Origin: Spartobacteria bacterium
Lineage (GTDB): Bacteria > Verrucomicrobiota > Verrucomicrobiia > Chthoniobacterales > Chthoniobacteraceae
Assembly (NCBI GenBank): GCA_021324825.1
Contig: JAJPII010000010.1
Span: 62,001-126,000 of the forward strand
Length of the DNA stretch: 64,000 nucleotides
Direction: 5' to 3'
Part shown: one piece after another, positions 1 to 64,000 of the stretch
Numbering within the stretch: the first letter of the stretch is position 1
How the letters are laid out: each line of letters starts with the position of its first letter
Made by a program: the position numbers and the translations under genes
Notes under the pieces: model-generated
Database searches by the model: none
What the model saw: the letters and a program-made list of their open reading frames with translations, nothing else
What the model was told of the DNA's origin: nothing

Positions 1-2128
1 TATCGGACGCAACCGCGTACGGCGAGAGAAGCAGATACCCATTGTTCTCGTCGCTGTTTGGGATCGCCGCGTTCTGGTCGATGTAAAGCGACGTGATGGT
101 GTAAGACGCCGAGGTGTCCACCGATACGCCGAGATACACCACGCCCGTTCCGCTGACCGGCAGGATGTATTGCGGATCATCGCCCACGGTCATGCCGCCC
201 GGCCAAGCGTTCACGCCGCCGCCCAGCGCCGCGCCCTGCGGGCTGATCGTGCCGAACACCACTCGCACCTTCGGGCCGCCGGCATCCGTCGCGTCCAGCA
301 CCTGGAAGGGAACCGGCCCCGCCGCCGAAGGCGCGGGAAGAGGCGGGGTGTTGCCGGTGGGCGTGCGGCTTGCGCCCGTGACGTTCGCCCGGTTCGTGGG
401 CGCGCTCGTTTTCCGTTCTCCGCCGTTGCCTCTGGCCGAGGGCTTGCGACGGCGCGCGCCGCGCAACAGCTCGACCAAATCCCGCGGCGAGAGATGCGAG
501 GCCGGGCCGAAGCCGATCTCCGTGCGCCCGGCGTCCACATCCTCGGTCACGGTCTGCACGGGCGCGTTCATCCCGGTCCATTCGGAGCGCCCGCCCGTGA
601 GATTGATCGCGTTTCCAAGCCCGATGGCCCCGCCGACCTCCGCCTCCTCGGATGTGACGCTCCCTTCATAGTATAAAATGCTGACGGCCGCATACAACAT
701 GGCCGCGACGCCCGTGGGGACCGCTTCGCCCACGTTGTAGCCGTTGAGGCAGCGGTACGTCTGCGACACGGCGTCCGTGGCCGTGTAATTCCAGATCAGC
801 GGCAGCGCGTTGGATGCGCCGAACAGCGCGGCCACGGCGGGGTCGGGCGTATTTTGCGGCGTGTACGTCGCCCATGCGTACGCGGTGGCGGGCGCCGCCT
901 TCACCTGCATCCAATCGCAGAGCGCTCCCGAGACAAGCTCGCGGGTCACTTCGCTGATGTCGCCCGGCGCGTCCGGAGGCGCCGGCGTGGAGTCGGGCGC
1001 CGTTTCCGCCGCCGAGTTGGGGTCATCGCTATTATTGCCGGCGTCCGCCGCATCCGCGGCGTCCAGGTCGACGGCATGCGTGTTTGCGACAATCGAAATA
1101 TCCCCCACGGGAATTGTCGCCATCGAACCGTCGGCTTTCTGGTACTGGCGCATCCACGGTTTCCTGGATCTCCACCAACTGAGGCAGCCAGTCGGGTTCC
1201 CCGCGCCGTCCTCCGGATTATCATCGCCGCCGTCGTCTTCCGAATTGGAGCTTCCCGGCACGGGTCTCGTAACGACGGGCTGATGCTGGTAGCTCGTGGC
1301 CGGCCCGCTCAACTCTATGGTCGCGCAGAGCGCTCCCACCTCCAGCCCGGTGGCGCCGTCGGGCTGGTAATCCTGCACGAGCGTGGTGTACGCGTCCGTA
1401 TCCACCGTCACCGTCTGCTCATAGTTGATGCAGACGCTCGGGCACACGAGGTCCTGGCGCGGCGTTATCGCAAGTCCCGTCCACGGGCTTTGCAGCGGCA
1501 CGTTCACCGCGCCCAGCGCCGACGCGCGACAAATGTTCAGCCGCGGCGCGGCCTGGCTGTAGTCCCACCAACCGATGGCGTCGGGCGTCCAGCGCAACAC
1601 CGCCTTTATAGCCTCCGCGCAGGTTATGTTCACCCGCTCGTTGGCCGGCGGGCAGACCGTGGAGACGTTGATGTCGCCGATGGCGATCGGGACGCCGCAT
1701 TTCTCGACGGCCCAGTTCAGGATCTCCGTTATCTGGTCATTGATGGAAATCGGGTTGCCGGAAATATCCTGCCCAAGTATGAGCCGCGTCCTGGGCGTCG
1801 AGACGATGGAATACACGGGCGGGCTGCCGCTCCCGGTCATCACGTTCCAGCTTTGGTGAAACACCAGTTTCTCCAGGTACCACCACGGCCCGCTGATCTT
1901 ACAGGCTTGCGATTCCGCCGCGCCCGATCCCCGCGCCGGACTTTTCGTCACGACGCCAGCAAACCACGGAGAGCCATCCCGCTCTATCGAACACGCGCCG
2001 CCGATGGAGAGGATCGGATCGGCGTCAAAATTGAGCCCGGTCTCGAAAGTGACGGCGTCCGCCGCCAGGGAACGGAGCGTCCGCCTCAGCTTATAGACCG
2101 GCCGCCCGTCTATCGTCCACACGCTCAC
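1..2128 (-). CDS. Large phage tail-hub/baseplate-like protein (partial, C-terminus beyond left edge)
   Basis: The frame is open without a stop from a GTG at 2128 to the window edge, giving 709 visible codons. The GTG overlaps the TGA of the preceding small gene (GTGA), which supports the start and coupled translation. The first 280 or so residues are beta-rich with Trp/Cys-containing stretches (for example ITEILNWAVEKCGVPIAIGD), as in central tail-hub proteins. Around residues 290-315 there is a strongly acidic Asp/Glu/Gly linker, followed by a second region and a basic Pro/Ala-rich stretch near residues 560-610. The visible C-terminal part is beta-rich again. It is the largest gene of the virion module. 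The hub assignment is inferred from size, position and general character; no catalytic motif was recognised. It could instead be a fibre-bearing tail protein. Confidence 0.7.
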   Translation of the reverse strand, partial: MSVWTIDGRPVYKLRRTLRSLAADAVTFETGLNFDADPILSIGGACSIERDGSPWFAGVVTKSPARGSGAAESQACKISGPWWYLEKLVFHQSWNVMTGSGSPPVYSIVSTPRTRLILGQDISGNPISINDQITEILNWAVEKCGVPIAIGDINVSTVCPPANERVNITCAEAIKAVLRWTPDAIGWWDYSQAAPRLNICRASALGAVNVPLQSPWTGLAITPRQDLVCPSVCINYEQTVTVDTDAYTTLVQDYQPDGATGLEVGALCATIELSGPATSYQHQPVVTRPVPGSSNSEDDGGDDNPEDGAGNPTGCLSWWRSRKPWMRQYQKADGSMATIPVGDISIVANTHAVDLDAADAADAGNNSDDPNSAAETAPDSTPAPPDAPGDISEVTRELVSGALCDWMQVKAAPATAYAWATYTPQNTPDPAVAALFGASNALPLIWNYTATDAVSQTYRCLNGYNVGEAVPTGVAAMLYAAVSILYYEGSVTSEEAEVGGAIGLGNAINLTGGRSEWTGMNAPVQTVTEDVDAGRTEIGFGPASHLSPRDLVELLRGARRRKPSARGNGGERKTSAPTNRANVTGASRTPTGNTPPLPAPSAAGPVPFQVLDATDAGGPKVRVVFGTISPQGAALGGGVNAWPGGMTVGDDPQYILPVSGTGVVYLGVSVDTSASYTITSLYIDQNAAIPNSDENNGYLLLSPYAVASD

Positions 2129-2346
2129 GGGCTGCGATGCTCCCTCGCCCACGCTTCCAGCCGCGCGATGTCGGACGCCGCCTTCGCCAGTTGCGCGTTA
2201 TGCCGGTCCGCCGTCGCGGCGTTGGCCTCCGCGATTTCGATGAGCCGCGCCAGGAGATCACTCGTGCCCGAGTCCGCGGGCGGGCTTCGCAACGCCTCCG
2301 CCGCATCGTTCAGCCGGCCCCGCTCCGCCTCGTCTTCCTCGTTCAT
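2125..2346 (-). CDS. Small helical phage protein
   Basis: A 73-residue protein that is almost entirely predicted helix, rich in Ala, Glu and Arg, with heptad-like hydrophobic spacing in its second half (LIEIAEANAATADRH). Its ATG overlaps the stop of the upstream gene (ATGA at 2343-2346) and its TGA overlaps the GTG of the large hub-like gene. It is therefore embedded in a translationally coupled chain, the best evidence that it is real. The function is unknown; a small coiled-coil assembly factor or tail chaperone would fit the position. Confidence 0.65.
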   Translation of the reverse strand: MNEEDEAERGRLNDAAEALRSPPADSGTSDLLARLIEIAEANAATADRHNAQLAKAASDIARLEAWAREHRSP

Positions 2347-2894
2347 GAGATCGCGCCCACCGCCTCGACCGTGGAGGCCGCGTTTACGGCCGCCAGTTTG
2401 GCAAACAGCGCGGCCTTCGCGGCATAGATGGCCTGTCCGTAGGCGACGATCAGCGCGCGCACGTCCGTCACGCTCGGCTGATGAACGATTCCCGCCGCAT
2501 CCACGATTGTTTGCTGGCTCGCCTCGAACCCCGCCTGGGCCGAATCGGGAAGCGCCTCCTGCGCCTCGCGCAACAACACCAGCAAATGCGCGAACTGCGC
2601 CTGGTCATTATCCGACGCGGGCAACGTCACCCCCGAGACAGTCACCCCCGCCCCAAGCGCAGCGGCATAAGCGGCGTTGAGCGCAGCGGCCTTGGCCGCG
2701 CGCGCCTGTGACAGTTGCGCCGCCGTGTCCGCAGCCGTGAGTTGATCGGCGGTGGGCTGTGCGACGGGATTGCCTTGCGAGTCCTTCAGGGACCATTTCG
2801 CGATGGCCTGAACTCCCTTGACGCTGGTCACCACGAAATCCTCGCCGGGTTGTGCGCCAGGGAAAAGCTGTTGGATTGCTGCTGCTATATTCAT
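2343..2894 (-). CDS. Phage tail-associated protein, DUF4376/XkdW-like
   Basis: A 183-residue protein. Residues 1-45 form a short N-terminal segment ending in a KDSQGN turn. The rest is Ala-rich helix with a central GVTVSGVTLPASDNDQAQF segment, which resembles the DUF4376/XkdW type of domain found next to tail fibres. Both ends are tied to neighbours by ATGA overlaps: its ATG sits in the stop of the appendage gene and its own stop overlaps the small helical gene. A tail-fibre accessory or assembly role is inferred from this placement. The domain match is by eye only. Confidence 0.6.
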   Translation of the reverse strand: MNIAAAIQQLFPGAQPGEDFVVTSVKGVQAIAKWSLKDSQGNPVAQPTADQLTAADTAAQLSQARAAKAAALNAAYAAALGAGVTVSGVTLPASDNDQAQFAHLLVLLREAQEALPDSAQAGFEASQQTIVDAAGIVHQPSVTDVRALIVAYGQAIYAAKAALFAKLAAVNAASTVEAVGAIS

Positions 2895-3823
2895 GCGATT
2901 TGAGTGATTGTCAGGCAGTTATAAGCGCCGTGATACACCGACCCGCTGCCGCCGGCGGTATAATACATGGCGCGGAATTGAAGAACCTTGGAGCCGCCGG
3001 TCTGGAACTGGAAATTGAACGTGTCTATGAATGTATCCGTGCAATTCTCCCGCTGGGCCTGCATTATCGTGGCGCCTTCCGTGGTTTCCGCGGCGTAGGG
3101 AGACGCCCTGAACGGCGTCGCCCCCAGCCCCGCAACGTCGCCATCCATCGCGAAAAACCAGCCGATCATGTATTTGCCGGCGGGCAGTGTCAGCAGCCCC
3201 GCACCGTTATCCCACGGCGTTCCGCCGAAATCATTTTGGACGACCGTGTCGTAAAACAACTGCATGTCGATATTGGGAGCGGCGGGTTGCGCCGACGAAT
3301 TTTGCAGGATGAGCGTTTTGGCTGTCGCCGCGTTCTTCAGCGCGTAACGCGCGTCGCTCTGGCCAGTGGTGAAGTAAGGCGCGGCGCCGCCGCCCTGCGC
3401 GCCGTCCTCGACGACAGCCAGGATGGCTCCGCCGGCGGTGTAGATTTTCGCGGGATCGTCGGTCGTCACCACGCTAAGCACCAGCCAGTACGTTCCGGCG
3501 GGAATGGACGTGTCCTCATTCGTCAATGCGATGAGGGCGTGTTGCCGGGCGCCGGAATCCCAGGTCGCCTGCGTCGTGGTGTCGTCGAACGTCGAGACGG
3601 TCTTGCTGACCAGCGGCGCGCCGATCTTGTTCGCCAGTTCCTTTATCTCCAGGGTCAGGCTCTGCACGTTCGCCACGCTCTGGATGCCGCCCTGGCCGAG
3701 GCCAATCTGGAACACCACGTCCGTGCCGCGCCAGATGGAAGGCGCGGCGGAGGTCGCCAGGTCGATCAACTGCTCCTGCGTGAATCCTCCGAATAGTCGT
3801 ATGGCTGGTTCGCTTATAGTCAT
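2891..3823 (-). CDS. Phage appendage/receptor-binding-like protein
   Basis: A 310-residue protein with a modular tail-appendage layout. Residues 1-120 resemble an upper-baseplate (BppU-type) N-domain, including the stretch IWRGTDVVFQIGLGQGG. Next come a Gly-rich linker and the segment QSDARYALKNA, a motif common in tail-fibre stems. Residues 180-310 are a beta-rich C-terminal domain (TLPAGKYMIGWFFAMDGD through a Gly/Tyr-rich end) compatible with a C1q/TNF-like receptor-binding head. It lies between a small tail protein and the DUF4376-like gene. What it would bind cannot be told from sequence. Confidence 0.65.
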   Translation of the reverse strand: MTISEPAIRLFGGFTQEQLIDLATSAAPSIWRGTDVVFQIGLGQGGIQSVANVQSLTLEIKELANKIGAPLVSKTVSTFDDTTTQATWDSGARQHALIALTNEDTSIPAGTYWLVLSVVTTDDPAKIYTAGGAILAVVEDGAQGGGAAPYFTTGQSDARYALKNAATAKTLILQNSSAQPAAPNIDMQLFYDTVVQNDFGGTPWDNGAGLLTLPAGKYMIGWFFAMDGDVAGLGATPFRASPYAAETTEGATIMQAQRENCTDTFIDTFNFQFQTGGSKVLQFRAMYYTAGGSGSVYHGAYNCLTITQIA

Positions 3824-3826
3824 AAA

Positions 3827-4237
3827 TTAGCTTGGCGTTGTTGTCATGAGTCCTCCGACGAGGGTATAACTATGCACGGTGGTCAGTCCTATCTGCGGCG
3901 TCATATCCTGGGACTGGATGACGCCGGCCGTGAGGTAACGAAGCACCTTCTGCCCGTTGCTTTTCAGCGCGATGAACGTCACCACGCCGGAATCGGGCAG
4001 ATCGCTCTCGTGCATCAGCAGGAATACATCCGCCGCGTCCTGGGTGGGAAAGTTGCGAATGACGGAGAAGCTGCAAGTAGTCAGCTTGTTGGCGCGGTTG
4101 ATGGGCGACGCTTGCTCCGAACGGAGCGGTTCGACGACCTGGATTTTCCGGCGCACGGAAAAACGCAGGCCGGTAAGCCCGAGTCCGCCCGAAGGCGTGC
4201 CGTCCACCAGTTTGTAGCCTCCTATGTTTACGAGCAT
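3827..4237 (-). CDS. Small phage tail structural protein
   Basis: A 136-residue protein without recognisable catalytic motifs, predicted mainly beta-strand. It starts inside the last codons of the tube-like gene (10-bp overlap) and ends 3 bp before the appendage gene. Size and position directly after a tube-like protein suggest a tail or baseplate connector. No signal peptide or membrane segment is visible. I cannot name a family. Confidence 0.55.
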   Translation of the reverse strand: MLVNIGGYKLVDGTPSGGLGLTGLRFSVRRKIQVVEPLRSEQASPINRANKLTTCSFSVIRNFPTQDAADVFLLMHESDLPDSGVVTFIALKSNGQKVLRYLTAGVIQSQDMTPQIGLTTVHSYTLVGGLMTTTPS

Positions 4238-5151
4238 GTGAGAGTAAAGAGTTCATTGGCCGCGCCTGCGGTCCACGTCCGGCGCTGAACGAATGCTATC
4301 TCCCCCTGGCGCAAGCGGGCGGTCGAATAGTGCAGGAGACTGTCCTTCGGCCCGACGTTCTTCAACGTGGCGTTGAGCGTTCCTCCCGTTATGACCAGGT
4401 CGCGCCCCGCCGCCGCCAGCGAGCCGCCTATGGGAATCGCGTTCGGCCCCTGGAGATTCATCAAGCCGTCGATCTGCGTCTCGGTCAGGTTCGCGGGCTT
4501 GAATTTCGCCGCGACGGTCATCGACTGGAGGATGATGTTCACGACGCCGAAGCTGTCGACGCCCGCGTTCCAGAGTTTCAGCGGATTGGATAGCACGAAG
4601 CCGTCTATCGACAACATCGTGTCGTACGGCGCGCCGCCCCAGGCCGCGGTGTAGAGGTCGCTGATGTTCCTGCTCTCGTCGAAACTGGCGTCGGCGAAGG
4701 CGCTCGCGGCCATCGTGCGAAAATAGGCGGGGTCGGCCGGCCCCTTGGCGGGATCGCCCAGACACGTCCACGTCATTTCCCCGAAGAGCGCGTCGGCCCC
4801 GGCCTTGAGCGTGATGTCGGGCGTCCGCGTAAGCGCGGCGTTCGGGTAAGTTATCTGCTCGCCCGAAAAGGGGATGATGACCAGCGGCAGCTTGTTAGTG
4901 GAGTCAAAGAGCGGCTGTCCGATTTTTGCAACGCCGTAAGGCCAGTATTTGGTCATGTCGTCGAGTTGCGAAGCCGGCGTTCCGCTCACCTCGGCCATCT
5001 GCGACTTCAAGCGCTCGTCGATCTCCGCGCCGTTGACCTCCGCCTTGAATGTCTCGCGTTTTACGGGATTGCCGAGATCGCCTTTGAAGTAATACGAACG
5101 GCCGTTCCAGATGACGATGGCCGGGCCGGTAATGAGGGATGGCATATTCAT
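4228..5151 (-). CDS. Probable phage tail tube (major tail) protein
   Basis: A 307-residue protein. The ATG at 5151 is chosen because it overlaps the TGA of the preceding gene (ATGA); the frame stays open further upstream, but that part is only the complement-frame shadow of the upstream gene. The protein is beta-rich with two halves of similar character, as in long-tailed phage tube proteins with a decorating domain. A segment near residues 200-230 (SIDGFVLSNPLKLWNAGVDS) alternates hydrophobic and polar residues. It follows a terminator-like gene, where the tube gene is expected when no sheath is present. The assignment is by position and composition. Confidence 0.55.
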   Translation of the reverse strand: MNMPSLITGPAIVIWNGRSYYFKGDLGNPVKRETFKAEVNGAEIDERLKSQMAEVSGTPASQLDDMTKYWPYGVAKIGQPLFDSTNKLPLVIIPFSGEQITYPNAALTRTPDITLKAGADALFGEMTWTCLGDPAKGPADPAYFRTMAASAFADASFDESRNISDLYTAAWGGAPYDTMLSIDGFVLSNPLKLWNAGVDSFGVVNIILQSMTVAAKFKPANLTETQIDGLMNLQGPNAIPIGGSLAAAGRDLVITGGTLNATLKNVGPKDSLLHYSTARLRQGEIAFVQRRTWTAGAANELFTLTCS

Positions 5152-5846
5152 AGGATTGCAACTGCTGTGACGTTCGATCCGGAAAAGCCCGCGAGATAGG
5201 CCGCGGCGCGCACTTTGCAGGGGCCGGATACGGTGAAGGATGCGCTGTAAGACTCCGCCGACGGAGAGGGATAGCCGCCATCCAGCGAGTAACGGATGGA
5301 CGCGCCCGCCGTGGCGCAGGCGAGGGATATTTGCGAGCCGGAAACGCTGATGGAAACAGGCGCGACGCGCGCTTGCGGCGGCAAGGCGAAGCGGCGCGAG
5401 AAGCGGCAGTCGTAGGTGATCCTGCCCGCAGCGGGCGCCGCCGGTTTGAGAGCCTCCTGCCCCGCCGTGATGGCGACGTTCTCGATAACGAACTGGTGCA
5501 GCGCCCCGATGACGGCCAGCGCCACGTCTTCCGCGCTCCTCCCCGTGCCGGACGGCCCCATGTTTATCGCGGGGTTCTCGATGACCCGGACGATGATCGC
5601 GGCGTCGAACACCGGCCCCGGCAGATTCGGCTCCGGGACTTCCGCGGAGGGCATGCGCACCGTGCAGGTGACGCCGCACTTGCCGCCCGTGAGCGCCTGG
5701 CCGGAGAGCGCGTCCTCCAGCCGGGTTTGCAACAACACCGCCTCGGAGGCGGAGCGCGGGCGCTCCACGAACACCGCGATGTCGCTGAATGAACTGCCCA
5801 GCCGCGCGGCGCAGTCCAGTTGGAATTGTTCCAGTTCGCTGCTCAT
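5148..5846 (-). CDS. Phage tail-terminator-like protein fused to a CHB_HEX_C-type beta domain
   Basis: A 232-residue protein. Residues 1-160 look like a head-tail joining or tail-terminator protein (compare Mu gp37 position), with a helical start and a beta core. Residues about 165-232 look like the C-terminal domain of chitobiases/hexosaminidases (CHB_HEX_C), with the signature ASIRYSLDGGYPSPSA followed by strands and AAAYLAGFSGS. Such domains are non-catalytic beta modules, and here it may decorate the tail. Overlaps of 4 bp link it to the gp36-like gene upstream and the tube-like gene downstream. The fusion is unusual for a terminator protein. Confidence 0.6.
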   Translation of the reverse strand: MSSELEQFQLDCAARLGSSFSDIAVFVERPRSASEAVLLQTRLEDALSGQALTGGKCGVTCTVRMPSAEVPEPNLPGPVFDAAIIVRVIENPAINMGPSGTGRSAEDVALAVIGALHQFVIENVAITAGQEALKPAAPAAGRITYDCRFSRRFALPPQARVAPVSISVSGSQISLACATAGASIRYSLDGGYPSPSAESYSASFTVSGPCKVRAAAYLAGFSGSNVTAVAIL

Positions 5847-6292
5847 AGCCCGCTTAGCTTGTTGCGAGTGAGGAGGCGCTTGCCCGTGCTGGCGACTTCA
5901 ACGGCGTTGTCGGCTTGCATCTCCGCCGCGCCCGCGGGCGCGTCGGGCGTTTCAAAGCGTATTTTTTCGTCGTTGATCCGGTTTAAATAGCCGCGGTCGG
6001 CGTCAGCCTGCCCCTTCTCATAGGGACTCATCTCCATCTCGATGTAGTCTTTCAAACGCAGCGTTACCATGCGGATGGCGAGGCCCTTCAGGCTGTTCGG
6101 AATCTTTGTTGCATCCTGGTCGAGCCGGTTGCCGCTCGATACGCAGGCGCGCAACGTGGCGGTCACGTCGGCTACCATCTCCGGCACGGGATCGGCTTCG
6201 CCCCGCGCGGCGGCAAGCGATTGCACGGAGGCGAAGATCGCGGAGTTCTTCCCGGTCTTCACCAGGTCTTCGGTTACGGTTGTCCAGTTCAT
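5843..6292 (-). CDS. Mu gp36-like head completion protein (DUF1320-like)
   Basis: A 149-residue, largely helical protein following the major capsid gene by 45 bp. The position matches Mu gp36 (DUF1320). The segment LAIRMVTLRLKDYIEMEMSP and the Asp/Arg-rich stretch after it resemble that family's C-terminal half. Family members form part of the head-tail connector. Its stop overlaps the ATG of the terminator-like gene. The match is by position and pattern, without a search. Confidence 0.6.
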   Translation of the reverse strand: MNWTTVTEDLVKTGKNSAIFASVQSLAAARGEADPVPEMVADVTATLRACVSSGNRLDQDATKIPNSLKGLAIRMVTLRLKDYIEMEMSPYEKGQADADRGYLNRINDEKIRFETPDAPAGAAEMQADNAVEVASTGKRLLTRNKLSGL

Positions 6293-6337
6293 GGCGGGAG
6301 GGGAGGCGCGAGAATACCCCGCGCCTCCCGTGAATGC

Positions 6338-7330
6338 CTAGTTGATGTTCAGACGGAACGTGCCGACGGTGGCCACGGCGACGATGTTGGAATACAACTC
6401 GACCGTGACATCCACGAGCTTCGCGCTGACTTGCTGCACATAGACGCGGAACCTGCCGCCGCCTTCCGCGGGCGTGATGAACCGCTTCAGGTTGCTTGGG
6501 TCCTCCAGCCCCGCGCCCTCCTCGCCGTAGAAGCCGACGACCGAGTCGGGCACGACCTTGACCTTGCTGGAGACGGTCTGCTGGTAACGCTCCTTGCTGA
6601 TCTTCACGCCGTCCAGGCCGAGGAACGCCGCGAGTTGATCGGGCGCCTGCATGGCGGATGCGAACCCGCCCGCGGTGTTCTGCGCCCGGTGCGCGAGGCC
6701 GCGCTTGTTCCAAGCCACTTCGCCGTAGAGCACCCGGTTCGGCCGGATGCCGCTGTTGTCCGTGGCGGAGATGAGCGCGGTGAGCACGTCCTGGTCCGGG
6801 TCTTTGCCAACGCTCGTGTCCCACGTCAACGCCGTGCCGGCCCCGGTGAGGGCGGTGAGCGCTCCCACCGCCCGGCGCAACTCGTTGCGAAGCAGCCGGC
6901 GCATGATGCGGGCCGTCGCGAGTTGCTGGGCGCGGTCGAGGTCGGGATACTGGTCGAGATCGAGCCGGATGGTCAGCCCCTTGTTGATGGTCTTGGCCTG
7001 GGCGTCTTCGCCGCGGTATTCGATCCGCTTGAAGTCCGCGTCGATGGCGCGCGTGTCGTCGACTTCCGAGTAGAACTCCTCCGCGTTCTTGTATTTCTTG
7101 AACTCGAAGAGCCTGCCCGGTGCGTCCACCGGCGGCGCGATGAAGTCGAGCGTGGCCTGGATGTTGTTCGGATCCCGCCAGCCGACCAGGTAAGTCGTCA
7201 GCGGCTCCGAATAGTAGGTTTCCGCGAAACGGGATTCGTTCGCGAGGTAGATTTCTCCGGGAACCAGGCTGCCGCCATTATCGCGCGGCAGCGAAGCTCC
7301 GGGAACGGTGAATTTGTCGAGTGTCTTCAT
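6338..7330 (-). CDS. Phage major capsid protein
   Basis: A 330-residue protein directly after the protease/scaffold and decoration genes, where the HK97-fold capsid protein of Mu-like and similar phages lies. It has a disordered N-terminal arm, a helical spine-like segment around residues 125-155 (RAQQLATARIMRRLLRNELR), and a beta-rich C-terminal part ending in a short strand. The sequence RPNRVLYGEVAWN around residue 200 is typical of P-domain regions of this group (DUF-type capsid proteins). The leader TATAA-ATG shows no Shine-Dalgarno match. The 20-bp gap to the decoration gene suggests coupled translation. Confidence 0.75.
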   Translation of the reverse strand: MKTLDKFTVPGASLPRDNGGSLVPGEIYLANESRFAETYYSEPLTTYLVGWRDPNNIQATLDFIAPPVDAPGRLFEFKKYKNAEEFYSEVDDTRAIDADFKRIEYRGEDAQAKTINKGLTIRLDLDQYPDLDRAQQLATARIMRRLLRNELRRAVGALTALTGAGTALTWDTSVGKDPDQDVLTALISATDNSGIRPNRVLYGEVAWNKRGLAHRAQNTAGGFASAMQAPDQLAAFLGLDGVKISKERYQQTVSSKVKVVPDSVVGFYGEEGAGLEDPSNLKRFITPAEGGGRFRVYVQQVSAKLVDVTVELYSNIVAVATVGTFRLNIN

Positions 7331-7350
7331 TTATAGGTTGGGTTGCTGAG

Positions 7351-7866
7351 TTAGCTGGGAATTGCAGTGGGCCGGGGCAGTGTCGGGTCGAATTCGATGA
7401 CGTCCCCCGCCGCGCCCGCCATGAGCGCGCGCCCGAAGACGTAGGCCGTGCCGCCGCCGTGCAAGGGCAGGGTCTTGGCGCAGCCGTTGTCGTCTGCGAC
7501 CAGGAAGTCGCCTTCGTTCACGTTCGAGTTGAGGACGACCTTCCTCGTTTCTTCCGCCGCGCCGAAAAGGGCGATGGCTACGGGAATGGTCAGATCATCC
7601 GCGCCGCCGACCGCGAGGGTCGTGTCGCGGAAGACGCCGATTGGGATATCCGCGTGGCCGGCGATATCCGCGTGCTGGTTGTCGCTCCCCATCTTCGCGA
7701 GCAGGAAATACGCGGGGATGGGGTTGTCCGGCAACCGGCTGATGAATTCCTCGTGCGTCCCCTCGGCGATGTTGGCGAAGAGGCGCTCTCCGGTTCCCGG
7801 CTTCCCGGGCCGCCGGCGCAGAATGAACGCGGCGAGAAGAGCGGTTGCTAGTATTATGGCAAGCAT
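7351..7866 (-). CDS. Capsid decoration/cement-like protein with an N-terminal membrane helix
   Basis: A 171-residue protein. Residues 1-17 are a clear hydrophobic helix (MLAIILATALLAAF) followed by Arg-rich IRRRP, a membrane-anchor signature. The remainder resembles DUF2190-type capsid cement proteins: a small beta fold with VNEGDFLVADDNGCAKTL near residues 115-135. The start is well supported by an AAGGAG Shine-Dalgarno 6 bp upstream of the ATG. The hydrophobic leader is therefore probably translated and not an annotation artefact. The gene sits between scaffold and capsid genes. Decoration proteins normally lack such an anchor; the protein may be host-membrane-tethered or processed. Confidence 0.65.
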   Translation of the reverse strand: MLAIILATALLAAFILRRRPGKPGTGERLFANIAEGTHEEFISRLPDNPIPAYFLLAKMGSDNQHADIAGHADIPIGVFRDTTLAVGGADDLTIPVAIALFGAAEETRKVVLNSNVNEGDFLVADDNGCAKTLPLHGGGTAYVFGRALMAGAAGDVIEFDPTLPRPTAIPS

Positions 7867-7893
7867 GTTTTTCTCCTTGGTGTTGCGCCGCGG

Positions 7894-8403
7894 CTAAGCC
7901 TTGGCGGGTTGTTTCATGTTCGCGAAGAGTTCCGGCCTGTCCTTGCGGACCCGCGCGAAGGCGGTGTCGTAGTCTTCACGGTTCTGGTCCATGCGCGCGT
8001 TCACCAGAGTCAACACCGCGGTCGCGGCGTCGCTGGATTCCTTGCGCTGTCCCAAATTCGCTGTGTGGGCCGCGCCGGTTTTAAAGACGGGCGGCTTGCT
8101 GGCCAGCTCGGCGGCGCGCGCGGCGAACTCGTCTCCCGCGTTGCAAAGCTCGGCAAGCGTCTTTTCCTTTTCCGCGAGCGTGACGCGGCCCTGCGAGATG
8201 GCGTTGCTTACCAGCAACTCCACGCGGGCTTTCCGCTCCTCCGCGAACGCGGTTTCCACAGCGGCGCGGGCGTTTTTTTCGTTCTCAAGTTCCGGCTCGC
8301 CGAGCCGCTTCATCACTTCGGCGAGTTTCTCCTTCACCTGTTCTTCGGTTGCGTCGTCGGCCAGGCCGAGCAGTTTTGTTAGCCACGGGGGCAGTGTTTT
8401 CAT
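7894..8403 (-). CDS. Nested in-frame scaffold protein start (Mu gpZ-like)
   Basis: Within the protease gene an in-frame ATG at 8403 (MKTLPPWLTKLLGLADD) is preceded by AAGGA with a 4-bp spacer. That would yield a 169-residue protein containing only the coiled-coil scaffold region. Mu makes its scaffold gpZ from an internal start of gene I in the same way. The internal start and ribosome site are seen directly; that they are used is inferred. Confidence 0.6.
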   Translation of the reverse strand: MKTLPPWLTKLLGLADDATEEQVKEKLAEVMKRLGEPELENEKNARAAVETAFAEERKARVELLVSNAISQGRVTLAEKEKTLAELCNAGDEFAARAAELASKPPVFKTGAAHTANLGQRKESSDAATAVLTLVNARMDQNREDYDTAFARVRKDRPELFANMKQPAKA

Positions 8404-8925
8404 GGTGTCCTTTGTGGAGGCGGCCGTGTCAGCCGCCTGTTCGTTGGTTAACGGCATGACGCCGATGTTGGGTTCGTTGGTGAGGCCGACGGATTTCAAA
8501 CGCATCGGCCTGTAGGCTCCGCTCCTGCCGGGAATGGGCTCCGCGCTCCAGGTGGGAGAGATATACTTGTATTCCTCGTTCGCGACGAGATCGCGGCCCC
8601 GCGCGTTCCACGCCGCGCGCAACCGGAGTGCGCCGGGCGCGGCCTCTATTTCGCGTATCCACGCCTTGGCGGATTTATCCTTGTAGGTTTGCCCGTGCTC
8701 GGGGTGATCGGGATGGCCTACATACACGGGCAGCCCCACAAAGCGTCTGTTTTGTTTCTGCTCGCGGAAATGCGCGACGATCGCGTCCGCGGATTCGCGG
8801 TCGAGCACTTGCATGCCCGCTTTGTGGTCGTGATTTCCGAACGGGATTTCAATCCAGTCCGGCGGCGTTTTCGAGCCGTCGACCTGGTTGCTTAGTTCGA
8901 TTGCTTTTCCGATGAGGTCGATCAT
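7894..8925 (-). CDS. Mu gpI-like prohead protease with C-terminal scaffold region
   Basis: A 343-residue protein of the Mu-like prophage I family. The N-terminal protease half has family features: IPFGNHDHKAGMQVLDRESA, FVGLPVYVGHPDHP (about residues 60-75), and the segment EYKYISPTWSAEPIPG. The C-terminal half (from about residue 175) is a charged coiled-coil region typical of the scaffold. The ATG at 8925 overlaps the TGA of the portal gene. It cleaves capsid proteins during head assembly in known relatives. A diverged REP-like repeat lies exactly in the linker between the two halves. A nested scaffold start is annotated separately. Confidence 0.85.
   Translation of the reverse strand: MIDLIGKAIELSNQVDGSKTPPDWIEIPFGNHDHKAGMQVLDRESADAIVAHFREQKQNRRFVGLPVYVGHPDHPEHGQTYKDKSAKAWIREIEAAPGALRLRAAWNARGRDLVANEEYKYISPTWSAEPIPGRSGAYRPMRLKSVGLTNEPNIGVMPLTNEQAADTAASTKDTMKTLPPWLTKLLGLADDATEEQVKEKLAEVMKRLGEPELENEKNARAAVETAFAEERKARVELLVSNAISQGRVTLAEKEKTLAELCNAGDEFAARAAELASKPPVFKTGAAHTANLGQRKESSDAATAVLTLVNARMDQNREDYDTAFARVRKDRPELFANMKQPAKA
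8411..8440. repeat. REP-like half-palindrome inside the phage protease gene
   Basis: These 30 bp match the left arm of the intergenic palindrome at 24505-24534 at 25 of 30 positions. They encode the Ala/Thr-rich linker between the protease and scaffold halves and end at the Shine-Dalgarno of the nested start. Confidence 0.5.
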
Positions 8926-10142
8926 TTTAAGGGTGCGGTTAGCAGTTTGTCGCCCGGGACGGGCGCGGAGTATCCGAAGCGGTTCAGCGCGTCCGCCACG
9001 GAGACGGGCAGGCCGAACGGAATGAGAGCGGCCAGGACCTGGAGATCGAAGCTTCTGTCCTCCCGTTCCCTGGTTTTGACCCTGACACGCGCCAGCGGCT
9101 TGACGCCCGCGCCGAAGGTGAATGCGATGACCCGCCTGTCGATCTGGATGTTGAGCGTCTCGCTCAACAGCGCGGCGCGGTCCTCGTCCAGCGCGTCGGT
9201 CTCGTCGGCCTGCAAGCTCGCGCCCTGGCCCTGGCCCGCGCCGCGGTGGCTTTGCGTGCCGAGGTCGGCGCCGCGCCAGAGGATGGTGATCGCCCTGTCC
9301 ATCCTGTCGATGATCGGTTCGAACGGGGTCGATCCCTGCCCGCTCTCGGCCTTGACGAGTTCGATGCTGTCCGTGGCGTTGCATACCGCCGCGAAGTCGT
9401 TCGCGAATGTCGCGACCGCCGTCTTCATCGCGTTCCACTGGTCGCTGCCTTGCGAAGCCGTGGTTCTGCCCAGTATGCCGGGAAAGCCGAATTTCTCCGA
9501 GTAGTTCAGCCAATCCTTCAGCGGAAGGTGCTTGAACATATAGGCGACCGAGCAGGCTTCGTCGATGCCGTCGCCGACGGTCACCAGCCATTCGTCCGGG
9601 TTCATGGGAACGCCCATGTAGTCGAAGTCCTGCGTCAGGAACCGGAGGCGGCCCGTGAGGTTTTCGAAGAACCAGCAGGGCGCGGCGCGGAACTCGGCGG
9701 TGAGGCCGCTCTCGCCGGGCTGCCAGCAGATTTCGTGGACGCTGTATTTGCGCCCGATTGCATGGGCCATCGTCCTGACAAGCAGAGAGAAGCCGCCCAC
9801 GCGGTTTTCGTCATACGCGTCGGTGACGGTCAGGTTGTTGTAGAAGTATTCGAGCGCCTCCTTGTGCCGCCGCGCCTCGGCGCCTTCGCCGGCCACGACT
9901 TCGAAGCCGTAACGCGAAAGCGCGTTTTTCGCTTTCGCGGAGACGCTGGCGAGCCGGTCGTCGCGCCGCTCCATCGCCTCCCAGGTCCGCATGATGGGCG
10001 AGAGATAGCCGCGCGCGAACTGGTCAAGCTGAACGGCCAGCAATTCCGGGGTCAGGACGCGGATCGGGTTGAACCGCTGCCGCAGCGAAAGTTCTACACG
10101 CCCGGGAGTTATCTTAGCGCTGTTGGAAGTAGCTGGTAACAT
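8922..10142 (-). CDS. Phage portal protein, Mu gp29-like (DUF935)
   Basis: A 406-residue portal protein, the entry vertex for DNA packaging. Recognisable DUF935 features include the RFNPIRVLTPELLA start region, the stretch GRKYSVHEICWQP (about residues 130-142), FGFPGILGRTTA (about 220-230), and the RAITILWRGADLGTQSHRG segment with the Gly/Gln-rich loop typical of the family. The gene is the first of the module; its ATG follows a 7-bp-stem hairpin and lies 28 bp past the aroB stop. Terminase would be expected upstream but is missing. Confidence 0.85.
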   Translation of the reverse strand: MLPATSNSAKITPGRVELSLRQRFNPIRVLTPELLAVQLDQFARGYLSPIMRTWEAMERRDDRLASVSAKAKNALSRYGFEVVAGEGAEARRHKEALEYFYNNLTVTDAYDENRVGGFSLLVRTMAHAIGRKYSVHEICWQPGESGLTAEFRAAPCWFFENLTGRLRFLTQDFDYMGVPMNPDEWLVTVGDGIDEACSVAYMFKHLPLKDWLNYSEKFGFPGILGRTTASQGSDQWNAMKTAVATFANDFAAVCNATDSIELVKAESGQGSTPFEPIIDRMDRAITILWRGADLGTQSHRGAGQGQGASLQADETDALDEDRAALLSETLNIQIDRRVIAFTFGAGVKPLARVRVKTREREDRSFDLQVLAALIPFGLPVSVADALNRFGYSAPVPGDKLLTAPLK

Positions 10143-10162
10143 GTGCGAGCTAATCCTCGCAC
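10143..10162. repeat. Inverted repeat at the aroB/portal junction
   Basis: A perfect 7-bp inverted repeat (GTGCGAG and CTCGCAC, 6-nt loop) touches the portal start codon. On the minus strand it includes the only GAGG in reach of that ATG, so folding could hide the ribosome site. There is no T-run, so a rho-independent terminator is not indicated. It could also be a trace of the insertion junction. Confidence 0.4.
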
Positions 10163-10170
10163 GACTGTTA

Positions 10171-11313
10171 CTAGGAGCCTAAGCCCCCATTGCCTCCATT
10201 GGCTCCATTGCGGAAAATCGATAAAACTGCCTCCGAAATGACGCTCGTCTCCACGTTTCGGACGGATTTCCAGGCGCCAATCCCCGTTGGCAACACGAAA
10301 AGATTGCCGCCTTCGCGGAATTTCTTGTCGTGCTTCATGCTTTCGATCAGACGCTCGAAGGAAATTCCCTCGGCGGACCGGGGAAGACCCGCCCGCCGGA
10401 TCAACGAACGGATTCGACCCGCGGAGGATTGATCCAGCGCCCCCAGGCTGAGCGCTATGTGATTCGCCGCGAGCATGCCGATGGAAATCGCTTCCCCGTG
10501 CGTCATCCGGAAATCGGCGGCCATCTCGAGCGCGTGGCCGATGGTGTGGCCGTAGTTCAGCACGTTGCGCTTGCCCTTGTCGTCCAGTTCGTCTTCTTCC
10601 ACCACGCGGGCTTTGATGCGATAGCAGTCGCTCACGACGCGGCGGAGAACGGGCGCATCCAGGGCCAGGAGTTTTTCGATGTTGGTTTCGAGGTATTCAA
10701 AAAGGGCGGCGTCGCACACCGCGCCGTATTTGATGACTTCGGCGACGCCGGAACGGATGTCGCGGGGCGGGAGCGTCTCGAGCAAGGCGAGATCGGCGAA
10801 TACCAGCTTCGGCTGATAGATCCGCCCGATGATGTTCTTGACGGTTTTTGAATTTACGCCGGTCTTGCCGCCGACTCCGCAATCGACGCACCCCAGCAAT
10901 GTCGTCGGGACCTGGACATACGGCGCGCCGCCTCGCATGAACGTCGCGGCGACAAAGCCGCCCATGTCGCCCACCACTCCGCCCCCGAGGTTCACGATGG
11001 CGGGCGCGGAACTGGATTGCGGAAAGTCGCGGACGACGGCTTCGCAGCAATTCGAGTATTCGGCGAGGTTCTTGTTTTCCTCGCCGTCGGGGATGTCGTG
11101 GCGGCAAATCCTTTGGAAACCGGCGGCGGCGAGGGATTTCTCCAGCGGCTCGTAATAGAGGGCGCCGATGCGCGGGCTGGTGAAGACCATGACGTTCCGG
11201 GCGACGACGCGGGCCGCCAGGAGTTCGCCGAAACGGTCGAGCCAGCCGTGGCCTACCAGGATGTCGTGCGAACGGTTCTCGAGATGGACCGTGATGGTCT
11301 CATGGTCGATCAT
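10171..11313 (-). CDS. aroB: 3-dehydroquinate synthase
   Basis: Converts DAHP to 3-dehydroquinate in the shikimate pathway (cytosol, NAD and Zn/Co dependent). It has 380 residues. Visible motifs are the NAD-binding GGGVVGD (110-116), the substrate segment KTGVN (150-154), AEVIKYG (about 191-197), the metal ligand region NYGHTIGHA (253-261) and THGEA (271-275). The enzyme body ends around residue 367; the last residues (a Gly/Asn-rich tail) come from a short CCATTG-type repeat and are not part of the family. It is the last housekeeping gene of the run from rlmI-like to aroB, and clpX ends 11 bp upstream. The portal gene follows 28 bp downstream. Confidence 0.95.
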   Translation of the reverse strand: MIDHETITVHLENRSHDILVGHGWLDRFGELLAARVVARNVMVFTSPRIGALYYEPLEKSLAAAGFQRICRHDIPDGEENKNLAEYSNCCEAVVRDFPQSSSAPAIVNLGGGVVGDMGGFVAATFMRGGAPYVQVPTTLLGCVDCGVGGKTGVNSKTVKNIIGRIYQPKLVFADLALLETLPPRDIRSGVAEVIKYGAVCDAALFEYLETNIEKLLALDAPVLRRVVSDCYRIKARVVEEDELDDKGKRNVLNYGHTIGHALEMAADFRMTHGEAISIGMLAANHIALSLGALDQSSAGRIRSLIRRAGLPRSAEGISFERLIESMKHDKKFREGGNLFVLPTGIGAWKSVRNVETSVISEAVLSIFRNGANGGNGGLGS

Positions 11314-11324
11314 TGCCCGGCCCT

Positions 11325-12605
11325 TTACGCCGCGTCCTTGTCCTGCTTCTTGCGGATGATCGGGGTCTTCTTGCCGTCCACCACCGCGCGGTTCACCGTG
11401 ATGTCCGCGATGTCTTCCCGGCTCGGGATTTCATACATGATGTCGAGCATGATCTTCTCCAGCATCGAGCGCAAGGCGCGCGCGCCCGTCCCTTTTTTTA
11501 CCGCCTGGGAAGCGAGGGCGCGCAGGGCGTCGCGGGTGACGGTGAGGTTGACGCCTTCCATCGCGAGCAGCTTGGTGTACTGCTTGATCATCGCGTTCTT
11601 GGTGTCGGTGAGGATCATCATCAACTCTTCCTCGGTGAGCGCGTCGAGCGCGGTGACGACGGGAAGGCGGCCGATGAATTCGGGAATCATGCCGAAGCTG
11701 AGAAGGTCTTCCGGCTCGGTGTGGCGCATGGCTTCGCGCCCGAGGATTTCTTCCGCGTGGGAGTCGGCGGTGGAGAAACCGAGCGTGCGCCGCCCGACGC
11801 GCTTCTGGACGATCTTGTCCAGGCCGACGAACGCGCCGCCGCAGATGAAGAGGATTTTCTCGGTGTTGATCTGGATGTATTCCTGGTGGGGGTGCTTGCG
11901 TCCGCCCTGCGGCGGGACGTTGCAGGTGCTCCCTTCCAGGATTTTCAGGAGGGCCTGTTGCACGCCTTCGCCGGAGACGTCGCGCGTGATGCTGACGTTG
12001 TCCGTCTTGCGGCCGATCTTGTCGATCTCGTCTATATAGACGATGCCGATCTCGGCGCGTTTGACATCGTAATCCGCGTTCTGGAGGAGGCGCAGGATGA
12101 TGTTCTCGACGTCTTCGCCGACGTAGCCGGCCTCGGTGAGGGTGGTGGCGTCGGCGATGCAGAAGGGAACGTCAAGAATGCGGGCGAGCGTTTTGGCGAG
12201 GAGCGTCTTGCCGGAACCGGTGGGGCCGATGAGGAGGATGTTGCTCTTCTCGATCTCCACGTCGGCGAGCGGGTCCATCGGCAGCGCCGCGCCCGTGGCG
12301 GCCGGGGCCGTGGTTTGCGAGATGCGCTTGTAGTGGTTGTGGACGGCGACGGCCAGCGTGCGTTTCGCGCGTTCCTGGCCGATGACGTATTGATCCAGCT
12401 GGCGGCGGATTTCGACCGGCTTCGGCACGCGCAGCGCGGAAGATTGGCGGCGCGCGTCGTCGCTGAGTTCCTTGTCGAGGATGCCTTTGCAGACGTTGAT
12501 GCAACTGTCGCAGATATAGACGCCGGGCCCGGCTATCAGTTTGCGCACCTCGGCGTGGCTCTTGCCGCAGAAGGAGCACATGGTGAGGTTTGAGGGGCGG
12601 GCCAT
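11325..12605 (-). CDS. clpX: ATP-dependent Clp protease ATPase subunit ClpX
   Basis: A 426-residue AAA+ unfoldase that feeds substrates to ClpP. The N-terminal zinc domain has Cys10, Cys13, Cys32 and Cys35. Walker A GPTGSGKT lies at 127-134, the pore loop GYVG at about 160-163, and Walker B VYIDEID at 189-195. The ClpP-docking tripeptide is LGF (275-277) in place of the usual IGF. Length and domain order are normal. It lies 4 bp after clpP on the same strand, the common tig-clpP-clpX order. Confidence 0.97.
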
Positions 12606-12609
12606 GTTT

Positions 12610-13305
12610 TTATTCGGCGGTTTTGGCTTCTTCCAGTTCGGGTTTGGCTTCGACCTTCAGCCCCCTGCGCGAGGCGACGACTTCATCCACCAGGCCATAT
12701 TCCCTGGCTTCGGCGGCGGTCATGTAATAGTCGCGGTCGGAATCGAACTTGACCTGTTCCTCTTCCTTGCCCGTGTGGTGGGAGATGATCCGGATGAGGC
12801 GTTTCTTGAGTTTGAACATGTATTCCACCTGGCGTTCCACATCACTAGCAGCACCTTGGGCGCCACCGGACACCTGGTGGATCATGATATCGGAATTGGG
12901 GAGGGCGTACCGCTTGCCTTTTGTGCCCGCGCAGAGGAGCACCGCGCCCATGCTGGCGGCCATGCCGAGGCAGTAGGTCGTGACGTCGCAGGTGACGAAC
13001 TGCATGGTGTCGTAGATGGCGAGGCCCGCCGTGACCGAACCGCCGGGGGAGTTGATGTAAAGGTTGATGTCCTTCTTCGGGTCTTCCATCTGGAGGAAGA
13101 GCAACTGGGCGATGACGAGGTTTGCGATGTGGTCGTCGATGGCCGTGCCGATGAAGATGATCCTGTCCTTGAGCAGGCGCGAATAGATGTCGTAGCTGCG
13201 CTCGCCGCGCCCGGTCTGCTCGATGACCATCGGGACGAGGACGGAACGCGGGCCTTCGCGGCCTTCGCGGCCTTGGCGGTCTTGGCGGCCTTCGGGTGAA
13301 ATCAT
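12610..13305 (-). CDS. clpP: ATP-dependent Clp protease proteolytic subunit
   Basis: The serine peptidase chamber of ClpXP, 231 residues. The catalytic triad is Ser118 (GMAASMG), His143 (IMIHQ) and Asp192 (DSDRD); spacing matches E. coli ClpP. The conserved mature N-terminus [10 protein letters not shown] starts near residue 22. The preceding Arg/Gly/Gln-rich leader is encoded by a 9-bp tandem repeat and stands where E. coli has its 14-residue propeptide. The ATG at 13305 overlaps the tig stop (ATGA), favouring this long start over an internal one. clpX follows 4 bp later. Confidence 0.95.
13252..13296. repeat. 9-bp tandem repeat in the clpP leader
   Basis: About five degenerate units of GGCCTTCGC/GGCCTTGGC (plus strand) lie in tandem at the 5' end of clpP and encode its Arg/Gln/Gly-rich leader. 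The unit length keeps the reading frame, so copy-number change would lengthen or shorten the leader by three residues. Confidence 0.8.
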
Positions 13306-14642
13306 AAATCAGTAGGGGATTTTCCGGGCTGGGAGTCGGGTTGGACAGTAGCACCTGAGGTTAGGAAATCAAGAACCTTGGCGTTCAATATCTCTTCCTC
13401 GACGCGCCCGAGACCGTTGTGGTTCTCCAGTTCGCGCCAGAGTTTTTCCGTCGTCATGCCGGAGCGCCGGGCGAGGAGGGCCATGTGCCGGTCGAACTCT
13501 TCCTTGCCGACGGCGATCTTTTCCTGCTCGGCGATCCGGTTCAGGATGAAGCCGCCCTTCAGCTTGTCGCGGGCGCTCCGCGTGGCGGCCGCAAGGAGTT
13601 CCTCCTGGCTCTCGCGGAGGGTTTCGTCCGGCACGCCGCGCGATTGGTTCTCGCGCACCAGGTCGGCCAGGGTGCGCCGGGTTTCCCCGCGCACCATGTC
13701 GGGAGGCAGTTCGCACTCCACCTTTTCCAGCAGGGCGCTCATGATCTGCGCCCGCTTGTCATCCTCGATCTCGCTGAGTTTCTCGCTTTCGATCCGCTTG
13801 CGCACGTCGGCGCGGAACGCATCCACGCCTCCGCCTGAAGGGAGAAAACGGGCGACGAATTCCTCGTTCAACTCGGGAAGGACTTTCTCCTTCACCCCGC
13901 GCACGGCGACTTCGTAGTCGATCTTCATTCCGGCGAGTTCCTTTATGGGGAAGTCCGCGGGCAGATCGATCTGGAAGGAGCGTGTGTCGCCCACTTTGGC
14001 GCCGAGCAGTTTTTCGCAGAAGCCGGGCAGGAAGGCGTCGGGACTCATCCTCAACCAGAAGTTCTCGCCCTCGGAGAGATGCCTGCCCCTCTTGGGAAGG
14101 GTCTCCGCGGCGGGCTTTCCGTCGATCTTCCCGTCGAAGTCGATGACTGCGAAGAGGTCTGTCTTCAATTCGCCGTCCGGGATGTCGTTGAAGCTCGCGA
14201 AGCGGTCGCGCAGATTTTCGATGAAGCCGCTGACCTGCTCGTCGGACACGTCCGCGGGCATCGGTTTGAGCGGGATGTTCTTGTAATCCGGCAACTCGAA
14301 TTCCGGCGCGGTGATGAGGGTGGCGGTGAACCGCATCGACTTGTCTTCGCCGATCTCGAAGTCTTCCACGTCGGAGACGGAAAGCACCTTGAGTTTTTTG
14401 GACGAGATGGCTTCGCGGCAGCTTTCCGAGAGGAGTTTTTTCTTAACCTCCTCGCGGATCTGCTTCTGGAATTTCTTTTCGACGATGCCGCGCGGCGCCT
14501 TGCCGGGACGGTACCCGGGGATGCGCGCGTGGCGGCCATAGTCGCCCGCGATCTCCTCCCACGTCTTGGAGACGCGATCGGGCGGCACCTCGACGCGGAG
14601 GGTGGTCATGCAGTTTGGCAGGTTTTCTACTTCGACATTCAT
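13302..14642 (-). CDS. tig: Trigger factor
   Basis: A ribosome-associated chaperone, 446 residues. The N-terminal ribosome-binding domain carries the signature around [16 protein letters not shown] (about 43-58). A PPIase-like middle domain (about 155-245) and a long helical C-terminal domain follow. The C-terminus ends in a short Gln/Ser/Pro-rich tail. It is the first gene of tig-clpP-clpX; its TGA overlaps the clpP ATG by 4 bp. The M16 peptidase gene ends 27 bp upstream. Confidence 0.93.
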
Positions 14643-14669
14643 TTGCGGTTCTTTCCGGCGGCGGCTTTT

Positions 14670-15938
14670 TTAATTGAGCCAGCCTTTTATCTGATCCCTG
14701 TCCTTCACCGGGCCGACGACGGCAACGCCGAGTTTCGCGCGGTTCAGGCAGAAGCAGGCGACGTTGCGGATGTCGTCCGGGGTGACGGCCCTCACTTTGC
14801 TTTCAATCTCGGCGGGATCAAGGATTTTACGATACCCGAGGATCGATTCCCCCAGCCACATCATGTGATTGGAAGTGCTCTCCAGGCCCATCAGCGTCTG
14901 GCCCACGGTGTAATCCTTCGCCTTTTGCAGTTCGCGCAGGGTCGTCCTTTTCTCGCACAGGTTCTTGAGTTCGCGCAGGATGACTTTGATGGCCAGCTCC
15001 AACTTCGCGGTGTCCAGCCCGGCGTAGATGTTGATCATCCCGGCGTCGGCGAGCGTGACCATCCCGCTCTGCACGGAGTAACAGAAGCCATAGCGCTCCC
15101 GCAGCGTCTGGAAAAGCCGGGAACTCATGTTTTCTCCCAGGATGACGCTGAGGAGTTTCAAGGCGAACCGGCGGTCATCCGAGCGGCCCAGGCCGTAGAA
15201 GCCCATCGCGAGGTGCGTTTGCTCGGTTTCCTGGGTCGCGAGGGAGACCTTTGTTTCGCCTTCGCTGGCGGAGCACGGGTGGAAGCGCGGGGCCTTGCCG
15301 CGCCCGAGGTCGTCCAGCCAGCCGCGGAAAAGGGCGACGACCTTCTCGTGCGGAACATCGCCGGCCACGGTGACGACCGTGGTGCGGCCATTGTAGTGGT
15401 CTTTCATGAACCGCATGAGCTGCGGGCGGCGGAAGGTCCCGATGGTTTCCACCGTGCCGGTAAGGGGCCTGCCAAGGGGATGTTCGGGCCACATGGTTTC
15501 GGAGAGGAGTTCCTGGGCGTGCTGGGCGGGGTGGTCGCGATACATGAGTATCTCCTCGCGGATGACCTCCCGCTCGCGCTCGATCTCCTCCGCGGCGAAG
15601 CGCGAGTTCAGATACATGTCGCACAGGACGTCGCACATGCCTTCGAGATGCCGCCCCGCCGCTTTCGCGTAGAAACAGGTGTGGTCCTCCGTCGTGAAGG
15701 CGTTCAGGTAACCGCCCACGCCCTCGATGGCTTCGATGATCTGGCGGGCCGTGCGCTTTTCCGTGCCCTTGAACAGGAGATGCTCGAGGAAATGCGAGAT
15801 GCCGCTCGTCTTGCGGGACTCGTAACGGCCGCCGATGCCGGCCCAGATGCCGGCGCTGACGCTCTGCATGTGCGGCATCTCCACGGAGGCGATGCGGATG
15901 CCGTTGCGGAGGGTGGTGAGGCGATATTTGTAATCCAT
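14670..15938 (-). CDS. M16 family zinc peptidase (pitrilysin-type)
   Basis: A 422-residue single-copy M16 metallopeptidase. The inverted zinc motif HFLEH is at residues 49-53, and the R/Y-pair region (RERYGFCYSVQS, about 290) typical of the C-terminal M16 half is present. There is no signal peptide, so it is probably cytosolic, like YmxG/PqqL-type bacterial members. It starts directly at the ispD stop (TAG-ATG, no gap) and precedes tig by 27 bp. The substrate is unknown; the setting beside the trigger factor and ClpXP suggests protein quality control. Confidence 0.9.
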   Translation of the reverse strand: MDYKYRLTTLRNGIRIASVEMPHMQSVSAGIWAGIGGRYESRKTSGISHFLEHLLFKGTEKRTARQIIEAIEGVGGYLNAFTTEDHTCFYAKAAGRHLEGMCDVLCDMYLNSRFAAEEIEREREVIREEILMYRDHPAQHAQELLSETMWPEHPLGRPLTGTVETIGTFRRPQLMRFMKDHYNGRTTVVTVAGDVPHEKVVALFRGWLDDLGRGKAPRFHPCSASEGETKVSLATQETEQTHLAMGFYGLGRSDDRRFALKLLSVILGENMSSRLFQTLRERYGFCYSVQSGMVTLADAGMINIYAGLDTAKLELAIKVILRELKNLCEKRTTLRELQKAKDYTVGQTLMGLESTSNHMMWLGESILGYRKILDPAEIESKVRAVTPDDIRNVACFCLNRAKLGVAVVGPVKDRDQIKGWLN

Positions 15939-16637
15939 CTAGCGGGGTTTTCCTGGCTTGTTCCCGCCGGGCGCCAGGACGTGCTCGGCCATTTCGAGGT
16001 CTTTGGGGAAGGTTATCTTAAAATTCCAATCGTCATTGCGCAACAGGGCGATCTTCCTGCCCAGCCGTTGCACGGCGGAGACTTCATCCGTGACGGGTTC
16101 GCGGTTCGCGATGACCGCGGCATAAGCCTCCCGGATGAGGGCGCCGCCGAATATCTGCGGCGTCTGCATCGCCCACAACCCCGCGCGCTCCACGCTGTCG
16201 GAAACGAAGCCCTCCGGCGAGGCGCGCTTGATCGTGTCCGGTATCGGCGCCGCGCAACAGGCCGCGCCGTGCTCCCGGGCCAGCTTCAGGCATTTGCGGA
16301 TGAGGGCCGGCGTGACAAGGGGCCGCGCGCCATCGTGGATGGCGATGTAGCCCGTCTTTGCCTTGACCGCGCAAAGGCCGTTCCAGACCGAGAGATGCCG
16401 TTCCGCGCCGCCGGGGACGATCTGGCGCACCTTGGCGAAGTTCCCGGCCTCGACCAGCCGGCGCATGGCCGGCATGCGATCCTGGCGCGCGACGAGGATG
16501 ATCTCCCCGACCTGCGGCGACTTCTCGAAGGCGGCTATGGAATGGGCCAGCACGCTTTTGCCCGCGAGTTTGGCAAAGAGTTTGTCGCGCCCCATCCGCC
16601 GGCTGCTGCCCGCGGCGACGATGATTGCTGTAAGCAC
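15939..16637 (-). CDS. ispD: 2-C-methyl-D-erythritol 4-phosphate cytidylyltransferase
   Basis: Third step of the MEP isoprenoid pathway: CTP plus MEP to CDP-ME. It has 232 residues, starting at a GTG. The nucleotide-binding start reads IIVAAGSSRRMGRDK (5-19), followed by HDGARPLV (about 101-108) and the TDEVSAVQ motif (about 183-190). It has a short basic Gly/Pro tail. It is followed without gap by the M16 peptidase. No ispF was seen fused or nearby. Confidence 0.93.
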   Translation of the reverse strand: MLTAIIVAAGSSRRMGRDKLFAKLAGKSVLAHSIAAFEKSPQVGEIILVARQDRMPAMRRLVEAGNFAKVRQIVPGGAERHLSVWNGLCAVKAKTGYIAIHDGARPLVTPALIRKCLKLAREHGAACCAAPIPDTIKRASPEGFVSDSVERAGLWAMQTPQIFGGALIREAYAAVIANREPVTDEVSAVQRLGRKIALLRNDDWNFKITFPKDLEMAEHVLAPGGNKPGKPR

Positions 16638-16661
16638 AAAAAAGGAACAACGGGCCGGCTG

Positions 16662-17114
16662 CTAAGGCAGAGCTTTTTTTATTTCCTCGCTGAGTGTCTT
16701 GCCGTCGGCCCTGCCGGCCGCTTTCTCCTGGGCCAGCTTCATGACCGCGCCGAACTGCGCCTTGGAAGTCGCCCCGGCCTGGGCGATCGCTTCCTTAACC
16801 AACGCCGCCACTTCCTCCGCCGAGAGGCCTTTTGGGAGATACGCTTCGAGGTAAACGGCCTCCGCTTTTTCCTTGGCAGCCAGTTCCGGGCGATTCCCCT
16901 TCTCGAAGCCTTCGATGGCGTCCTGGCGCTGCTTCACTTGCTTGCGGACGACGCCCGCGGCCTCCTGGTCATCGAGTTTGCCCTCCGCCCCGTGCTTCTC
17001 GATGGCCGCGTACTTCAGCGCGGATTTCAACATGCGAAGCACGCCGAGCTTTTCGGCCTGCCGCGTCTTCATGGCGTCTTTCAGGTCCTCGTCGACCCGA
17101 TCCTGTAAAGTCAT
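16662..17114 (-). CDS. GatB/YqeY domain protein
   Basis: A 150-residue, helical GatB/YqeY-type protein related to the tRNA-binding tail of the amidotransferase subunit GatB. Family features are LGVLRMLKSALKY and the KQRQDAIEGFEKGNR segment, followed by YLPKGLSAEEV. The ATG at 17114 gives the usual family length; a TTG at 17147 would add 11 residues. It lies between rlmI-like and ispD in the minus-strand run. The cellular role is not settled in the family; an effect on tRNA or ribosome function is likely. Confidence 0.85.
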   Translation of the reverse strand: MTLQDRVDEDLKDAMKTRQAEKLGVLRMLKSALKYAAIEKHGAEGKLDDQEAAGVVRKQVKQRQDAIEGFEKGNRPELAAKEKAEAVYLEAYLPKGLSAEEVAALVKEAIAQAGATSKAQFGAVMKLAQEKAAGRADGKTLSEEIKKALP

Positions 17115-17169
17115 CCCAGAGATTACCAAGGGAAGTCCTTTCGGCAAATGGTTTCAGCCGTGCGGTCGT

Positions 17170-18330
17170 TCATCTCCCTTCGGCCAGTTCGACGAGCAAG
17201 CCTTTCAGATACCCGGTCTCCGGCAGGTTGACGAGGATGGGATGATCCAGGCCTTGCTGGAAGGTCTTGATCTGGCGCGCGGATTTTTTGGCGTCGACCA
17301 GCGCGTCGCCCAACATGCCGGCGAACACGGGCGCGCTGATGTGGTGGGAGCAGGAAAATGTCGCCAGCAAGCCGTGCGGGGAGAGGAGCTTCAACGCGCG
17401 CAGGTGGATTTCCTTGTAGCCGCGCAGGGCGTCGTTCAATTTTTCCCTGTTCTTGGTGAAGGAGGGCGGGTCGAGGATGACGAGGTCGTAACGGGCATCG
17501 GTTTCGGCGTTCAAAAAGTCGAAGACGTTGGCCTCGACGACGCGGAGGGGAAGCCCGTTCCGCTCCGCGTTCGCCCGGATGGCTTTCGCCCCCTCGGCGC
17601 TGATCTCCACCGCGGTGACGGCGGCGGCGCCTGCTTTCGCGCAAGCCAGGGCGAACGCGCCGTGGTTGGAGAAGCAATCGAGCACCCGACGCCCCGACGC
17701 ATGCGCGGCGACCCGCCGGTAGTTCTCCATCTGGTCGAGGTAAAAGCCTGTTTTTTGCCCGTGGAGGACGTCGATTTCGAACCGCACGCCATCGACCAGT
17801 ATCTCGACAGGCGCGGCTTCTCCGTACAGAACGCCGGTTGCCGCGTCCATGCCTTCCGCGCGGCGGATCGGCGCGTCATTGCGCTCGACGATCACCTGCG
17901 GCTGCACGGTTTCCCGAAGCGCCTCGACCAGCGTCTCCTTCCTCTGGTCCATCGCCAGGGTCAGGGTTTGCAGGACCAGGCAGTCGCCGTACCGGTCCAC
18001 GACCACTCCGGGAAGGCCGTCGCTCTCGCTCCACACCAGGCGGCAGAGCCGGGGGTCGACGCCCTGCCGGCGGCGGTACGCCAGCGCCAACTCTATGCGC
18101 CGCTTGAAAAAATCCGCATCCAGCGCCTGCCGCTGCCGGGAAAATCGGCGGGCGACAATTTGCGAGCGGCTGTTGTAGATGGCGCTGCCGAGCATCCTGT
18201 CTTTCCCGTCCTTCAGGGAAACGACTTCGCCATCCGCGGGTTCGCCGAAGATTTTCAGGACATCGCTGGAATAGACCCAGTCGTGCCCGTGCAAGAGCCG
18301 TGTCCGGGGTTTAATGATCAAGCCTGCCAT
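17170..18330 (-). CDS. rlmI: RlmI-like 23S rRNA (cytosine) methyltransferase
   Basis: A 386-residue SAM-dependent methyltransferase of the RlmI/RlmK group. It has an N-terminal PUA domain (about 1-75), a substrate-recognition segment (WSESDGLPGVVVDRYGD) and a C-terminal Rossmann domain with VLDCFSNHGAFAL (about 217-229). The catalytic region has DPPSFTKN (about 295-302) and the FSCSHH motif (about 343). E. coli RlmI makes m5C1962. The ATG at 18330 begins right at the PUA domain. The gene is divergent from the ferredoxin gene, with a 72-bp gap. Confidence 0.85.
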   Translation of the reverse strand: MAGLIIKPRTRLLHGHDWVYSSDVLKIFGEPADGEVVSLKDGKDRMLGSAIYNSRSQIVARRFSRQRQALDADFFKRRIELALAYRRRQGVDPRLCRLVWSESDGLPGVVVDRYGDCLVLQTLTLAMDQRKETLVEALRETVQPQVIVERNDAPIRRAEGMDAATGVLYGEAAPVEILVDGVRFEIDVLHGQKTGFYLDQMENYRRVAAHASGRRVLDCFSNHGAFALACAKAGAAAVTAVEISAEGAKAIRANAERNGLPLRVVEANVFDFLNAETDARYDLVILDPPSFTKNREKLNDALRGYKEIHLRALKLLSPHGLLATFSCSHHISAPVFAGMLGDALVDAKKSARQIKTFQQGLDHPILVNLPETGYLKGLLVELAEGR

Positions 18331-18402
18331 GCGAACCTGCGACTCTATCGGACTTATCCCTCGCATCTCAAGCCCATTGAGGCTACACTGGCGGCCTCCC
18401 CC

Positions 18403-18762
18403 GTGAGCAACAGTCTTGAGGAAGGCCTGGAGAAAGCCGCCATCCGCGGCGCGGCGCGGCATGTCTTCGTCTGCATAGGGCCGGATTGCTGCCGGAGCCG
18501 CGACGGCGAGGCTCTTTGGGAATACATGAAGCGCAGGGTCAAGGATACGCGCGCCCGGGTCATGCGGACGAAAGCGGCGTGTTTCCGCATCTGCACAGGC
18601 GGGCCGTGGATCGTCATCTACCCGGAAGGGACATGGTATGGCGGCGTGACGCCCGCGCGCTTCGAGCGCATCCTCCAGGAGCACATCCTCCGCGGCGAAC
18701 CGGTGCGCGAATGGGTCGCGGCCAAAAACGATTTGAACGGGCGCCCGCCGGAAGGAGTCTAA
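18403..18762 (+). CDS. Thioredoxin-like [2Fe-2S] ferredoxin
   Basis: A 119-residue protein resembling the stand-alone [2Fe-2S] ferredoxins with thioredoxin fold (NuoE-like). Candidate cluster ligands are the cysteines in VCIGPDCC and the later AACFRICTGG. The family's C-terminal segment WIVIYPEGTWYGGVTP is complete. The GTG at 18403 is preferred because it places the start shortly before the domain, but no good ribosome site is seen. It ends 7 bp before the next gene. An electron-transfer role is inferred. Confidence 0.75.
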   Translation: MSNSLEEGLEKAAIRGAARHVFVCIGPDCCRSRDGEALWEYMKRRVKDTRARVMRTKAACFRICTGGPWIVIYPEGTWYGGVTPARFERILQEHILRGEPVREWVAAKNDLNGRPPEGV

Positions 18763-18769
18763 AGAGACG

Positions 18770-19081
18770 TTGAAACAGGACGCCGAAGAACTGGAGACCT
18801 CGCCGCTGAAATCCGCGGCGGAGGAGCTGGCGTTCCTCCGGAAATCGTTTCGGGAGACGGTGGATCGCTACGCGGCGAAGGTGGAGAGCGACATCGCCGC
18901 CGTCCGCGAGGCCGTGTTGAATGAGGCCCGAGCCAAGAAAAATTCCCGGAACCGGGATGCGCGGGACATCATAACGCTCATACGGACGCTGGAGATAAAA
19001 CCGGAAAAAGGCCGCCGCCGGGATTTGAAAAAAATAGACGCCCTGGTCGAGGAATTGCAGCGCTTCCCCGAGAACTGGTAG
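18770..19081 (+). CDS. Small helical hypothetical protein
   Basis: A 103-residue, highly charged helical protein (many Lys, Glu, Arg) with no recognisable domain. It starts at TTG 7 bp after the ferredoxin stop, with GGAG about 12 bp upstream, so the two genes are probably one transcript. Heptad-like spacing runs through residues 15-60. Its TAG stop lies one base before the repeat element at 19083. No function can be assigned. Confidence 0.55.
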   Translation: MKQDAEELETSPLKSAAEELAFLRKSFRETVDRYAAKVESDIAAVREAVLNEARAKKNSRNRDARDIITLIRTLEIKPEKGRRRDLKKIDALVEELQRFPENW

Positions 19082-19082
19082 C

Positions 19083-19245
19083 TAGAGCGCGTCATGCACT
19101 TTCGCCCGCTCTTTGGTTGCCGCCTATCCGCCTAGGACCTCGAACAGCTTGGCGCTTTGACGTTACCGCCCGCTCCAGGCGGCCGGCACAGCCGCTCTAC
19201 AACGACGCCGCCGCCGCTCAGGGTAAAAAGTGCGTACATGCTCTA
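19083..19245. repeat. MITE-like element with imperfect terminal inverted repeats
   Basis: The left end TAGAGCGCGTCATGCACTTT and the right end (read on the minus strand) TAGAGCATGTACGCACTTTT are imperfect inverted copies. Inside, 19169-19203 is a diverged copy of the REP-like arm found at 24505-24540, in opposite orientation. The right end provides the TAG stop of phoB. No coding capacity. Confidence 0.7.
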
Positions 19246-19926
19246 ACAGCCCTCCGCCATCCGGTAGCCGAACCCGCGGATCGTCTCGATGCAGTCCGCC
19301 GCCGCGCCCAGCTTTTCCCGGAGATGGCGCACATGGACATCGATCGTGCGGCTCTCCCCGCTGCCTCCCCCGCCCCAAAGGCGGTCGAGCAAATTCTGGC
19401 GGCTCAACACGCGGCCGCTGTTTTCGGCCAGGCTGGCCAGCACGTTGAACTCCATGGAAGTCAGCGTCACCGGGGCGTTCTTTACCCGCACTTCGCGCCG
19501 CGTGCGGTCGATCCGCAACGGCCCGATCTCCAGCACGGCGGCGGCTTTCTCCGTTTCGCCCCGCCGCAGGATGGATTTTACCCGCAAGACCAATTCCTTC
19601 GGGCTGAACGGCTTGCAGATATAGTCGTCCGCGCCCATTTCGAAACCCACTATCCGGTCGTACTCCTCATGCCGCGCGGTGAGCATGATGGTGAAGATCC
19701 CGGCCGTCTCGGGGCTGCCCCGCAGTTTCTTGCAAATCTCCAGGCCGGAGAGACCCGGCAGCATCAGGTCGAGAACGATCAACGCCGGCAATTCCGCCTG
19801 CGCCTTCGCCAGGCCTTCGCCGCCATCGGAAGCCGTCAGAACCGTGAACCCGGCGGCCTTGAGCTTCGAGGCCACGAGCGTCAACACGTCCGGCTCGTCG
19901 TCGATCACCAAAATCTTGTTACGCAT
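19243..19926 (-). CDS. phoB: PhoB/OmpR-family response regulator
   Basis: A 227-residue response regulator. The receiver domain (about 1-120) has the acidic pair DDE near residue 9, the phosphoacceptor Asp in IVLDLMLPG (about 53), Thr/Ser in MLTAR (about 83) and Lys in CKPFSP (about 105). A winged-helix DNA-binding domain follows (about 130-225, TIDVHVRHLREKLG). ATG 19926 is chosen over a TTG at 19938, since RNKILVIDDE is the usual domain start. It is divergent from pstS with shared PHO-box-like repeats between them, which supports PhoB identity. Its TAG stop is the first three bases of the neighbouring repeat element. Confidence 0.88.
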   Translation of the reverse strand: MRNKILVIDDEPDVLTLVASKLKAAGFTVLTASDGGEGLAKAQAELPALIVLDLMLPGLSGLEICKKLRGSPETAGIFTIMLTARHEEYDRIVGFEMGADDYICKPFSPKELVLRVKSILRRGETEKAAAVLEIGPLRIDRTRREVRVKNAPVTLTSMEFNVLASLAENSGRVLSRQNLLDRLWGGGGSGESRTIDVHVRHLREKLGAAADCIETIRGFGYRMAEGC

Positions 19927-19941
19927 GTCCGTCGCCAATTC

Positions 19942-19969
19942 TTAACACAATTTTCACATGGCGTTAAGG
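19942..19969. promoter_or_regulatory. PHO-box-like direct repeats in the phoB-pstS intergenic region
   Basis: Three hexamers TTAACA, TTCACA and TTAAGG begin at 19942, 19953 and 19964, exactly 11 bp apart. This is the spacing of PhoB/PhoP binding repeats. The array lies between phoB and pstS, 16 bp from the phoB start and 23 bp from the pstS start. It would allow autoregulation of phoB and phosphate control of pst. Confidence 0.6.
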
Positions 19970-19992
19970 GATTCAATGATAGCCTTGCACCA

Positions 19993-21006
19993 ATGATAAA
20001 AACAAATCTCCTTCGTCTCTCCACACTGTGCCTCCTCGGGTTCGCATCCGCCGCTTTCGGCCAGTTATCCATAACCGGCGCGGGCGCATCCTTCCCGTAC
20101 CCCATCTACTCGAAGTGGTTCAACGAATACGCCAAGGTGGACCCCTCCGTGCAGTTTAACTATCAATCCATCGGCTCGGGCGGAGGCCAGAAGCAAATCC
20201 TGGCGGAGACCGTCGATTTCGGGGCTTCGGACGGCCCGATGAGCGATGAAAACCTCGCCAAGGCCCCCGGCAAGCTCCTGCACATCCCGACCGTAGCGGG
20301 CGCGGTGGTCGTAACCTACAATCTCCCGGACAGTCCCGCCCTGAAGCTGGACGGCGACACCGTGGCGGGCATCTTCCTCGGCAAGATCACGAACTGGAAC
20401 GACCCGGCCATCGCGAAGCTCAACCCCGGCGTAAAGCTCGCGGACGCCGACATCGCGGTCGTCCACCGTTCGGACGGCAGCGGCACCAGCTACATCTTCA
20501 CCGACTACCTCAGCAAGGTCAGCCCCGAATGGGCGAAGGAAGTCGGCAAGAATACCGCCGTGAAGTGGCCCGCCGGCCTCGGCGCGAAGGGAAATGAAGG
20601 CGTCGCGGGACAGGTGAAGCAGACGCCGGGCGCCATCGGCTACGTAGAGTTGATCTATGCCATGCAGAACAAGCTCTCCTTCGCCGATCTCAAGAACGCG
20701 GACGGCTCTTTCGTGAAAGCCTCGCCCGAAGGCGTGACGGCGGCGTTGAGCGCCGCGCAAATCCCGGATGACTTCCGCTTTTCGGTCGTCAACGCCCCGG
20801 GCAAGGACGCCTACCCGATCAGCGGCGCGACCTGGCTGCTCGTCTACGAAAAACAGAAGGATGCCGCCAAGGGCAAGAAGCTCGTCGAATTCCTGAAATG
20901 GGCGATGGGCGACGGAGAAAAGATGGCCCCAAACCTCGATTACGCCCCGCTGCCCGATGCGTTGAAGGATCGCGTCATGAAGCGGATTTCCGAAATCCAG
21001 TATTGA
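19993..21006 (+). CDS. pstS: Phosphate ABC transporter substrate-binding protein
   Basis: A 337-residue periplasmic phosphate-binding protein. A signal peptide covers residues 1-23 (hydrophobic LSTLCLLGFASAAFG). The mature start ITGAGASFPYPIYSKW and phosphate-binding loops are typical: SIGSGGGQ, DFGASDGPM and HRSDGSGTS. No Shine-Dalgarno precedes the ATG, and the leader must be short given the PHO-box position. It is the first gene of pstSCAB-phoU. Confidence 0.95.
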   Translation: MIKTNLLRLSTLCLLGFASAAFGQLSITGAGASFPYPIYSKWFNEYAKVDPSVQFNYQSIGSGGGQKQILAETVDFGASDGPMSDENLAKAPGKLLHIPTVAGAVVVTYNLPDSPALKLDGDTVAGIFLGKITNWNDPAIAKLNPGVKLADADIAVVHRSDGSGTSYIFTDYLSKVSPEWAKEVGKNTAVKWPAGLGAKGNEGVAGQVKQTPGAIGYVELIYAMQNKLSFADLKNADGSFVKASPEGVTAALSAAQIPDDFRFSVVNAPGKDAYPISGATWLLVYEKQKDAAKGKKLVEFLKWAMGDGEKMAPNLDYAPLPDALKDRVMKRISEIQY

Positions 21007-21034
21007 TTCAAATCCCGGCTCTCTCCTTTAATAA

Positions 21035-21052
21035 GGAGGGGGCCGGGCCTCC
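21035..21052 (+). promoter_or_regulatory. Hairpin in the pstS-pstC gap
   Basis: GGAGG (21035-21039) can pair with CCTCC (21048-21052) across an 8-nt GC-rich loop, 10 bp before the pstC ATG. Intergenic hairpins after binding-protein genes often raise the binding protein over the permease. Here it would also cover the only Shine-Dalgarno-like sequence. Confidence 0.35.
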
Positions 21053-21062
21053 CCGACCTCAC

Positions 21063-22043
21063 ATGCCGGACGCAAGCGCCATTTCCAAACCCGTGGCGGG
21101 TTACATGGCCCCGCCGTCGAGAACCGCCGACAAAGCTTTCGAGTGGTTGACCCTGTTCATGGCGCTGACGGTCGTCCTGCTCATCGTCCTCGTGGGGTGG
21201 CAGCTTGCCGCCGGCTCTTCCGGGGCCATCCGTAAGTTCGGGTTCGGCTTTCTCTTCAGCACGCAGTGGGACCCCGTCAATGAGGAATACGGCGCGCTCC
21301 CCTTCATCTACGGCACGCTCGTCTCCTCCTTCCTGGGGCTGCTCATCGCCGTGCCGCTCAGCATCGCGACCGCCATCTACCTCACGGAACTCGCTCCCCG
21401 CTGGCTGCGCCAGCCGATCATCTCGCTGGTGGAGATGCTCGCCGCCATACCGAGCGTCATCCTCGGTCTCTGGGGCATTTTCGTCATGGTGCCATGGCTG
21501 CAAAAATACCCCTTCGCCTGGCTGAAGAACCCGCATCATCTCGGCTGGCTGCCCCTCTTCCGCGGCCCAACCTATGGCGTCAGCCTCCTCGCGGGGGGAA
21601 CCATCGTCGCAGTCATGATCCTGCCCATCATCACCTCCCTCTCGCGGGAAATCCTCGTCTCCGTGCCGAACCTCCAGCGCGAGGCCGCCTATGCGCTCGG
21701 CGCCACCCGCTGGGAGGTGACCCGCATAGCCGTTCTCAGCTATGCCCAGCGGGGACTCTTTGGCGCCATCATCCTCGGTTTGGGCCGCGCCTTGGGCGAG
21801 ACGATGGCCGTCACGATGGTCATAGGCAACCGCCCTGTCATCTCCGCTTCGCTTCTCAAGCCCGGCTATACCCTCGCCAGCGTCATCGCCAACGAGTTCG
21901 CCGAAGCGACCACGGACACTTATCTGCAGGCCCTTTTCGAGATCGGCCTGGTTCTCTTCGCCCTCACGATCGTCGTGAACCTCATCGCCCAGTTGCTGCT
22001 CATGCGCTTCAGCGGCGAGAGCCTCGGACGCTCCGTCCAGTAA
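21063..22043 (+). CDS. pstC: Phosphate ABC transporter permease PstC
   Basis: A 326-residue inner-membrane permease. The first transmembrane helix is at about residues 30-50, followed by several more, with the loop RLGATRWE-type EAA motif present as EAAYALGATRWEVTRI (about 220-235). The ALGETMAVTMVIGNRP segment is typical of PstC. It has no clear ribosome site and follows a hairpin after pstS. The overlapping minus-strand frame is a shadow. Confidence 0.93.
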   Translation: MPDASAISKPVAGYMAPPSRTADKAFEWLTLFMALTVVLLIVLVGWQLAAGSSGAIRKFGFGFLFSTQWDPVNEEYGALPFIYGTLVSSFLGLLIAVPLSIATAIYLTELAPRWLRQPIISLVEMLAAIPSVILGLWGIFVMVPWLQKYPFAWLKNPHHLGWLPLFRGPTYGVSLLAGGTIVAVMILPIITSLSREILVSVPNLQREAAYALGATRWEVTRIAVLSYAQRGLFGAIILGLGRALGETMAVTMVIGNRPVISASLLKPGYTLASVIANEFAEATTDTYLQALFEIGLVLFALTIVVNLIAQLLLMRFSGESLGRSVQ

Positions 22044-22046
22044 AAG

Positions 22047-22904
22047 ATGGCCTTCCAGTCCGCCAACAACCATTCCCTGCGCAAGGCGTTCAGCTTCCTG
22101 GTCTCCGTGGGGACGTTCTTCTGCGCCATCCTCGTCATCGCGCCGCTCGGCATCGTCTTTTTCCATCTCGTGGACAAGGGCGCCAGTTCCGTGAACTGGG
22201 ATTTCTTCACCAAACTCCCCAAGCCGCCGATGGAATCCGGCGGAGGCATGGCCAACGCCATCGCCGGCACGCTCACCCTGCTCGCGCTGGCAGCCGCTGT
22301 CGGCGTGCCAATCGGGGTCCTGGGCGGCGTCTATCTCTCCGAGTACGGTTCCTCCCGCGTCAACTGGTGGCTGCGCTTCTTCGGCGATGTCCTCAACGGC
22401 GTCCCTTCCATCATATGGGGCATCGTCGTCTATGGGTTGATAGTGAAACCCACCAGGACCTTCTCCGCCTACGCGGGAGGCGTCGCGCTCGGGTTTCTCA
22501 TGCTCCCCATCATCATGCGCACCACGGAGGAAGTCCTTTACCTGGTGCCGCAGGGTTATCGGGAGGCCGGGCTGGCGCTCGGCATCCCGCGGTGGAAGGT
22601 CATCGTCCACATCGTCATGGCCTCCGCGCTCGGGGGCATCACCACCGGCGTCCTGCTGGCGCTCGCCCGCGTCGCGGGAGAGACCGCGCCCATTCTCTTC
22701 ACCGCCTTTGGAAACAGTTTCTGGAACCACCGTCTCTCCGACCCCATCGCCGCCCTCCCCTTGCAAATCTTCACTTACGCCATCTCGCCTTACGACGATT
22801 GGCATCGCCAGGCCTGGGCCGGAGCGCTTGTGCTCGTCTGTTTCACACTCTTAGTCAACGTTACCGTGCGTTTTCTGACGCGCGGAAGGACCGTTAAGGT
22901 ATAG
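22047..22904 (+). CDS. pstA: Phosphate ABC transporter permease PstA
   Basis: The second channel subunit, 285 residues, with six predicted membrane helices. The cytoplasmic coupling motif is [18 protein letters not shown] (about 172-190), and the PstA signature [16 protein letters not shown] is near 205-220. It starts 3 bp after pstC and ends 22 bp before the pstB start. Confidence 0.93.
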
Positions 22905-22926
22905 TACCGGCTCCATGGAGGTCACA

Positions 22927-23757
22927 ATGATCGACAACCCAGTGCAAAATCCTCAGCGCGAGCAGAGGGCGCCCGCGCCTGCCGCCATCCAGCCCGAGGA
23001 ACCGCCCGCCTTCCAGGTGGAAAACCTCAGCGTCTGGTACGGGAAAAAGCAGGCCCTCTTCGACGTGACCACAAACATCCCGTCAAAGACCATCACCGCG
23101 ATCATCGGCCCCAGCGGTTGCGGCAAATCGACCTTCCTCCGCTGCCTGAACAGGATGCACGAACTCGTACCCAGTTCGCGGACGGAAGGAAGCGTCCGCC
23201 TCTTCGGACAAGACCTCCACGCGCGCGACACGGACGCCTCCATCGTCCGCAGGCGGGTCGGCATGGTCTTTCAGAAATCCAACCCGTTTCCCACCATGTC
23301 CATCGGCGAGAACGTCATCGTCGGCCTGCGCCTGAACGGCGTCCGCAACCGCGCGATCCTGAATGAGCGGATGGAAAAGGCCCTCCGCATGGCCGCCCTG
23401 TGGGATGAAGTGAAAAACGACCTCAACCGCCCCGGCATGAGCCTTTCCGGCGGCCAGCAACAGCGGCTCTGCATAGCCCGGGCCGTGGCCGTCGAGCCGG
23501 AAGTGCTCCTCATGGACGAACCCGCCTCCGCGCTCGACCCCATCGCCACGATGAAGATCGAGGAGCTGACCCAGCAACTCAAGGCGAACTACACCATCGT
23601 CATCGTCACCCACAACATGCAGCAGGCCAGCCGGGTCTCGGACAAGACGATGTTCTTCTACATGGGCAAGCTCATCGAATACGGCGAGACGAAGCAGATG
23701 TTCTTCCAGCCCGCCGAGAAGAAGACGGAAGACTACATAACGGGCCGGTTCGGCTGA
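22927..23757 (+). CDS. pstB: Phosphate ABC transporter ATP-binding protein
   Basis: A 276-residue ATPase subunit. Walker A is GPSGCGKS, the Q-loop region FQKSNPFP (characteristic of PstB), the ABC signature LSGGQQQR and Walker [13 protein letters not shown]. An upstream ATG at 22915 is in frame, but the one at 22927 is preceded by GGAGG with a 6-bp spacer, so it is chosen. An N-terminal Gln/Pro-rich extension of about 30 residues precedes the domain. Confidence 0.95.
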
Positions 23758-23774
23758 GATTTTTTGGAGGTTGC

Positions 23775-24467
23775 ATGGAAACGAACGAAGTAGGCAGACA
23801 CATTCACGGCAGCTTCGACAAGGCGCTCGACGCCTTGAAAGAAGACGTGCTGCTGATGGCTACGCTGACCGAGCGCAATCTGAACAAAGCCATGAACGGC
23901 CTCTTCAAGCGGGATGACGATCTCTGCACCGCCGTCATCGCCGACGACCAGGAGATCGACCAACTGGAAGTCCAGGTGGACAAGGACGGCGTGGCCGTCA
24001 TGATCCGCTTCCAGCCCGTCGCCCGGGACTTGCGGCAAGTCATCTCCGCGATGAAGGTCAGCGGCAACCTCGAGCGGGTCGCCGACCAAGCCGTCAACAT
24101 CGCCCGCCGCGCCCGCAAGCTCAACCACGCCCCCGCGCTGGAAAAACTGAACCTGCTGGAACCGATGTATTGGGAAGCGCTCACCATCTTCAAGGACAGC
24201 GTGCGCGCCTACGGCGACGGCGAGATCGACCTGGCGCTCTCCCTGAAGGCCCGCGACAAAAAGCTGGACGACTTCGACGGAAAGATAGGCCAGGAAGTAA
24301 CCGACGGCATGGCCAGGGAACCGGACAAGATAAAGAGCTACATGAACCTCATCTTCATCGCGCGGCACCTCGAGCGCGTGGGCGACCACGCCAAGAACAT
24401 CGGGGAGGACGCCATCTACGCCGCCAACGCCGAAGACATCCGCCACCGGACGCAAGCCGCCGTTTAG
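23775..24467 (+). CDS. phoU: Phosphate signalling protein PhoU
   Basis: A 230-residue all-helical protein with two PhoU repeats (about 10-110 and 115-215). Metal-binding-type motifs are DDQEIDQLEVQVD in the first repeat and the ARHLERVGDHAKNIGE signature near 195-210. It links the Pst transporter to the PhoR/PhoB system. A TGGAGG ribosome site lies 5 bp before the ATG. Its TAG stop codon is the first three bases of the repeat element beginning at 24465. Confidence 0.94.
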   Translation: METNEVGRHIHGSFDKALDALKEDVLLMATLTERNLNKAMNGLFKRDDDLCTAVIADDQEIDQLEVQVDKDGVAVMIRFQPVARDLRQVISAMKVSGNLERVADQAVNIARRARKLNHAPALEKLNLLEPMYWEALTIFKDSVRAYGDGEIDLALSLKARDKKLDDFDGKIGQEVTDGMAREPDKIKSYMNLIFIARHLERVGDHAKNIGEDAIYAANAEDIRHRTQAAV

Positions 24468-24586
24468 AGCGTGTCATGCACTTTGGCCCGCTCTTGATTG
24501 GCTCGTTGTAGAGGCGGCTGTGCCAGCCGCCTGGAGCGGGAGGCAACGCCAGTTCTTTAGGCGGCTGGCACAGCCGCCTCTACAAC
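24465..24586. repeat. Composite repeat: TAGAGC end plus REP-like palindrome
   Basis: It begins TAGAGCGTGTCATGCACTTT (as at 19083 and 38730). From 24505 it contains a perfect 27-bp inverted repeat (24505-24531 and 24560-24586) with a 28-bp loop. The loop start TGGAGCGGGAGGCAACGCC is identical at 33726. It fills the gap between phoU and ctp and could act as a transcription or mRNA-stability barrier. Confidence 0.85.
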
Positions 24587-24653
24587 TACGCAACTACGAA
24601 CGCTCGAGAGCGAAATTCGACAGCGCGCCGCTCGTATGGTATTCTGGTCGCGC

Positions 24654-25952
24654 ATGAAAAGTCGCTTCTGGCTGGGCGGGATTATCCTTTTGCTCGTTTT
24701 CAACGCGGCGTTGCTCATCCGGGCCGCCGCGCCGGCTTCCGATGATTCCGGGTACCCGAACGCCGCGGTCTTCAGCCGCGCTCTCATGCTCATCCGCCAG
24801 GATTACGTGGATGACAAGAAGATCAGCTACAAGGACCTCACTTACGCGGCCTTGCGCGGCATGCTTTCCGGCCTCGATCCGCACAGCCAGTTCATGGACC
24901 CTCAGGATTTCAAGGGGATGCAGGATGATACGCGCAGCGAATTCGGCGGCCTCGGAGTGGAAGTGGCGATGCGGGACGGCAATCTCATCATCGTGGCGCC
25001 GATGGAGGACACTCCCGGCTTCAAGGCCGGCTTGATGTCCGGCGACCAGATTCTGAAGATCAACGGCGTCTCGACCGACAAGATGGACCTGGCCGATGCG
25101 ATCCAGAAACTCCGGGGCGAGCCTGGAGAAGTGGTGACATTGACCATCCTCCGGCCTTCGACCAAGGAGTTTAAGGATTATCCCATCGAACGCGCGATCA
25201 TCAAGGTGGACAGCGTCAAGGACGCCAGGCTGCTGGATATCGGCGACCCGGACGGCTACAAGATCGGCTACGCCCGCATAACGCAATTCAACGAACCCAC
25301 CGCGCAGGACCTCTCGAAGAAGCTGGATGAACTCCAGGCCAAGGGTATGCAGGCGTTCATCCTCGATCTGCGCAACAACCCCGGCGGGCTCCTCAACAGC
25401 GCCATCGACGTTTGCGGGCAGTTTCTGCCTCCGAACCAGATGGTCGTCTATACCGAAGGCCGGGTCGTTTCGCAGCGGCGCATCTATCGCACGGCGGAAA
25501 ACGGCAGGCAGCGGCCCCGCTTCCCGATGGCCATCCTGATAAACGGCGGCAGCGCCAGCGGCGCGGAGATCGTGGCCGGCGCGCTGAAAGACCTGAACCG
25601 CGCCATCCTCGTCGGCGAGACCACGTTTGGGAAAGGCTCCGTGCAGAGCGTCGTCCAACTGCCGGACGGTTCGGCCATCCGCCTCACCACGGCGAAGTAC
25701 TACACCCCGAGCAGGCAAGTCATCCATGAGAAGGGCGTCAGCCCCACAATCCGGGCGATCATGACCGCCGAGCAGGAGCGGCAACTCTTCCTCTCGCGGC
25801 GCGAAGATGTTTCCACGGAAGCCGAAAAGAAGGAGTTGGCGAACTTCCGCGACACCCAGTTGGAGAGGGCCGTGGACGCGTTGAAAGGCGTGATGGTTTT
25901 CGCGCAACGGACGCCCGAGGCTTCATCGAAGGCCGCCGGCGGCCCGCAATGA
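24654..25952 (+). CDS. ctp: C-terminal processing peptidase, S41A family
   Basis: A 432-residue periplasmic serine protease. An N-terminal hydrophobic segment serves as signal or anchor (about 6-22). A PDZ domain follows (about 90-170, LGVEVAMRDGNLIIVAPM). The S41 core has NNPGGLLNSAI, the catalytic Ser in NGGSASGAEI (about 300-309) and Lys in TTFGKGSVQSV (about 325-335). An ATG at 24636 is possible but adds residues before the signal. The C-terminal tail of about 60 residues is charged. It is convergent with glmM, 9 bp apart. Confidence 0.93.
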   Translation: MKSRFWLGGIILLLVFNAALLIRAAAPASDDSGYPNAAVFSRALMLIRQDYVDDKKISYKDLTYAALRGMLSGLDPHSQFMDPQDFKGMQDDTRSEFGGLGVEVAMRDGNLIIVAPMEDTPGFKAGLMSGDQILKINGVSTDKMDLADAIQKLRGEPGEVVTLTILRPSTKEFKDYPIERAIIKVDSVKDARLLDIGDPDGYKIGYARITQFNEPTAQDLSKKLDELQAKGMQAFILDLRNNPGGLLNSAIDVCGQFLPPNQMVVYTEGRVVSQRRIYRTAENGRQRPRFPMAILINGGSASGAEIVAGALKDLNRAILVGETTFGKGSVQSVVQLPDGSAIRLTTAKYYTPSRQVIHEKGVSPTIRAIMTAEQERQLFLSRREDVSTEAEKKELANFRDTQLERAVDALKGVMVFAQRTPEASSKAAGGPQ

Positions 25953-25961
25953 CGGATGGGG

Positions 25962-27386
25962 TTATTCCGCGCCGATGGAGGATGAGAGGGATTCGGCGAT
26001 GCGGTCGGCGTGGGCGTTGATGCGCTCCCCGTCGCGGCCTTCTATCAACAGCCGGATTTTTGGTTCCGTGCCGGAATAGCGCAACAGGACGCGCCCGCGG
26101 CCGGCCAGTTCCTTCTCGGCCTCGCCGACGAGCCGTGTGACGTCCGGCAGGGCGGAGAGCTCGGGCTTTTCCCTGACCTTCAGATTCCGCTGCGCCTGGG
26201 GGTACTTGGAGAGGCATTTCTTCAACTCGCTCAGCGGTTTTCCTGTTTCGACCATTATCCTCAGCACTTGCAGGGCGCTGATGATGCCGTCCCCCGTGGT
26301 GGCATAGTCGCGGAAGATCATGTGGCCGCTCTGTTCGCCGCCGAGGTTCAGGTCGCCCTTCATCATTTCCGCGATGACGTAGCGGTCGCCGACCTTCGTC
26401 CGCACGACTTGGCCGCCCCTGGCGGCAAGGGCTTCGTCCAGGCCGAAGTTGCTCATGACGGTTGCGACCAGCGTGTTCTTCGCGAGGTGCCCCTGCGAGA
26501 GCAGGTCGATGGCTGCGATGGCCATGATCTCGTCGCCGTCGACGATCTCGCCGTTCTCGTCGCAGAGCAGCGCGCGATCCGCGTCGCCGTCGTGCGTGAT
26601 GCCGACCTGGGCGCGCGTTTCCTTCACCAGCCGGCGGATTTCCTCGGGATAGGTGCTGCCGCAGTCACGGTTGATGTTCCGCCCGTTGGGCGTCAGGTGC
26701 GCGACGATGGCGTCCGCGCCGAGTTCGCGCAGGACGCAAGGCGTGGACCTATAGCCCGCGCCGTTCGCGCAATCGACGGCGATGCGGAGGCTTTCCAGGG
26801 TCAGGCCGCGGGGGAAGCTCCGTTTGGCGAACTCGACGTAGCGCCCCAGGGCGTCGTCGATGCGCGTGGCCCGCCCGATCTTGCCCGCCGTGGGGCGGAT
26901 CGACTCGATCTCTCCGCTGAAGACGAGGTTCTCGATGCGCGATTCGATCTCGTCATCCAGCTTGTAGCCGTCGTGCCGGAAGAATTTGATGCCGTTGTCC
27001 TCGTACGGATTGTGCGAGGCGGAGAGGACGATGCCGGCGTACGCCCGCAGGGAGCGCGTGATGTAAGCGACCCCGGGCGTGGGCAGCGGGCCGATAAGGA
27101 TGACATCGACCCCGAGCGACATGATGCCCGCGGCGAGCGCGTTCTCCAGCATGTAGCCGGAGAGCCGCGTATCCTTCCCGATCACGATCTTCGAACGGTG
27201 CGCGGGTCGCGCCCCGCTCCCAAGCTGTGTTATCACGTGCGCCGCCGCGCGGCCCAGTTTCAATGCGGTCTCCGCGGTCACGGGCTCGATGTTCGCCACC
27301 CCGCGCACGCCGTCCGTGCCGAAGAGCTTCCGTTGCGAGCCGTTCGCGGGGGCTTTTTTCGCGCGTTTAATGGGGGGCTGTTCCAT
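25962..27386 (-). CDS. glmM: Phosphoglucosamine mutase
   Basis: Converts glucosamine-6-phosphate to glucosamine-1-phosphate for peptidoglycan and LPS precursors. It has 474 residues. The FGTDGVRG start is at residues 22-29, the phosphoserine is in LSASHNP (Ser124), and the metal-binding loop is THDGDADRA (about 257-265). The phosphate-binding RYSGTEPKIRL is near the end. A 20-residue basic N-terminal extension precedes the usual start. It is downstream of cdaA (20 bp gap), the order seen in cdaA-glmM operons, but without ybbR between. Confidence 0.95.
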   Translation of the reverse strand: MEQPPIKRAKKAPANGSQRKLFGTDGVRGVANIEPVTAETALKLGRAAAHVITQLGSGARPAHRSKIVIGKDTRLSGYMLENALAAGIMSLGVDVILIGPLPTPGVAYITRSLRAYAGIVLSASHNPYEDNGIKFFRHDGYKLDDEIESRIENLVFSGEIESIRPTAGKIGRATRIDDALGRYVEFAKRSFPRGLTLESLRIAVDCANGAGYRSTPCVLRELGADAIVAHLTPNGRNINRDCGSTYPEEIRRLVKETRAQVGITHDGDADRALLCDENGEIVDGDEIMAIAAIDLLSQGHLAKNTLVATVMSNFGLDEALAARGGQVVRTKVGDRYVIAEMMKGDLNLGGEQSGHMIFRDYATTGDGIISALQVLRIMVETGKPLSELKKCLSKYPQAQRNLKVREKPELSALPDVTRLVGEAEKELAGRGRVLLRYSGTEPKIRLLIEGRDGERINAHADRIAESLSSSIGAE

Positions 27387-27406
27387 GACTGTGGATGATC
27401 TCCAGG

Positions 27407-28279
27407 CTAGAAGGCGAGGGTGTCTCCTCCATCTTTTTGATGAGGAACCAGAGGGCTATCGCGAGAAGCAGCGACCCGATCTTCGCCGCCGGGTTCCGCA
27501 GGATTAACTTTTTCATATTTCTCGATCAGGAGCAGCCGGGCGAGGCGACGCCGGAAACTCTCGGGATCGAAGTTACGTTCCACCTTGCCCCGATGACAAA
27601 TCGAAACGATGCCCGTCTCTTCGGAGACGACCACCGCGACGGCGTCGGATTCCTCGGTGATCCCCAGCCCGGCCCGGTGCCGCAACCCGAGATTCCGGTC
27701 CAGGTCCTCCCGCTGGCTGACGGGAAAGATGGACGCGGCGGCCAGTATGCGGTCGTTGCGGACGATGAGGCCGCCGTCGTGCAACGGGGTCTTCGGCTGG
27801 AAGATGGTGATGATAAGCTCGGGCGAGACCTGGCAGTCGATGGCGACGCCGCTCTCGGCGAAGACGTTCAGGTTGGTATCCTGCTCCAGGGCGATGAGCG
27901 CGCCGAACTCGCGGTTCGACAGCTCGAAGACGGCCTCGGTGAGGATCTCGAGGGTCTCCCGGCTCTGCCTGGCGGTGGAAAAGATGTGCTGGCTGCCGAG
28001 CGCCGCCAGCGCGCGCCGCAGCTCCGGCTGGAAGATGACGACGAGCGTGATCGCAAAAAACGCCGCCAGCCCGCGGATAAGCCAGTTGATGACCTCCAGG
28101 TGCAGCAGTTGCGAGACGAGCGTGACCGCGACAAAGATTACGACGAGCCCGGTGAGCACCTTGGCGCCGCGCGTGCCGCGAAAGTACAGGTAGCCGTAGT
28201 AGATCGGCACGTAGAGGATGGCGATCTCGATGACCGACCGCCAGTTGTCGCCCACGAAATTCCAGAGCGAGTCGATCAT
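27407..28279 (-). CDS. cdaA: Diadenylate cyclase CdaA (c-di-AMP synthase)
   Basis: A 290-residue membrane enzyme. Three hydrophobic helices lie at about 15-85, then the DAC domain from about 100. Catalytic motifs are LHDGGLIV (DGA-type) and GLRHRAGLGITEESDAV (RHR). It makes c-di-AMP from two ATP. The C-terminal 40 residues after the domain are poorly conserved and charged. Its ATG overlaps the folP stop (ATGA), and glmM follows. The pairing with GlmM matches the known regulatory interaction in Firmicutes. Confidence 0.93.
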   Translation of the reverse strand: MIDSLWNFVGDNWRSVIEIAILYVPIYYGYLYFRGTRGAKVLTGLVVIFVAVTLVSQLLHLEVINWLIRGLAAFFAITLVVIFQPELRRALAALGSQHIFSTARQSRETLEILTEAVFELSNREFGALIALEQDTNLNVFAESGVAIDCQVSPELIITIFQPKTPLHDGGLIVRNDRILAAASIFPVSQREDLDRNLGLRHRAGLGITEESDAVAVVVSEETGIVSICHRGKVERNFDPESFRRRLARLLLIEKYEKVNPAEPGGEDRVAASRDSPLVPHQKDGGDTLAF

Positions 28280-29085
28280 GACAGGATCGCCTCCGTCATT
28301 CGCAGCGCCTCGGCGTGCGCCTTCACGTCATGCACGCGGAAGACGGCCGCCCCTTGTTCGCGCGCGAAGCTCGTGATCGCCACCGCCGGCCAAAGGCGAT
28401 CCTCCATCGCCCCGCCTAAAAACGACTTTCGCGAGACGCCCACGGCGAGCGGACGTTCCGCCAGCGTGTCCAGATGCCGGAGGAGCCGGAGATTATGGGC
28501 GACTGATTTTCCAAAACCAATGCCCGGATCGAAGACGATGCACATCGGGTCTATGCCCGAGCCTATGGCTAGCGCGAGAGATTGTCTAAAAAAAACGCCG
28601 ACTTCCTCGACGACATCCTCGTAGCGCGGCGCGGCCTGCATATCGCGCGGCGTGCCTTGCATGTGGCAGAGGATGACGCCCGCGCCCGTGTCGCGCGCCG
28701 CCTCGCGCATCGCCGGGTCGCGCAAGCCGGAGATGTCGTTGATGATCGCCGCCCCGCGCGCCACCGCTTCCCGGGCTACGCCCGCCTTGTAAGTGTCGAT
28801 GGAAAGGAGGCCCGCGCCGAGCGCGGCCACGGCTTCCACCACCGGCAGCACCCTCGCTCTCTCGATTTCCTCCGGCACGGGCAGCGCTCCGGGGCGCGTC
28901 GATTCGCCGCCGATGTCGATGATGTCCGCCCCTTCGCCGAGCATCCGCCGGGCGTGTTCCACCGCGTCGGATAAGGCCGCATACTTGCCACCATCCCAAA
29001 ACGAATCTAGCGTTACGTTGAGAATCCCCATTATCAGCGCCCGCCCGCCAAGATCGACATCCCCTTTTTTTGTTCTCCAGATCAT
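28276..29085 (-). CDS. folP: Dihydropteroate synthase
   Basis: Joins pABA and the pterin pyrophosphate in folate synthesis. It has 269 residues. The first signature is present as MGILNVTLDSFWDGG (about 19-33), where the usual Pro of NVTPDSF is Leu and a Trp follows. The second signature GGESTRPGA and the C-terminal RVHDVKAHAEALRM are normal. It is the first gene of folP-cdaA-glmM and divergent from the aminopeptidase gene (58 bp). The altered loop is worth noting for sulfonamide response. Confidence 0.93.
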   Translation of the reverse strand: MIWRTKKGDVDLGGRALIMGILNVTLDSFWDGGKYAALSDAVEHARRMLGEGADIIDIGGESTRPGALPVPEEIERARVLPVVEAVAALGAGLLSIDTYKAGVAREAVARGAAIINDISGLRDPAMREAARDTGAGVILCHMQGTPRDMQAAPRYEDVVEEVGVFFRQSLALAIGSGIDPMCIVFDPGIGFGKSVAHNLRLLRHLDTLAERPLAVGVSRKSFLGGAMEDRLWPAVAITSFAREQGAAVFRVHDVKAHAEALRMTEAILS

Positions 29086-29143
29086 CTATCGTGCAAGTTG
29101 TTGACGCAGCTTCCCCGCATCGCATTCGACATTTTCTAAACTC

Positions 29144-30304
29144 ATGGAAACCACCGCCCCGCAGCCCGTCGCCAAGAAAACGTTCCCGCCCTTCAACCTC
29201 GTCCGGCTCCTGCGGACGGTCTTCGCCCCGCGCGCCGGAGAGAGGATCTGCATCCTCATCGACCTCGCCGAACCAAGGGAGGCGGCCGAATTCGCCTTTT
29301 TGAAGAATCCGGCGCTCACCATCCAGCGGCACGCCTTCGAGGATTTCTACCAGGCCCTGCATCGCGGCGCCATCGCCGAACTGGGGCTGCAAGGCGGCGA
29401 AATGTTCGCCTACAAGGTCACGGGCGGCAGCAACCTCGACCTGCCGGACGAAGCCGTCGCCACGGATGGCACGGCTCTCAGCCTCGCGAAGGATGTCTAT
29501 CCCAACTACGACCTCATCCTTTGCATCTCGACTTTCTCCGCCACTGCGCCGTTGACGGCGTTCGCGAAGCAATTCGGCTTCCGGGGCGCCACGCTGCACG
29601 GGGTCAACCCCGTCATCCTGCGCTCCGGCCTCGCGGTGGATTACAACGAAGTGAGCCGCCAGGCGGAAAAGCTGCGGCTCGGGATGACGCGGGCCGATTT
29701 CGTGGAGATTGACTTCGAGGCCGCGGGCCGCGCGCACACGCTGCGGCTGGAGCTTGGCCGCCAGGAAGCGCAAAAAAGCCACGGCCTCTGCCGGGGCGGC
29801 CCGGACGTAGCGAACCTGCCCGCGGGCGAAATCTATTTCGTGCCCAAAGGCGCGGAGGGCGAGTTCCCGATGCGCTACGAGGACGGCACCCTCGGCCTCA
29901 TGGAAGTCTCCGGCGGGCGCATTCAAAAAGCGTCCTTGATAAAGGGGAGCCAGGAGACGATCCAGGCGCACCAGCGCAAGCTCGCTTCCGATCCCGTGAC
30001 GGGCGAGCTCGGGGAACTCGGGTTCGGCACGCAGGAACTTCCCGTCTCGGGCCGCGACATCCAGGACGAGAAAATCCTCGGCACGCTGCACGTCGCCACC
30101 GGGCGGAGCGACCACCTGGGCGGCAGCCTGACGCCGGACAAGTTCGCGAACAAACTCAACGCCACGCACGACGACATCCTTTTCTCGCCGAGCAAGACGC
30201 CGGAGATAGCCGTGACGCAAGTGCGCATGGCGCGCAACGGAGCGACCGAAGTGCTCATCGAGAACTACGAGCCGGTTTACCTGCGGAAGCTCCTTGAAGA
30301 ATAG
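29144..30304 (+). CDS. M29-like aminopeptidase
   Basis: A 386-residue protein with the layout of clan MQ/M29 metalloaminopeptidases. The N-terminal alpha/beta part (about 1-250) is followed by the metal site region GELGFGTQ (near 290), DEKILGTLHVATGRSDHLGG (about 310-330) and THDDILFS (near 350). These match the Glu, Glu, His, Tyr/His and Asp ligand pattern of the family by position. No signal peptide. Its 3' end overlaps the methyltransferase gene by 11 bp, suggesting a joint function. Confidence 0.75.
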   Translation: METTAPQPVAKKTFPPFNLVRLLRTVFAPRAGERICILIDLAEPREAAEFAFLKNPALTIQRHAFEDFYQALHRGAIAELGLQGGEMFAYKVTGGSNLDLPDEAVATDGTALSLAKDVYPNYDLILCISTFSATAPLTAFAKQFGFRGATLHGVNPVILRSGLAVDYNEVSRQAEKLRLGMTRADFVEIDFEAAGRAHTLRLELGRQEAQKSHGLCRGGPDVANLPAGEIYFVPKGAEGEFPMRYEDGTLGLMEVSGGRIQKASLIKGSQETIQAHQRKLASDPVTGELGELGFGTQELPVSGRDIQDEKILGTLHVATGRSDHLGGSLTPDKFANKLNATHDDILFSPSKTPEIAVTQVRMARNGATEVLIENYEPVYLRKLLEE

Positions 30305-31022
30305 CGGCTACGAGTCCGCGCGGCTCCTTTCCGAATACCTGCTCTTCCACTACGGCGCGCCGCGAGAGATCCTGCCGTACGACTTCGGGCCGCGCGACGC
30401 CCTGGACTTCCCACGGCGCTGCGTCACGGAGTGCCTGGACGCCTCCCGCCGCCCGGCGCGCGCCCTGGACGTCGGTTGCGCGGTCGGCCGCGCGACGTTC
30501 GAACTGGCCCGCCATTGCGAAGAAGCGGTGGGCGTCGATTTTTCCCGCGGTTTCATAAAAGCCGCGCGGACGCTGCAAAGCGCGGGAGAACTTTCCTACG
30601 AGCGGGTGGACGAAGGCGCCCTCACCACGCGCTGCACGGCGGCGGCGCCGGCCGGGATCGACCGCGCGAGGGTGCGCTTCGAAACGGGCGACGCGATGAA
30701 TCTGCCCGAAGACCTCGGGGTCTTCGACGTGGTTCTCGCCGCGAACCTCATTTGCCGCCTTTCCGACCCAGCGCGTTTCCTGCTCGCCGCGCCGCGGCTG
30801 GTCAAGCCCGGCGGGCAACTCATCCTGACTTCGCCCCACACATGGCTGGAGGAATTCACTCCGCGCGCGAACTGGCTCGGCGGTTCCCGGCTTCAAGGCT
30901 TGCTCGAGGCCGGCTTCACACTGGAGCGCCGTTTCGACATGCCGTTCCTCATCCGCGAACACCGGCGGAAATTCCAGTGGAGCGTGGCGGAGGCGACGCT
31001 TTGGACGCGGCTTATTTCGTGA
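30294..31022 (+). CDS. SAM methyltransferase resembling the OvoA C-terminal domain (4-mercaptohistidine N1-methyltransferase type)
   Basis: A 242-residue class I methyltransferase. Its start (YESARLLSEYLLFHYG) and the following LPYDFGPRDALDFPRRCV match the stand-alone OvoA-C-type proteins. The SAM site is ALDVGCAVGRATFELAR (about 57-73), with a conserved D in VGVDFSRGF. The TTG start lies within the end of the aminopeptidase gene. In ovothiol synthesis this domain methylates 5-thiohistidine; the OvoA sulfoxide synthase part is not in the window. Its end overlaps opcA convergently by 11 bp. Confidence 0.7.
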   Translation: MKNSGYESARLLSEYLLFHYGAPREILPYDFGPRDALDFPRRCVTECLDASRRPARALDVGCAVGRATFELARHCEEAVGVDFSRGFIKAARTLQSAGELSYERVDEGALTTRCTAAAPAGIDRARVRFETGDAMNLPEDLGVFDVVLAANLICRLSDPARFLLAAPRLVKPGGQLILTSPHTWLEEFTPRANWLGGSRLQGLLEAGFTLERRFDMPFLIREHRRKFQWSVAEATLWTRLIS

Positions 31023-32058
31023 AGAGCGGCAGCGCGGCCGTCAGCGCCTTGAGATAAACGGTGTGCTTGGCGCCCATCATCAATTCCTGGTCCAGCAGGT
31101 CGATCGTCTCTTCCTTGCCTGCGCGCAGGAGGTAGTGCCGCTCTCCGTCGGGCAGGGTGTAATCCGCATGGAAGAAGTCTGAATGCGGGTCGCGGGAGAA
31201 GCTGAATACCGCAGTCTTGCAGGCGATCTCGCAACGGCTGACGGCGGCGCCTTCCTTCTCCTCGATCTTCCCGCGAATCGTTTCGCCGGAGACGGTCTCG
31301 TAGAGGAGATTGGCCGCATCGACCAGCTTCCATTTTAGCTGCGCGGCGAGCCACCCCGCCAGGAGATACGCCGAGGAGCGGAACCCGGGAGCGCACGTCA
31401 TTTTCCAGCCCTGGACGCAATCGAGATGCGGCAGGTTTTCGGGATTATCGTAAAGCTGGGCGAGCGTCTGGCGCAGATAGAGGGTGCGCGCCCAGTTCAG
31501 ATCGCGCACCGTCAGGCGCGAACGGGCCGGGAACTCGCGCAGCAACGCAAACGGCTTTTTCCATTCGCTCCACGAAGCGCTGTCGAAGATGAAGCGGTCC
31601 ACCCACGTCAGAAGCTGCTCGTCGATCGGCCTGTCCAGCCTCGCCTGCCACCAGAGATAGAGAGGCAGGTCCGAGTCCAGGTTTGAAAAGAGGATGTTCG
31701 GGAAGACGCCCTTTACGCTTCCTTCCAGCAGGAAGGATATTTGTTCGCAACAGACCTGCTTCGCCCCGGCGCGGCTCATGTGGCAGTGCGCGCTTATCCA
31801 CGCCTGCGCGCGGTTGTTCGGTGAATCGGGCTCGACCGCGACGACGATCGCGCGGCAGGCGTGGTCGCGGGTGAACGCCGAGATGAGGTCCGTGTTCTCC
31901 GTCAGCGCGGCCTCGCCCTCGCAATAGACCGCGAGGTTCATGAGGGAGGCCCGCGTCGAGCCGCCAGCGTCCTCTTCCCACAGCTTTTTCAACTCGCGCT
32001 GGATCTGCCCGATCTCGACCGGCATCCCTCGCGAAAAGGTAACGTCGCTTCCGGCCAC
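31012..32058 (-). CDS. opcA: Glucose-6-phosphate dehydrogenase assembly protein OpcA
   Basis: A 348-residue OpcA family protein, an activator of Zwf in cyanobacteria and actinobacteria. Features are the N-terminal MNLAVYCEGE region, the central PLYLWWQARLDRP (about 135) and RSSAYLLAGWLAAQL (about 228). It starts with GTG overlapping the zwf stop by one base (TAGTG), so translation is coupled to zwf. The pairing strongly supports the name. Confidence 0.88.
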   Translation of the reverse strand: MAGSDVTFSRGMPVEIGQIQRELKKLWEEDAGGSTRASLMNLAVYCEGEAALTENTDLISAFTRDHACRAIVVAVEPDSPNNRAQAWISAHCHMSRAGAKQVCCEQISFLLEGSVKGVFPNILFSNLDSDLPLYLWWQARLDRPIDEQLLTWVDRFIFDSASWSEWKKPFALLREFPARSRLTVRDLNWARTLYLRQTLAQLYDNPENLPHLDCVQGWKMTCAPGFRSSAYLLAGWLAAQLKWKLVDAANLLYETVSGETIRGKIEEKEGAAVSRCEIACKTAVFSFSRDPHSDFFHADYTLPDGERHYLLRAGKEETIDLLDQELMMGAKHTVYLKALTAALPLFTK

Positions 32059-33596
32059 TACAGTCTTCTCCAGGCCCGCCCGTCGCGCTGCAAAAGCTCA
32101 TCCGCTTCCTTCGGCCCCCAGGAGCCGGAAGGGTACGGGCAGAGCGGCGGCGGGGCTGGCGGCTTGTGCCATGCGTCCTCGATGGCGTCGATGAATTTCC
32201 AGGCCGTCTCGACCTCGTCGCGGCGGGCGAAAAGCGTGGCGTCGCCGCTCATCGCGTCCAGGAGCAGCCTTTCATATGCCTCCGGGCTGGCCTTGCCGAA
32301 GGAGGTCCCGTAGTGGAAATCCATCTTCACCGGCTCGATGCGGATCGCCGCGCCGGGCATCTTGGCTTCCATCTTCAGCGAGATTCCCTCGTCCGGCTGG
32401 ATGCGGATGACCAGGACGTTCTGATCCAGCACCGCCCCGCCCTTGTTGAAGAGCACCGAGGGCGCGCTCATGAACTGGACGGCTATCTCGGTGCTCGATT
32501 TCGGCAGGCGCTTGCCCACGCGCACATAGAACGGCACGCCCGCCCAGCGCCAGTTATCCACCAACAGCCGCAGCGCCACGAAGGTCTCCGTCATCGACCC
32601 GGGGTTCACCCTTTCCTCCTGCCGGTAAGCCTGCACGTCCTTCCCGCCGATGGCGCCCGCCGCGTACTGGCCGCGGACGACGTTCTCCGCGACTTCCGCG
32701 CCGGTCATGTTGCGGAGGGAACGGATGACTTTCACCTTCTCGTCGCGCACGCTGTCGGCGGTCAGGTCCGTGGGCGGTTCCATCGCCACGAGGCAGAGGA
32801 GTTGCAGGAGATGGTTCTGCACCATGTCGCGCAGCGCGCCCGCGCCTTCGTAGTAAGGGCCGCGGCCCTCGACCCCGAGCGGCTCGCTCGCCGTTATCTG
32901 GACGTGATCAATGTAGCGGTGGTTCCAGAGCGGCTCGAAGATGGCGTTCGCGAAACGCAGCACCATGATGTTCTGCGCCGTCTCCTTCCCGAGGAAATGG
33001 TCTATGCGGTACGTATCCTTCTCCGCGAACGTCCCGCTGACCGTGGCGTTCAGCTTCCGCGCGCTCGGCAGATCGGTGCCGAATGGCTTTTCCACCACGA
33101 TGCGCGCCCAGCTCCCCTCGCGCGTCTTGTTCAAGCCGCTCTTTTTAAGATGCAGGCAAATGTCCTCGAACTGATCCGGCGCCACCGCGAGGTAGAAAAG
33201 CCGGTTGCCCCGCGTGCCGCGCTCGGCGTCGATCTTCTCCAGCCGCTCCGCGAGCTTCGTGTATCCCTCCGCATCGCCAAATTCGCTGCGATGATAGAAG
33301 ATCGACTGTGTGAAATTCTCCCACACCTCCTCGCGCACGGTCTGGCGCGAAAATTTTTTCAACGCATCGCCCAACTCCTCGCGGAACTGGTCGTCCGTCT
33401 TGTCGCGCCGGGCGAAACCGACGACCGTGAGAGCCGACGGCAGATCGCCATCCGCGGCGATGTTGTAAAGAGCGGGAATGAGTTTCCGATGGGTCAGGTC
33501 TCCGGTCGCTCCAAAAATGACGACCGTGCAAGGCTGCGGCATCGGTCGGCTGGAAAGTCCTTCGCGGAGAGGATTGGTCTGGGTGTTCGAGTTCAC
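32058..33596 (-). CDS. zwf: Glucose-6-phosphate 1-dehydrogenase
   Basis: First step of the oxidative pentose phosphate pathway. It has 512 residues, starting at a GTG. The NADP fingerprint is VVIFGATGDLTHRKLIPAL (about 25-43), and the active-site RIDHFLGKE is near 198-206. EKPFGTDL precedes it, as expected. A short proline-rich stretch (PPAPPPLCPYP) lies near the C-terminus, before the typical SWGPKEADELL end. opcA is coupled downstream. It is divergent from fba across a 243-bp gap that holds a repeat. Confidence 0.95.
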   Translation of the reverse strand: MNSNTQTNPLREGLSSRPMPQPCTVVIFGATGDLTHRKLIPALYNIAADGDLPSALTVVGFARRDKTDDQFREELGDALKKFSRQTVREEVWENFTQSIFYHRSEFGDAEGYTKLAERLEKIDAERGTRGNRLFYLAVAPDQFEDICLHLKKSGLNKTREGSWARIVVEKPFGTDLPSARKLNATVSGTFAEKDTYRIDHFLGKETAQNIMVLRFANAIFEPLWNHRYIDHVQITASEPLGVEGRGPYYEGAGALRDMVQNHLLQLLCLVAMEPPTDLTADSVRDEKVKVIRSLRNMTGAEVAENVVRGQYAAGAIGGKDVQAYRQEERVNPGSMTETFVALRLLVDNWRWAGVPFYVRVGKRLPKSSTEIAVQFMSAPSVLFNKGGAVLDQNVLVIRIQPDEGISLKMEAKMPGAAIRIEPVKMDFHYGTSFGKASPEAYERLLLDAMSGDATLFARRDEVETAWKFIDAIEDAWHKPPAPPPLCPYPSGSWGPKEADELLQRDGRAWRRL

Positions 33597-33678
33597 GGCA
33601 AGCCGAGAGTAAGCGCCGCCCGCCCGTTAGCCAAACGCAAAATGACCGTCTGCCGAGAGTTCCCCTCTTTGCGTGGCA

Positions 33679-33773
33679 ATCATGCACGAGCGGCATCCGT
33701 TGTAGCGGCGGCTGTGCCAGCCGCCTGGAGCGGGAGGCAACGCCGTTCCACGTCTTCAAGGCGCCTCTACAAC
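33679..33773. repeat. Degenerate copy of the composite repeat in the zwf-fba gap
   Basis: ATCATGCAC at 33679 recalls the TAGAGC-end motif. From 33699 a 27-bp arm differs by one base from the arm at 24505, and the loop start TGGAGCGGGAGGCAACGCC is identical. The second arm has lost its centre (33758-33773 remains), so the palindrome is broken. The rest of the 243-bp gap between the divergent genes shows no gene; it must hold both promoters. Confidence 0.75.
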
Positions 33774-33839
33774 TGGGCATCGCGCCCCCTCGGGTTTTTT
33801 CCTTGCCTGCCGCGCCGGGCGGGGGGATTATCTGGTTCT

Positions 33840-34814
33840 ATGATCGTCCCAACTGCCGGCCTCTACAAAATCGCTTACGGCAAATATGCGATTGGCGCCT
33901 ATAACATCAACAACCTCGAACAGACGACGGGCCTCTTCCGCGGCTGCATCGACAGCAAGGCTCCTTTCATCATCCAGCTTTCCAGGGGCGCGCGCAAATA
34001 CGCCGACAAGCGCATGCTCGAAGCCATCATCCGCACCGCGGAAGAGATTTTCCCCGAGGCGATCTTCGCGGTGCATCTGGACCATGGCGACGAGGAGTCG
34101 TGCTACGACTGCATCGAGTCGGGCTTTTACAGTTCGGTGATGATCGACGCCAGCCACGAACCGTTCGAGGAGAACGTGGCCATAACCAAGCGCGTCGTGG
34201 ATCGCGCGCACGCGGCGGGCGTAAGCGTCGAGGCGGAACTCGGCATGCTCGGCGGAGTGGAGGAAGACATCAAGGTGGATGAAGGCAACGCCTGCCTGAC
34301 GAACCCCGCGGAGGCGGTCGAGTTCGTCCGCCGCACCGGGTGCGACGCGCTCGCGGCGGCCATCGGCACCAGCCACGGCGCGTACAAGTTCAAGGGCCAG
34401 CAGAGCCTGCACTTCGAGGTCATCGACGAAATCCAGAAACGCATCCACGGCACGCCCATCGTGATGCACGGCAGTTCCAGCGTCCCGATCTCCGAAGTGG
34501 AGCGGATAAACGCCGCCGGCGGCAAGCTCGACCCGAGCGCGCGCGGCGTGAACGAGAACGAGTACCTGCCCGCCGCCAAGCTCGGCGTCACGAAGGTCAA
34601 CATCGACACGGACGGACGCCTCGTCTGGACGCGCGTCCACCGCGAATTCTTCCGCGACAAGCCGTCGGAGTTCGATTTCCGCCCGCCGGGCAAAATCTTC
34701 ATGGATGAATACGCCAAGTTCATCGCGCACAAAAACGGCAAGCTCGGCTCGGCCGGGGAACTTCCCAACATGCGCAAGGCGCTGGAGAAGTCCGCCGCCG
34801 TCGTGGCTGCATAG
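33840..34814 (+). CDS. fba: Class II fructose-bisphosphate aldolase
   Basis: A 324-residue zinc aldolase of glycolysis and gluconeogenesis. Zinc and substrate residues are visible in VHLDHGDEE (about 78-86), the EAELGMLGG loop (about 133), AAIGTSHGAYKF (about 173-184) and MHGSSSVP (about 208-215). The frame is open far upstream over the zwf shadow, but the ATG at 33840 begins exactly at the domain. The metallophosphoesterase follows 19 bp later. Confidence 0.93.
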   Translation: MIVPTAGLYKIAYGKYAIGAYNINNLEQTTGLFRGCIDSKAPFIIQLSRGARKYADKRMLEAIIRTAEEIFPEAIFAVHLDHGDEESCYDCIESGFYSSVMIDASHEPFEENVAITKRVVDRAHAAGVSVEAELGMLGGVEEDIKVDEGNACLTNPAEAVEFVRRTGCDALAAAIGTSHGAYKFKGQQSLHFEVIDEIQKRIHGTPIVMHGSSSVPISEVERINAAGGKLDPSARGVNENEYLPAAKLGVTKVNIDTDGRLVWTRVHREFFRDKPSEFDFRPPGKIFMDEYAKFIAHKNGKLGSAGELPNMRKALEKSAAVVAA

Positions 34815-34833
34815 CTGGCGTTGATCCAGCATC

Positions 34834-35679
34834 ATGCCGTTTGAAGAACCGATCCGGATAATATCCGACCTTCATTTCGGCCATTCCGGAAGCCTCCTCG
34901 CCGACCCCGCGCAGTTGGAACCGCTCTTCCGGGGCGCGAAAACCGTCGTTTTCAACGGCGACACCGTGGAGATGCGCTTTCTCGAGGATCGCTCGCAAGC
35001 CTTTCAGAACATGGAGCTTGTCGGCGAAGTGTGCCTGGCGGCGGGCGCGCGCCCGGTCTTCGTGAATGGAAACCACGACCCGATCATCTCGGCGCTGAAT
35101 CACCTCGACCTCGCCAATGACGGCCTGCTGGTCACGCACGGCGACATGCTCTTCCACGACATCTCGCCCTGGAGCAAGGAAGCGCGCGTCATCGGCCCCG
35201 CGCACACGCGGGCGCTCCAGGAACTGGGCGAGCACGCTTTCCACGACTTTGAGAAGCGCCTGAACGCCAGCAAGCGCGCCGCGCTCTCCGTGGAGTTGCA
35301 CAAATCGCGTCTCCCCAGGGGGCCGCTCGCCACGGTCGAAACCCTGGCGCGCGAATGCTGGCCCCCGTGGCGGCCCTTGCAGATCCTGCGCGTCTGGGCG
35401 GTGACGCCCGCCCGGGCCGTCGCTCTGGCGCGGGTTTTCCGGCCGCGCGCGCGCTTCATCGCCATCGGGCACACGCACTTCGGCGGCACGTGGCGCCTGA
35501 AGCCGCGGATCGTGATCAACACCGGCAGCTTCCTTCCCTTCTCCGTACGCAGGGCGCTGGAACTGGAGGGAAACGTCCTGACGGTTTACAACATCGCCCT
35601 AAAGCGGAATCGCTTCGAACTGGGCAAACGCATCGCCCGCTACAAAGTCACGAAGCTGGAGGCCCACGAAGGGTTTTAG
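34834..35679 (+). CDS. Calcineurin-like metallophosphoesterase
   Basis: A 281-residue enzyme with the complete metallophosphoesterase motif set: SDLHFGHSG (about 10-18), GDTVE (about 43-47), GNHD (about 74-77), THGDM (about 93-97) and GHTHFGG (about 212-218). Its size and layout recall LpxH-type UDP-diacylglucosamine hydrolases, but the substrate is unproven. No signal peptide, so cytosolic. It ends in a 4-bp convergent overlap with the hybrid kinase gene. Confidence 0.85.
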   Translation: MPFEEPIRIISDLHFGHSGSLLADPAQLEPLFRGAKTVVFNGDTVEMRFLEDRSQAFQNMELVGEVCLAAGARPVFVNGNHDPIISALNHLDLANDGLLVTHGDMLFHDISPWSKEARVIGPAHTRALQELGEHAFHDFEKRLNASKRAALSVELHKSRLPRGPLATVETLARECWPPWRPLQILRVWAVTPARAVALARVFRPRARFIAIGHTHFGGTWRLKPRIVINTGSFLPFSVRRALELEGNVLTVYNIALKRNRFELGKRIARYKVTKLEAHEGF

Positions 35680-37352
35680 CTTTTCTCCCGGTCGAGCACT
35701 TCGCGGATTTTCCCCGCCAGCAGCGCGGGCGAGAACGGCTTCGGCAGGAAGGCTATCTCCCCCGCCGCAAGACCCTGGAGCCGCATCTCCTCCTCGTTGT
35801 GGCCGGAGGTGAAGAGAACCCGCGTGCCGGGCGAGAGGACTTCCAAATTATCCGCGAGCCGCTTGCCGCCGATCTGCGGCATGATGACGTCCGTCAGCAA
35901 CAGGTCGATCTTCTGCGTGTCGCATTCGCGGATGACCTCCATCGCCTTGGCGCCGTCGCCCGCTTCCAGCACCGTGTAGCCGAGCTTCACCAGAAGCGAA
36001 GAGGTCAGCTTGCGCACGGAAGGGTCGTCCTCCACCAGCAGCACCGTCTCGTTGCCGAGCGGGAGCGGCCCATCGCCGCCGGTGGGACGAGGGTGTCTGG
36101 CGGGCGGTTCCTTTCGGCCAACCGGGAGATAGATGGTGACGGTCGTTCCGTGCCCGGGCTTGCTCTCGATGTCGATGTAGCCGCCGCTTTGCTTGACGAT
36201 GCCGTAGGCGGCGGACAGGCCAAGGCCGGGGCCTTTGCCGGAGGCCTTTGTAGTGAAGAACGGTTCGAAGATGCGGGCCTTCACGTCGTCGGGGATGCCC
36301 GCGCCGTCGTCCTTGATCGACAGCCACACGTACGGTCCGGGCGCGATGCCCGCGCGCCGCTGCGCTTCCGCCTCGTCGAGAACGCCGCATCCCGTCTCCA
36401 GCACGAGCGAGCCGCCTTCGGGCATTGCGTCGCTGGCGTTTACAACCACGTTCGTGATGACCTGCTCGATCTGCCCCGCGTCGATCACGATGGGTTTCAA
36501 ACCGGAGCCGGTAAGGGTTGTGATGGCGATGTTCTCGCCCACCAGGCGGTGCAGCATGACGTCGAGCCGTCTTACGACATCGTTCAGGTCGGTCATCACC
36601 GGCTCGATATTCTGCTTGCGGCTGAAGGCGAGCAGTTGCTGCGTAAGGGCGGACGCGCGCACGGCCGCGGCGTAGATTTCCTCGGCGTCCTTGTGCGCGA
36701 CGGGGTCGAGGGATGAGTTGTTCAGGAGCAGTTCGCCGAAGCCGATGATGCTGGTGAGGATGTTGTTGAAGTCGTGGGCGATGCCGCCGGCCAGACGCCC
36801 GATGGCTTCCATCTTCTGCGATTGGCGCAACTCTTCCTCCAGGTGCTTGTATTCCGAAATGTCGCGGCTTATGCCCATGACGCCCGCGATCTCTCCCCGC
36901 AGGCCGCGCAACGGGAATTTCGTGGTCAGCACCCACCGCTGTTTCTGCGTGGTTCCGCAGCGGATTTCCTCCCGGTTGATGATCGATTCCCCGGTCGCGA
37001 ACACATGCGCGTCGTCCGCGGCGAAGCGTTCCGCGACATGCCTGGCAAAAAGGTCGAAAACCGTCTTCCCCTCGATCTCCCGCGCGGAGGTCAGCCCGAG
37101 CGACCGCGTATGCGCGGCGTTGCTCAGGATATAGCGGGAAGCGGTGTCCTTGATGAAAATGAAGTCCGGCAGATTGTCGAGAAGGGCGCGCAGCATGTTG
37201 CGCTCCGAGGCGAGCGCTTCGGAGGTGGCGGCCAGCTCGCGCGTGAGCGTCTCCACTTTTTCTTTGTAACCGGCCAGGTCGAACGACTCCATCTCCGGAG
37301 GAGAAACCACCATGCTTGAGGCTAAAGCCATGTGTTTGAAAAGAAGCAACAT
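35676..37352 (-). CDS. Hybrid PAS-histidine kinase with C-terminal receiver domain
   Basis: A 558-residue sensor kinase. A short coiled coil (about 30-55) precedes a PAS domain (about 60-180). The HisKA box has GGIAHDFNN (phosphoacceptor His about 200), followed by HATPase motifs NVVVNASDAMPEGG, DDGAGIPDD and KGPGLGLSAAYGIV. A receiver domain lies at 440-555 with Asp in LLLTDVIMP. There is no membrane segment, so it is cytosolic. ATG 37352 is set by an AGGAGG site 9 bp upstream; the upstream frame is spurious. It is divergent from the PhoR-like kinase (86 bp). Confidence 0.88.
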   Translation of the reverse strand: MLLLFKHMALASSMVVSPPEMESFDLAGYKEKVETLTRELAATSEALASERNMLRALLDNLPDFIFIKDTASRYILSNAAHTRSLGLTSAREIEGKTVFDLFARHVAERFAADDAHVFATGESIINREEIRCGTTQKQRWVLTTKFPLRGLRGEIAGVMGISRDISEYKHLEEELRQSQKMEAIGRLAGGIAHDFNNILTSIIGFGELLLNNSSLDPVAHKDAEEIYAAAVRASALTQQLLAFSRKQNIEPVMTDLNDVVRRLDVMLHRLVGENIAITTLTGSGLKPIVIDAGQIEQVITNVVVNASDAMPEGGSLVLETGCGVLDEAEAQRRAGIAPGPYVWLSIKDDGAGIPDDVKARIFEPFFTTKASGKGPGLGLSAAYGIVKQSGGYIDIESKPGHGTTVTIYLPVGRKEPPARHPRPTGGDGPLPLGNETVLLVEDDPSVRKLTSSLLVKLGYTVLEAGDGAKAMEVIRECDTQKIDLLLTDVIMPQIGGKRLADNLEVLSPGTRVLFTSGHNEEEMRLQGLAAGEIAFLPKPFSPALLAGKIREVLDREKS

Positions 37353-37438
37353 CCATTCCAACCTCCTGCCTGGGACGAAAAAAGCGGGCCTTTTCTCGCC
37401 ATTGAGACGGAAACCGGCGATTCTTCCTCGCGGCGGGC

Positions 37439-38713
37439 ATGATTTCCTACCTCCTCTTCCTTCTGGCGCTCTGCGCCGCGGGCGCATGGGCATTCTACGT
37501 GGCCTGGCTGCGGCCGCTCGGCGACCTGGAACGGTTGATCCAGGCGCTCGCGCGCGGGGAACAACCGCCCACCTTCGTCATCCGCGGGGCGAGCTGGTTC
37601 GCCCGGCTGGCCTCGCACATCGAGAACCTCGCCGGCGAGCAATCGCGATTGAAGAGGCAGGCCGCGGAGGAACATTTCAACCTGGCGGCGATCCTCTCGA
37701 GCATGGTGGAAGGCGTCATGGTGGTGGATACCGGCCACGTCATCCGCCTGGTAAACGACTCCTTCGTGACTCTCTTCGAAGTGACGGGCAGCCCGCTCGG
37801 GAAAACCGTCCTGCGCGCCCTGCGCGAGGCCTCTCTTGAGGAAATCGTCCGGGGCGCCTTGCAGAGCGGGCGGCTCCAGACTGGCGAGATATCCCCGCTT
37901 CACCAGCCTCCGAACGCCGCGGCGCGCTGGTTCATCGTGAGCGCCATGCCCTTGAAAAACGCCGAGGGGGAAACGGGCGGAGCGGTCGTCGTCTGCCACG
38001 ACATCTCGCGGTTGCGGCAGTTGGAAGACATGCGGAAGGAATTCGTGGCCAACGTTTCCCACGAATTGCGGACGCCGCTCTCGATCTTCCGCGGCTACCT
38101 GGAGAACCTGATCGACAACCCCGCCGTGCCGCGCAAGGAACTGCTCGGCAGCCTGGAGATAATGGAAAAGCATTCGCGCCGGCTCAACGCGCTGCTCGAG
38201 GACTTGCTGACGCTGGCGAGACTGGAATCCCGCCGGGAAAAGCTGGATCTGGCTGCGATCAACCCGGCGGAATTCATCCGGGAGATCGTGAACGACTGGA
38301 AGCGGAACATGGATCAGAAAAAGATCGGCCTGGCGCTGGAATTGCCGCCCGGCCTGAGGCCGTTCCAGGGGGATGCCGTGCTCCTGGAGCGCGTCCTCAA
38401 CAACCTCCTCGACAACGCGATAAAATACACGGCCGAAGGCGGCACGATGACGATCAGCGCCGAGTCGGCGCCCGAGTGGACGAAGATAAGCGTGCGGGAC
38501 ACGGGGGTGGGCATCCCCGCGCGGGACTTGCCGCATATCTTCGAGCGTTTCTACCGCGTGGAGAAGGCGCGGAGCCGGGAAGCGGGCGGCACGGGCCTCG
38601 GGTTGTCCATCGTCAAGCACATCGCCGAACTGCACGGCGGCGGCGTCTCCGCGGAGAGCGTTTACGGCGAGGGGACGGTCATCACCGTTTCCCTGCCGCG
38701 CGATCTCTCCTAG
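37439..38713 (+). CDS. phoR: PhoR-like membrane histidine kinase
   Basis: A 424-residue sensor kinase. A single N-terminal membrane helix (about 3-22) has no periplasmic domain, as in PhoR. A PAS domain (about 80-185) and HisKA with NVSHELRTPLSIFRGY (His about 206) follow. HATPase motifs are NNLLDNAIKYT, DTGVGIP and GGTGLGLSIVKHIAELHGG. The layout matches PhoR, but phoB lies 17.5 kb away, so partnership is inferred. The stop codon is followed by a repeat shared with treS. Confidence 0.75.
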   Translation: MISYLLFLLALCAAGAWAFYVAWLRPLGDLERLIQALARGEQPPTFVIRGASWFARLASHIENLAGEQSRLKRQAAEEHFNLAAILSSMVEGVMVVDTGHVIRLVNDSFVTLFEVTGSPLGKTVLRALREASLEEIVRGALQSGRLQTGEISPLHQPPNAAARWFIVSAMPLKNAEGETGGAVVVCHDISRLRQLEDMRKEFVANVSHELRTPLSIFRGYLENLIDNPAVPRKELLGSLEIMEKHSRRLNALLEDLLTLARLESRREKLDLAAINPAEFIREIVNDWKRNMDQKKIGLALELPPGLRPFQGDAVLLERVLNNLLDNAIKYTAEGGTMTISAESAPEWTKISVRDTGVGIPARDLPHIFERFYRVEKARSREAGGTGLGLSIVKHIAELHGGGVSAESVYGEGTVITVSLPRDLS

Positions 38714-38728
38714 CTACTCCTAGCTTAG

Positions 38729-41962
<3,234 letters not shown>

Positions 41963-41978
41963 CGGTTGTAATTCGAAG

Positions 41979-43646
41979 TCAGCGGGTGAAATGGATGTCG
42001 CGGGCCGCGGCCTGCACGTAGGCGGCTTCCGCCAGGTCGGGGCGGCTTTGCTTCAGGAGGTCGCCGAGCATCTTCCACGATTCCGCGCGGAACGGCTCCT
42101 TCTGAATGAAATTTTTCAACTCGATGATGGCGGGCACTTTCTCGTTCCGTTCGTCAAGGTGGGCGACGTAGCGCTTCTCCGCCGCCCACGAGCCGGTGCG
42201 CGCGGCTTCGCGGAGAAGATCGACGCGGTCGGCGTGATTTTGAAGATACTCGACGGTGGCGAGATATTGCAGGTATTCCGCGTGCAGCAGCGGGAGACCG
42301 GCGACGGCTTCCAGTTGCGAGCGGGCGCCCGAAAAATCGCGGAGCCGGATGTCTGTCGCGGCCATGCCCAGATGCGCGAACGGCTGGTCTCCGGGGCGGC
42401 TCAAGGCTTGTTTAAAATCGGCCAGCGCGGCCTGGTAGTCGCCCTGGGTCGATTCCAGCGTGCCGAGATTCGTCAGCATACGCGCGGAGGCGCCGCCGTC
42501 CCGGATGGTTGTCTCGAGAAAAGTGCGTTCATCGCGCCAATCCGCGTTGCGCAGGAAGGTGCGCACGCCAAAGAAACAAAACCAGACGGCGGCAAGGACG
42601 CCAGCCGTGCGCGAAGAGCCAAAGCGGCGCGCGAGCGCGAGCAGAAGGAACGCGCTTGGGACATAGAGCCAATGCTCCGCGGCGGCGGCATTGAGCGAGA
42701 AAAGATTGCTGATCGGCAGATAGGCCGCGAAGAACGCGAGAAGGAATCCAAAGACGACGCGATCCGCGCGCCACGCCCGGCGGCACCAAAGAAGAAAGCC
42801 GGCGAAAAGGGCGAAGCCGAGCAGGGTCTGGAACTCGCGGAACCGGGCCTGCCGCAAGACCTCTTTGTTGTTTTCCGCGCCGAGAGGAACAAGATCGCGC
42901 TCCATGTGCAGATGGATGGGCGCGACGAGAAGGCCCGCGTATTCGGCCCATGCGCGGGCAGCGAGGATGGGGCGGACCGCCGGCGGAACCGGTTCTTTAT
43001 AGGGCGGCGGAATTTCCTTCGCGGAAAAACGCAGCGCGCCGTAAAGGGCGAACGCCGCGCAGAGAAAAACGAGCCGCCATCGCCTGAGATAGAAGATCGA
43101 AAGGACGGCAAAGACGATGCCGCTCTCCTTGGAAAGCATGGCCGCCAGCAAACAAACAGCGGCGGCCAGCCGGCACGAGGCGCGCGGAAAGCCCAGGAGA
43201 TACAAGGCGGCGAAGCCAAAAAGCGCCGCGAGCAAATCGGCCCTTCCCGAGACATAAATGACGGCGGAGCTATGCAGCGGGAGCACGGCCCACAGAAGCG
43301 CCGCCGCGAGAGCGGCATTCGGGGAGAGAAACCTGCGGGCGAAGAGAAAGAGAAACACGGCGCCCGCCGCGTGCAGCAGGATGTTTGTGAGATGATACCC
43401 CCACGGCTTATCGAAACCGTAGAGGGCGTAGTCGAAGGTGTTGGCGACCCTCTGGAGCGGCCGGTAAAAGTTGGACGCGGTGGCGTCGGTGAAAAGAAAG
43501 TACCGGAAGCCCGCGGGAATGAGCAGCCAGCTTCGAATAAAAGGATCGCGCAGGATGAGCGCGGAGTCGTCCCATACAAAGCCGTTCCGCAGGGCGGGCC
43601 AGTAAACGAGAAACACCGCCGCTACGACCAGGAGAAGCCGTTTCAC
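41979..43646 (-). CDS. TMTC-like membrane protein (GT-C fold) with C-terminal TPRs
   Basis: A 555-residue protein with about ten hydrophobic helices (1-360) and a TPR-rich soluble C-terminus (about 370-555). The first loop has NGFVWDDSALIL, the acidic motif of TMTC/PMT-type glycosyltransferases, followed by FYRPL. This matches bacterial TMTC/DUF1736-like proteins, possible O-mannosyltransferases. The GTG start overlaps the stop of the long TPR gene (GTGA), placing it third in a coupled uvrA-TPR-TMTC unit. Substrate unknown. Confidence 0.75.
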   Translation of the reverse strand: MKRLLLVVAAVFLVYWPALRNGFVWDDSALILRDPFIRSWLLIPAGFRYFLFTDATASNFYRPLQRVANTFDYALYGFDKPWGYHLTNILLHAAGAVFLFLFARRFLSPNAALAAALLWAVLPLHSSAVIYVSGRADLLAALFGFAALYLLGFPRASCRLAAAVCLLAAMLSKESGIVFAVLSIFYLRRWRLVFLCAAFALYGALRFSAKEIPPPYKEPVPPAVRPILAARAWAEYAGLLVAPIHLHMERDLVPLGAENNKEVLRQARFREFQTLLGFALFAGFLLWCRRAWRADRVVFGFLLAFFAAYLPISNLFSLNAAAAEHWLYVPSAFLLLALARRFGSSRTAGVLAAVWFCFFGVRTFLRNADWRDERTFLETTIRDGGASARMLTNLGTLESTQGDYQAALADFKQALSRPGDQPFAHLGMAATDIRLRDFSGARSQLEAVAGLPLLHAEYLQYLATVEYLQNHADRVDLLREAARTGSWAAEKRYVAHLDERNEKVPAIIELKNFIQKEPFRAESWKMLGDLLKQSRPDLAEAAYVQAAARDIHFTR

Positions 43647-46066
43647 CGCTCTTCCCAGATGAAATGTTCCAGGCGCAATTGCTCCGCGCGGCTCCCCGCT
43701 TCCTCCGCGCGCGGGCCTTTCAACCCGGCCATTTTTTCATAAATCCCGATGGCCGACTTCCATTCCCCCTGCTGCTCCATCAGGCGCGCGGCGTCGAACC
43801 CCGCTTTGTAATACCAGAAATAATCCGGCCCGCTTCCGGCGGTCGGGGCTTGGAGGACGTCGTAGAAAACCGCCGCGGCCTCCTGCGTTTTCTTGAGCTG
43901 CTCGAGGCTCTTCCCCTTCATGTAAAGGGCGCGGTTTCGCCAATAGGCCGTCACGTCCGGCTGCGCCGCGAGGCTGTCGAACACCTCGATGGCGTTTGCG
44001 AAGAACTTCGGGTCCGCCGCGCCCATCGTGAAGAAATCCCCGCCCTTGCCGCACAACGCGGAGAACCGCAGTTCCGGTTCGGGCTTCGCCCCGAGAATGT
44101 CGTCGTAGATGTTGATCGCGTCCTGCTCCTTGCCAAGGCCGCTCTTGGTTATCGCCTGTTCCTGCCGGGCGTACAGCTTCAGCGGGCCGTTGAATTTCGC
44201 GGCCTCGTCGAACAATTCGAGCGCCTGGTCGGGGTTCATGCTCTTGAGCGCCGACTGCCCCGCCAGGAACAGCGCGGGTTCCGCCAGCGGCGAACCGGCT
44301 TCCTGCCGGGCCAGCGTTTCGAACTGGTTCCGCGCGTCGGAATAGTCGCCCTGGCGGAAATAAATCTGGCCCAGCTTCATCCGCACTTCCGCGAGCAACG
44401 GCGAGGCGGGCCGCTCCCGTATGAAATTCTCGCAGGCGGCTGTCACCTTTCTCTCATCCCGCGCGCGGCCCGTGTCGGCCATGAAAATGGCGAGGTAAGC
44501 CGCGCGCTCCGCGGTGCGCGGGTCGGCGGGCGTGTCGAACGCGGCTTTCAGGTAATGGCTCGCCTCGCCGGATCGCGGCGGTTTGGAGAGAAACGCCAGT
44601 TCCGCCAGGGCCACCCGCGCCTCGCCGACGCGCGGATGTTCGGGAAAATCGCGGATGAAAACCGTGAGTGTGTTCACCGCCCTGGGATCGCCCGAACGGG
44701 CCTGGAGCAGCCCTTCCTCCAGCACCAGTTCGCGGCGGAGCGGGCTTTCCGGGAACAGGCGGCTGAACTCCTCGTAGTCGAGCAGGAACTTGTCGTAAGC
44801 GCCCAGGCTGCCCCACGCCAGCGCCGAGTTGAAGATCGCCTCCTCGCGCACCTTGCCCGAGAGCCGCGCGGCCTCGCGGAACGCGGCGGCGGCCAGGGCG
44901 AACTCGCGCTGCTGGAAATGCGCGCTCCCTTCGAGAAACTTGACCTGCCCGAGAACGGCGGGGTCGGACGCATGGCGCCCCGCGTCGTCCAACGCCTGGA
45001 GGCAGGCCGGAAATTTCCTGTCGGCGAGGAGTATCCGCGCCTTCAGCACGAAGGCGTCGACCACCATCGGATGCGCCGGGTATCCCTGGATGAATGTGTC
45101 CGCAAGCCGCGCGGCCTCCTCGTATTCCTTGAGACGGAACCGCGTTTTCGCGAGGAAATACCGGGCCAGCGCGGCGCGGCGCGGCGGTTCGCGGTCGATC
45201 CAGCTCTTGAGTTCCGAGAGGGAGGGGGCTTTCTCGCTGGCGTAAAGCGCATCGAGCTTCCGGAACAGGAGTTCGAGATACGGACTGTACGGATGGCGCC
45301 AGATGAACCCTTCGACGGCGTCATCGCCCAACTCGGGCCCCTGCGCGGCGGTGCGGGCGTCGGCGGCGCCCAGGGTCGCATTAACGAGGAGATTTTCGGA
45401 CAGGCCCTCGGGATCCTTGAGCATCTGCTCGAAGACGGCGGCTGCGGCGGAAGGCTCGTTCCGCGCGAGGAGCAGCCGGCCTTCCATATACGATTTCCAT
45501 TTCGCATCCGCCGGGCCGGAGATGTCCGCCTTGTCGAGCAAGGCCTGGCATTTCCCGATCTCTTTCTCTTCGGCGTACACGCCTGCGAGGAGCAGTTTCG
45601 CCTTTTTATTTTCCAGCGACTCCAGCAAGGGAATGGCTTCGGCGCCGCGCGAGAGCATCCGCAAGGCTTCCGCCTCGCCGAGCCGCGCCGGCGCTTGAAG
45701 AGGCGAGCCGTCCTTGTCGAGTTGCGCGAACAAGGCGCGCGCCTCTTCCCACCGGCCCGTTGCCGCCAGCGCCTCCGCTTTCACGAAGTCCGTCCGACCG
45801 CCCCGAATGCCCTGGACGCCGTTCCGTTCCAGCGTTTGCAGCGCCTCGCCCGGCTGGGAGGCGGCGAACTGGGCCTCGGCGAGCTTCCCGACCGCGGCGG
45901 CGCGCTCCGCGGGGGGCGGATTGGCGGCGAGGCATTGTTTCAACTTTTCGATGGCCACGCCGGGAATCCCCTCCTCCAGCGCGCGGACCGCGGAGTCGTA
46001 CAACGACGCGCGGGCGCTCCACGGCAGGGCCAGCGCCAGGGCGAAAGAGAGCAGTTCTTTCCTCAT
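43643..46066 (-). CDS. Exported long TPR protein
   Basis: An 807-residue protein with a signal peptide (about 1-20, LLSFALALALPWSARAS) and TPR-like repeats along nearly its whole length. Repeats with the KLGQIYFRQGDYSDARNQFETLA pattern are clearest at 570-650. The ATG at 46066 overlaps the uvrA stop (ATGA); the upstream open frame is a shadow of uvrA. It probably serves as a periplasmic scaffold. The size and layout recall the BamD/YbgF-like TPR proteins but longer. The partner may be the TMTC-like protein coupled downstream. Confidence 0.8.
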   Translation of the reverse strand: MRKELLSFALALALPWSARASLYDSAVRALEEGIPGVAIEKLKQCLAANPPPAERAAAVGKLAEAQFAASQPGEALQTLERNGVQGIRGGRTDFVKAEALAATGRWEEARALFAQLDKDGSPLQAPARLGEAEALRMLSRGAEAIPLLESLENKKAKLLLAGVYAEEKEIGKCQALLDKADISGPADAKWKSYMEGRLLLARNEPSAAAAVFEQMLKDPEGLSENLLVNATLGAADARTAAQGPELGDDAVEGFIWRHPYSPYLELLFRKLDALYASEKAPSLSELKSWIDREPPRRAALARYFLAKTRFRLKEYEEAARLADTFIQGYPAHPMVVDAFVLKARILLADRKFPACLQALDDAGRHASDPAVLGQVKFLEGSAHFQQREFALAAAAFREAARLSGKVREEAIFNSALAWGSLGAYDKFLLDYEEFSRLFPESPLRRELVLEEGLLQARSGDPRAVNTLTVFIRDFPEHPRVGEARVALAELAFLSKPPRSGEASHYLKAAFDTPADPRTAERAAYLAIFMADTGRARDERKVTAACENFIRERPASPLLAEVRMKLGQIYFRQGDYSDARNQFETLARQEAGSPLAEPALFLAGQSALKSMNPDQALELFDEAAKFNGPLKLYARQEQAITKSGLGKEQDAINIYDDILGAKPEPELRFSALCGKGGDFFTMGAADPKFFANAIEVFDSLAAQPDVTAYWRNRALYMKGKSLEQLKKTQEAAAVFYDVLQAPTAGSGPDYFWYYKAGFDAARLMEQQGEWKSAIGIYEKMAGLKGPRAEEAGSRAEQLRLEHFIWEER

Positions 46067-48933
46067 TCCGGATTTGGCTGCGGGAGCACGCGCCGCAGGT
46101 AACTTCCCGTGTGGCTTTCCTCCATGCCGGCGATGCATTCCGGCGTGCCTTGCCCGAGGATCCTGCCGCCGTTCTCGCCGCCTTCCGGGCCGAGATCGAG
46201 CACCCAGTCGGCGCACTTTATCACTTCGAGGTTGTGTTCGATGACGATGAGCGTGTTTCCCGCGTCGCGCAGTTTCATGAGGACCTCAAGCAGCTTGTGG
46301 ACATCCGCAAAATGAAGGCCCGTGGTCGGTTCGTCCAGTATGTAAACCGTGCGGCCCGTGGCGCGCTTGGCCAGTTCGGCGGCCAGCTTCACCCGTTGCG
46401 CCTCGCCGCCGGAAAGCGTGGTGGCCGATTGCCCCAGCCGCACGTAGCCCAGCCCCACGTCCTCCAGCGCGAGGAGCCGGTCCGACACCGCCGGGACGCT
46501 GCGGAAGAACCGGGCGGCCTCGTCCACCGTCATCGCCAGCGCGTCGGCGATGTTTTTTCCCTTGTAGGTTATCTCCAGCGTTTCGCGGTTATAGCGCTCG
46601 CCGCGGCAGACCTCGCACTCGACATACACATCCGGCAGGAAGTGCATCTCTATCTTGATCAAGCCGTCCCCCTGGCAATTCTCGCAGCGGCCTCCTTTCA
46701 CGTTGAAGCTGAACCGGCCCGCATCGTAACCGCGAACCCTGGAAGCGGGCAACTGGCTGAAGACCTGGCGGATCGGCGCGAAGGCCCCGGTATACGTGAC
46801 GGGATTGGAACGCGGTGTGCGCCCGATGGGGCTTTGGTCGATGACGATGGCCTTGTCGATTTGCTCGAGTCCCAGGATGGCCTTGTGTTTGCCGGGGCGG
46901 TCCTTGGCGCGATAGAAATGCCGGAATAACGCGCGCCGCAGGATGTCGTCCACCAAGGTCGATTTGCCGCTGCCGGAAACGCCGGTGACGCAGGTGAAAC
47001 AACCGAGCGGAAAGGCCGCGTCCACCCCGGCGAGATTGTTTTCCCGGGCGCCGGCCACGGTCAGCCAGTTTTTCGGCGCGACGCGCTGTTTGGGAATCGG
47101 GATGCGCAGGCTGCCTTTGAGGTATTGCGCCGTGAGGGAGGCCTCGGACCGGAGGACATCCTCCAGCGTCCCTTGCGCGACGAGACGCCCGCCCCGCGCG
47201 CCCGCCCCGGGGCCGAGATCGAGGATATGGTCGGCGGCGCGGATGGTGTCCTCATCATGCTCGACGACGATGACGGAATTTCCCAGGTCCCGAAGCCGGC
47301 GCAGCGTGGCCAGCAGCCGGTCATTATCCCGCTGGTGCAGGCCGATGCTCGGTTCGTCCAGGACGTACAGCACGCCCGCCAGCCCGGCGCCGATCTGCGT
47401 CGCGAGCCGCGTCCGCTGGAATTCGCCCCCGGAAAGCGTGCCGCTCTCGCGGTCGAGATTCAAATAACCGAGGCCCACTTCCACGAGGAAACTCAGGCGC
47501 GCGGAGATTTCCCGCGTCACCTGCGCCACGATTTTTCCCTGCTGTTCCGTCAGTTCCAAATCCTCGATGAAACGCCTGGCCCTCTCGACCGTAAGCGCGC
47601 AAAGCTGCCGGATATTGAGCGCCCCGCCCGTGCGCGAAGCGATCGTGACGCCCAGGATTTCCGGCCTCAGCCGCGCGCCGCCGCAGGTCGAACACGGCTT
47701 CGGGCTCATGAAGGCCCGGATGCGACTCCTCGTAAATTCGCTCTCCGTCTCCTCGTACAGCCGGGTCATCTGCGGCACAAGGCCTTCGAACGGCTTGCTC
47801 ACGCGCGTTTCCTTTCCGTTTTTGCCCCAGGCGATCTCTATCGCCCGCCCGCCCGTGCCGAAACAGACCGCTTCCTTGAACGCGGACGGCAACTCGTCAA
47901 AAGGCGCGTCAGATGGGGCTTTGTATTCCCGCGCGAGCGCCTCGCGAAGCCCCTTGTAATATTGCAGCATCCGCTTCGCGCCTTTGCTCCAGGGGAGGAT
48001 GGCGCCTTCCGCGAGCGTCTTTTTCGGGTCGGGAATCATCAATTCGCAGTCGCACACGAGTTCCGTCCCCAGCCCGTGGCAGACGGGACACGCGCCGAAG
48101 TGGCTGTTGAAGGAAAAGTGCTTCGGCGTCAGTTGCGGCATGACGAAATCGGTCGCCGGGTTGCAATAGTCGGTCGAATACTTCCTCTCGCTCCAGTCGT
48201 CCTCCCCTTCCGCGCGCAACAGGAGGAGCCGGCCGCCGCCCCACTTCAGCGCCGTATCGACGGAATCCGCCAGCCGCGCGCGGACGCCCTCCCGCAAGAC
48301 GAGCCGGTCCACCACCACTTCGATGTCATGCCGCTTCGTCTTGTTGAGGCGGATGGGCTCCGGCGCGCCGAGATCGACGATCTTCCGGTCGATGCGCGCG
48401 CGCACGAAGCCCTCGCGCTTGATCTTGTCGAGAACGTCCCGGAACTCGCCCGCCTGCCCGCGCACCACCGGCGCCAGCACCATCGTCTTCGTCTCGGGCG
48501 GGCAACGCAGGACACTGTCGACGATCTGTTGCGGGGTCTGTTTGAAGACCGGCTCGCCCGTGGCGGGATCGTGCGGCTGCCCCGCGGAGGCGAACAGGAG
48601 GCGGAGGTAATCGTAAATCTCCGTGGTGGTGGCGATGGTCGAGCGCGGGTTGGCGCCGGAATTCCTCTGCTCGATGGCGATAGCCGGCGAAAGCCCCTCG
48701 ATGAAATCGACGTCCGGCTTCTGCATCCGGTCGAGGAATTGCCGGGCGTACGCGGAGAGGCTTTCGACGTATTTGCGCTGGCCCTCCGCGTAAAGCGTGT
48801 CGAAAGCGAGGGACGATTTCCCCGAACCGCTCAGCCCCGTGACGACAACGAGCTTCTCCCGCGGGATTTCCAGGGTGAGGTTCTTGAGGTTATGCTGACG
48901 CGCCCCGACGATCTTGATGGTGGAAGCCGGCAT
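46063..48933 (-). CDS. uvrA: Excinuclease ABC subunit A
   Basis: A 956-residue DNA damage recognition ATPase of nucleotide excision repair. The first Walker A is GLSGSGKSS (about 33-41) and the second GVSGSGKST (about 650). Zinc fingers are CPVCHGLG with CDC and CENCQGDG with CEVCRG. Both ABC signatures are complete ([24 protein letters not shown]). The C-terminus is slightly long. Its stop overlaps the start of the exported TPR gene, an unexpected partner. No LexA-type box was identified upstream. Confidence 0.97.
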
Positions 48934-48997
48934 TCTGGCAAAGGATCAATAAATCACATTGCGCGGTGGCATGCGAATCGCTTTAGAAGAAGGTCGA

Positions 48998-49246
48998 ATG
49001 GAACAATCTCTCCAGCCCGCAACGGATGATCTCGCCGCCTTGCACGAGAAGTTTCGCGAGGTAAAACACTCCATCAACAACTCGTTGGCGGTCATCATGG
49101 CGCTTTCCGAGCTGGCGCAGAGGAATCCGCAGCACTACGAGAAGCTGACCAAGACGATCCTGACCCGCTGCCCGGACATCGTTTCTCAATTGCAGGACTT
49201 CTCCCGCAACCTTTCGGAAAAGATCAAGCCGAAGCAAGCCGCCTGA
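48998..49246 (+). CDS. Orphan DHp-like mini-protein
   Basis: An 82-residue helical protein resembling only the dimerisation/phosphoacceptor hairpin of histidine kinases. An H-box-like KHSINNSLAVIMALSELA places a candidate phosphoacceptor at His24, followed by a second helix ending in QLQDFSRNL. No ATPase domain follows. ATG 48998 has an AAGG at short spacing; an ATG at 48971 is possible. It is divergent from uvrA and overlaps DUF1802 convergently by 23 bp. The function is unknown; a phosphotransfer or decoy role is a guess. Confidence 0.6.
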   Translation: MEQSLQPATDDLAALHEKFREVKHSINNSLAVIMALSELAQRNPQHYEKLTKTILTRCPDIVSQLQDFSRNLSEKIKPKQAA

Positions 49247-49769
49247 TTTTTTCCGCCAACGCCGCATGGGCGGCGTCATCGAGAACCGGCGTGGACGAAA
49301 GGCCGGCCGGAGGCTCCGGGATCTTCACCCACGACCTGCAGCCGCCGTAAGCCGGCGCGGCCGCAAATTCCCAAGGCGCGTCCAGTTTGTAAACCCGCAG
49401 AAGGGCGACATGCACCCCTGGCGTGTCGTCATACCGAAACCGCTCCTCGACCACCTCCCGCTTCAGGATGTGGAACGGCTCAAGCTTTTCCAGCGTCCCG
49501 GTATCGCGAATGAGCAGCGTCCACTCCGCCTCCGCCCGGTACGCGATGCGGATGCTGCCGTCCGGCGGGGAGGGAAGCGGCGTCCCGGCGGGCAAGCGGG
49601 TTTTCTCCAACTGCTCGTGGAACAACGTCGGGAAGAGGAAAAAATCCGCGTGCTGGAAACGGAAGCCTTCCCGCCCCTCCGCGATGCCGCCCTTGCGCAG
49701 GAGGATGCTCTGCGTCCCCGCGCCAAGCGCCTCGCACACCAGCGCCCATTCCTTGAAAGCGATGCTCAT
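49224..49769 (-). CDS. DUF1802 family protein
   Basis: A 181-residue protein with the DUF1802 start FKEWALVCEALGAGTQSILLRKGGIAEGREGF and the DFFLFPTLFHEQ segment. No catalytic role is known for the family; structure suggests a small nucleic-acid or nuclease-like fold, but that is not shown here. It is divergent from the PHP gene (88-bp gap) and overlaps the DHp-like gene at its 3' end. Confidence 0.85.
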   Translation of the reverse strand: MSIAFKEWALVCEALGAGTQSILLRKGGIAEGREGFRFQHADFFLFPTLFHEQLEKTRLPAGTPLPSPPDGSIRIAYRAEAEWTLLIRDTGTLEKLEPFHILKREVVEERFRYDDTPGVHVALLRVYKLDAPWEFAAAPAYGGCRSWVKIPEPPAGLSSTPVLDDAAHAALAEKIRRLASA

Positions 49770-49857
49770 TCCCTGCGGTTACAACGGAGCGCGCGGGAAG
49801 TCAAAGGGCGCGTTTTCCGGTTTGCCCATTCCGCGGCGACATCCTACCCTTTCAGCA

Positions 49858-50565
49858 ATGGCTTATAACATCGACCTGCACACGCACTCGTTCTTCTCGG
49901 GCGACGGGGTGAGCAGCCCCGAGGAGTTGATCGCCGCGGCCCGGGAGAAGGGCCTCCATGGCTTCGCGATGACCGACCACAACACCTGCGACGCCATCGC
50001 CTACATGCTCGAAAAGGGGCTGATGCGCGAGGACGGCCTGCCCGTGGACGGGTTTCTGGTCATACCCGGCGTGGAGGTGACGACGGCGGACGGCCATCTC
50101 CTTTGCTACGGGACGACCCTCCCTTTCCTCAAAGGGATACCCGCGGGCGAGGTTTGCCATGTCATCCATGAACACGGGGGATTGGCGGTGCCGCCGCACC
50201 CGTACGATCTGTTCCGGGCCGGCATACGGCAGAACGTGCTGGAGGAGATCGCCATCGACGCCATCGAGGTTTTCAACGCCGCCACGACCTTGAAGCGCTA
50301 CAACCGCCAGGCTTTCGAATACGCGCAGATGAAGAAGCTGCCGATGGTGGCCGGCAGCGACGCGCACCACGCGGTGGCCATCGGCACCGCCTACACGATC
50401 CTGCACACGAACGACTTCTCGGTGAAGGGCATCCTGAAACAGGTGCTGAAGGGCGCCGAACTGAACCAGAAATATCTCTCGCCGAAGGATTCCCTGCGCA
50501 AGACCTGGAACAACTGGCTGCGGCTCCGGCCGAAACGGCGGCACACCCCGCAAAAGAAAGAATAG
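49858..50565 (+). CDS. PHP domain metal-dependent phosphoesterase
   Basis: A 235-residue PHP enzyme. Metal-site motifs are DLHTHSFFSGDG (about 6-17), AMTDHNTCDA (about 38-47), the Glu in IPGVEVTT (about 74), the His pair in PPHP (about 112) and GSDAHH (about 167). This set matches small nucleotide phosphoesterases of the PHP family. The ATG at 49858 starts the domain exactly. It is convergent with tyrS, 7 bp apart. Substrate unknown. Confidence 0.88.
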   Translation: MAYNIDLHTHSFFSGDGVSSPEELIAAAREKGLHGFAMTDHNTCDAIAYMLEKGLMREDGLPVDGFLVIPGVEVTTADGHLLCYGTTLPFLKGIPAGEVCHVIHEHGGLAVPPHPYDLFRAGIRQNVLEEIAIDAIEVFNAATTLKRYNRQAFEYAQMKKLPMVAGSDAHHAVAIGTAYTILHTNDFSVKGILKQVLKGAELNQKYLSPKDSLRKTWNNWLRLRPKRRHTPQKKE

Positions 50566-50572
50566 CCTTGTT

Positions 50573-51757
50573 TTACGCGCAGCCGATGCGCACGGCGTGG
50601 GTCTTGTCGAGCCGCAGCACGTCGTCCTCCTTGAACTTCGGGGCCGCCTTGACGTCGGTTATCTTCTCGCCGTTCCACTGGATGCTCCCCTGCTCCACCA
50701 GCCGGCGGACATCGCCCCGCGAACGGGCCGCGGAGAAGCCCTGCGCGTACGCGGCCTGCACCACGGAGACGATGTCCCTCTCCACGCCTCGCAACAGCAG
50801 TGCGGGCAGGTCGGCGGCGGCGAGGTTTTTCTCGCTGAAACGGGTGTTGAATTGCTCCAGGACTTTCCGGGCCTCTTCCCGCGAATGGTAGCGCTCCACG
50901 AGGTCGAACCCGAGTTGCTTCTTGGCTTCCATCGGATGGCCGGGCGGCGGCGCTTTCCCCAATAGCAGGAGATAATAGCGCTCCATCAATTTGTCCGAGA
51001 TGCTCATGATCTTGCCGAACATCTCGGACGGCGCCTCGCTGACGCCGACGTAGTTGTTCAGGCTCTTGCTCATCTTCTGGACGCCGTCGAGGCCTTCCAG
51101 GAGCGGGGTGAGAAAGCCGACCTGCTGCGGCTGCCCCTGCTCCCGCTGGAGATCGCGCCCGACCAGGATGTTGAAGAGCTGATCCGTGCCGCCGATTTCG
51201 ACGTCGGCCATTATTTTCACGGAGTCGTATCCCTGGATGATGGGGTAGAGAATTTCGTGGACGCCGACCGAGACGCCTTTTTCGAACCGGTTGCGAAAGT
51301 CTTCCCGGTGGAGCATCTGCTGGACGGTGACCCGGCTCGCAAGCCGTATGACCTCCTCGAACGATATCATCTCCAGCCATTCGCCGTTGAAGACGGTGCG
51401 GGTTTTTTGCGGATCAAGAATCTTGTGAGCCTGCTCCTGGAAGCTCTTGGCGTTGCGCATGACCTGGTCGTGCGTCAATTGCGGGCGGGTGACGGAACGC
51501 CCGCTGGGGTCGCCGATCATCGCCGTGAAATCGCCGATGATGAGGACGGCCCGGTGCCCCATGTCCTGGAATTGGCGAAGCTTCTGCAAACCGACCGTGA
51601 AGCCAAGATGGATATCCGGCGCGGTGGGGTCGACCCCGAGCTTCACGATGAGCGGACGCCCGAGCCGGAGCTTTTGCAGCAGTTCCTCCTCGCTGACGAT
51701 TTGCGCCGCGCCCTTCCTGAGCTCCGCGAAAGCTTGCTCTGGGGAGAGGGATTTCAT
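50573..51757 (-). CDS. tyrS: Tyrosyl-tRNA synthetase
   Basis: A 394-residue class I synthetase. The HIGH-like motif is PDIHLGFT (about 48), the KMSKS motif is intact near residue 225, and an S4 RNA-binding domain closes the protein (about 325-390). It is the TyrZ-like form with DPTAPDIHLG. ATG 51757 is preferred; a GTG at 51772 would add five residues. It stands alone between the PHP gene and a secreted hypothetical gene. Confidence 0.95.
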   Translation of the reverse strand: MKSLSPEQAFAELRKGAAQIVSEEELLQKLRLGRPLIVKLGVDPTAPDIHLGFTVGLQKLRQFQDMGHRAVLIIGDFTAMIGDPSGRSVTRPQLTHDQVMRNAKSFQEQAHKILDPQKTRTVFNGEWLEMISFEEVIRLASRVTVQQMLHREDFRNRFEKGVSVGVHEILYPIIQGYDSVKIMADVEIGGTDQLFNILVGRDLQREQGQPQQVGFLTPLLEGLDGVQKMSKSLNNYVGVSEAPSEMFGKIMSISDKLMERYYLLLLGKAPPPGHPMEAKKQLGFDLVERYHSREEARKVLEQFNTRFSEKNLAAADLPALLLRGVERDIVSVVQAAYAQGFSAARSRGDVRRLVEQGSIQWNGEKITDVKAAPKFKEDDVLRLDKTHAVRIGCA

Positions 51758-51788
51758 CAAAGGCCCATCCACAACCCGGTTCCGCCGC

Positions 51789-52346
51789 CTATTTGTTCTT
51801 GTTCAGGAGATCGCGCACCTCGTCGATGCTCAAAGGCGATTTCGTCTTCTCCTGCTCCTGCCGCCAGGCCGCGCTTTTGGGCTTCGCTTTCGCGTTGGTG
51901 GCAAGTTCCGTCTGGTCTTCGTAACGGCCCTTGAACTGCACGTTGCCGGCATAGCCGCGCGTGGGCGAAGTCTCGCCGCTCTCGCGGGCGTTCTTTACAT
52001 CCTCCGCCTTGGTGGCGTAGGTCTTCGACATGCTCGAAAGGACAAAGGCGTCCTGGACCGGCGTTTTGGAGTCCGACAGCTTGAAGTTCCCGGCCCAATA
52101 ACCCTTGGCGCCTGAAAAATCCTTTGCGGAGAACGCCTTGGTCTGTACCTTCTGGTCGTACTCATAATCCTTCACGTAAGCCTTGCCGGCGTTGAATGTT
52201 TTGCCGGACAGGAAGGCCCCTTTTTCGGGCGCGTACGCCAGGCTGCTGTTGGGAGTGTAAAGAAGCCGTTCCTCCAGCTTCGGCTCCTGCTGCTGCGCAT
52301 GAAGGACGCACACCGAAAAAAGCAATAGGGGAACAACTATCCGCAC
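51789..52346 (-). CDS. Secreted hypothetical protein
   Basis: A 185-residue protein with a signal peptide (1-18, VVPLLLFSVCVLHA) and a polar, Lys/Ala-rich remainder with many aromatic residues and no known domain. A GTG start lies 9 bp from the start of the divergent NlpC/P60 gene, so each promoter must lie within the other gene's 5' region. Joint expression with the cell-wall hydrolase is plausible. Role unknown. Confidence 0.65.
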   Translation of the reverse strand: MRIVVPLLLFSVCVLHAQQQEPKLEERLLYTPNSSLAYAPEKGAFLSGKTFNAGKAYVKDYEYDQKVQTKAFSAKDFSGAKGYWAGNFKLSDSKTPVQDAFVLSSMSKTYATKAEDVKNARESGETSPTRGYAGNVQFKGRYEDQTELATNAKAKPKSAAWRQEQEKTKSPLSIDEVRDLLNKNK

Positions 52347-52355
52347 TTGTTACAA

Positions 52356-53147
52356 ATGTCAGAAAACCTCCTGCACTGCAAAGGATTTTTAACCCCGGGC
52401 CGTTGGATTCGAGCCGCGCTCCTCGCCCTCCTCGCGGCGGGAAGACTTTGCGCGCAGGATGACGATGCGACGCCGCCGCCCAAACACCGTCGCCACCACA
52501 ATATCCCCGAGGCGGAGGCTTCACCCTCGCCGACGGAAACGCCCGCGAAACAAAAGACCGCCGCGCCCGATGCGACGATCTCGACCGCAGAATTGGCCGA
52601 ATTCAAGAAGCAGCCGGAGAAAGTGCAGACGCTGATCGAGTCGGCGCTCGATCTCACGACGCAAAACCTCACGTACACGTACGGCTCCGCGGAGCCGGAA
52701 AAAGGCGGCATGGATTGCTCCGGGTTCATCTACTACGTCTTGAAGCGGAACGGCTTTGAAGACGTCCCCCGCAGCGCGAGCGCGCAATACGTCTGGCTGC
52801 GCAAGGCGGGCCTCTTCCAGGCCGTGCTGAGCCGCAAAAACAATACCTTCGAGTTAAACGACCTGCGACCCGGCGATCTTCTTTTCTGGACGGGGACGTA
52901 TTCGGTGGATCGCGACCCTCCGGTCACCCACACGATGCTCTATCTCGGCACAAGACGGAAGAAGCGGGTAATGGCCGGCGCGAGCGACGGGCGTTCCTTT
53001 GAAGACGCCGCACGCTGGGGCGTCAGCGTCTTCGACTTCAAGATCGCGCCAAAGGCGTCCACTCCGCCGGATCCGGCTGCCGGCGCAAAGCCGCAACCCG
53101 TCTTTGTCGGCTACGCCCACCTGCCGGGGATGGAGGACATCCCATGA
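52356..53147 (+). CDS. Secreted NlpC/P60 peptidase
   Basis: A 263-residue cell-wall peptidase. It has a hydrophobic leader ending LCAQDD (about 35), a Pro/Thr-rich linker (about 40-80) and an NlpC/P60 domain. The catalytic Cys is in GGMDCSGFIYYVL (about 120), and the His in THTMLYLG (about 195). The leader before the hydrophobic core is unusually long, so the true start may be later. Its stop overlaps the ATG of a 34-codon ORF (ATGA). Confidence 0.85.
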   Translation: MSENLLHCKGFLTPGRWIRAALLALLAAGRLCAQDDDATPPPKHRRHHNIPEAEASPSPTETPAKQKTAAPDATISTAELAEFKKQPEKVQTLIESALDLTTQNLTYTYGSAEPEKGGMDCSGFIYYVLKRNGFEDVPRSASAQYVWLRKAGLFQAVLSRKNNTFELNDLRPGDLLFWTGTYSVDRDPPVTHTMLYLGTRRKKRVMAGASDGRSFEDAARWGVSVFDFKIAPKASTPPDPAAGAKPQPVFVGYAHLPGMEDIP

Positions 53148-53248
53148 TTGACTGGGACCTGCTGAGTCAACGTGCCTCCCGTCACTATTCTCAAGTGGGA
53201 ACATGGGAGCATCGTCAAACGTTCTCCGAAGCGGTGCTTGCGCAGTGA
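53144..53248 (+). CDS. Coupled 34-residue mini-protein
   Basis: ATG at 53144 overlaps the NlpC/P60 stop (ATGA) and the frame runs 34 codons to TGA at 53246. The peptide begins MIDWDLLSQRASRHYSQVGT and has a balanced composition with two Trp and several charged residues, unlike a random GC-rich frame. The function is unknown. It ends 23 bp before the convergent GT-C gene. The coupling is the main evidence for reality. Confidence 0.45.
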   Translation: MIDWDLLSQRASRHYSQVGTWEHRQTFSEAVLAQ

Positions 53249-53271
53249 AAGGCAAAGAGGCGGGCGTGGTT

Positions 53272-54495
53272 CTACGGATTTTCGCCTGCCAGCGGTTCGA
53301 AACGCCGCAGCAATCTCACCCAGCGTTCCTCGGCGGGGGGAGCGGACGCATCCGGCGGCATGCCGAATGCCGCGAGGTAGGCGTTGCGTACGGACTGGTC
53401 GCCGTAGAGCCTTGCGAAACGAACGCCCGACAGGGAAAGACGGGCGCTCATCGCGAGCGCCACGAGGCCGAGCGCCAGGAAATAAACAAGATATCCCGCC
53501 GCGAAGCGACGCCCGCGCCGGCATGCGAGCCCCATCGCCAGCGCAAGCACGGGCCAGATCGGCATCCAGAAACGCGGATCATAAAACGGCCAGAAAAGAA
53601 GAATGCCGGTGTAGAGAACCAGGTAAGCCGCCAGCGGCGGAGAGAAGCGAGCCAGCCGCGGCAGCCCCGCCGCCGCGAGCGCGAGAGCCAGCGCGCCAAC
53701 GCCGAGGAACGCACACCGCAATCCTGGAAAACGGGTTGCCGGAACGTTTAGGACAACCTCACCCAGTTCGTCCGTGTGCGCTTCCACCGTCAGGGCGCTG
53801 ACGGCCCGCTGCTGGAGAAAGTAGTCCGGCCTGCCCTGGCGCGCCGCCGCCGAAACCTTCCAATGCCAGAGCACGGCTCCCGCCGCGGCGGCGAGCAGGA
53901 CGCCAACCGCCAGCAGGACGCAAACCTTCCGGGATCGCGGCAGCCACACCGCCGCCCCGGTGAACGCGACGGCGCCGAGCAAGCTGACGCCCACCGAGCG
54001 CACGCGCCAGGCGCCCAGCGCGAGCAGGAGGCCGAGCGCCAGCCAGCCCGCCGCCTCCTTCGAGCCGCGCGTCTCCCAAGTCCGCTTCAATGCAAGCAGC
54101 GCTCCGAAGGAAAGAGCGCAGTACGGATTCTCCGAAAGAGGGATGATCGCGTGCTTGATCCATACCCAGGAGGCGAGCGGCAGCAAGGCGACAAAGGAGC
54201 GCCCCGGCAACCGCTCCAGCAGCGCGTAAAAGGCGAACGCCGCCGCGAGCGAGGAGAGAATATCGAACGCATTGATCCACCGCGCCGAGCCGAGTCCCAG
54301 CCGGATGAGACCCGCGAGCAGAACGGGATACCCTTCGGGGAAAACGTCGGGCTTGCCGTCGACGAGAAATCCGTGGCCGGAGGCGGCGGAAAGGGCCATC
54401 GAAAGAAACCGGCAGGCGTCGGTATTCAACCGGAGCGGCGAAGCGATCTGCACGCCGTAGAGCGCCACGAAAATCAGAACGAGGAGGCGCTTCAT
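53272..54495 (-). CDS. Polytopic membrane protein, GT-C glycosyltransferase-like
   Basis: A 407-residue protein with about ten hydrophobic helices. An early loop LRLNTDACRFLSMA contains the acidic residue typical of GT-C enzymes (ArnT/PMT-like), and the late loop LFWPFYDPRFWMPIWP resembles the lipid-facing end of these proteins. No firm family is claimed. It starts with ATG overlapping the TGA of the secreted barrel-like gene, so both are probably made together. Confidence 0.65.
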   Translation of the reverse strand: MKRLLVLIFVALYGVQIASPLRLNTDACRFLSMALSAASGHGFLVDGKPDVFPEGYPVLLAGLIRLGLGSARWINAFDILSSLAAAFAFYALLERLPGRSFVALLPLASWVWIKHAIIPLSENPYCALSFGALLALKRTWETRGSKEAAGWLALGLLLALGAWRVRSVGVSLLGAVAFTGAAVWLPRSRKVCVLLAVGVLLAAAAGAVLWHWKVSAAARQGRPDYFLQQRAVSALTVEAHTDELGEVVLNVPATRFPGLRCAFLGVGALALALAAAGLPRLARFSPPLAAYLVLYTGILLFWPFYDPRFWMPIWPVLALAMGLACRRGRRFAAGYLVYFLALGLVALAMSARLSLSGVRFARLYGDQSVRNAYLAAFGMPPDASAPPAEERWVRLLRRFEPLAGENP

Positions 54496-55835
54496 CGTGT
54501 GAGGAGATAAGTGCGTCCCTTCTGATCGGCTTCCAGCGTCATTTTACGACCGGGCCAGGGTTCGACAGCGACCTTCCCGTTAAAAACGCGGACGACCGCG
54601 CGATCCTCCAGCCGCAAGCCGGACCAGAGAACGCCGTCCGCCGCCGGCGCATCCAGGCAGAGCGGCTCGCCCTTTTCCAGGAAGTCCCTGTATTCGAGCA
54701 TCTCGTCATAGACGGCGACGGCGTCCTGCACTTCCCCGACGGCGGTTTCCTCATGACCGGGATAGACGGGATTGAACACCTGCATATCCGCGACGCCCCG
54801 CAGCCAGAGATGCCGCAACACTTCGCGGTAGCGCTCCCGCGACATCGCCGGGATTTTCGGGTCTTCATCGTCCGGGCACCACCGGCAGACCCATGGGATG
54901 GACTTCCTCTCCGGCGCCCATAGCAGGCGATTGGCGGTGTCGTTGGAAACGTCGTTCAAGAGGATGCGGGTGTAGAATTGGTCGACGTGCTCGCGGTCAA
55001 GAGGCGTTCCCGGCTTCCAGAAAAGCGTGTTGCCGTATGCGACCGGATTTGTCGCGGTGAAGAAGGGCGGGATGACGGGCGGAAGGACGCGGTCCGGCCA
55101 GGAGCGTTGCGGGCGTTCGGGCGTGGAGAGCGCGGCCCGCCAGTTCGTGGTCAGGCACTTTGGGAAAACCTCTTCCACGGGAGCGGCGAGGTATCCCCCC
55201 GCAAGATCGAGGTATCGCCTCCAGAGATAGGCGTCGTAGGCCGCCTCGCTCGCAAGCGCACCCGGCGGGAGCGTCGCGCGACACCGGGCGCAGTGCAGGG
55301 CTTGCGCGTAGCCATCCGGCCCCGCGCCCGCTATCGGCTCGCCTTCCCAATCCATCCAGACCGCGTCGACCGTCACGCCCGCCTCCTTGAATTTTCGCAA
55401 CGTGGCGCGGATTTTGTCCGCGTTGACCGCCCAGCCGGTCGCGATGGCGGGACAGGCGTGGAGCGGCCCCCTGGGAGAGAAACCGGGGTCGAACCGGTGC
55501 TGCCATGCCCCGGGATCGCCCGCCAGCGAAGCGGGCCAGTCGCCGGCCACGCCTTGCATCATGATCACGGGAGCACCGGCGTCCTGGAGGGCTTTGGCGA
55601 GAGGTATCATCGCTTCATCCATGGCGATGTGCTGCGTCAGGCCGCGCGCGAGCAGCGCCGCGGATAGGGACCGGGACGGTCCGGGCTGCCACAGGATCAT
55701 CGGAAGCCGTCCGCCGCGTTCATGCCGCAAAGGCGGCACATTGCGCACGATCTCCTCCTGCAACTCGAACGGAGCGGCCCGCAACGCGCCCGAAACCAGA
55801 AGGGCCAGAGCAAGGAACAGGTTGATCCCCGTCAA
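54492..55835 (-). CDS. Secreted TIM-barrel-like (glycoside hydrolase-like) protein
   Basis: A 447-residue protein with a signal peptide (1-20). A segment KFKEAGVTVDAVWMDWEGEPIAG (about 168-190) has the Trp-Met-Asp-Trp-Glu pattern of a strand end in glycosidase barrels, so Asp/Glu catalysis is possible. A Cys pair CARCR (about 203) recalls a small metal or disulfide site. Its C-terminal 60 residues are beta-rich. It is coupled to the GT-C gene by a 4-bp overlap. No GH family was identified. Confidence 0.6.
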   Translation of the reverse strand: MTGINLFLALALLVSGALRAAPFELQEEIVRNVPPLRHERGGRLPMILWQPGPSRSLSAALLARGLTQHIAMDEAMIPLAKALQDAGAPVIMMQGVAGDWPASLAGDPGAWQHRFDPGFSPRGPLHACPAIATGWAVNADKIRATLRKFKEAGVTVDAVWMDWEGEPIAGAGPDGYAQALHCARCRATLPPGALASEAAYDAYLWRRYLDLAGGYLAAPVEEVFPKCLTTNWRAALSTPERPQRSWPDRVLPPVIPPFFTATNPVAYGNTLFWKPGTPLDREHVDQFYTRILLNDVSNDTANRLLWAPERKSIPWVCRWCPDDEDPKIPAMSRERYREVLRHLWLRGVADMQVFNPVYPGHEETAVGEVQDAVAVYDEMLEYRDFLEKGEPLCLDAPAADGVLWSGLRLEDRAVVRVFNGKVAVEPWPGRKMTLEADQKGRTYLLTR

Positions 55836-55895
55836 AACATTGACTTCTTCCGCCGGGTGAAAACTATAAACCGCCTGTCGGCGCGTCGCGAAGCC

Positions 55896-57776
55896 ATGCC
55901 TGCTCTCCTACCACTCTTTTGCTTCTTTGCCAGCCTCTTTGTCGCGCGCAAATTCCGAGGGTCCGGTTGGCGGGAAACGCTTCTGCTGGGCGCGCTGTTC
56001 TGGGGCGTCGCGGTGACGGTGATAACCGAATCCCTGAGTCGCTTCCGATGGCTGGATTTCCGGCCAATATTCTGCGCGTGGAGTTTCCTGTTGCTAATCC
56101 TGTTGCTCGTTGCGGGTTTCGGAAGACGCGGCGGGCCTTTCGCCGGCTGGAACGGCGTGTCGCGCTTTGAAGCGTGGCTGCTGGCGGGCGCGGCCCTCAT
56201 TGTTCTCGCGGTCGGCCTCACCGCTTTGATCTCTCCCCCCAACAGCAGGGACGCCATGACTTACCATTTGGGCAGGGTCATGCATTGGATGCAGAACAAA
56301 AGCGTCGCCTTCTACCCGACGCACATCCTCCGGCAGTTGCACCTGGCGCCATGGAGCGATTTCGCCATCCTGCAATTCCAGTTGCTTGCCGGGAACGACC
56401 GCCTGGCAAATTGCGTCGATTGGTTCAGCATGACGGGCTGCCTTGCGGGCGTGTCGCTCCTTGCGAGGGAACTGGGAGCCGCGCGGCGGGGCCAGGTTTT
56501 TGCCGCCGTGCTCTGCGCGACTCTCCCCGTCGGCATTCTTCAAGGTTCGGGCGCGCTCTCCGACTACGTCGTTTCCTTCTGGCTGGCATGCTTCGTCGTC
56601 TTCACCCTTCTTTACGCCAAGCGGGGCGGTTCCTTCTACGCGTTGGCTTGCGGAGCGGCGCTGGGCCTCGCACTCCTGACAAAAGCGACAGCCTATCTCT
56701 ACGCGGCTCCGTTCGTCGCATGGCTCGGGTTTTCCGCGCTCAAGTCCCGGAAATTTTCCCACCCGATTCTGATCGCCGCTGTCGCGTGTTGCATGAATCT
56801 CGGACACTACGCCCGCAACTATGAGCTGTGCGGAAAAATCCTCGGCCCGGGCCGGGAGCAACCCGCGAGTTATATCTACGCGAACGATCTATTTACTCCT
56901 TCGTCCCTCGCTTCCAATATCCTTCGCAATGTCAGCCTGCAGTTGGAGACGCGCTCATCGCGGGTAAATGACGCCCTGCGCGGCGCCGTGGTCCGGTTGC
57001 ACCGGATGATCGGGATTTCTCCGTCCGATCCGCGCACAACCTGGACGGGCGAGAAATACTATGTCCCCGAACTGATTTCCGACGAAGGCTATTCCGCCAA
57101 TCCGTTGCACTTCCTGCTTCTGTTAACGGCGATTTTCGCCTGCCGGCGCGGAAACCGGCTGGAGTTGATTTATATAGGATCGCTCCTCCTGGGGTTCCTG
57201 TTGTTCTGCGGCTATCTCCGATGGCAGCCGTGGCATAACCGCCTGCTCCTCCCGCTCTTCGTCCTCGCCGCGCCGTTCATCGGCCTGGAGCTTTCCCGAA
57301 CGCGGCATGCGGCGGCGGCGAATGCATGCATGGCGGCGCTGATCGTCCTCGCCGCACCCTGGGTATTGCGCAACAGAACCCGGCCCATGATAGGGAAGGG
57401 AAGTATTTTTCTTACGTCCAGGATGGATCAGTACTTCGCGGTCGAGCCGCCTTTGGACAAGCCCTATACGGAAGCCGCCGGCGTTCTCGCGCGTTTTCCG
57501 AACGTCGGCCTTCTCCTGGGACAGGACAATCTGGAATATCCGCTTTGGGTCCTGCTGCGCCGCGCGGAGCCGGGCTCCTTCCATCTGGAGCACGTGAATG
57601 TGACGAACATCTCGAACCGGGAATATCGCGGCAAGCCGGAGGTGGACGCGATCTTCGCCGTCTATGCCGGCCCGCCTCCCCGCTCGGTCACGGTCGGGAA
57701 CATTGCTTATTCGATCAAATGGTCGCGGGAGCCCGTCAGCGTTTATATCCGCGAACCCGCGCAACCTTCGCCTTGA
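55896..57776 (+). CDS. Large polytopic membrane protein, GT-C-like
   Basis: A 626-residue protein with about 12 hydrophobic helices and a soluble C-terminal part of about 120 residues. A loop after the third or fourth helix reads [20 protein letters not shown], with the Asp expected in GT-C enzymes and a pattern seen in uncharacterised glycosyltransferase-39-like proteins. GC and codon use are slightly more relaxed than nearby genes. It is 55 bp before gmd, in the same orientation, suggesting a surface-glycan role. Confidence 0.65.
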
Positions 57777-57831
57777 CCTTGGAGGCGAACCCGGGCGAAT
57801 GTGGCCGTCCACAAAACCGAGAGTTCCATCC

Positions 57832-58854
57832 ATGAAGAAAGCACTCATCACCGGCATCACGGGGCAAGACGGCTCCTATCTCGCGGAGCTTCTGTTGAAA
57901 AAGGGGTACGAAGTTCACGGCATCATACGGCGGGCGAGCACCTTCAACACCTCCCGCATCGACCACCTCTACCTCGACCCGCACATCCACGGGGTGCATC
58001 TCTTTCTGCACTACGGCGACCTCGCCGATTCGGTGAACCTGGTGAAGTTGATCTATGACTTGAAGCCGGATGAAATCTACCACCTCGGCGCGCAAAGCCA
58101 CGTGCGCGTGAGCTTCGACATCCCCGAATACACGGGCGACGTCACGGGCCTCGGGACGATCCGCATCCTCGAAGCGATACGGGAGACGGGGGTGAAGACG
58201 CGCTTTTACCAGGCCTCCAGCAGCGAGCTTTACGGCAAGGTGCAGGCCGTGCCGCAGACGGAGACGACGCCCTTCTGGCCGCGCAGCCCCTACGCGGTGG
58301 CGAAGCTCTACGCCTACTGGGCCACCGTCAACTACCGCGAGAGCTACGGCATGTTCGCCTGCAACGGCATCCTCTTCAACCACGAGAGCCCGCGCCGGGG
58401 AGAGACCTTTGTCACGCGGAAAGTCACGCGCGCCGTCGCCCGCATCAAGAAGGGCCTGCAAAAGGAACTCTTCCTGGGGAACCTGGAATCCAAGCGCGAC
58501 TGGGGGTACGCGCCCGAATACGTCGAAGGGATGTGGCGCATGCTCCAGCAGGACGCCGCGGAAGATTACGTGCTCGCGACCAACGAGACCCACAGCATCC
58601 AGGAACTGGTGGAAGCGGCCTTCGCCCACGCGGGCCTGGACTGGAAGCAATACGTCAAATACGACGCCCGCTACGAACGCCCGGCGGAAGTCGACCTGCT
58701 CATCGGCGACCCGGCGAAGGCGAAAGCCCAGCTCGGCTGGGAGCCGCACACCAAATTTGCGCAATTGGTGAAAATAATGGTCGACGCCGACATCGCGGCG
58801 CTGGAGGAAAACCCGTCCCTCCAGCCCGAAGGCAAACGGCCCAGCCCGCCGTAA
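57832..58854 (+). CDS. gmd: GDP-mannose 4,6-dehydratase
   Basis: A 340-residue SDR enzyme making GDP-4-keto-6-deoxymannose for fucose, rhamnose or perosamine pathways. The NADP site is [17 protein letters not shown] (about 6-22). The catalytic triad is Ser/Thr in QASSSELYG (about 125-133), Tyr in [10 protein letters not shown] (about 153) with Lys four residues later. Signature [13 protein letters not shown] is complete. The C-terminal Pro-rich tail is short. No downstream fcl/rmd gene is adjacent. Confidence 0.95.
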
Positions 58855-58927
58855 GCGCCCCCCGCCTCCGGCGCTCTCCACAAGCGCCTTCTTGCGTTCT
58901 TCCGGACGAGGAATCCGTGCTTCCTGG

Positions 58928-59719
58928 TCACAACGGCTCGGTCGCGGTGGACTGCCGGCCGGGCAGATGCCGGGTGCAGTATTCGGCGCCGTCCTTCGCC
59001 ACGCGAAAGTCAAGGTCGGGGCTGGTCAGTTCGGTTTCCTTGCAGACCGCGCAATGGTGCAGCGGCTCGTCCTCCGGCACGGATTGCCGGGCGAATTCCT
59101 GACGGCGCGAAACCACGGCCTGCCGGTGGCGGATATTATAAAGCAGCCGCGGCCCGAAGAAGAAGAGGTAGTTCGCGAAGGAGACGAGGATCGCCATCTT
59201 CCCCTGCACCCCGCTCTGCATAAACACGCCGACCAGGAGGACAAAACTGACGAGGGCGATCCACTTGATCTTAACCGGGATGATGAAAAAGAGGTAGATG
59301 ATCTCGTCCGGGAACATGGTGCCGAACGCAAAGAGGATGGAGAGGTTCAGGAAGAAATCCATCCAATGGCCGCCGAAGAAAAACGCCGCGACGGTGCAGC
59401 CCGCCATGCCGCAGAGGTAGAAGAGGTTCAGCTTGAACGCGCCCCAGGCCTGTTCGAGGCCCTCGCCCATGTACCACAGGAACATCAGCGCGAAAAAGAG
59501 ACCTAGGACGCCGAACGCGGGCGGTATGAAGATATACGTGAAGAGCCTCCAGACCTGGCCGTGCCGTATCTGGTCGGGGTCCAGCCGCAGGAATTCGATA
59601 TAGCCGGGGTTCGAAAGCCAGAGGAGGTACGTGAGCGCGTTGAAAGCAACGACGACCCGGATTATCCCCGGGATTGCCAGGTGCTTGTATTTTGCCTCGA
59701 GCGAATCGATCCACTTCAT
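58928..59719 (-). CDS. Rhomboid-like membrane protein with zinc-ribbon-like tail, probably non-proteolytic
   Basis: A 263-residue protein with about six hydrophobic helices (20-200) in rhomboid arrangement; the L1-type loop and the GHWMDFF region are recognisable. The GxSG serine motif is absent, so a pseudoprotease is likely. The C-terminal tail has HHCAVCKET and a later CTRH, which could bind zinc. The ATG at 59719 starts the domain; the longer open frame upstream is a shadow of the PBP gene. Divergent from the PBP2-like gene. Confidence 0.75.
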   Translation of the reverse strand: MKWIDSLEAKYKHLAIPGIIRVVVAFNALTYLLWLSNPGYIEFLRLDPDQIRHGQVWRLFTYIFIPPAFGVLGLFFALMFLWYMGEGLEQAWGAFKLNLFYLCGMAGCTVAAFFFGGHWMDFFLNLSILFAFGTMFPDEIIYLFFIIPVKIKWIALVSFVLLVGVFMQSGVQGKMAILVSFANYLFFFGPRLLYNIRHRQAVVSRRQEFARQSVPEDEPLHHCAVCKETELTSPDLDFRVAKDGAEYCTRHLPGRQSTATEPL

Positions 59720-59794
59720 AACGCGAAGCAGGAACAAAGACGGTGTTGACCCGAAAATCAAACGCGCTCTTTTTGCTCGACGCATTCGGCGGCT

Positions 59795-61786
59795 GTGAAA
59801 ACATCGGGGGAAATGCCCTCCCGACTCGCGCGAGCGGCGCTGCTGGCGCTCGGCTTCCCGCTCATCCCCTGCCTCAAAGCGCAGGATAACTCGCCCGCGC
59901 CCGCCGCTGTCACCGCGCCAAGCTGGGAGACGCAGAGGCAGGCGCGCACGTACCTGCTGGACATCCCCGCGCCCCGCGGCCTGATAACGGACGGCAAGGG
60001 AACCCCTCTGGCGCAGACGCGCGTCGGCTACAACCTGGCCCTGGAATTTCCCGGGCCGGACGAAACCGACACCGCTCTCCTCATCTTCGCGCACGAAACG
60101 ATGGAGGCCGTCCGCAAAGTCGTGGACCGCCCGTTCATCGTAAGCGACGCCCAAATCCTTAAACACTACCGCAACCGGGGTCTCCTGCCGCTGGATATCG
60201 TGCGCGATCTCCCGCCATCCGGCGTGGAGGCGATCCAGCAGGCCGCGATCCCACATATAACCCTGCACCCGGTTTACCAACGCTTCTATCCGAACGGCCC
60301 GCTGGCCGGCGCGGTTATCGGCTACGCGGGCAAGTCCGGGCGCGCGCTGGACGGGCCGATCCAGAACAACGAACTGCTCTGGCCGGAGGCGGAGGGCCGC
60401 GAAGGCATCGAGCAAGCCTTCAACGCCCAGTTGACCGGCAAGGTGGGGCAGATGAACCTCGCCTTCGACGCGAACGGGATTAAGACCGGCGAGAAAATCG
60501 TCCTGCCGCCGCAGCCCGGCTACAACGTCATCACCACCCTCGACGCCGACATCCAGCGCATGGCCGAACAGGCGCTGGAGAAGGGCGCCAAGCGCGGCGC
60601 GGTCGTCATCCTCGACCCCAACAACGGCGACGTGCTGGCCCTTGCCTCCTGGCCGACGTTCAACCCCAACGTCTTCGTGCCCGCGATATCGCCGGAAGCT
60701 TTCAAGGCCCTCGCGAACGACCCGAACATCCCCCTGCTCCCGCGCGCTTACCGCTCCGCCTACCCCCCCGGCTCGACATTCAAGGTCATCGTCGGCCTCG
60801 CGGCCCTGGAGTCCGGCGCGATAAAGCCGGACAGCGAATTCAGTTGCCCCGCCGCGCTGCAAGTCGGCAACCGCACCTTCCACAACTGGAAAAAGACCGG
60901 CGCGGGCATGCTGAACTTCGTCGAGGCGCTCACCCAGTCGTGCGACACCTATTTCTACCAGGTCGGCATCAAGACCGGCAGCAAACCGATCGACGAATGG
61001 GCCGTGAAAGCCGGTCTCGGCGCCAAGACGGGCATCCCCATCTTCGGCGAGGCGGAAGGCCGCGTGCCGACCGACGAATACATGGAGAAAGTCTATGGCC
61101 GCAAACTCCTGAACGGCGACATCGCCAACCTCGCCATCGGCCAGGGCGACCTCCTGGTAACCCCCTTGCAATTGGCGCAGGCGATGGGCGCAATAGGCAA
61201 CGGCGGCGCCCTTTACCAAACCCGGCTCGTCCGCCAGGTCCAAACCCTCGACAGCCGGGTCGTGACCGCCTACGAAGTCCGGTTAAAGGGAAATCTTGAT
61301 ATAAAGCCGGAAATCCTGGCCCAGATAAAAAAAGGAATGGTGGGAGTCGTCTCCGGCCGCAATGGCACGGCCTCGGCGGCGCGGATCGACAACGTAAGCG
61401 TGGCGGGCAAGACCGGCACCGCGCAATGGGGCCCCAAGAACCACGAACGCACCGCCGCGTGGTTCGCCGGATTCGCCCCCGCCGACAAGCCGAAATACGC
61501 CTTCGCCGCGCTGTATGAAGGCGCCGCGGGTTTAAGCGACGTGCATGGAGGCGTCTATGCGGCGCCGCTGGTGGCGAAGGTGCTGCGCGAACTTTTCAAG
61601 GATCAATCCAAAACCAAGCCTGATAAGAAAAAGAAGGGCAGGAAAGGCGCCGACGCAACGCCTGCTGAAACTCCCCCCGACGAAACGCCCGTAAAGCGGG
61701 CTGAACCCGTCGAGACGCCTGCTCCTCCGCCCCCGCCCTCCGTGGACACGCCGCCGCCCGCGCCCGACTCTATCGACGTGCGGTAG
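59795..61786 (+). CDS. mrdA: PBP2-like transpeptidase
   Basis: A 663-residue class B penicillin-binding protein. The transpeptidase motifs are SxxK in PPGSTFKVIVG (about 329), SxN as SCD (about 388) and KTG in AGKTGTAQWG (about 533). The dimerisation domain has LDIPAPRGLITDG near residue 54. The N-terminus looks like a short signal peptide (LARAALLALGF) rather than a full anchor. A Lys-rich then Pro/Thr-rich tail follows residue 600. It starts at GTG 59795; an ATG at 59813 is also possible. Involved in cell-wall elongation by family. Confidence 0.9.
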   Translation: MKTSGEMPSRLARAALLALGFPLIPCLKAQDNSPAPAAVTAPSWETQRQARTYLLDIPAPRGLITDGKGTPLAQTRVGYNLALEFPGPDETDTALLIFAHETMEAVRKVVDRPFIVSDAQILKHYRNRGLLPLDIVRDLPPSGVEAIQQAAIPHITLHPVYQRFYPNGPLAGAVIGYAGKSGRALDGPIQNNELLWPEAEGREGIEQAFNAQLTGKVGQMNLAFDANGIKTGEKIVLPPQPGYNVITTLDADIQRMAEQALEKGAKRGAVVILDPNNGDVLALASWPTFNPNVFVPAISPEAFKALANDPNIPLLPRAYRSAYPPGSTFKVIVGLAALESGAIKPDSEFSCPAALQVGNRTFHNWKKTGAGMLNFVEALTQSCDTYFYQVGIKTGSKPIDEWAVKAGLGAKTGIPIFGEAEGRVPTDEYMEKVYGRKLLNGDIANLAIGQGDLLVTPLQLAQAMGAIGNGGALYQTRLVRQVQTLDSRVVTAYEVRLKGNLDIKPEILAQIKKGMVGVVSGRNGTASAARIDNVSVAGKTGTAQWGPKNHERTAAWFAGFAPADKPKYAFAALYEGAAGLSDVHGGVYAAPLVAKVLRELFKDQSKTKPDKKKKGRKGADATPAETPPDETPVKRAEPVETPAPPPPPSVDTPPPAPDSIDVR

Positions 61787-61833
61787 CGCTCTCCCCTGGC
61801 ATGACCCCTGCTGCTTTTCGCCGGTGGATTCAT

Positions 61834-62004
61834 ATGAAATACGTCACAGTCATCGCGCTCCTCGGGGCCGCCTATTTTATCTACGCGCCCGCGAAAAAAG
61901 CCGCGCCGGTCGCCCCGCGGCCCTCGTCCGATTTCCTGAAACGCCCGCTGGATCGCACGCATGAAGTCCTCGACCAGGTTCGCAAGCAGGACAAGAATTT
62001 CTAG
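61834..62004 (+). CDS. Small single-helix membrane protein
   Basis: A 56-residue protein with one N-terminal hydrophobic helix (YVTVIALLGAAYFIYAP) and a charged C-terminus. ATG 61834 has GGTGGA about 5 bp upstream; an ATG at 61801 would add 11 residues. It follows the PBP2-like gene by 47 bp. It may be a small accessory of cell-wall synthesis, but nothing shows this beyond position. Confidence 0.5.
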   Translation: MKYVTVIALLGAAYFIYAPAKKAAPVAPRPSSDFLKRPLDRTHEVLDQVRKQDKNF

Positions 62005-62052
62005 CCCTTGAAACATCCCCCGCCCTCCGATACCTTCGACGTTTCCGCGAAG

Positions 62053-62124
62053 GCCAGGGTAGCTCAGTGGTAGAGCAGGGGACTCATAAGCCCTTGGTCG
62101 GGAGTTCAACTCTCCCCCCTGGCA
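62053..62124 (+). tRNA. tRNA-Met (anticodon CAU)
   Basis: A complete cloverleaf: acceptor GCCAGGG with CCCTGGC, D-stem GCTC/GAGC, anticodon loop CTCATAA (anticodon CAT), T-arm GGGAG-TTCAACT-CTCCC. CCA is not encoded. The G1-C72 pair argues against an initiator. It is elongator Met or the lysidine-type Ile. The closing pair of the anticodon stem (31-39) is A-G. Confidence 0.93.
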
Positions 62125-62189
62125 CTTGTCGCGGCGGCTCGCGTTTTCCCCGCTCGACTTTTGCCGGACAAGGTTCTTAATCTGCGCCT

Positions 62190-62864
62190 ATGTTTTCCCC
62201 GGAGGAGTATCTCGACCTCGACCATACCGACCACCGCAAGTTGTTCGAGAACGTCACTTATGTCTGGGACGCCTTGAAGCAGGTCGCCAGCTACCTCCAG
62301 TTCCGCCTGAAGCCCGCCATCGAGGGACGCATGATCGGCAAGCCGTTCATCAGCGGCGCGGTCTTCGTCGGCCGGGGCACGACGGTCGAACAGGGGGCGA
62401 TGATCAAGGGCCCCGCCTGGATCGGCGAAGATTGCGAAGTCCGCAACGGCTGCTACATCCGCGAAAATGTCGTTGTCGGCAACGGCGTCGTCCTGGGCAA
62501 CTCGTGCGAATTCAAGAACTGCATCATCCTCGACGAGGCGGAAGTGCCGCACTTCAGCTACGTGGGCGATTCGATCCTGGGATTCAAGAGCCATCTCGGC
62601 GCGGGCGCCATCCTGTCAAATGTGCGGCTGGACCGCGGCGAAGTCGTCGTCCGCGGGCAGAGCACCGCCATTGCGACCGGCCTCAGAAAATTTGGAGCCA
62701 TCCTCGGCGACCGCGCCGAGATCGGTTGCAACGCCGTGCTCAGCCCCGGTTCCCTTGTGGGACGCAACACGCTCATCCATCCCGGCACGCAATTCCGGGG
62801 GATCGTCCCGGCGAACAGCGTCGTAAAAAACCAGCGGGCCTTGGAAATCGTTCCCCGGGCTTGA
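62190..62864 (+). CDS. Left-handed beta-helix (hexapeptide) transferase-like protein
   Basis: A 224-residue protein with many hexapeptide-type repeats (IGEDCEVRNGCYIRENVVVGNGVVLGN). An N-terminal helical segment of about 45 residues precedes the helix. This matches the GlmU C-terminal-like proteins of sugar nucleotidyl/acyltransferase families; a loop VRLDRGEVVVRG recalls the active-site loop of acetyltransferases. No uridylyltransferase domain is present. It is downstream of the tRNA and 34 bp before the TPR gene. Confidence 0.8.
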   Translation: MFSPEEYLDLDHTDHRKLFENVTYVWDALKQVASYLQFRLKPAIEGRMIGKPFISGAVFVGRGTTVEQGAMIKGPAWIGEDCEVRNGCYIRENVVVGNGVVLGNSCEFKNCIILDEAEVPHFSYVGDSILGFKSHLGAGAILSNVRLDRGEVVVRGQSTAIATGLRKFGAILGDRAEIGCNAVLSPGSLVGRNTLIHPGTQFRGIVPANSVVKNQRALEIVPRA

Positions 62865-62898
62865 GATTTGCGAATTGCGCGATAAGGTTCCCTTCCCC

Positions 62899-63513
62899 AT
62901 GCCAGTCCCTGCCACGGAAGTCATCCCCACGGGCGGTTTCGACCCCCTGTTTTTTTGGGATCAGCACAAGAAGCAGATCGTCGCGTATGCCGCGATCCTC
63001 CTTGCCGGCGCGCTCATCTTCGGCCTGCACGAATTGCGCGACCAGCGGAAGGCCGAGCAGGCGCAGGAACTCTATGCCCGGGCCGACACGGAGCAGGAAT
63101 ACCGGCGGATCATCCAGGACTATCCGCTCTCCGTCGAAGCCGGGAACGCCAGCCTGCTGCTCGCCGAGAAGCTGCGGCTGGAAAAGAAATACGACGGCTC
63201 GATAGCCGCCCTGCGCGAGTTCATCGCGCGGCAGCCCGACCATCCGCTCATCGACGGGGCCACGCTGGGCATCGGCGCCGCGCTCGAGGCGCAAGGCCAG
63301 GCCGACAAGGCTCTCGACGAGTACCAGCGGGTCCTCTCGCGCTACAGCGACCGCTACAGCGCGCCGCTTGCGCAGATGGCGCGCGCGAATCTCCTGCGCA
63401 GCCGGGGCAATCTGGAGGAAGCCCGGCGCGCCTACGAAAACGTGCAGGCGCAGTTCCCCGAGAGCCTCTTCGCGCAACAAGCTCTCCAGGAAGCGAAGCT
63501 GCTGAAGAAGTAG
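62899..63513 (+). CDS. Membrane-anchored TPR protein, YfgM-like layout
   Basis: A 204-residue protein: N-terminal cytoplasmic segment, one membrane helix (about 28-48, YAAILLAGALIFGL), then four TPR-like repeats ending QFPESLFAQQALQEAKLL. ATG 62899 is preferred over TTG 62875. The layout matches YfgM-type helpers of the Sec translocon, but that is inference. It follows the acyltransferase-like gene in the same direction and faces the bactofilin gene convergently (2 bp apart). Confidence 0.7.
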   Translation: MPVPATEVIPTGGFDPLFFWDQHKKQIVAYAAILLAGALIFGLHELRDQRKAEQAQELYARADTEQEYRRIIQDYPLSVEAGNASLLLAEKLRLEKKYDGSIAALREFIARQPDHPLIDGATLGIGAALEAQGQADKALDEYQRVLSRYSDRYSAPLAQMARANLLRSRGNLEEARRAYENVQAQFPESLFAQQALQEAKLLKK

Positions 63514-63514
63514 C

Positions 63515-64000
63515 CTACCCGGCCTGGCCGAATTCTTCCAGCGAAGCGTCCGGCTGCGCTTCCTCCTCGGTCAGCAACTCGGGCTGCAACATCTCCTGGC
63601 CGCCGATGTAAAGCTCTCCGTGGAAGATGCCGCCCTCCTCGACGGTGATTGACTTCGCATAGACCGTTCCTTCCAGCGCGCCGTGTTTGCCGATGGCGAC
63701 GCTGCCCGCGTTGATGCGCGCCGAGACTCTGCCGTGGATCGTCGCGCCGCCGACCTTCAACGGCCGCACGAATTCGACGTCGGAGCCTTTTTCAATCAAC
63801 AGATAATGCGACTGGACGGCGCCAAAGACCTGCCCCTTTAGTTTAACGCTCGTTATACCGGTGCAGGAAAGGTTGCCGAGCATCCTCCCCTGGATCTGCG
63901 CGCCGCCGCACAGGACTTTGGCGCTGGTGAGATTCCCCTTCGGCGCGATGTGGACGGAGCCTTGCGTCTGGATGTTGCGGGCGAACCCCGCGGTTATCTT
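63515..64000 (-). CDS. Bactofilin-type polymer-forming protein (partial, N-terminus beyond right edge)
   Basis: The last 161 residues of a bactofilin. Repeating beta-helix strands of the DUF583 core are clear: VHIAPKGNLTSAKVLCGGAQ, then INAGSVAIGKHGALEGTVYA and VEEGGIFHGELYIGG. The frame is open to the window edge with no start in a plausible place, so the gene begins outside. A short Glu-rich C-terminal tail follows. Bactofilins form cell-shape filaments; proximity to PBP2-like and TPR genes fits that role. Confidence 0.85.
   Translation of the reverse strand, partial: KITAGFARNIQTQGSVHIAPKGNLTSAKVLCGGAQIQGRMLGNLSCTGITSVKLKGQVFGAVQSHYLLIEKGSDVEFVRPLKVGGATIHGRVSARINAGSVAIGKHGALEGTVYAKSITVEEGGIFHGELYIGGQEMLQPELLTEEEAQPDASLEEFGQAG

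Follow-up and report, generated by a model that had tools for sequence, protein, structure and literature searches.

The virion module behind aroB

The window is a stretch of 64,000 nucleotides, bases 62001-126000 of contig C28 (135,195 bases), from a spartobacterial genome of 47 contigs and 3.3 Mb. With the 62 kb to the left of the window read as well, the virion module at its left end is seen to be a closed 10.9-kb island of 13 genes on the minus strand, C28:61268-72142 or window -732 to 10142, arranged from the portal gene at the aroB end to the tail hub. The host gene aroB (10171..11313, minus strand) stops 28 bp before the portal start and in the same orientation, as the earlier note had reported, with clpX, clpP and tig also upstream; at the far end only 6 bp separate the module from a host ABC sugar-transporter gene set. 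The module does not end at the window edge; it continues to window -732, and both of its ends are known. That note would have given up its reading had the flanks held an ordinary complete prophage, or had the assembly been broken at 10142-10171; both flanks consist of host genes, and contig C28 has no break there.

The head genes come first, all of them, like the rest of the module, on the minus strand. The Mu-type portal (8922..10142, 406 aa; Portal_Mu PF06074, E 1e-57; phrog_113) is 41-51% identical to the portals of phages and of modules at fixed chromosomal sites. It is followed by a Mu-I-like head maturation protease/scaffold (7894..8925, 343 aa; Mu-like_Pro PF10123, E 2e-21; phrog_328), a decoration or cement-like head protein (7351..7866, 171 aa; phrog_673, E 1e-7), whose homologue in family f61 matches Phage_cement_2, and the major capsid protein (6338..7330, 330 aa; phrog_1005 major head, E 1e-9), which is 59% identical to that of viral contig L014. 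These matches bear out the four identities given in the earlier note. A capsid pattern scan of the viral contigs returned nothing, though profiles do detect homologues. The product of the next gene, g149 (5843..6292, 149 aa), is probably a head-tail connector, judging by its position and by homology in relatives, and g232 (5148..5846, 232 aa, with a CHB_HEX_C_1 domain) is, from its position, a putative tail completion or terminator protein. The two genes overlap by 4 bp at the place where most phages have MuF and MuG, and the overlap closes this slot with no ragged deletion.

Among the tail genes, the 307-aa product (4228..5151) has a predicted structure (AlphaFold pLDDT 85) with a T5 pb6/p140-like tail-tube fold; Foldseek matches it to 7qg9_G at E 1e-9 and also to T5 tail tube chains. 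The 136-aa protein t136 (3827..4237, pLDDT 90) is predicted to have a tail-tube or distal-ring fold, and its best Foldseek matches are phage neck and tube chains, including 6toa_G and 6tba_50 of RcGTA. There follow a fibre-like protein (2891..3823, 310 aa counted from the upstream ATG) and an XkdW/DUF4376 tail-fibre-related protein (2343..2894, 183 aa; PF09636, E 8e-12; PF14301). A 73-aa ORF (2125..2346) lies just before the hub and so would occupy the slot of the phage tape measure; its counterparts in f61, L009 and L155/L158 are ORFs of 45-52 aa. The tail hub-like protein of 749 aa (1..2128 and on to window -121) has homologues that take the hub position in phages and fixed-site modules, and a 202-aa gene (window -732 to -124, its ends read on L005) completes the module.

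The description of the virion genes as intact and tightly coupled stands: all 13 frames are open, no broken frame was seen, 98.6% of the module is coding, intergenic gaps range from -10 to 57 bp and 4-bp overlaps are frequent. Only weak attachment-type repeats were found at the module ends, and a promoter and terminator scan gave the same counts as shuffled sequence. Codon usage gives no discrimination of age, since a control intact prophage is as host-like as the module. Gene maps come from a simple custom gene caller; some starts and frames in family f39 are approximate, and assembly seems to have broken a few MAG frames (G072). The left end of the contig, C28:1-22000 (L002 and the start of L003), is a mobile region some 40 kb away from the module, with relaxase-like and integrase-like genes of atypical codon usage.

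The terminase locus on a second contig

Where is the packaging motor? A terminase query taken from an intact-looking prophage in the same family found one homologue in the genome of the window, on contig C43. In this locus, C43:10824-17186, TerL and TerS are accompanied by two small genes, a glycosyltransferase-like gene, a further one where lysis genes typically lie, an S24 repressor and small, divergently oriented HTH genes. Host genes lie on both sides, the TerL frame is open and the terminase domains are present. The earlier note's statement that the module is terminase-less thus holds for the aroB locus but not for the genome. Of the other genes that it proposed to seek to the left, neither tape measure nor transposase was found by profile search of contigs C28 and C43, and MuF and MuG are missing there too.

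The operon on C43 stops at the TerL-portal boundary, where relatives run on into the portal gene. Viral contigs have a TerL with 54-63% identity to that of C43, and the gene right after it is a portal with 41-51% identity to that of the window; the same late genes come next. The most natural reading is that the C43 and aroB loci are the two halves of a single phage type, with the cut falling between TerL and portal. Could this cut have arisen in the computer, one contiguous prophage having been mis-joined to host sequence in a 47-contig assembly? The split does fall exactly at the boundary that is continuous in phages. Such an artefact would nevertheless require the assembly to have gone wrong twice, both times precisely at a gene end, and the same kind of split is found in family f61, including genome G521, which is assembled in 3 contigs. 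We regard this explanation as very unlikely.

Published accounts give a TerS without a detectable N-terminal DNA-binding domain as a trait of gene transfer agents, or GTAs (PMC11841831). The C43 TerS aligns over its full length with phage TerS, and so keeps a phage-like N-terminus, while in the f61 TerS the match to Mu gp27 begins no earlier than profile position 40. The C43 protein thus lacks the GTA trait, although the comparison is a weak one, as Pfam finds an HTH in neither TerS.

Mobile and chromosomal relatives

The relatives of the module are of two kinds, mobile phages and chromosomal modules without mobility genes. The mobile kind, viral contigs and prophages, has regions with transposase or repressor genes, has MuF and MuG and, in those sequences that include the tail genes, a tape measure of 535-657 aa before the hub; on an integrase-bearing contig the tape measure reaches 1342 aa. 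The chromosomal kind lies among ordinary chromosomal genes with no mobility genes nearby, and is without MuF, MuG and a long tape measure, several of its members having the ORF of 45-52 aa in that slot. Three species of genus g94, in family f39, have the module at one site, between fabI-side genes and gatCAB; genus g108 has it ahead of miaA, as seen in two genomes and also in the viral contigs L149 and L151; and in L164 it lies behind an exonuclease III-like gene. Contig C79 of G071 also is without MuF, MuG and long tape measure, and is too short to be assigned to either kind. We note that IMG/VR contigs L148-L151, L155-L158, L164 and L168, where their flanks are visible, are chromosomal fixed-site modules beside genes such as miaA and exonuclease III. 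Some of these chromosomal modules stand in IMG/VR as viral contigs, and so may be miscounted as viruses.

Family f61 offers the fullest record of inheritance. Of its 19 genomes 18 have the module; they belong to three genera, and the sites are conserved within genera: in genus g159 seven genomes have it behind galE and a sugar pyrophosphorylase gene and ten have it before purH, and each of the other two genera has one site of its own. The one genome without a hub match, G540, is a one-contig assembly, so that a real loss is possible. The f61 terminase operon, seen in four g159 genomes, is apart from the module in all four: two have it at another place in the genome, and in the other two it is about 3 kb off and in opposite orientation. 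An HU gene (PF00216) follows TerL in this operon in the four genomes (L197:11485-11760, rc(L198):10894-11166); a role in packaging is possible.

The dN/dS comparison across homologous clusters that the earlier note called for gave low ratios. Where synonymous change is unsaturated, they are 0.03-0.37 for f61 module genes, with one exception of 0.62 at a gene with a doubtful start, and mostly 0.04-0.36 for f39 modules. In G301 and G334 the dS of the module is similar to that of neighbouring gatB. Such ratios mean that purifying selection acts on genes which stay at fixed places. The groups with the best support are the same in trees built from the module and in trees of the host genes beside it, but a shuffle test of this agreement is only suggestive (121 and 125 of 2000). 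Modules of this build are passed on vertically in other families of the class, and the f61 module points to an inherited, GTA-like particle set, whose function is predicted from its genes.

The earlier note offered two origins for the module, the broken end of a prophage or a domesticated particle cluster. For the related modules domestication is strongly supported, by their presence in 18 of 19 f61 genomes, their conserved sites and the purifying selection on them; the module in the window shares their architecture, and for it domestication is a candidate reading. In its own family the window's genome is the only carrier of the module, which is absent from the 39 other genomes compared, all of them of other genera, and an inversion test by aroB synteny showed that the neighbours of aroB vary across the family. 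One of the 39, G022, has an intact-looking prophage of the same phage type.

Head trees place the modules in three separate groups, f61 with L009, f39, and the window, so that two or three origins are likely. A single clade of window, f61 and L009 is not recovered in the tree, yet it is not rejected (AU p 0.43). Both the head genes and the TerL of the window set group with intact phages, though not beside the same phage.

Isolated virion genes were seen as well. In G338, contig C39 has a single hub-like gene (L181, 16601-18475) without other virion genes. Four loci of rumen-type Verrucomicrobia MAGs (L010, L011, L012 and L013) have only a Mu-type portal and a short protease of about 230 aa, beside a TAT-signal dehydrogenase gene; with dN/dS of 0.06-0.23 the pair looks kept, with neither capsid nor terminase nearby.

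Discussion

What, then, are the two loci in the window's genome? By definition a GTA has particle proteins derived from phage, endogenised genes that are often in several loci, vertical inheritance, random packaging of host DNA, short of the agent's entire gene set, and delivery to other cells (PMC9662315). Those with established genes fall into three groups (PMC9662315). GTAs resemble prophage remnants, often occupy several loci, and take experiments to tell apart from remnants; a review asks how common distant, unrelated GTAs are and how they can be told from such remnants (PMC11841831). In the present case the portal, protease, capsid, tail-tube folds and TerL are those of tailed phages, and the genes sit in two host-flanked loci, with no transposase on C28 or C43. 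An intact Mu-like prophage would be contiguous and have a transposase; here the late region is divided between two contigs, and both lack the MuF, MuG and tape-measure genes that the compared phages have.

We find a GTA-like particle set in two loci somewhat more probable than a prophage broken only recently, inferring function from the genes; on this view the module would supply the structural genes of a set whose ancestor was a Mu-like phage of Opitutia. Both loci are open and host-flanked, and taken together they follow the gene order of the relatives. The locus on C43 would keep the repressor, the lysis-type genes, TerS and TerL, and that behind aroB the portal, protease, capsid, connector, tail tube and hub. 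Their products may build a small, short-tailed particle that TerS and TerL would fill with host DNA, since there is no element genome that can replicate. The S24 repressor might gate or limit the packaging locus, and the structural locus may be transcribed by read-through from aroB, given the 28-bp spacing. The set would be kept for DNA transfer or for another use of the particle.

Several observations support the GTA-like reading. The C43 operon ends at the very boundary across which phages are continuous; TerL and all of the module frames are open, and the MuF/MuG slot is closed by an overlap of 4 bp; the lack of MuF, MuG and a long tape measure is the mark of the chromosomal, mobility-free modules; and the f61 module, with its near-universal presence, conserved sites and separate terminase, shows, like that of f39, low dN/dS. 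The reading is weakened by the absence of the module from the other genomes of its family, by the grouping of head genes and TerL with intact phages, by the N-terminal part that the C43 TerS keeps and the f61 TerS does not, and by the repressor and early HTH genes still on C43.

These last points bring in the main competitor, a cryptic prophage. A Mu-like prophage may have lost its transposition region, and a recent rearrangement may have cut TerL from portal, the genes being functionless and intact only because the event is young. The intact phages nearest to its head genes and TerL, the intact-looking prophage of the same type in the same family, the remaining early genes and the solitary occurrence of the module all agree with this. 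Against it, both cuts and the loss of MuF and MuG fall on gene borders, not one module frame is broken, and the architecture equals that of modules long kept in other families. We consider the cryptic prophage a substantial possibility, if short of an even chance. A GTA-like set that is young in its domestication seems to us the somewhat better description of the window, the alternative being a recently broken prophage whose frames are still intact.

Would such a particle need to transfer DNA at all? It might be empty or hold other cargo, with the terminase a leftover, and structural genes apart from terminase, here and in f61, would fit this, as would the portal-protease pairs kept without capsid or terminase in other Verrucomicrobia. 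An intact TerL with terminase domains is kept here, however, TerL is under selection in f61, and no cargo gene is recognised in the modules. Of the explanations considered, this one seems to us the least credible.

Compared with RcGTA, BaGTA and VSH-1/BhGTA, which are classed as viriforms (PMC9662315), the modules are alike in having phage-derived head, portal, terminase and tail genes in several loci with no adjacent mobility genes, in vertical inheritance for those of f61 and f39, and, for f61, in a TerS without the N-terminal DNA-binding part. They differ in the Mu-type portal and protease, the phage ancestor, the Verrucomicrobia host and the lack of a long tape measure. Packaging and delivery are putative for the modules, as is inheritance for the window set. 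The Mu-like transposable phages of Opitutia (viral contigs G213-G219 and the G022 prophage) share with the window set the order TerS, TerL, portal, protease, decoration, capsid, connector, tail tube, hub, at 41-63% protein identity, but they are contiguous and carry transposase or early genes, MuF, MuG and the tape measure of 535-657 aa. The chromosomal modules of f61, f39 and L009 are, like that of the window, host-flanked and free of mobility genes, MuF, MuG and long tape measure, and f61 likewise has its terminase at a separate place; they differ in that they do not group with the window in head or TerL trees and their sites are common to several species. 'Ca. Marcellius', another Verrucomicrobia genome, has two Mu-like phage proteins and a large terminase, with no integration or propagation genes reported; it was published as having a degraded prophage (PMC6920513), and we liken it to our case by description, not by sequence.

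In the open-access literature searched we found no paper on a GTA in Verrucomicrobia. The set points to a so far undescribed GTA-like particle in this phylum, with similar sets inherited by nearly every sequenced member of f61. A module kept in 18 of the 19 genomes of one family would be a new, independent GTA lineage with its own phage ancestor. It is conceivable, though we would stop short of calling it probable, that repeated domestication of Mu-like phages in Opitutia has given rise to GTAs of minimal tail, without long tape measure, MuF or MuG and in some cases with a separate packaging-motor locus; the window would be an independent and probably younger case, caught at the step from prophage to inherited particle. 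The mobile cousins of the modules permit a before-and-after comparison of domestication. G521, a genome with a fixed-site module, also has, at about 17-35 kb of contig C1 (L196), a Mu-like prophage that looks intact and includes transposase, terminase, MuF and MuG.
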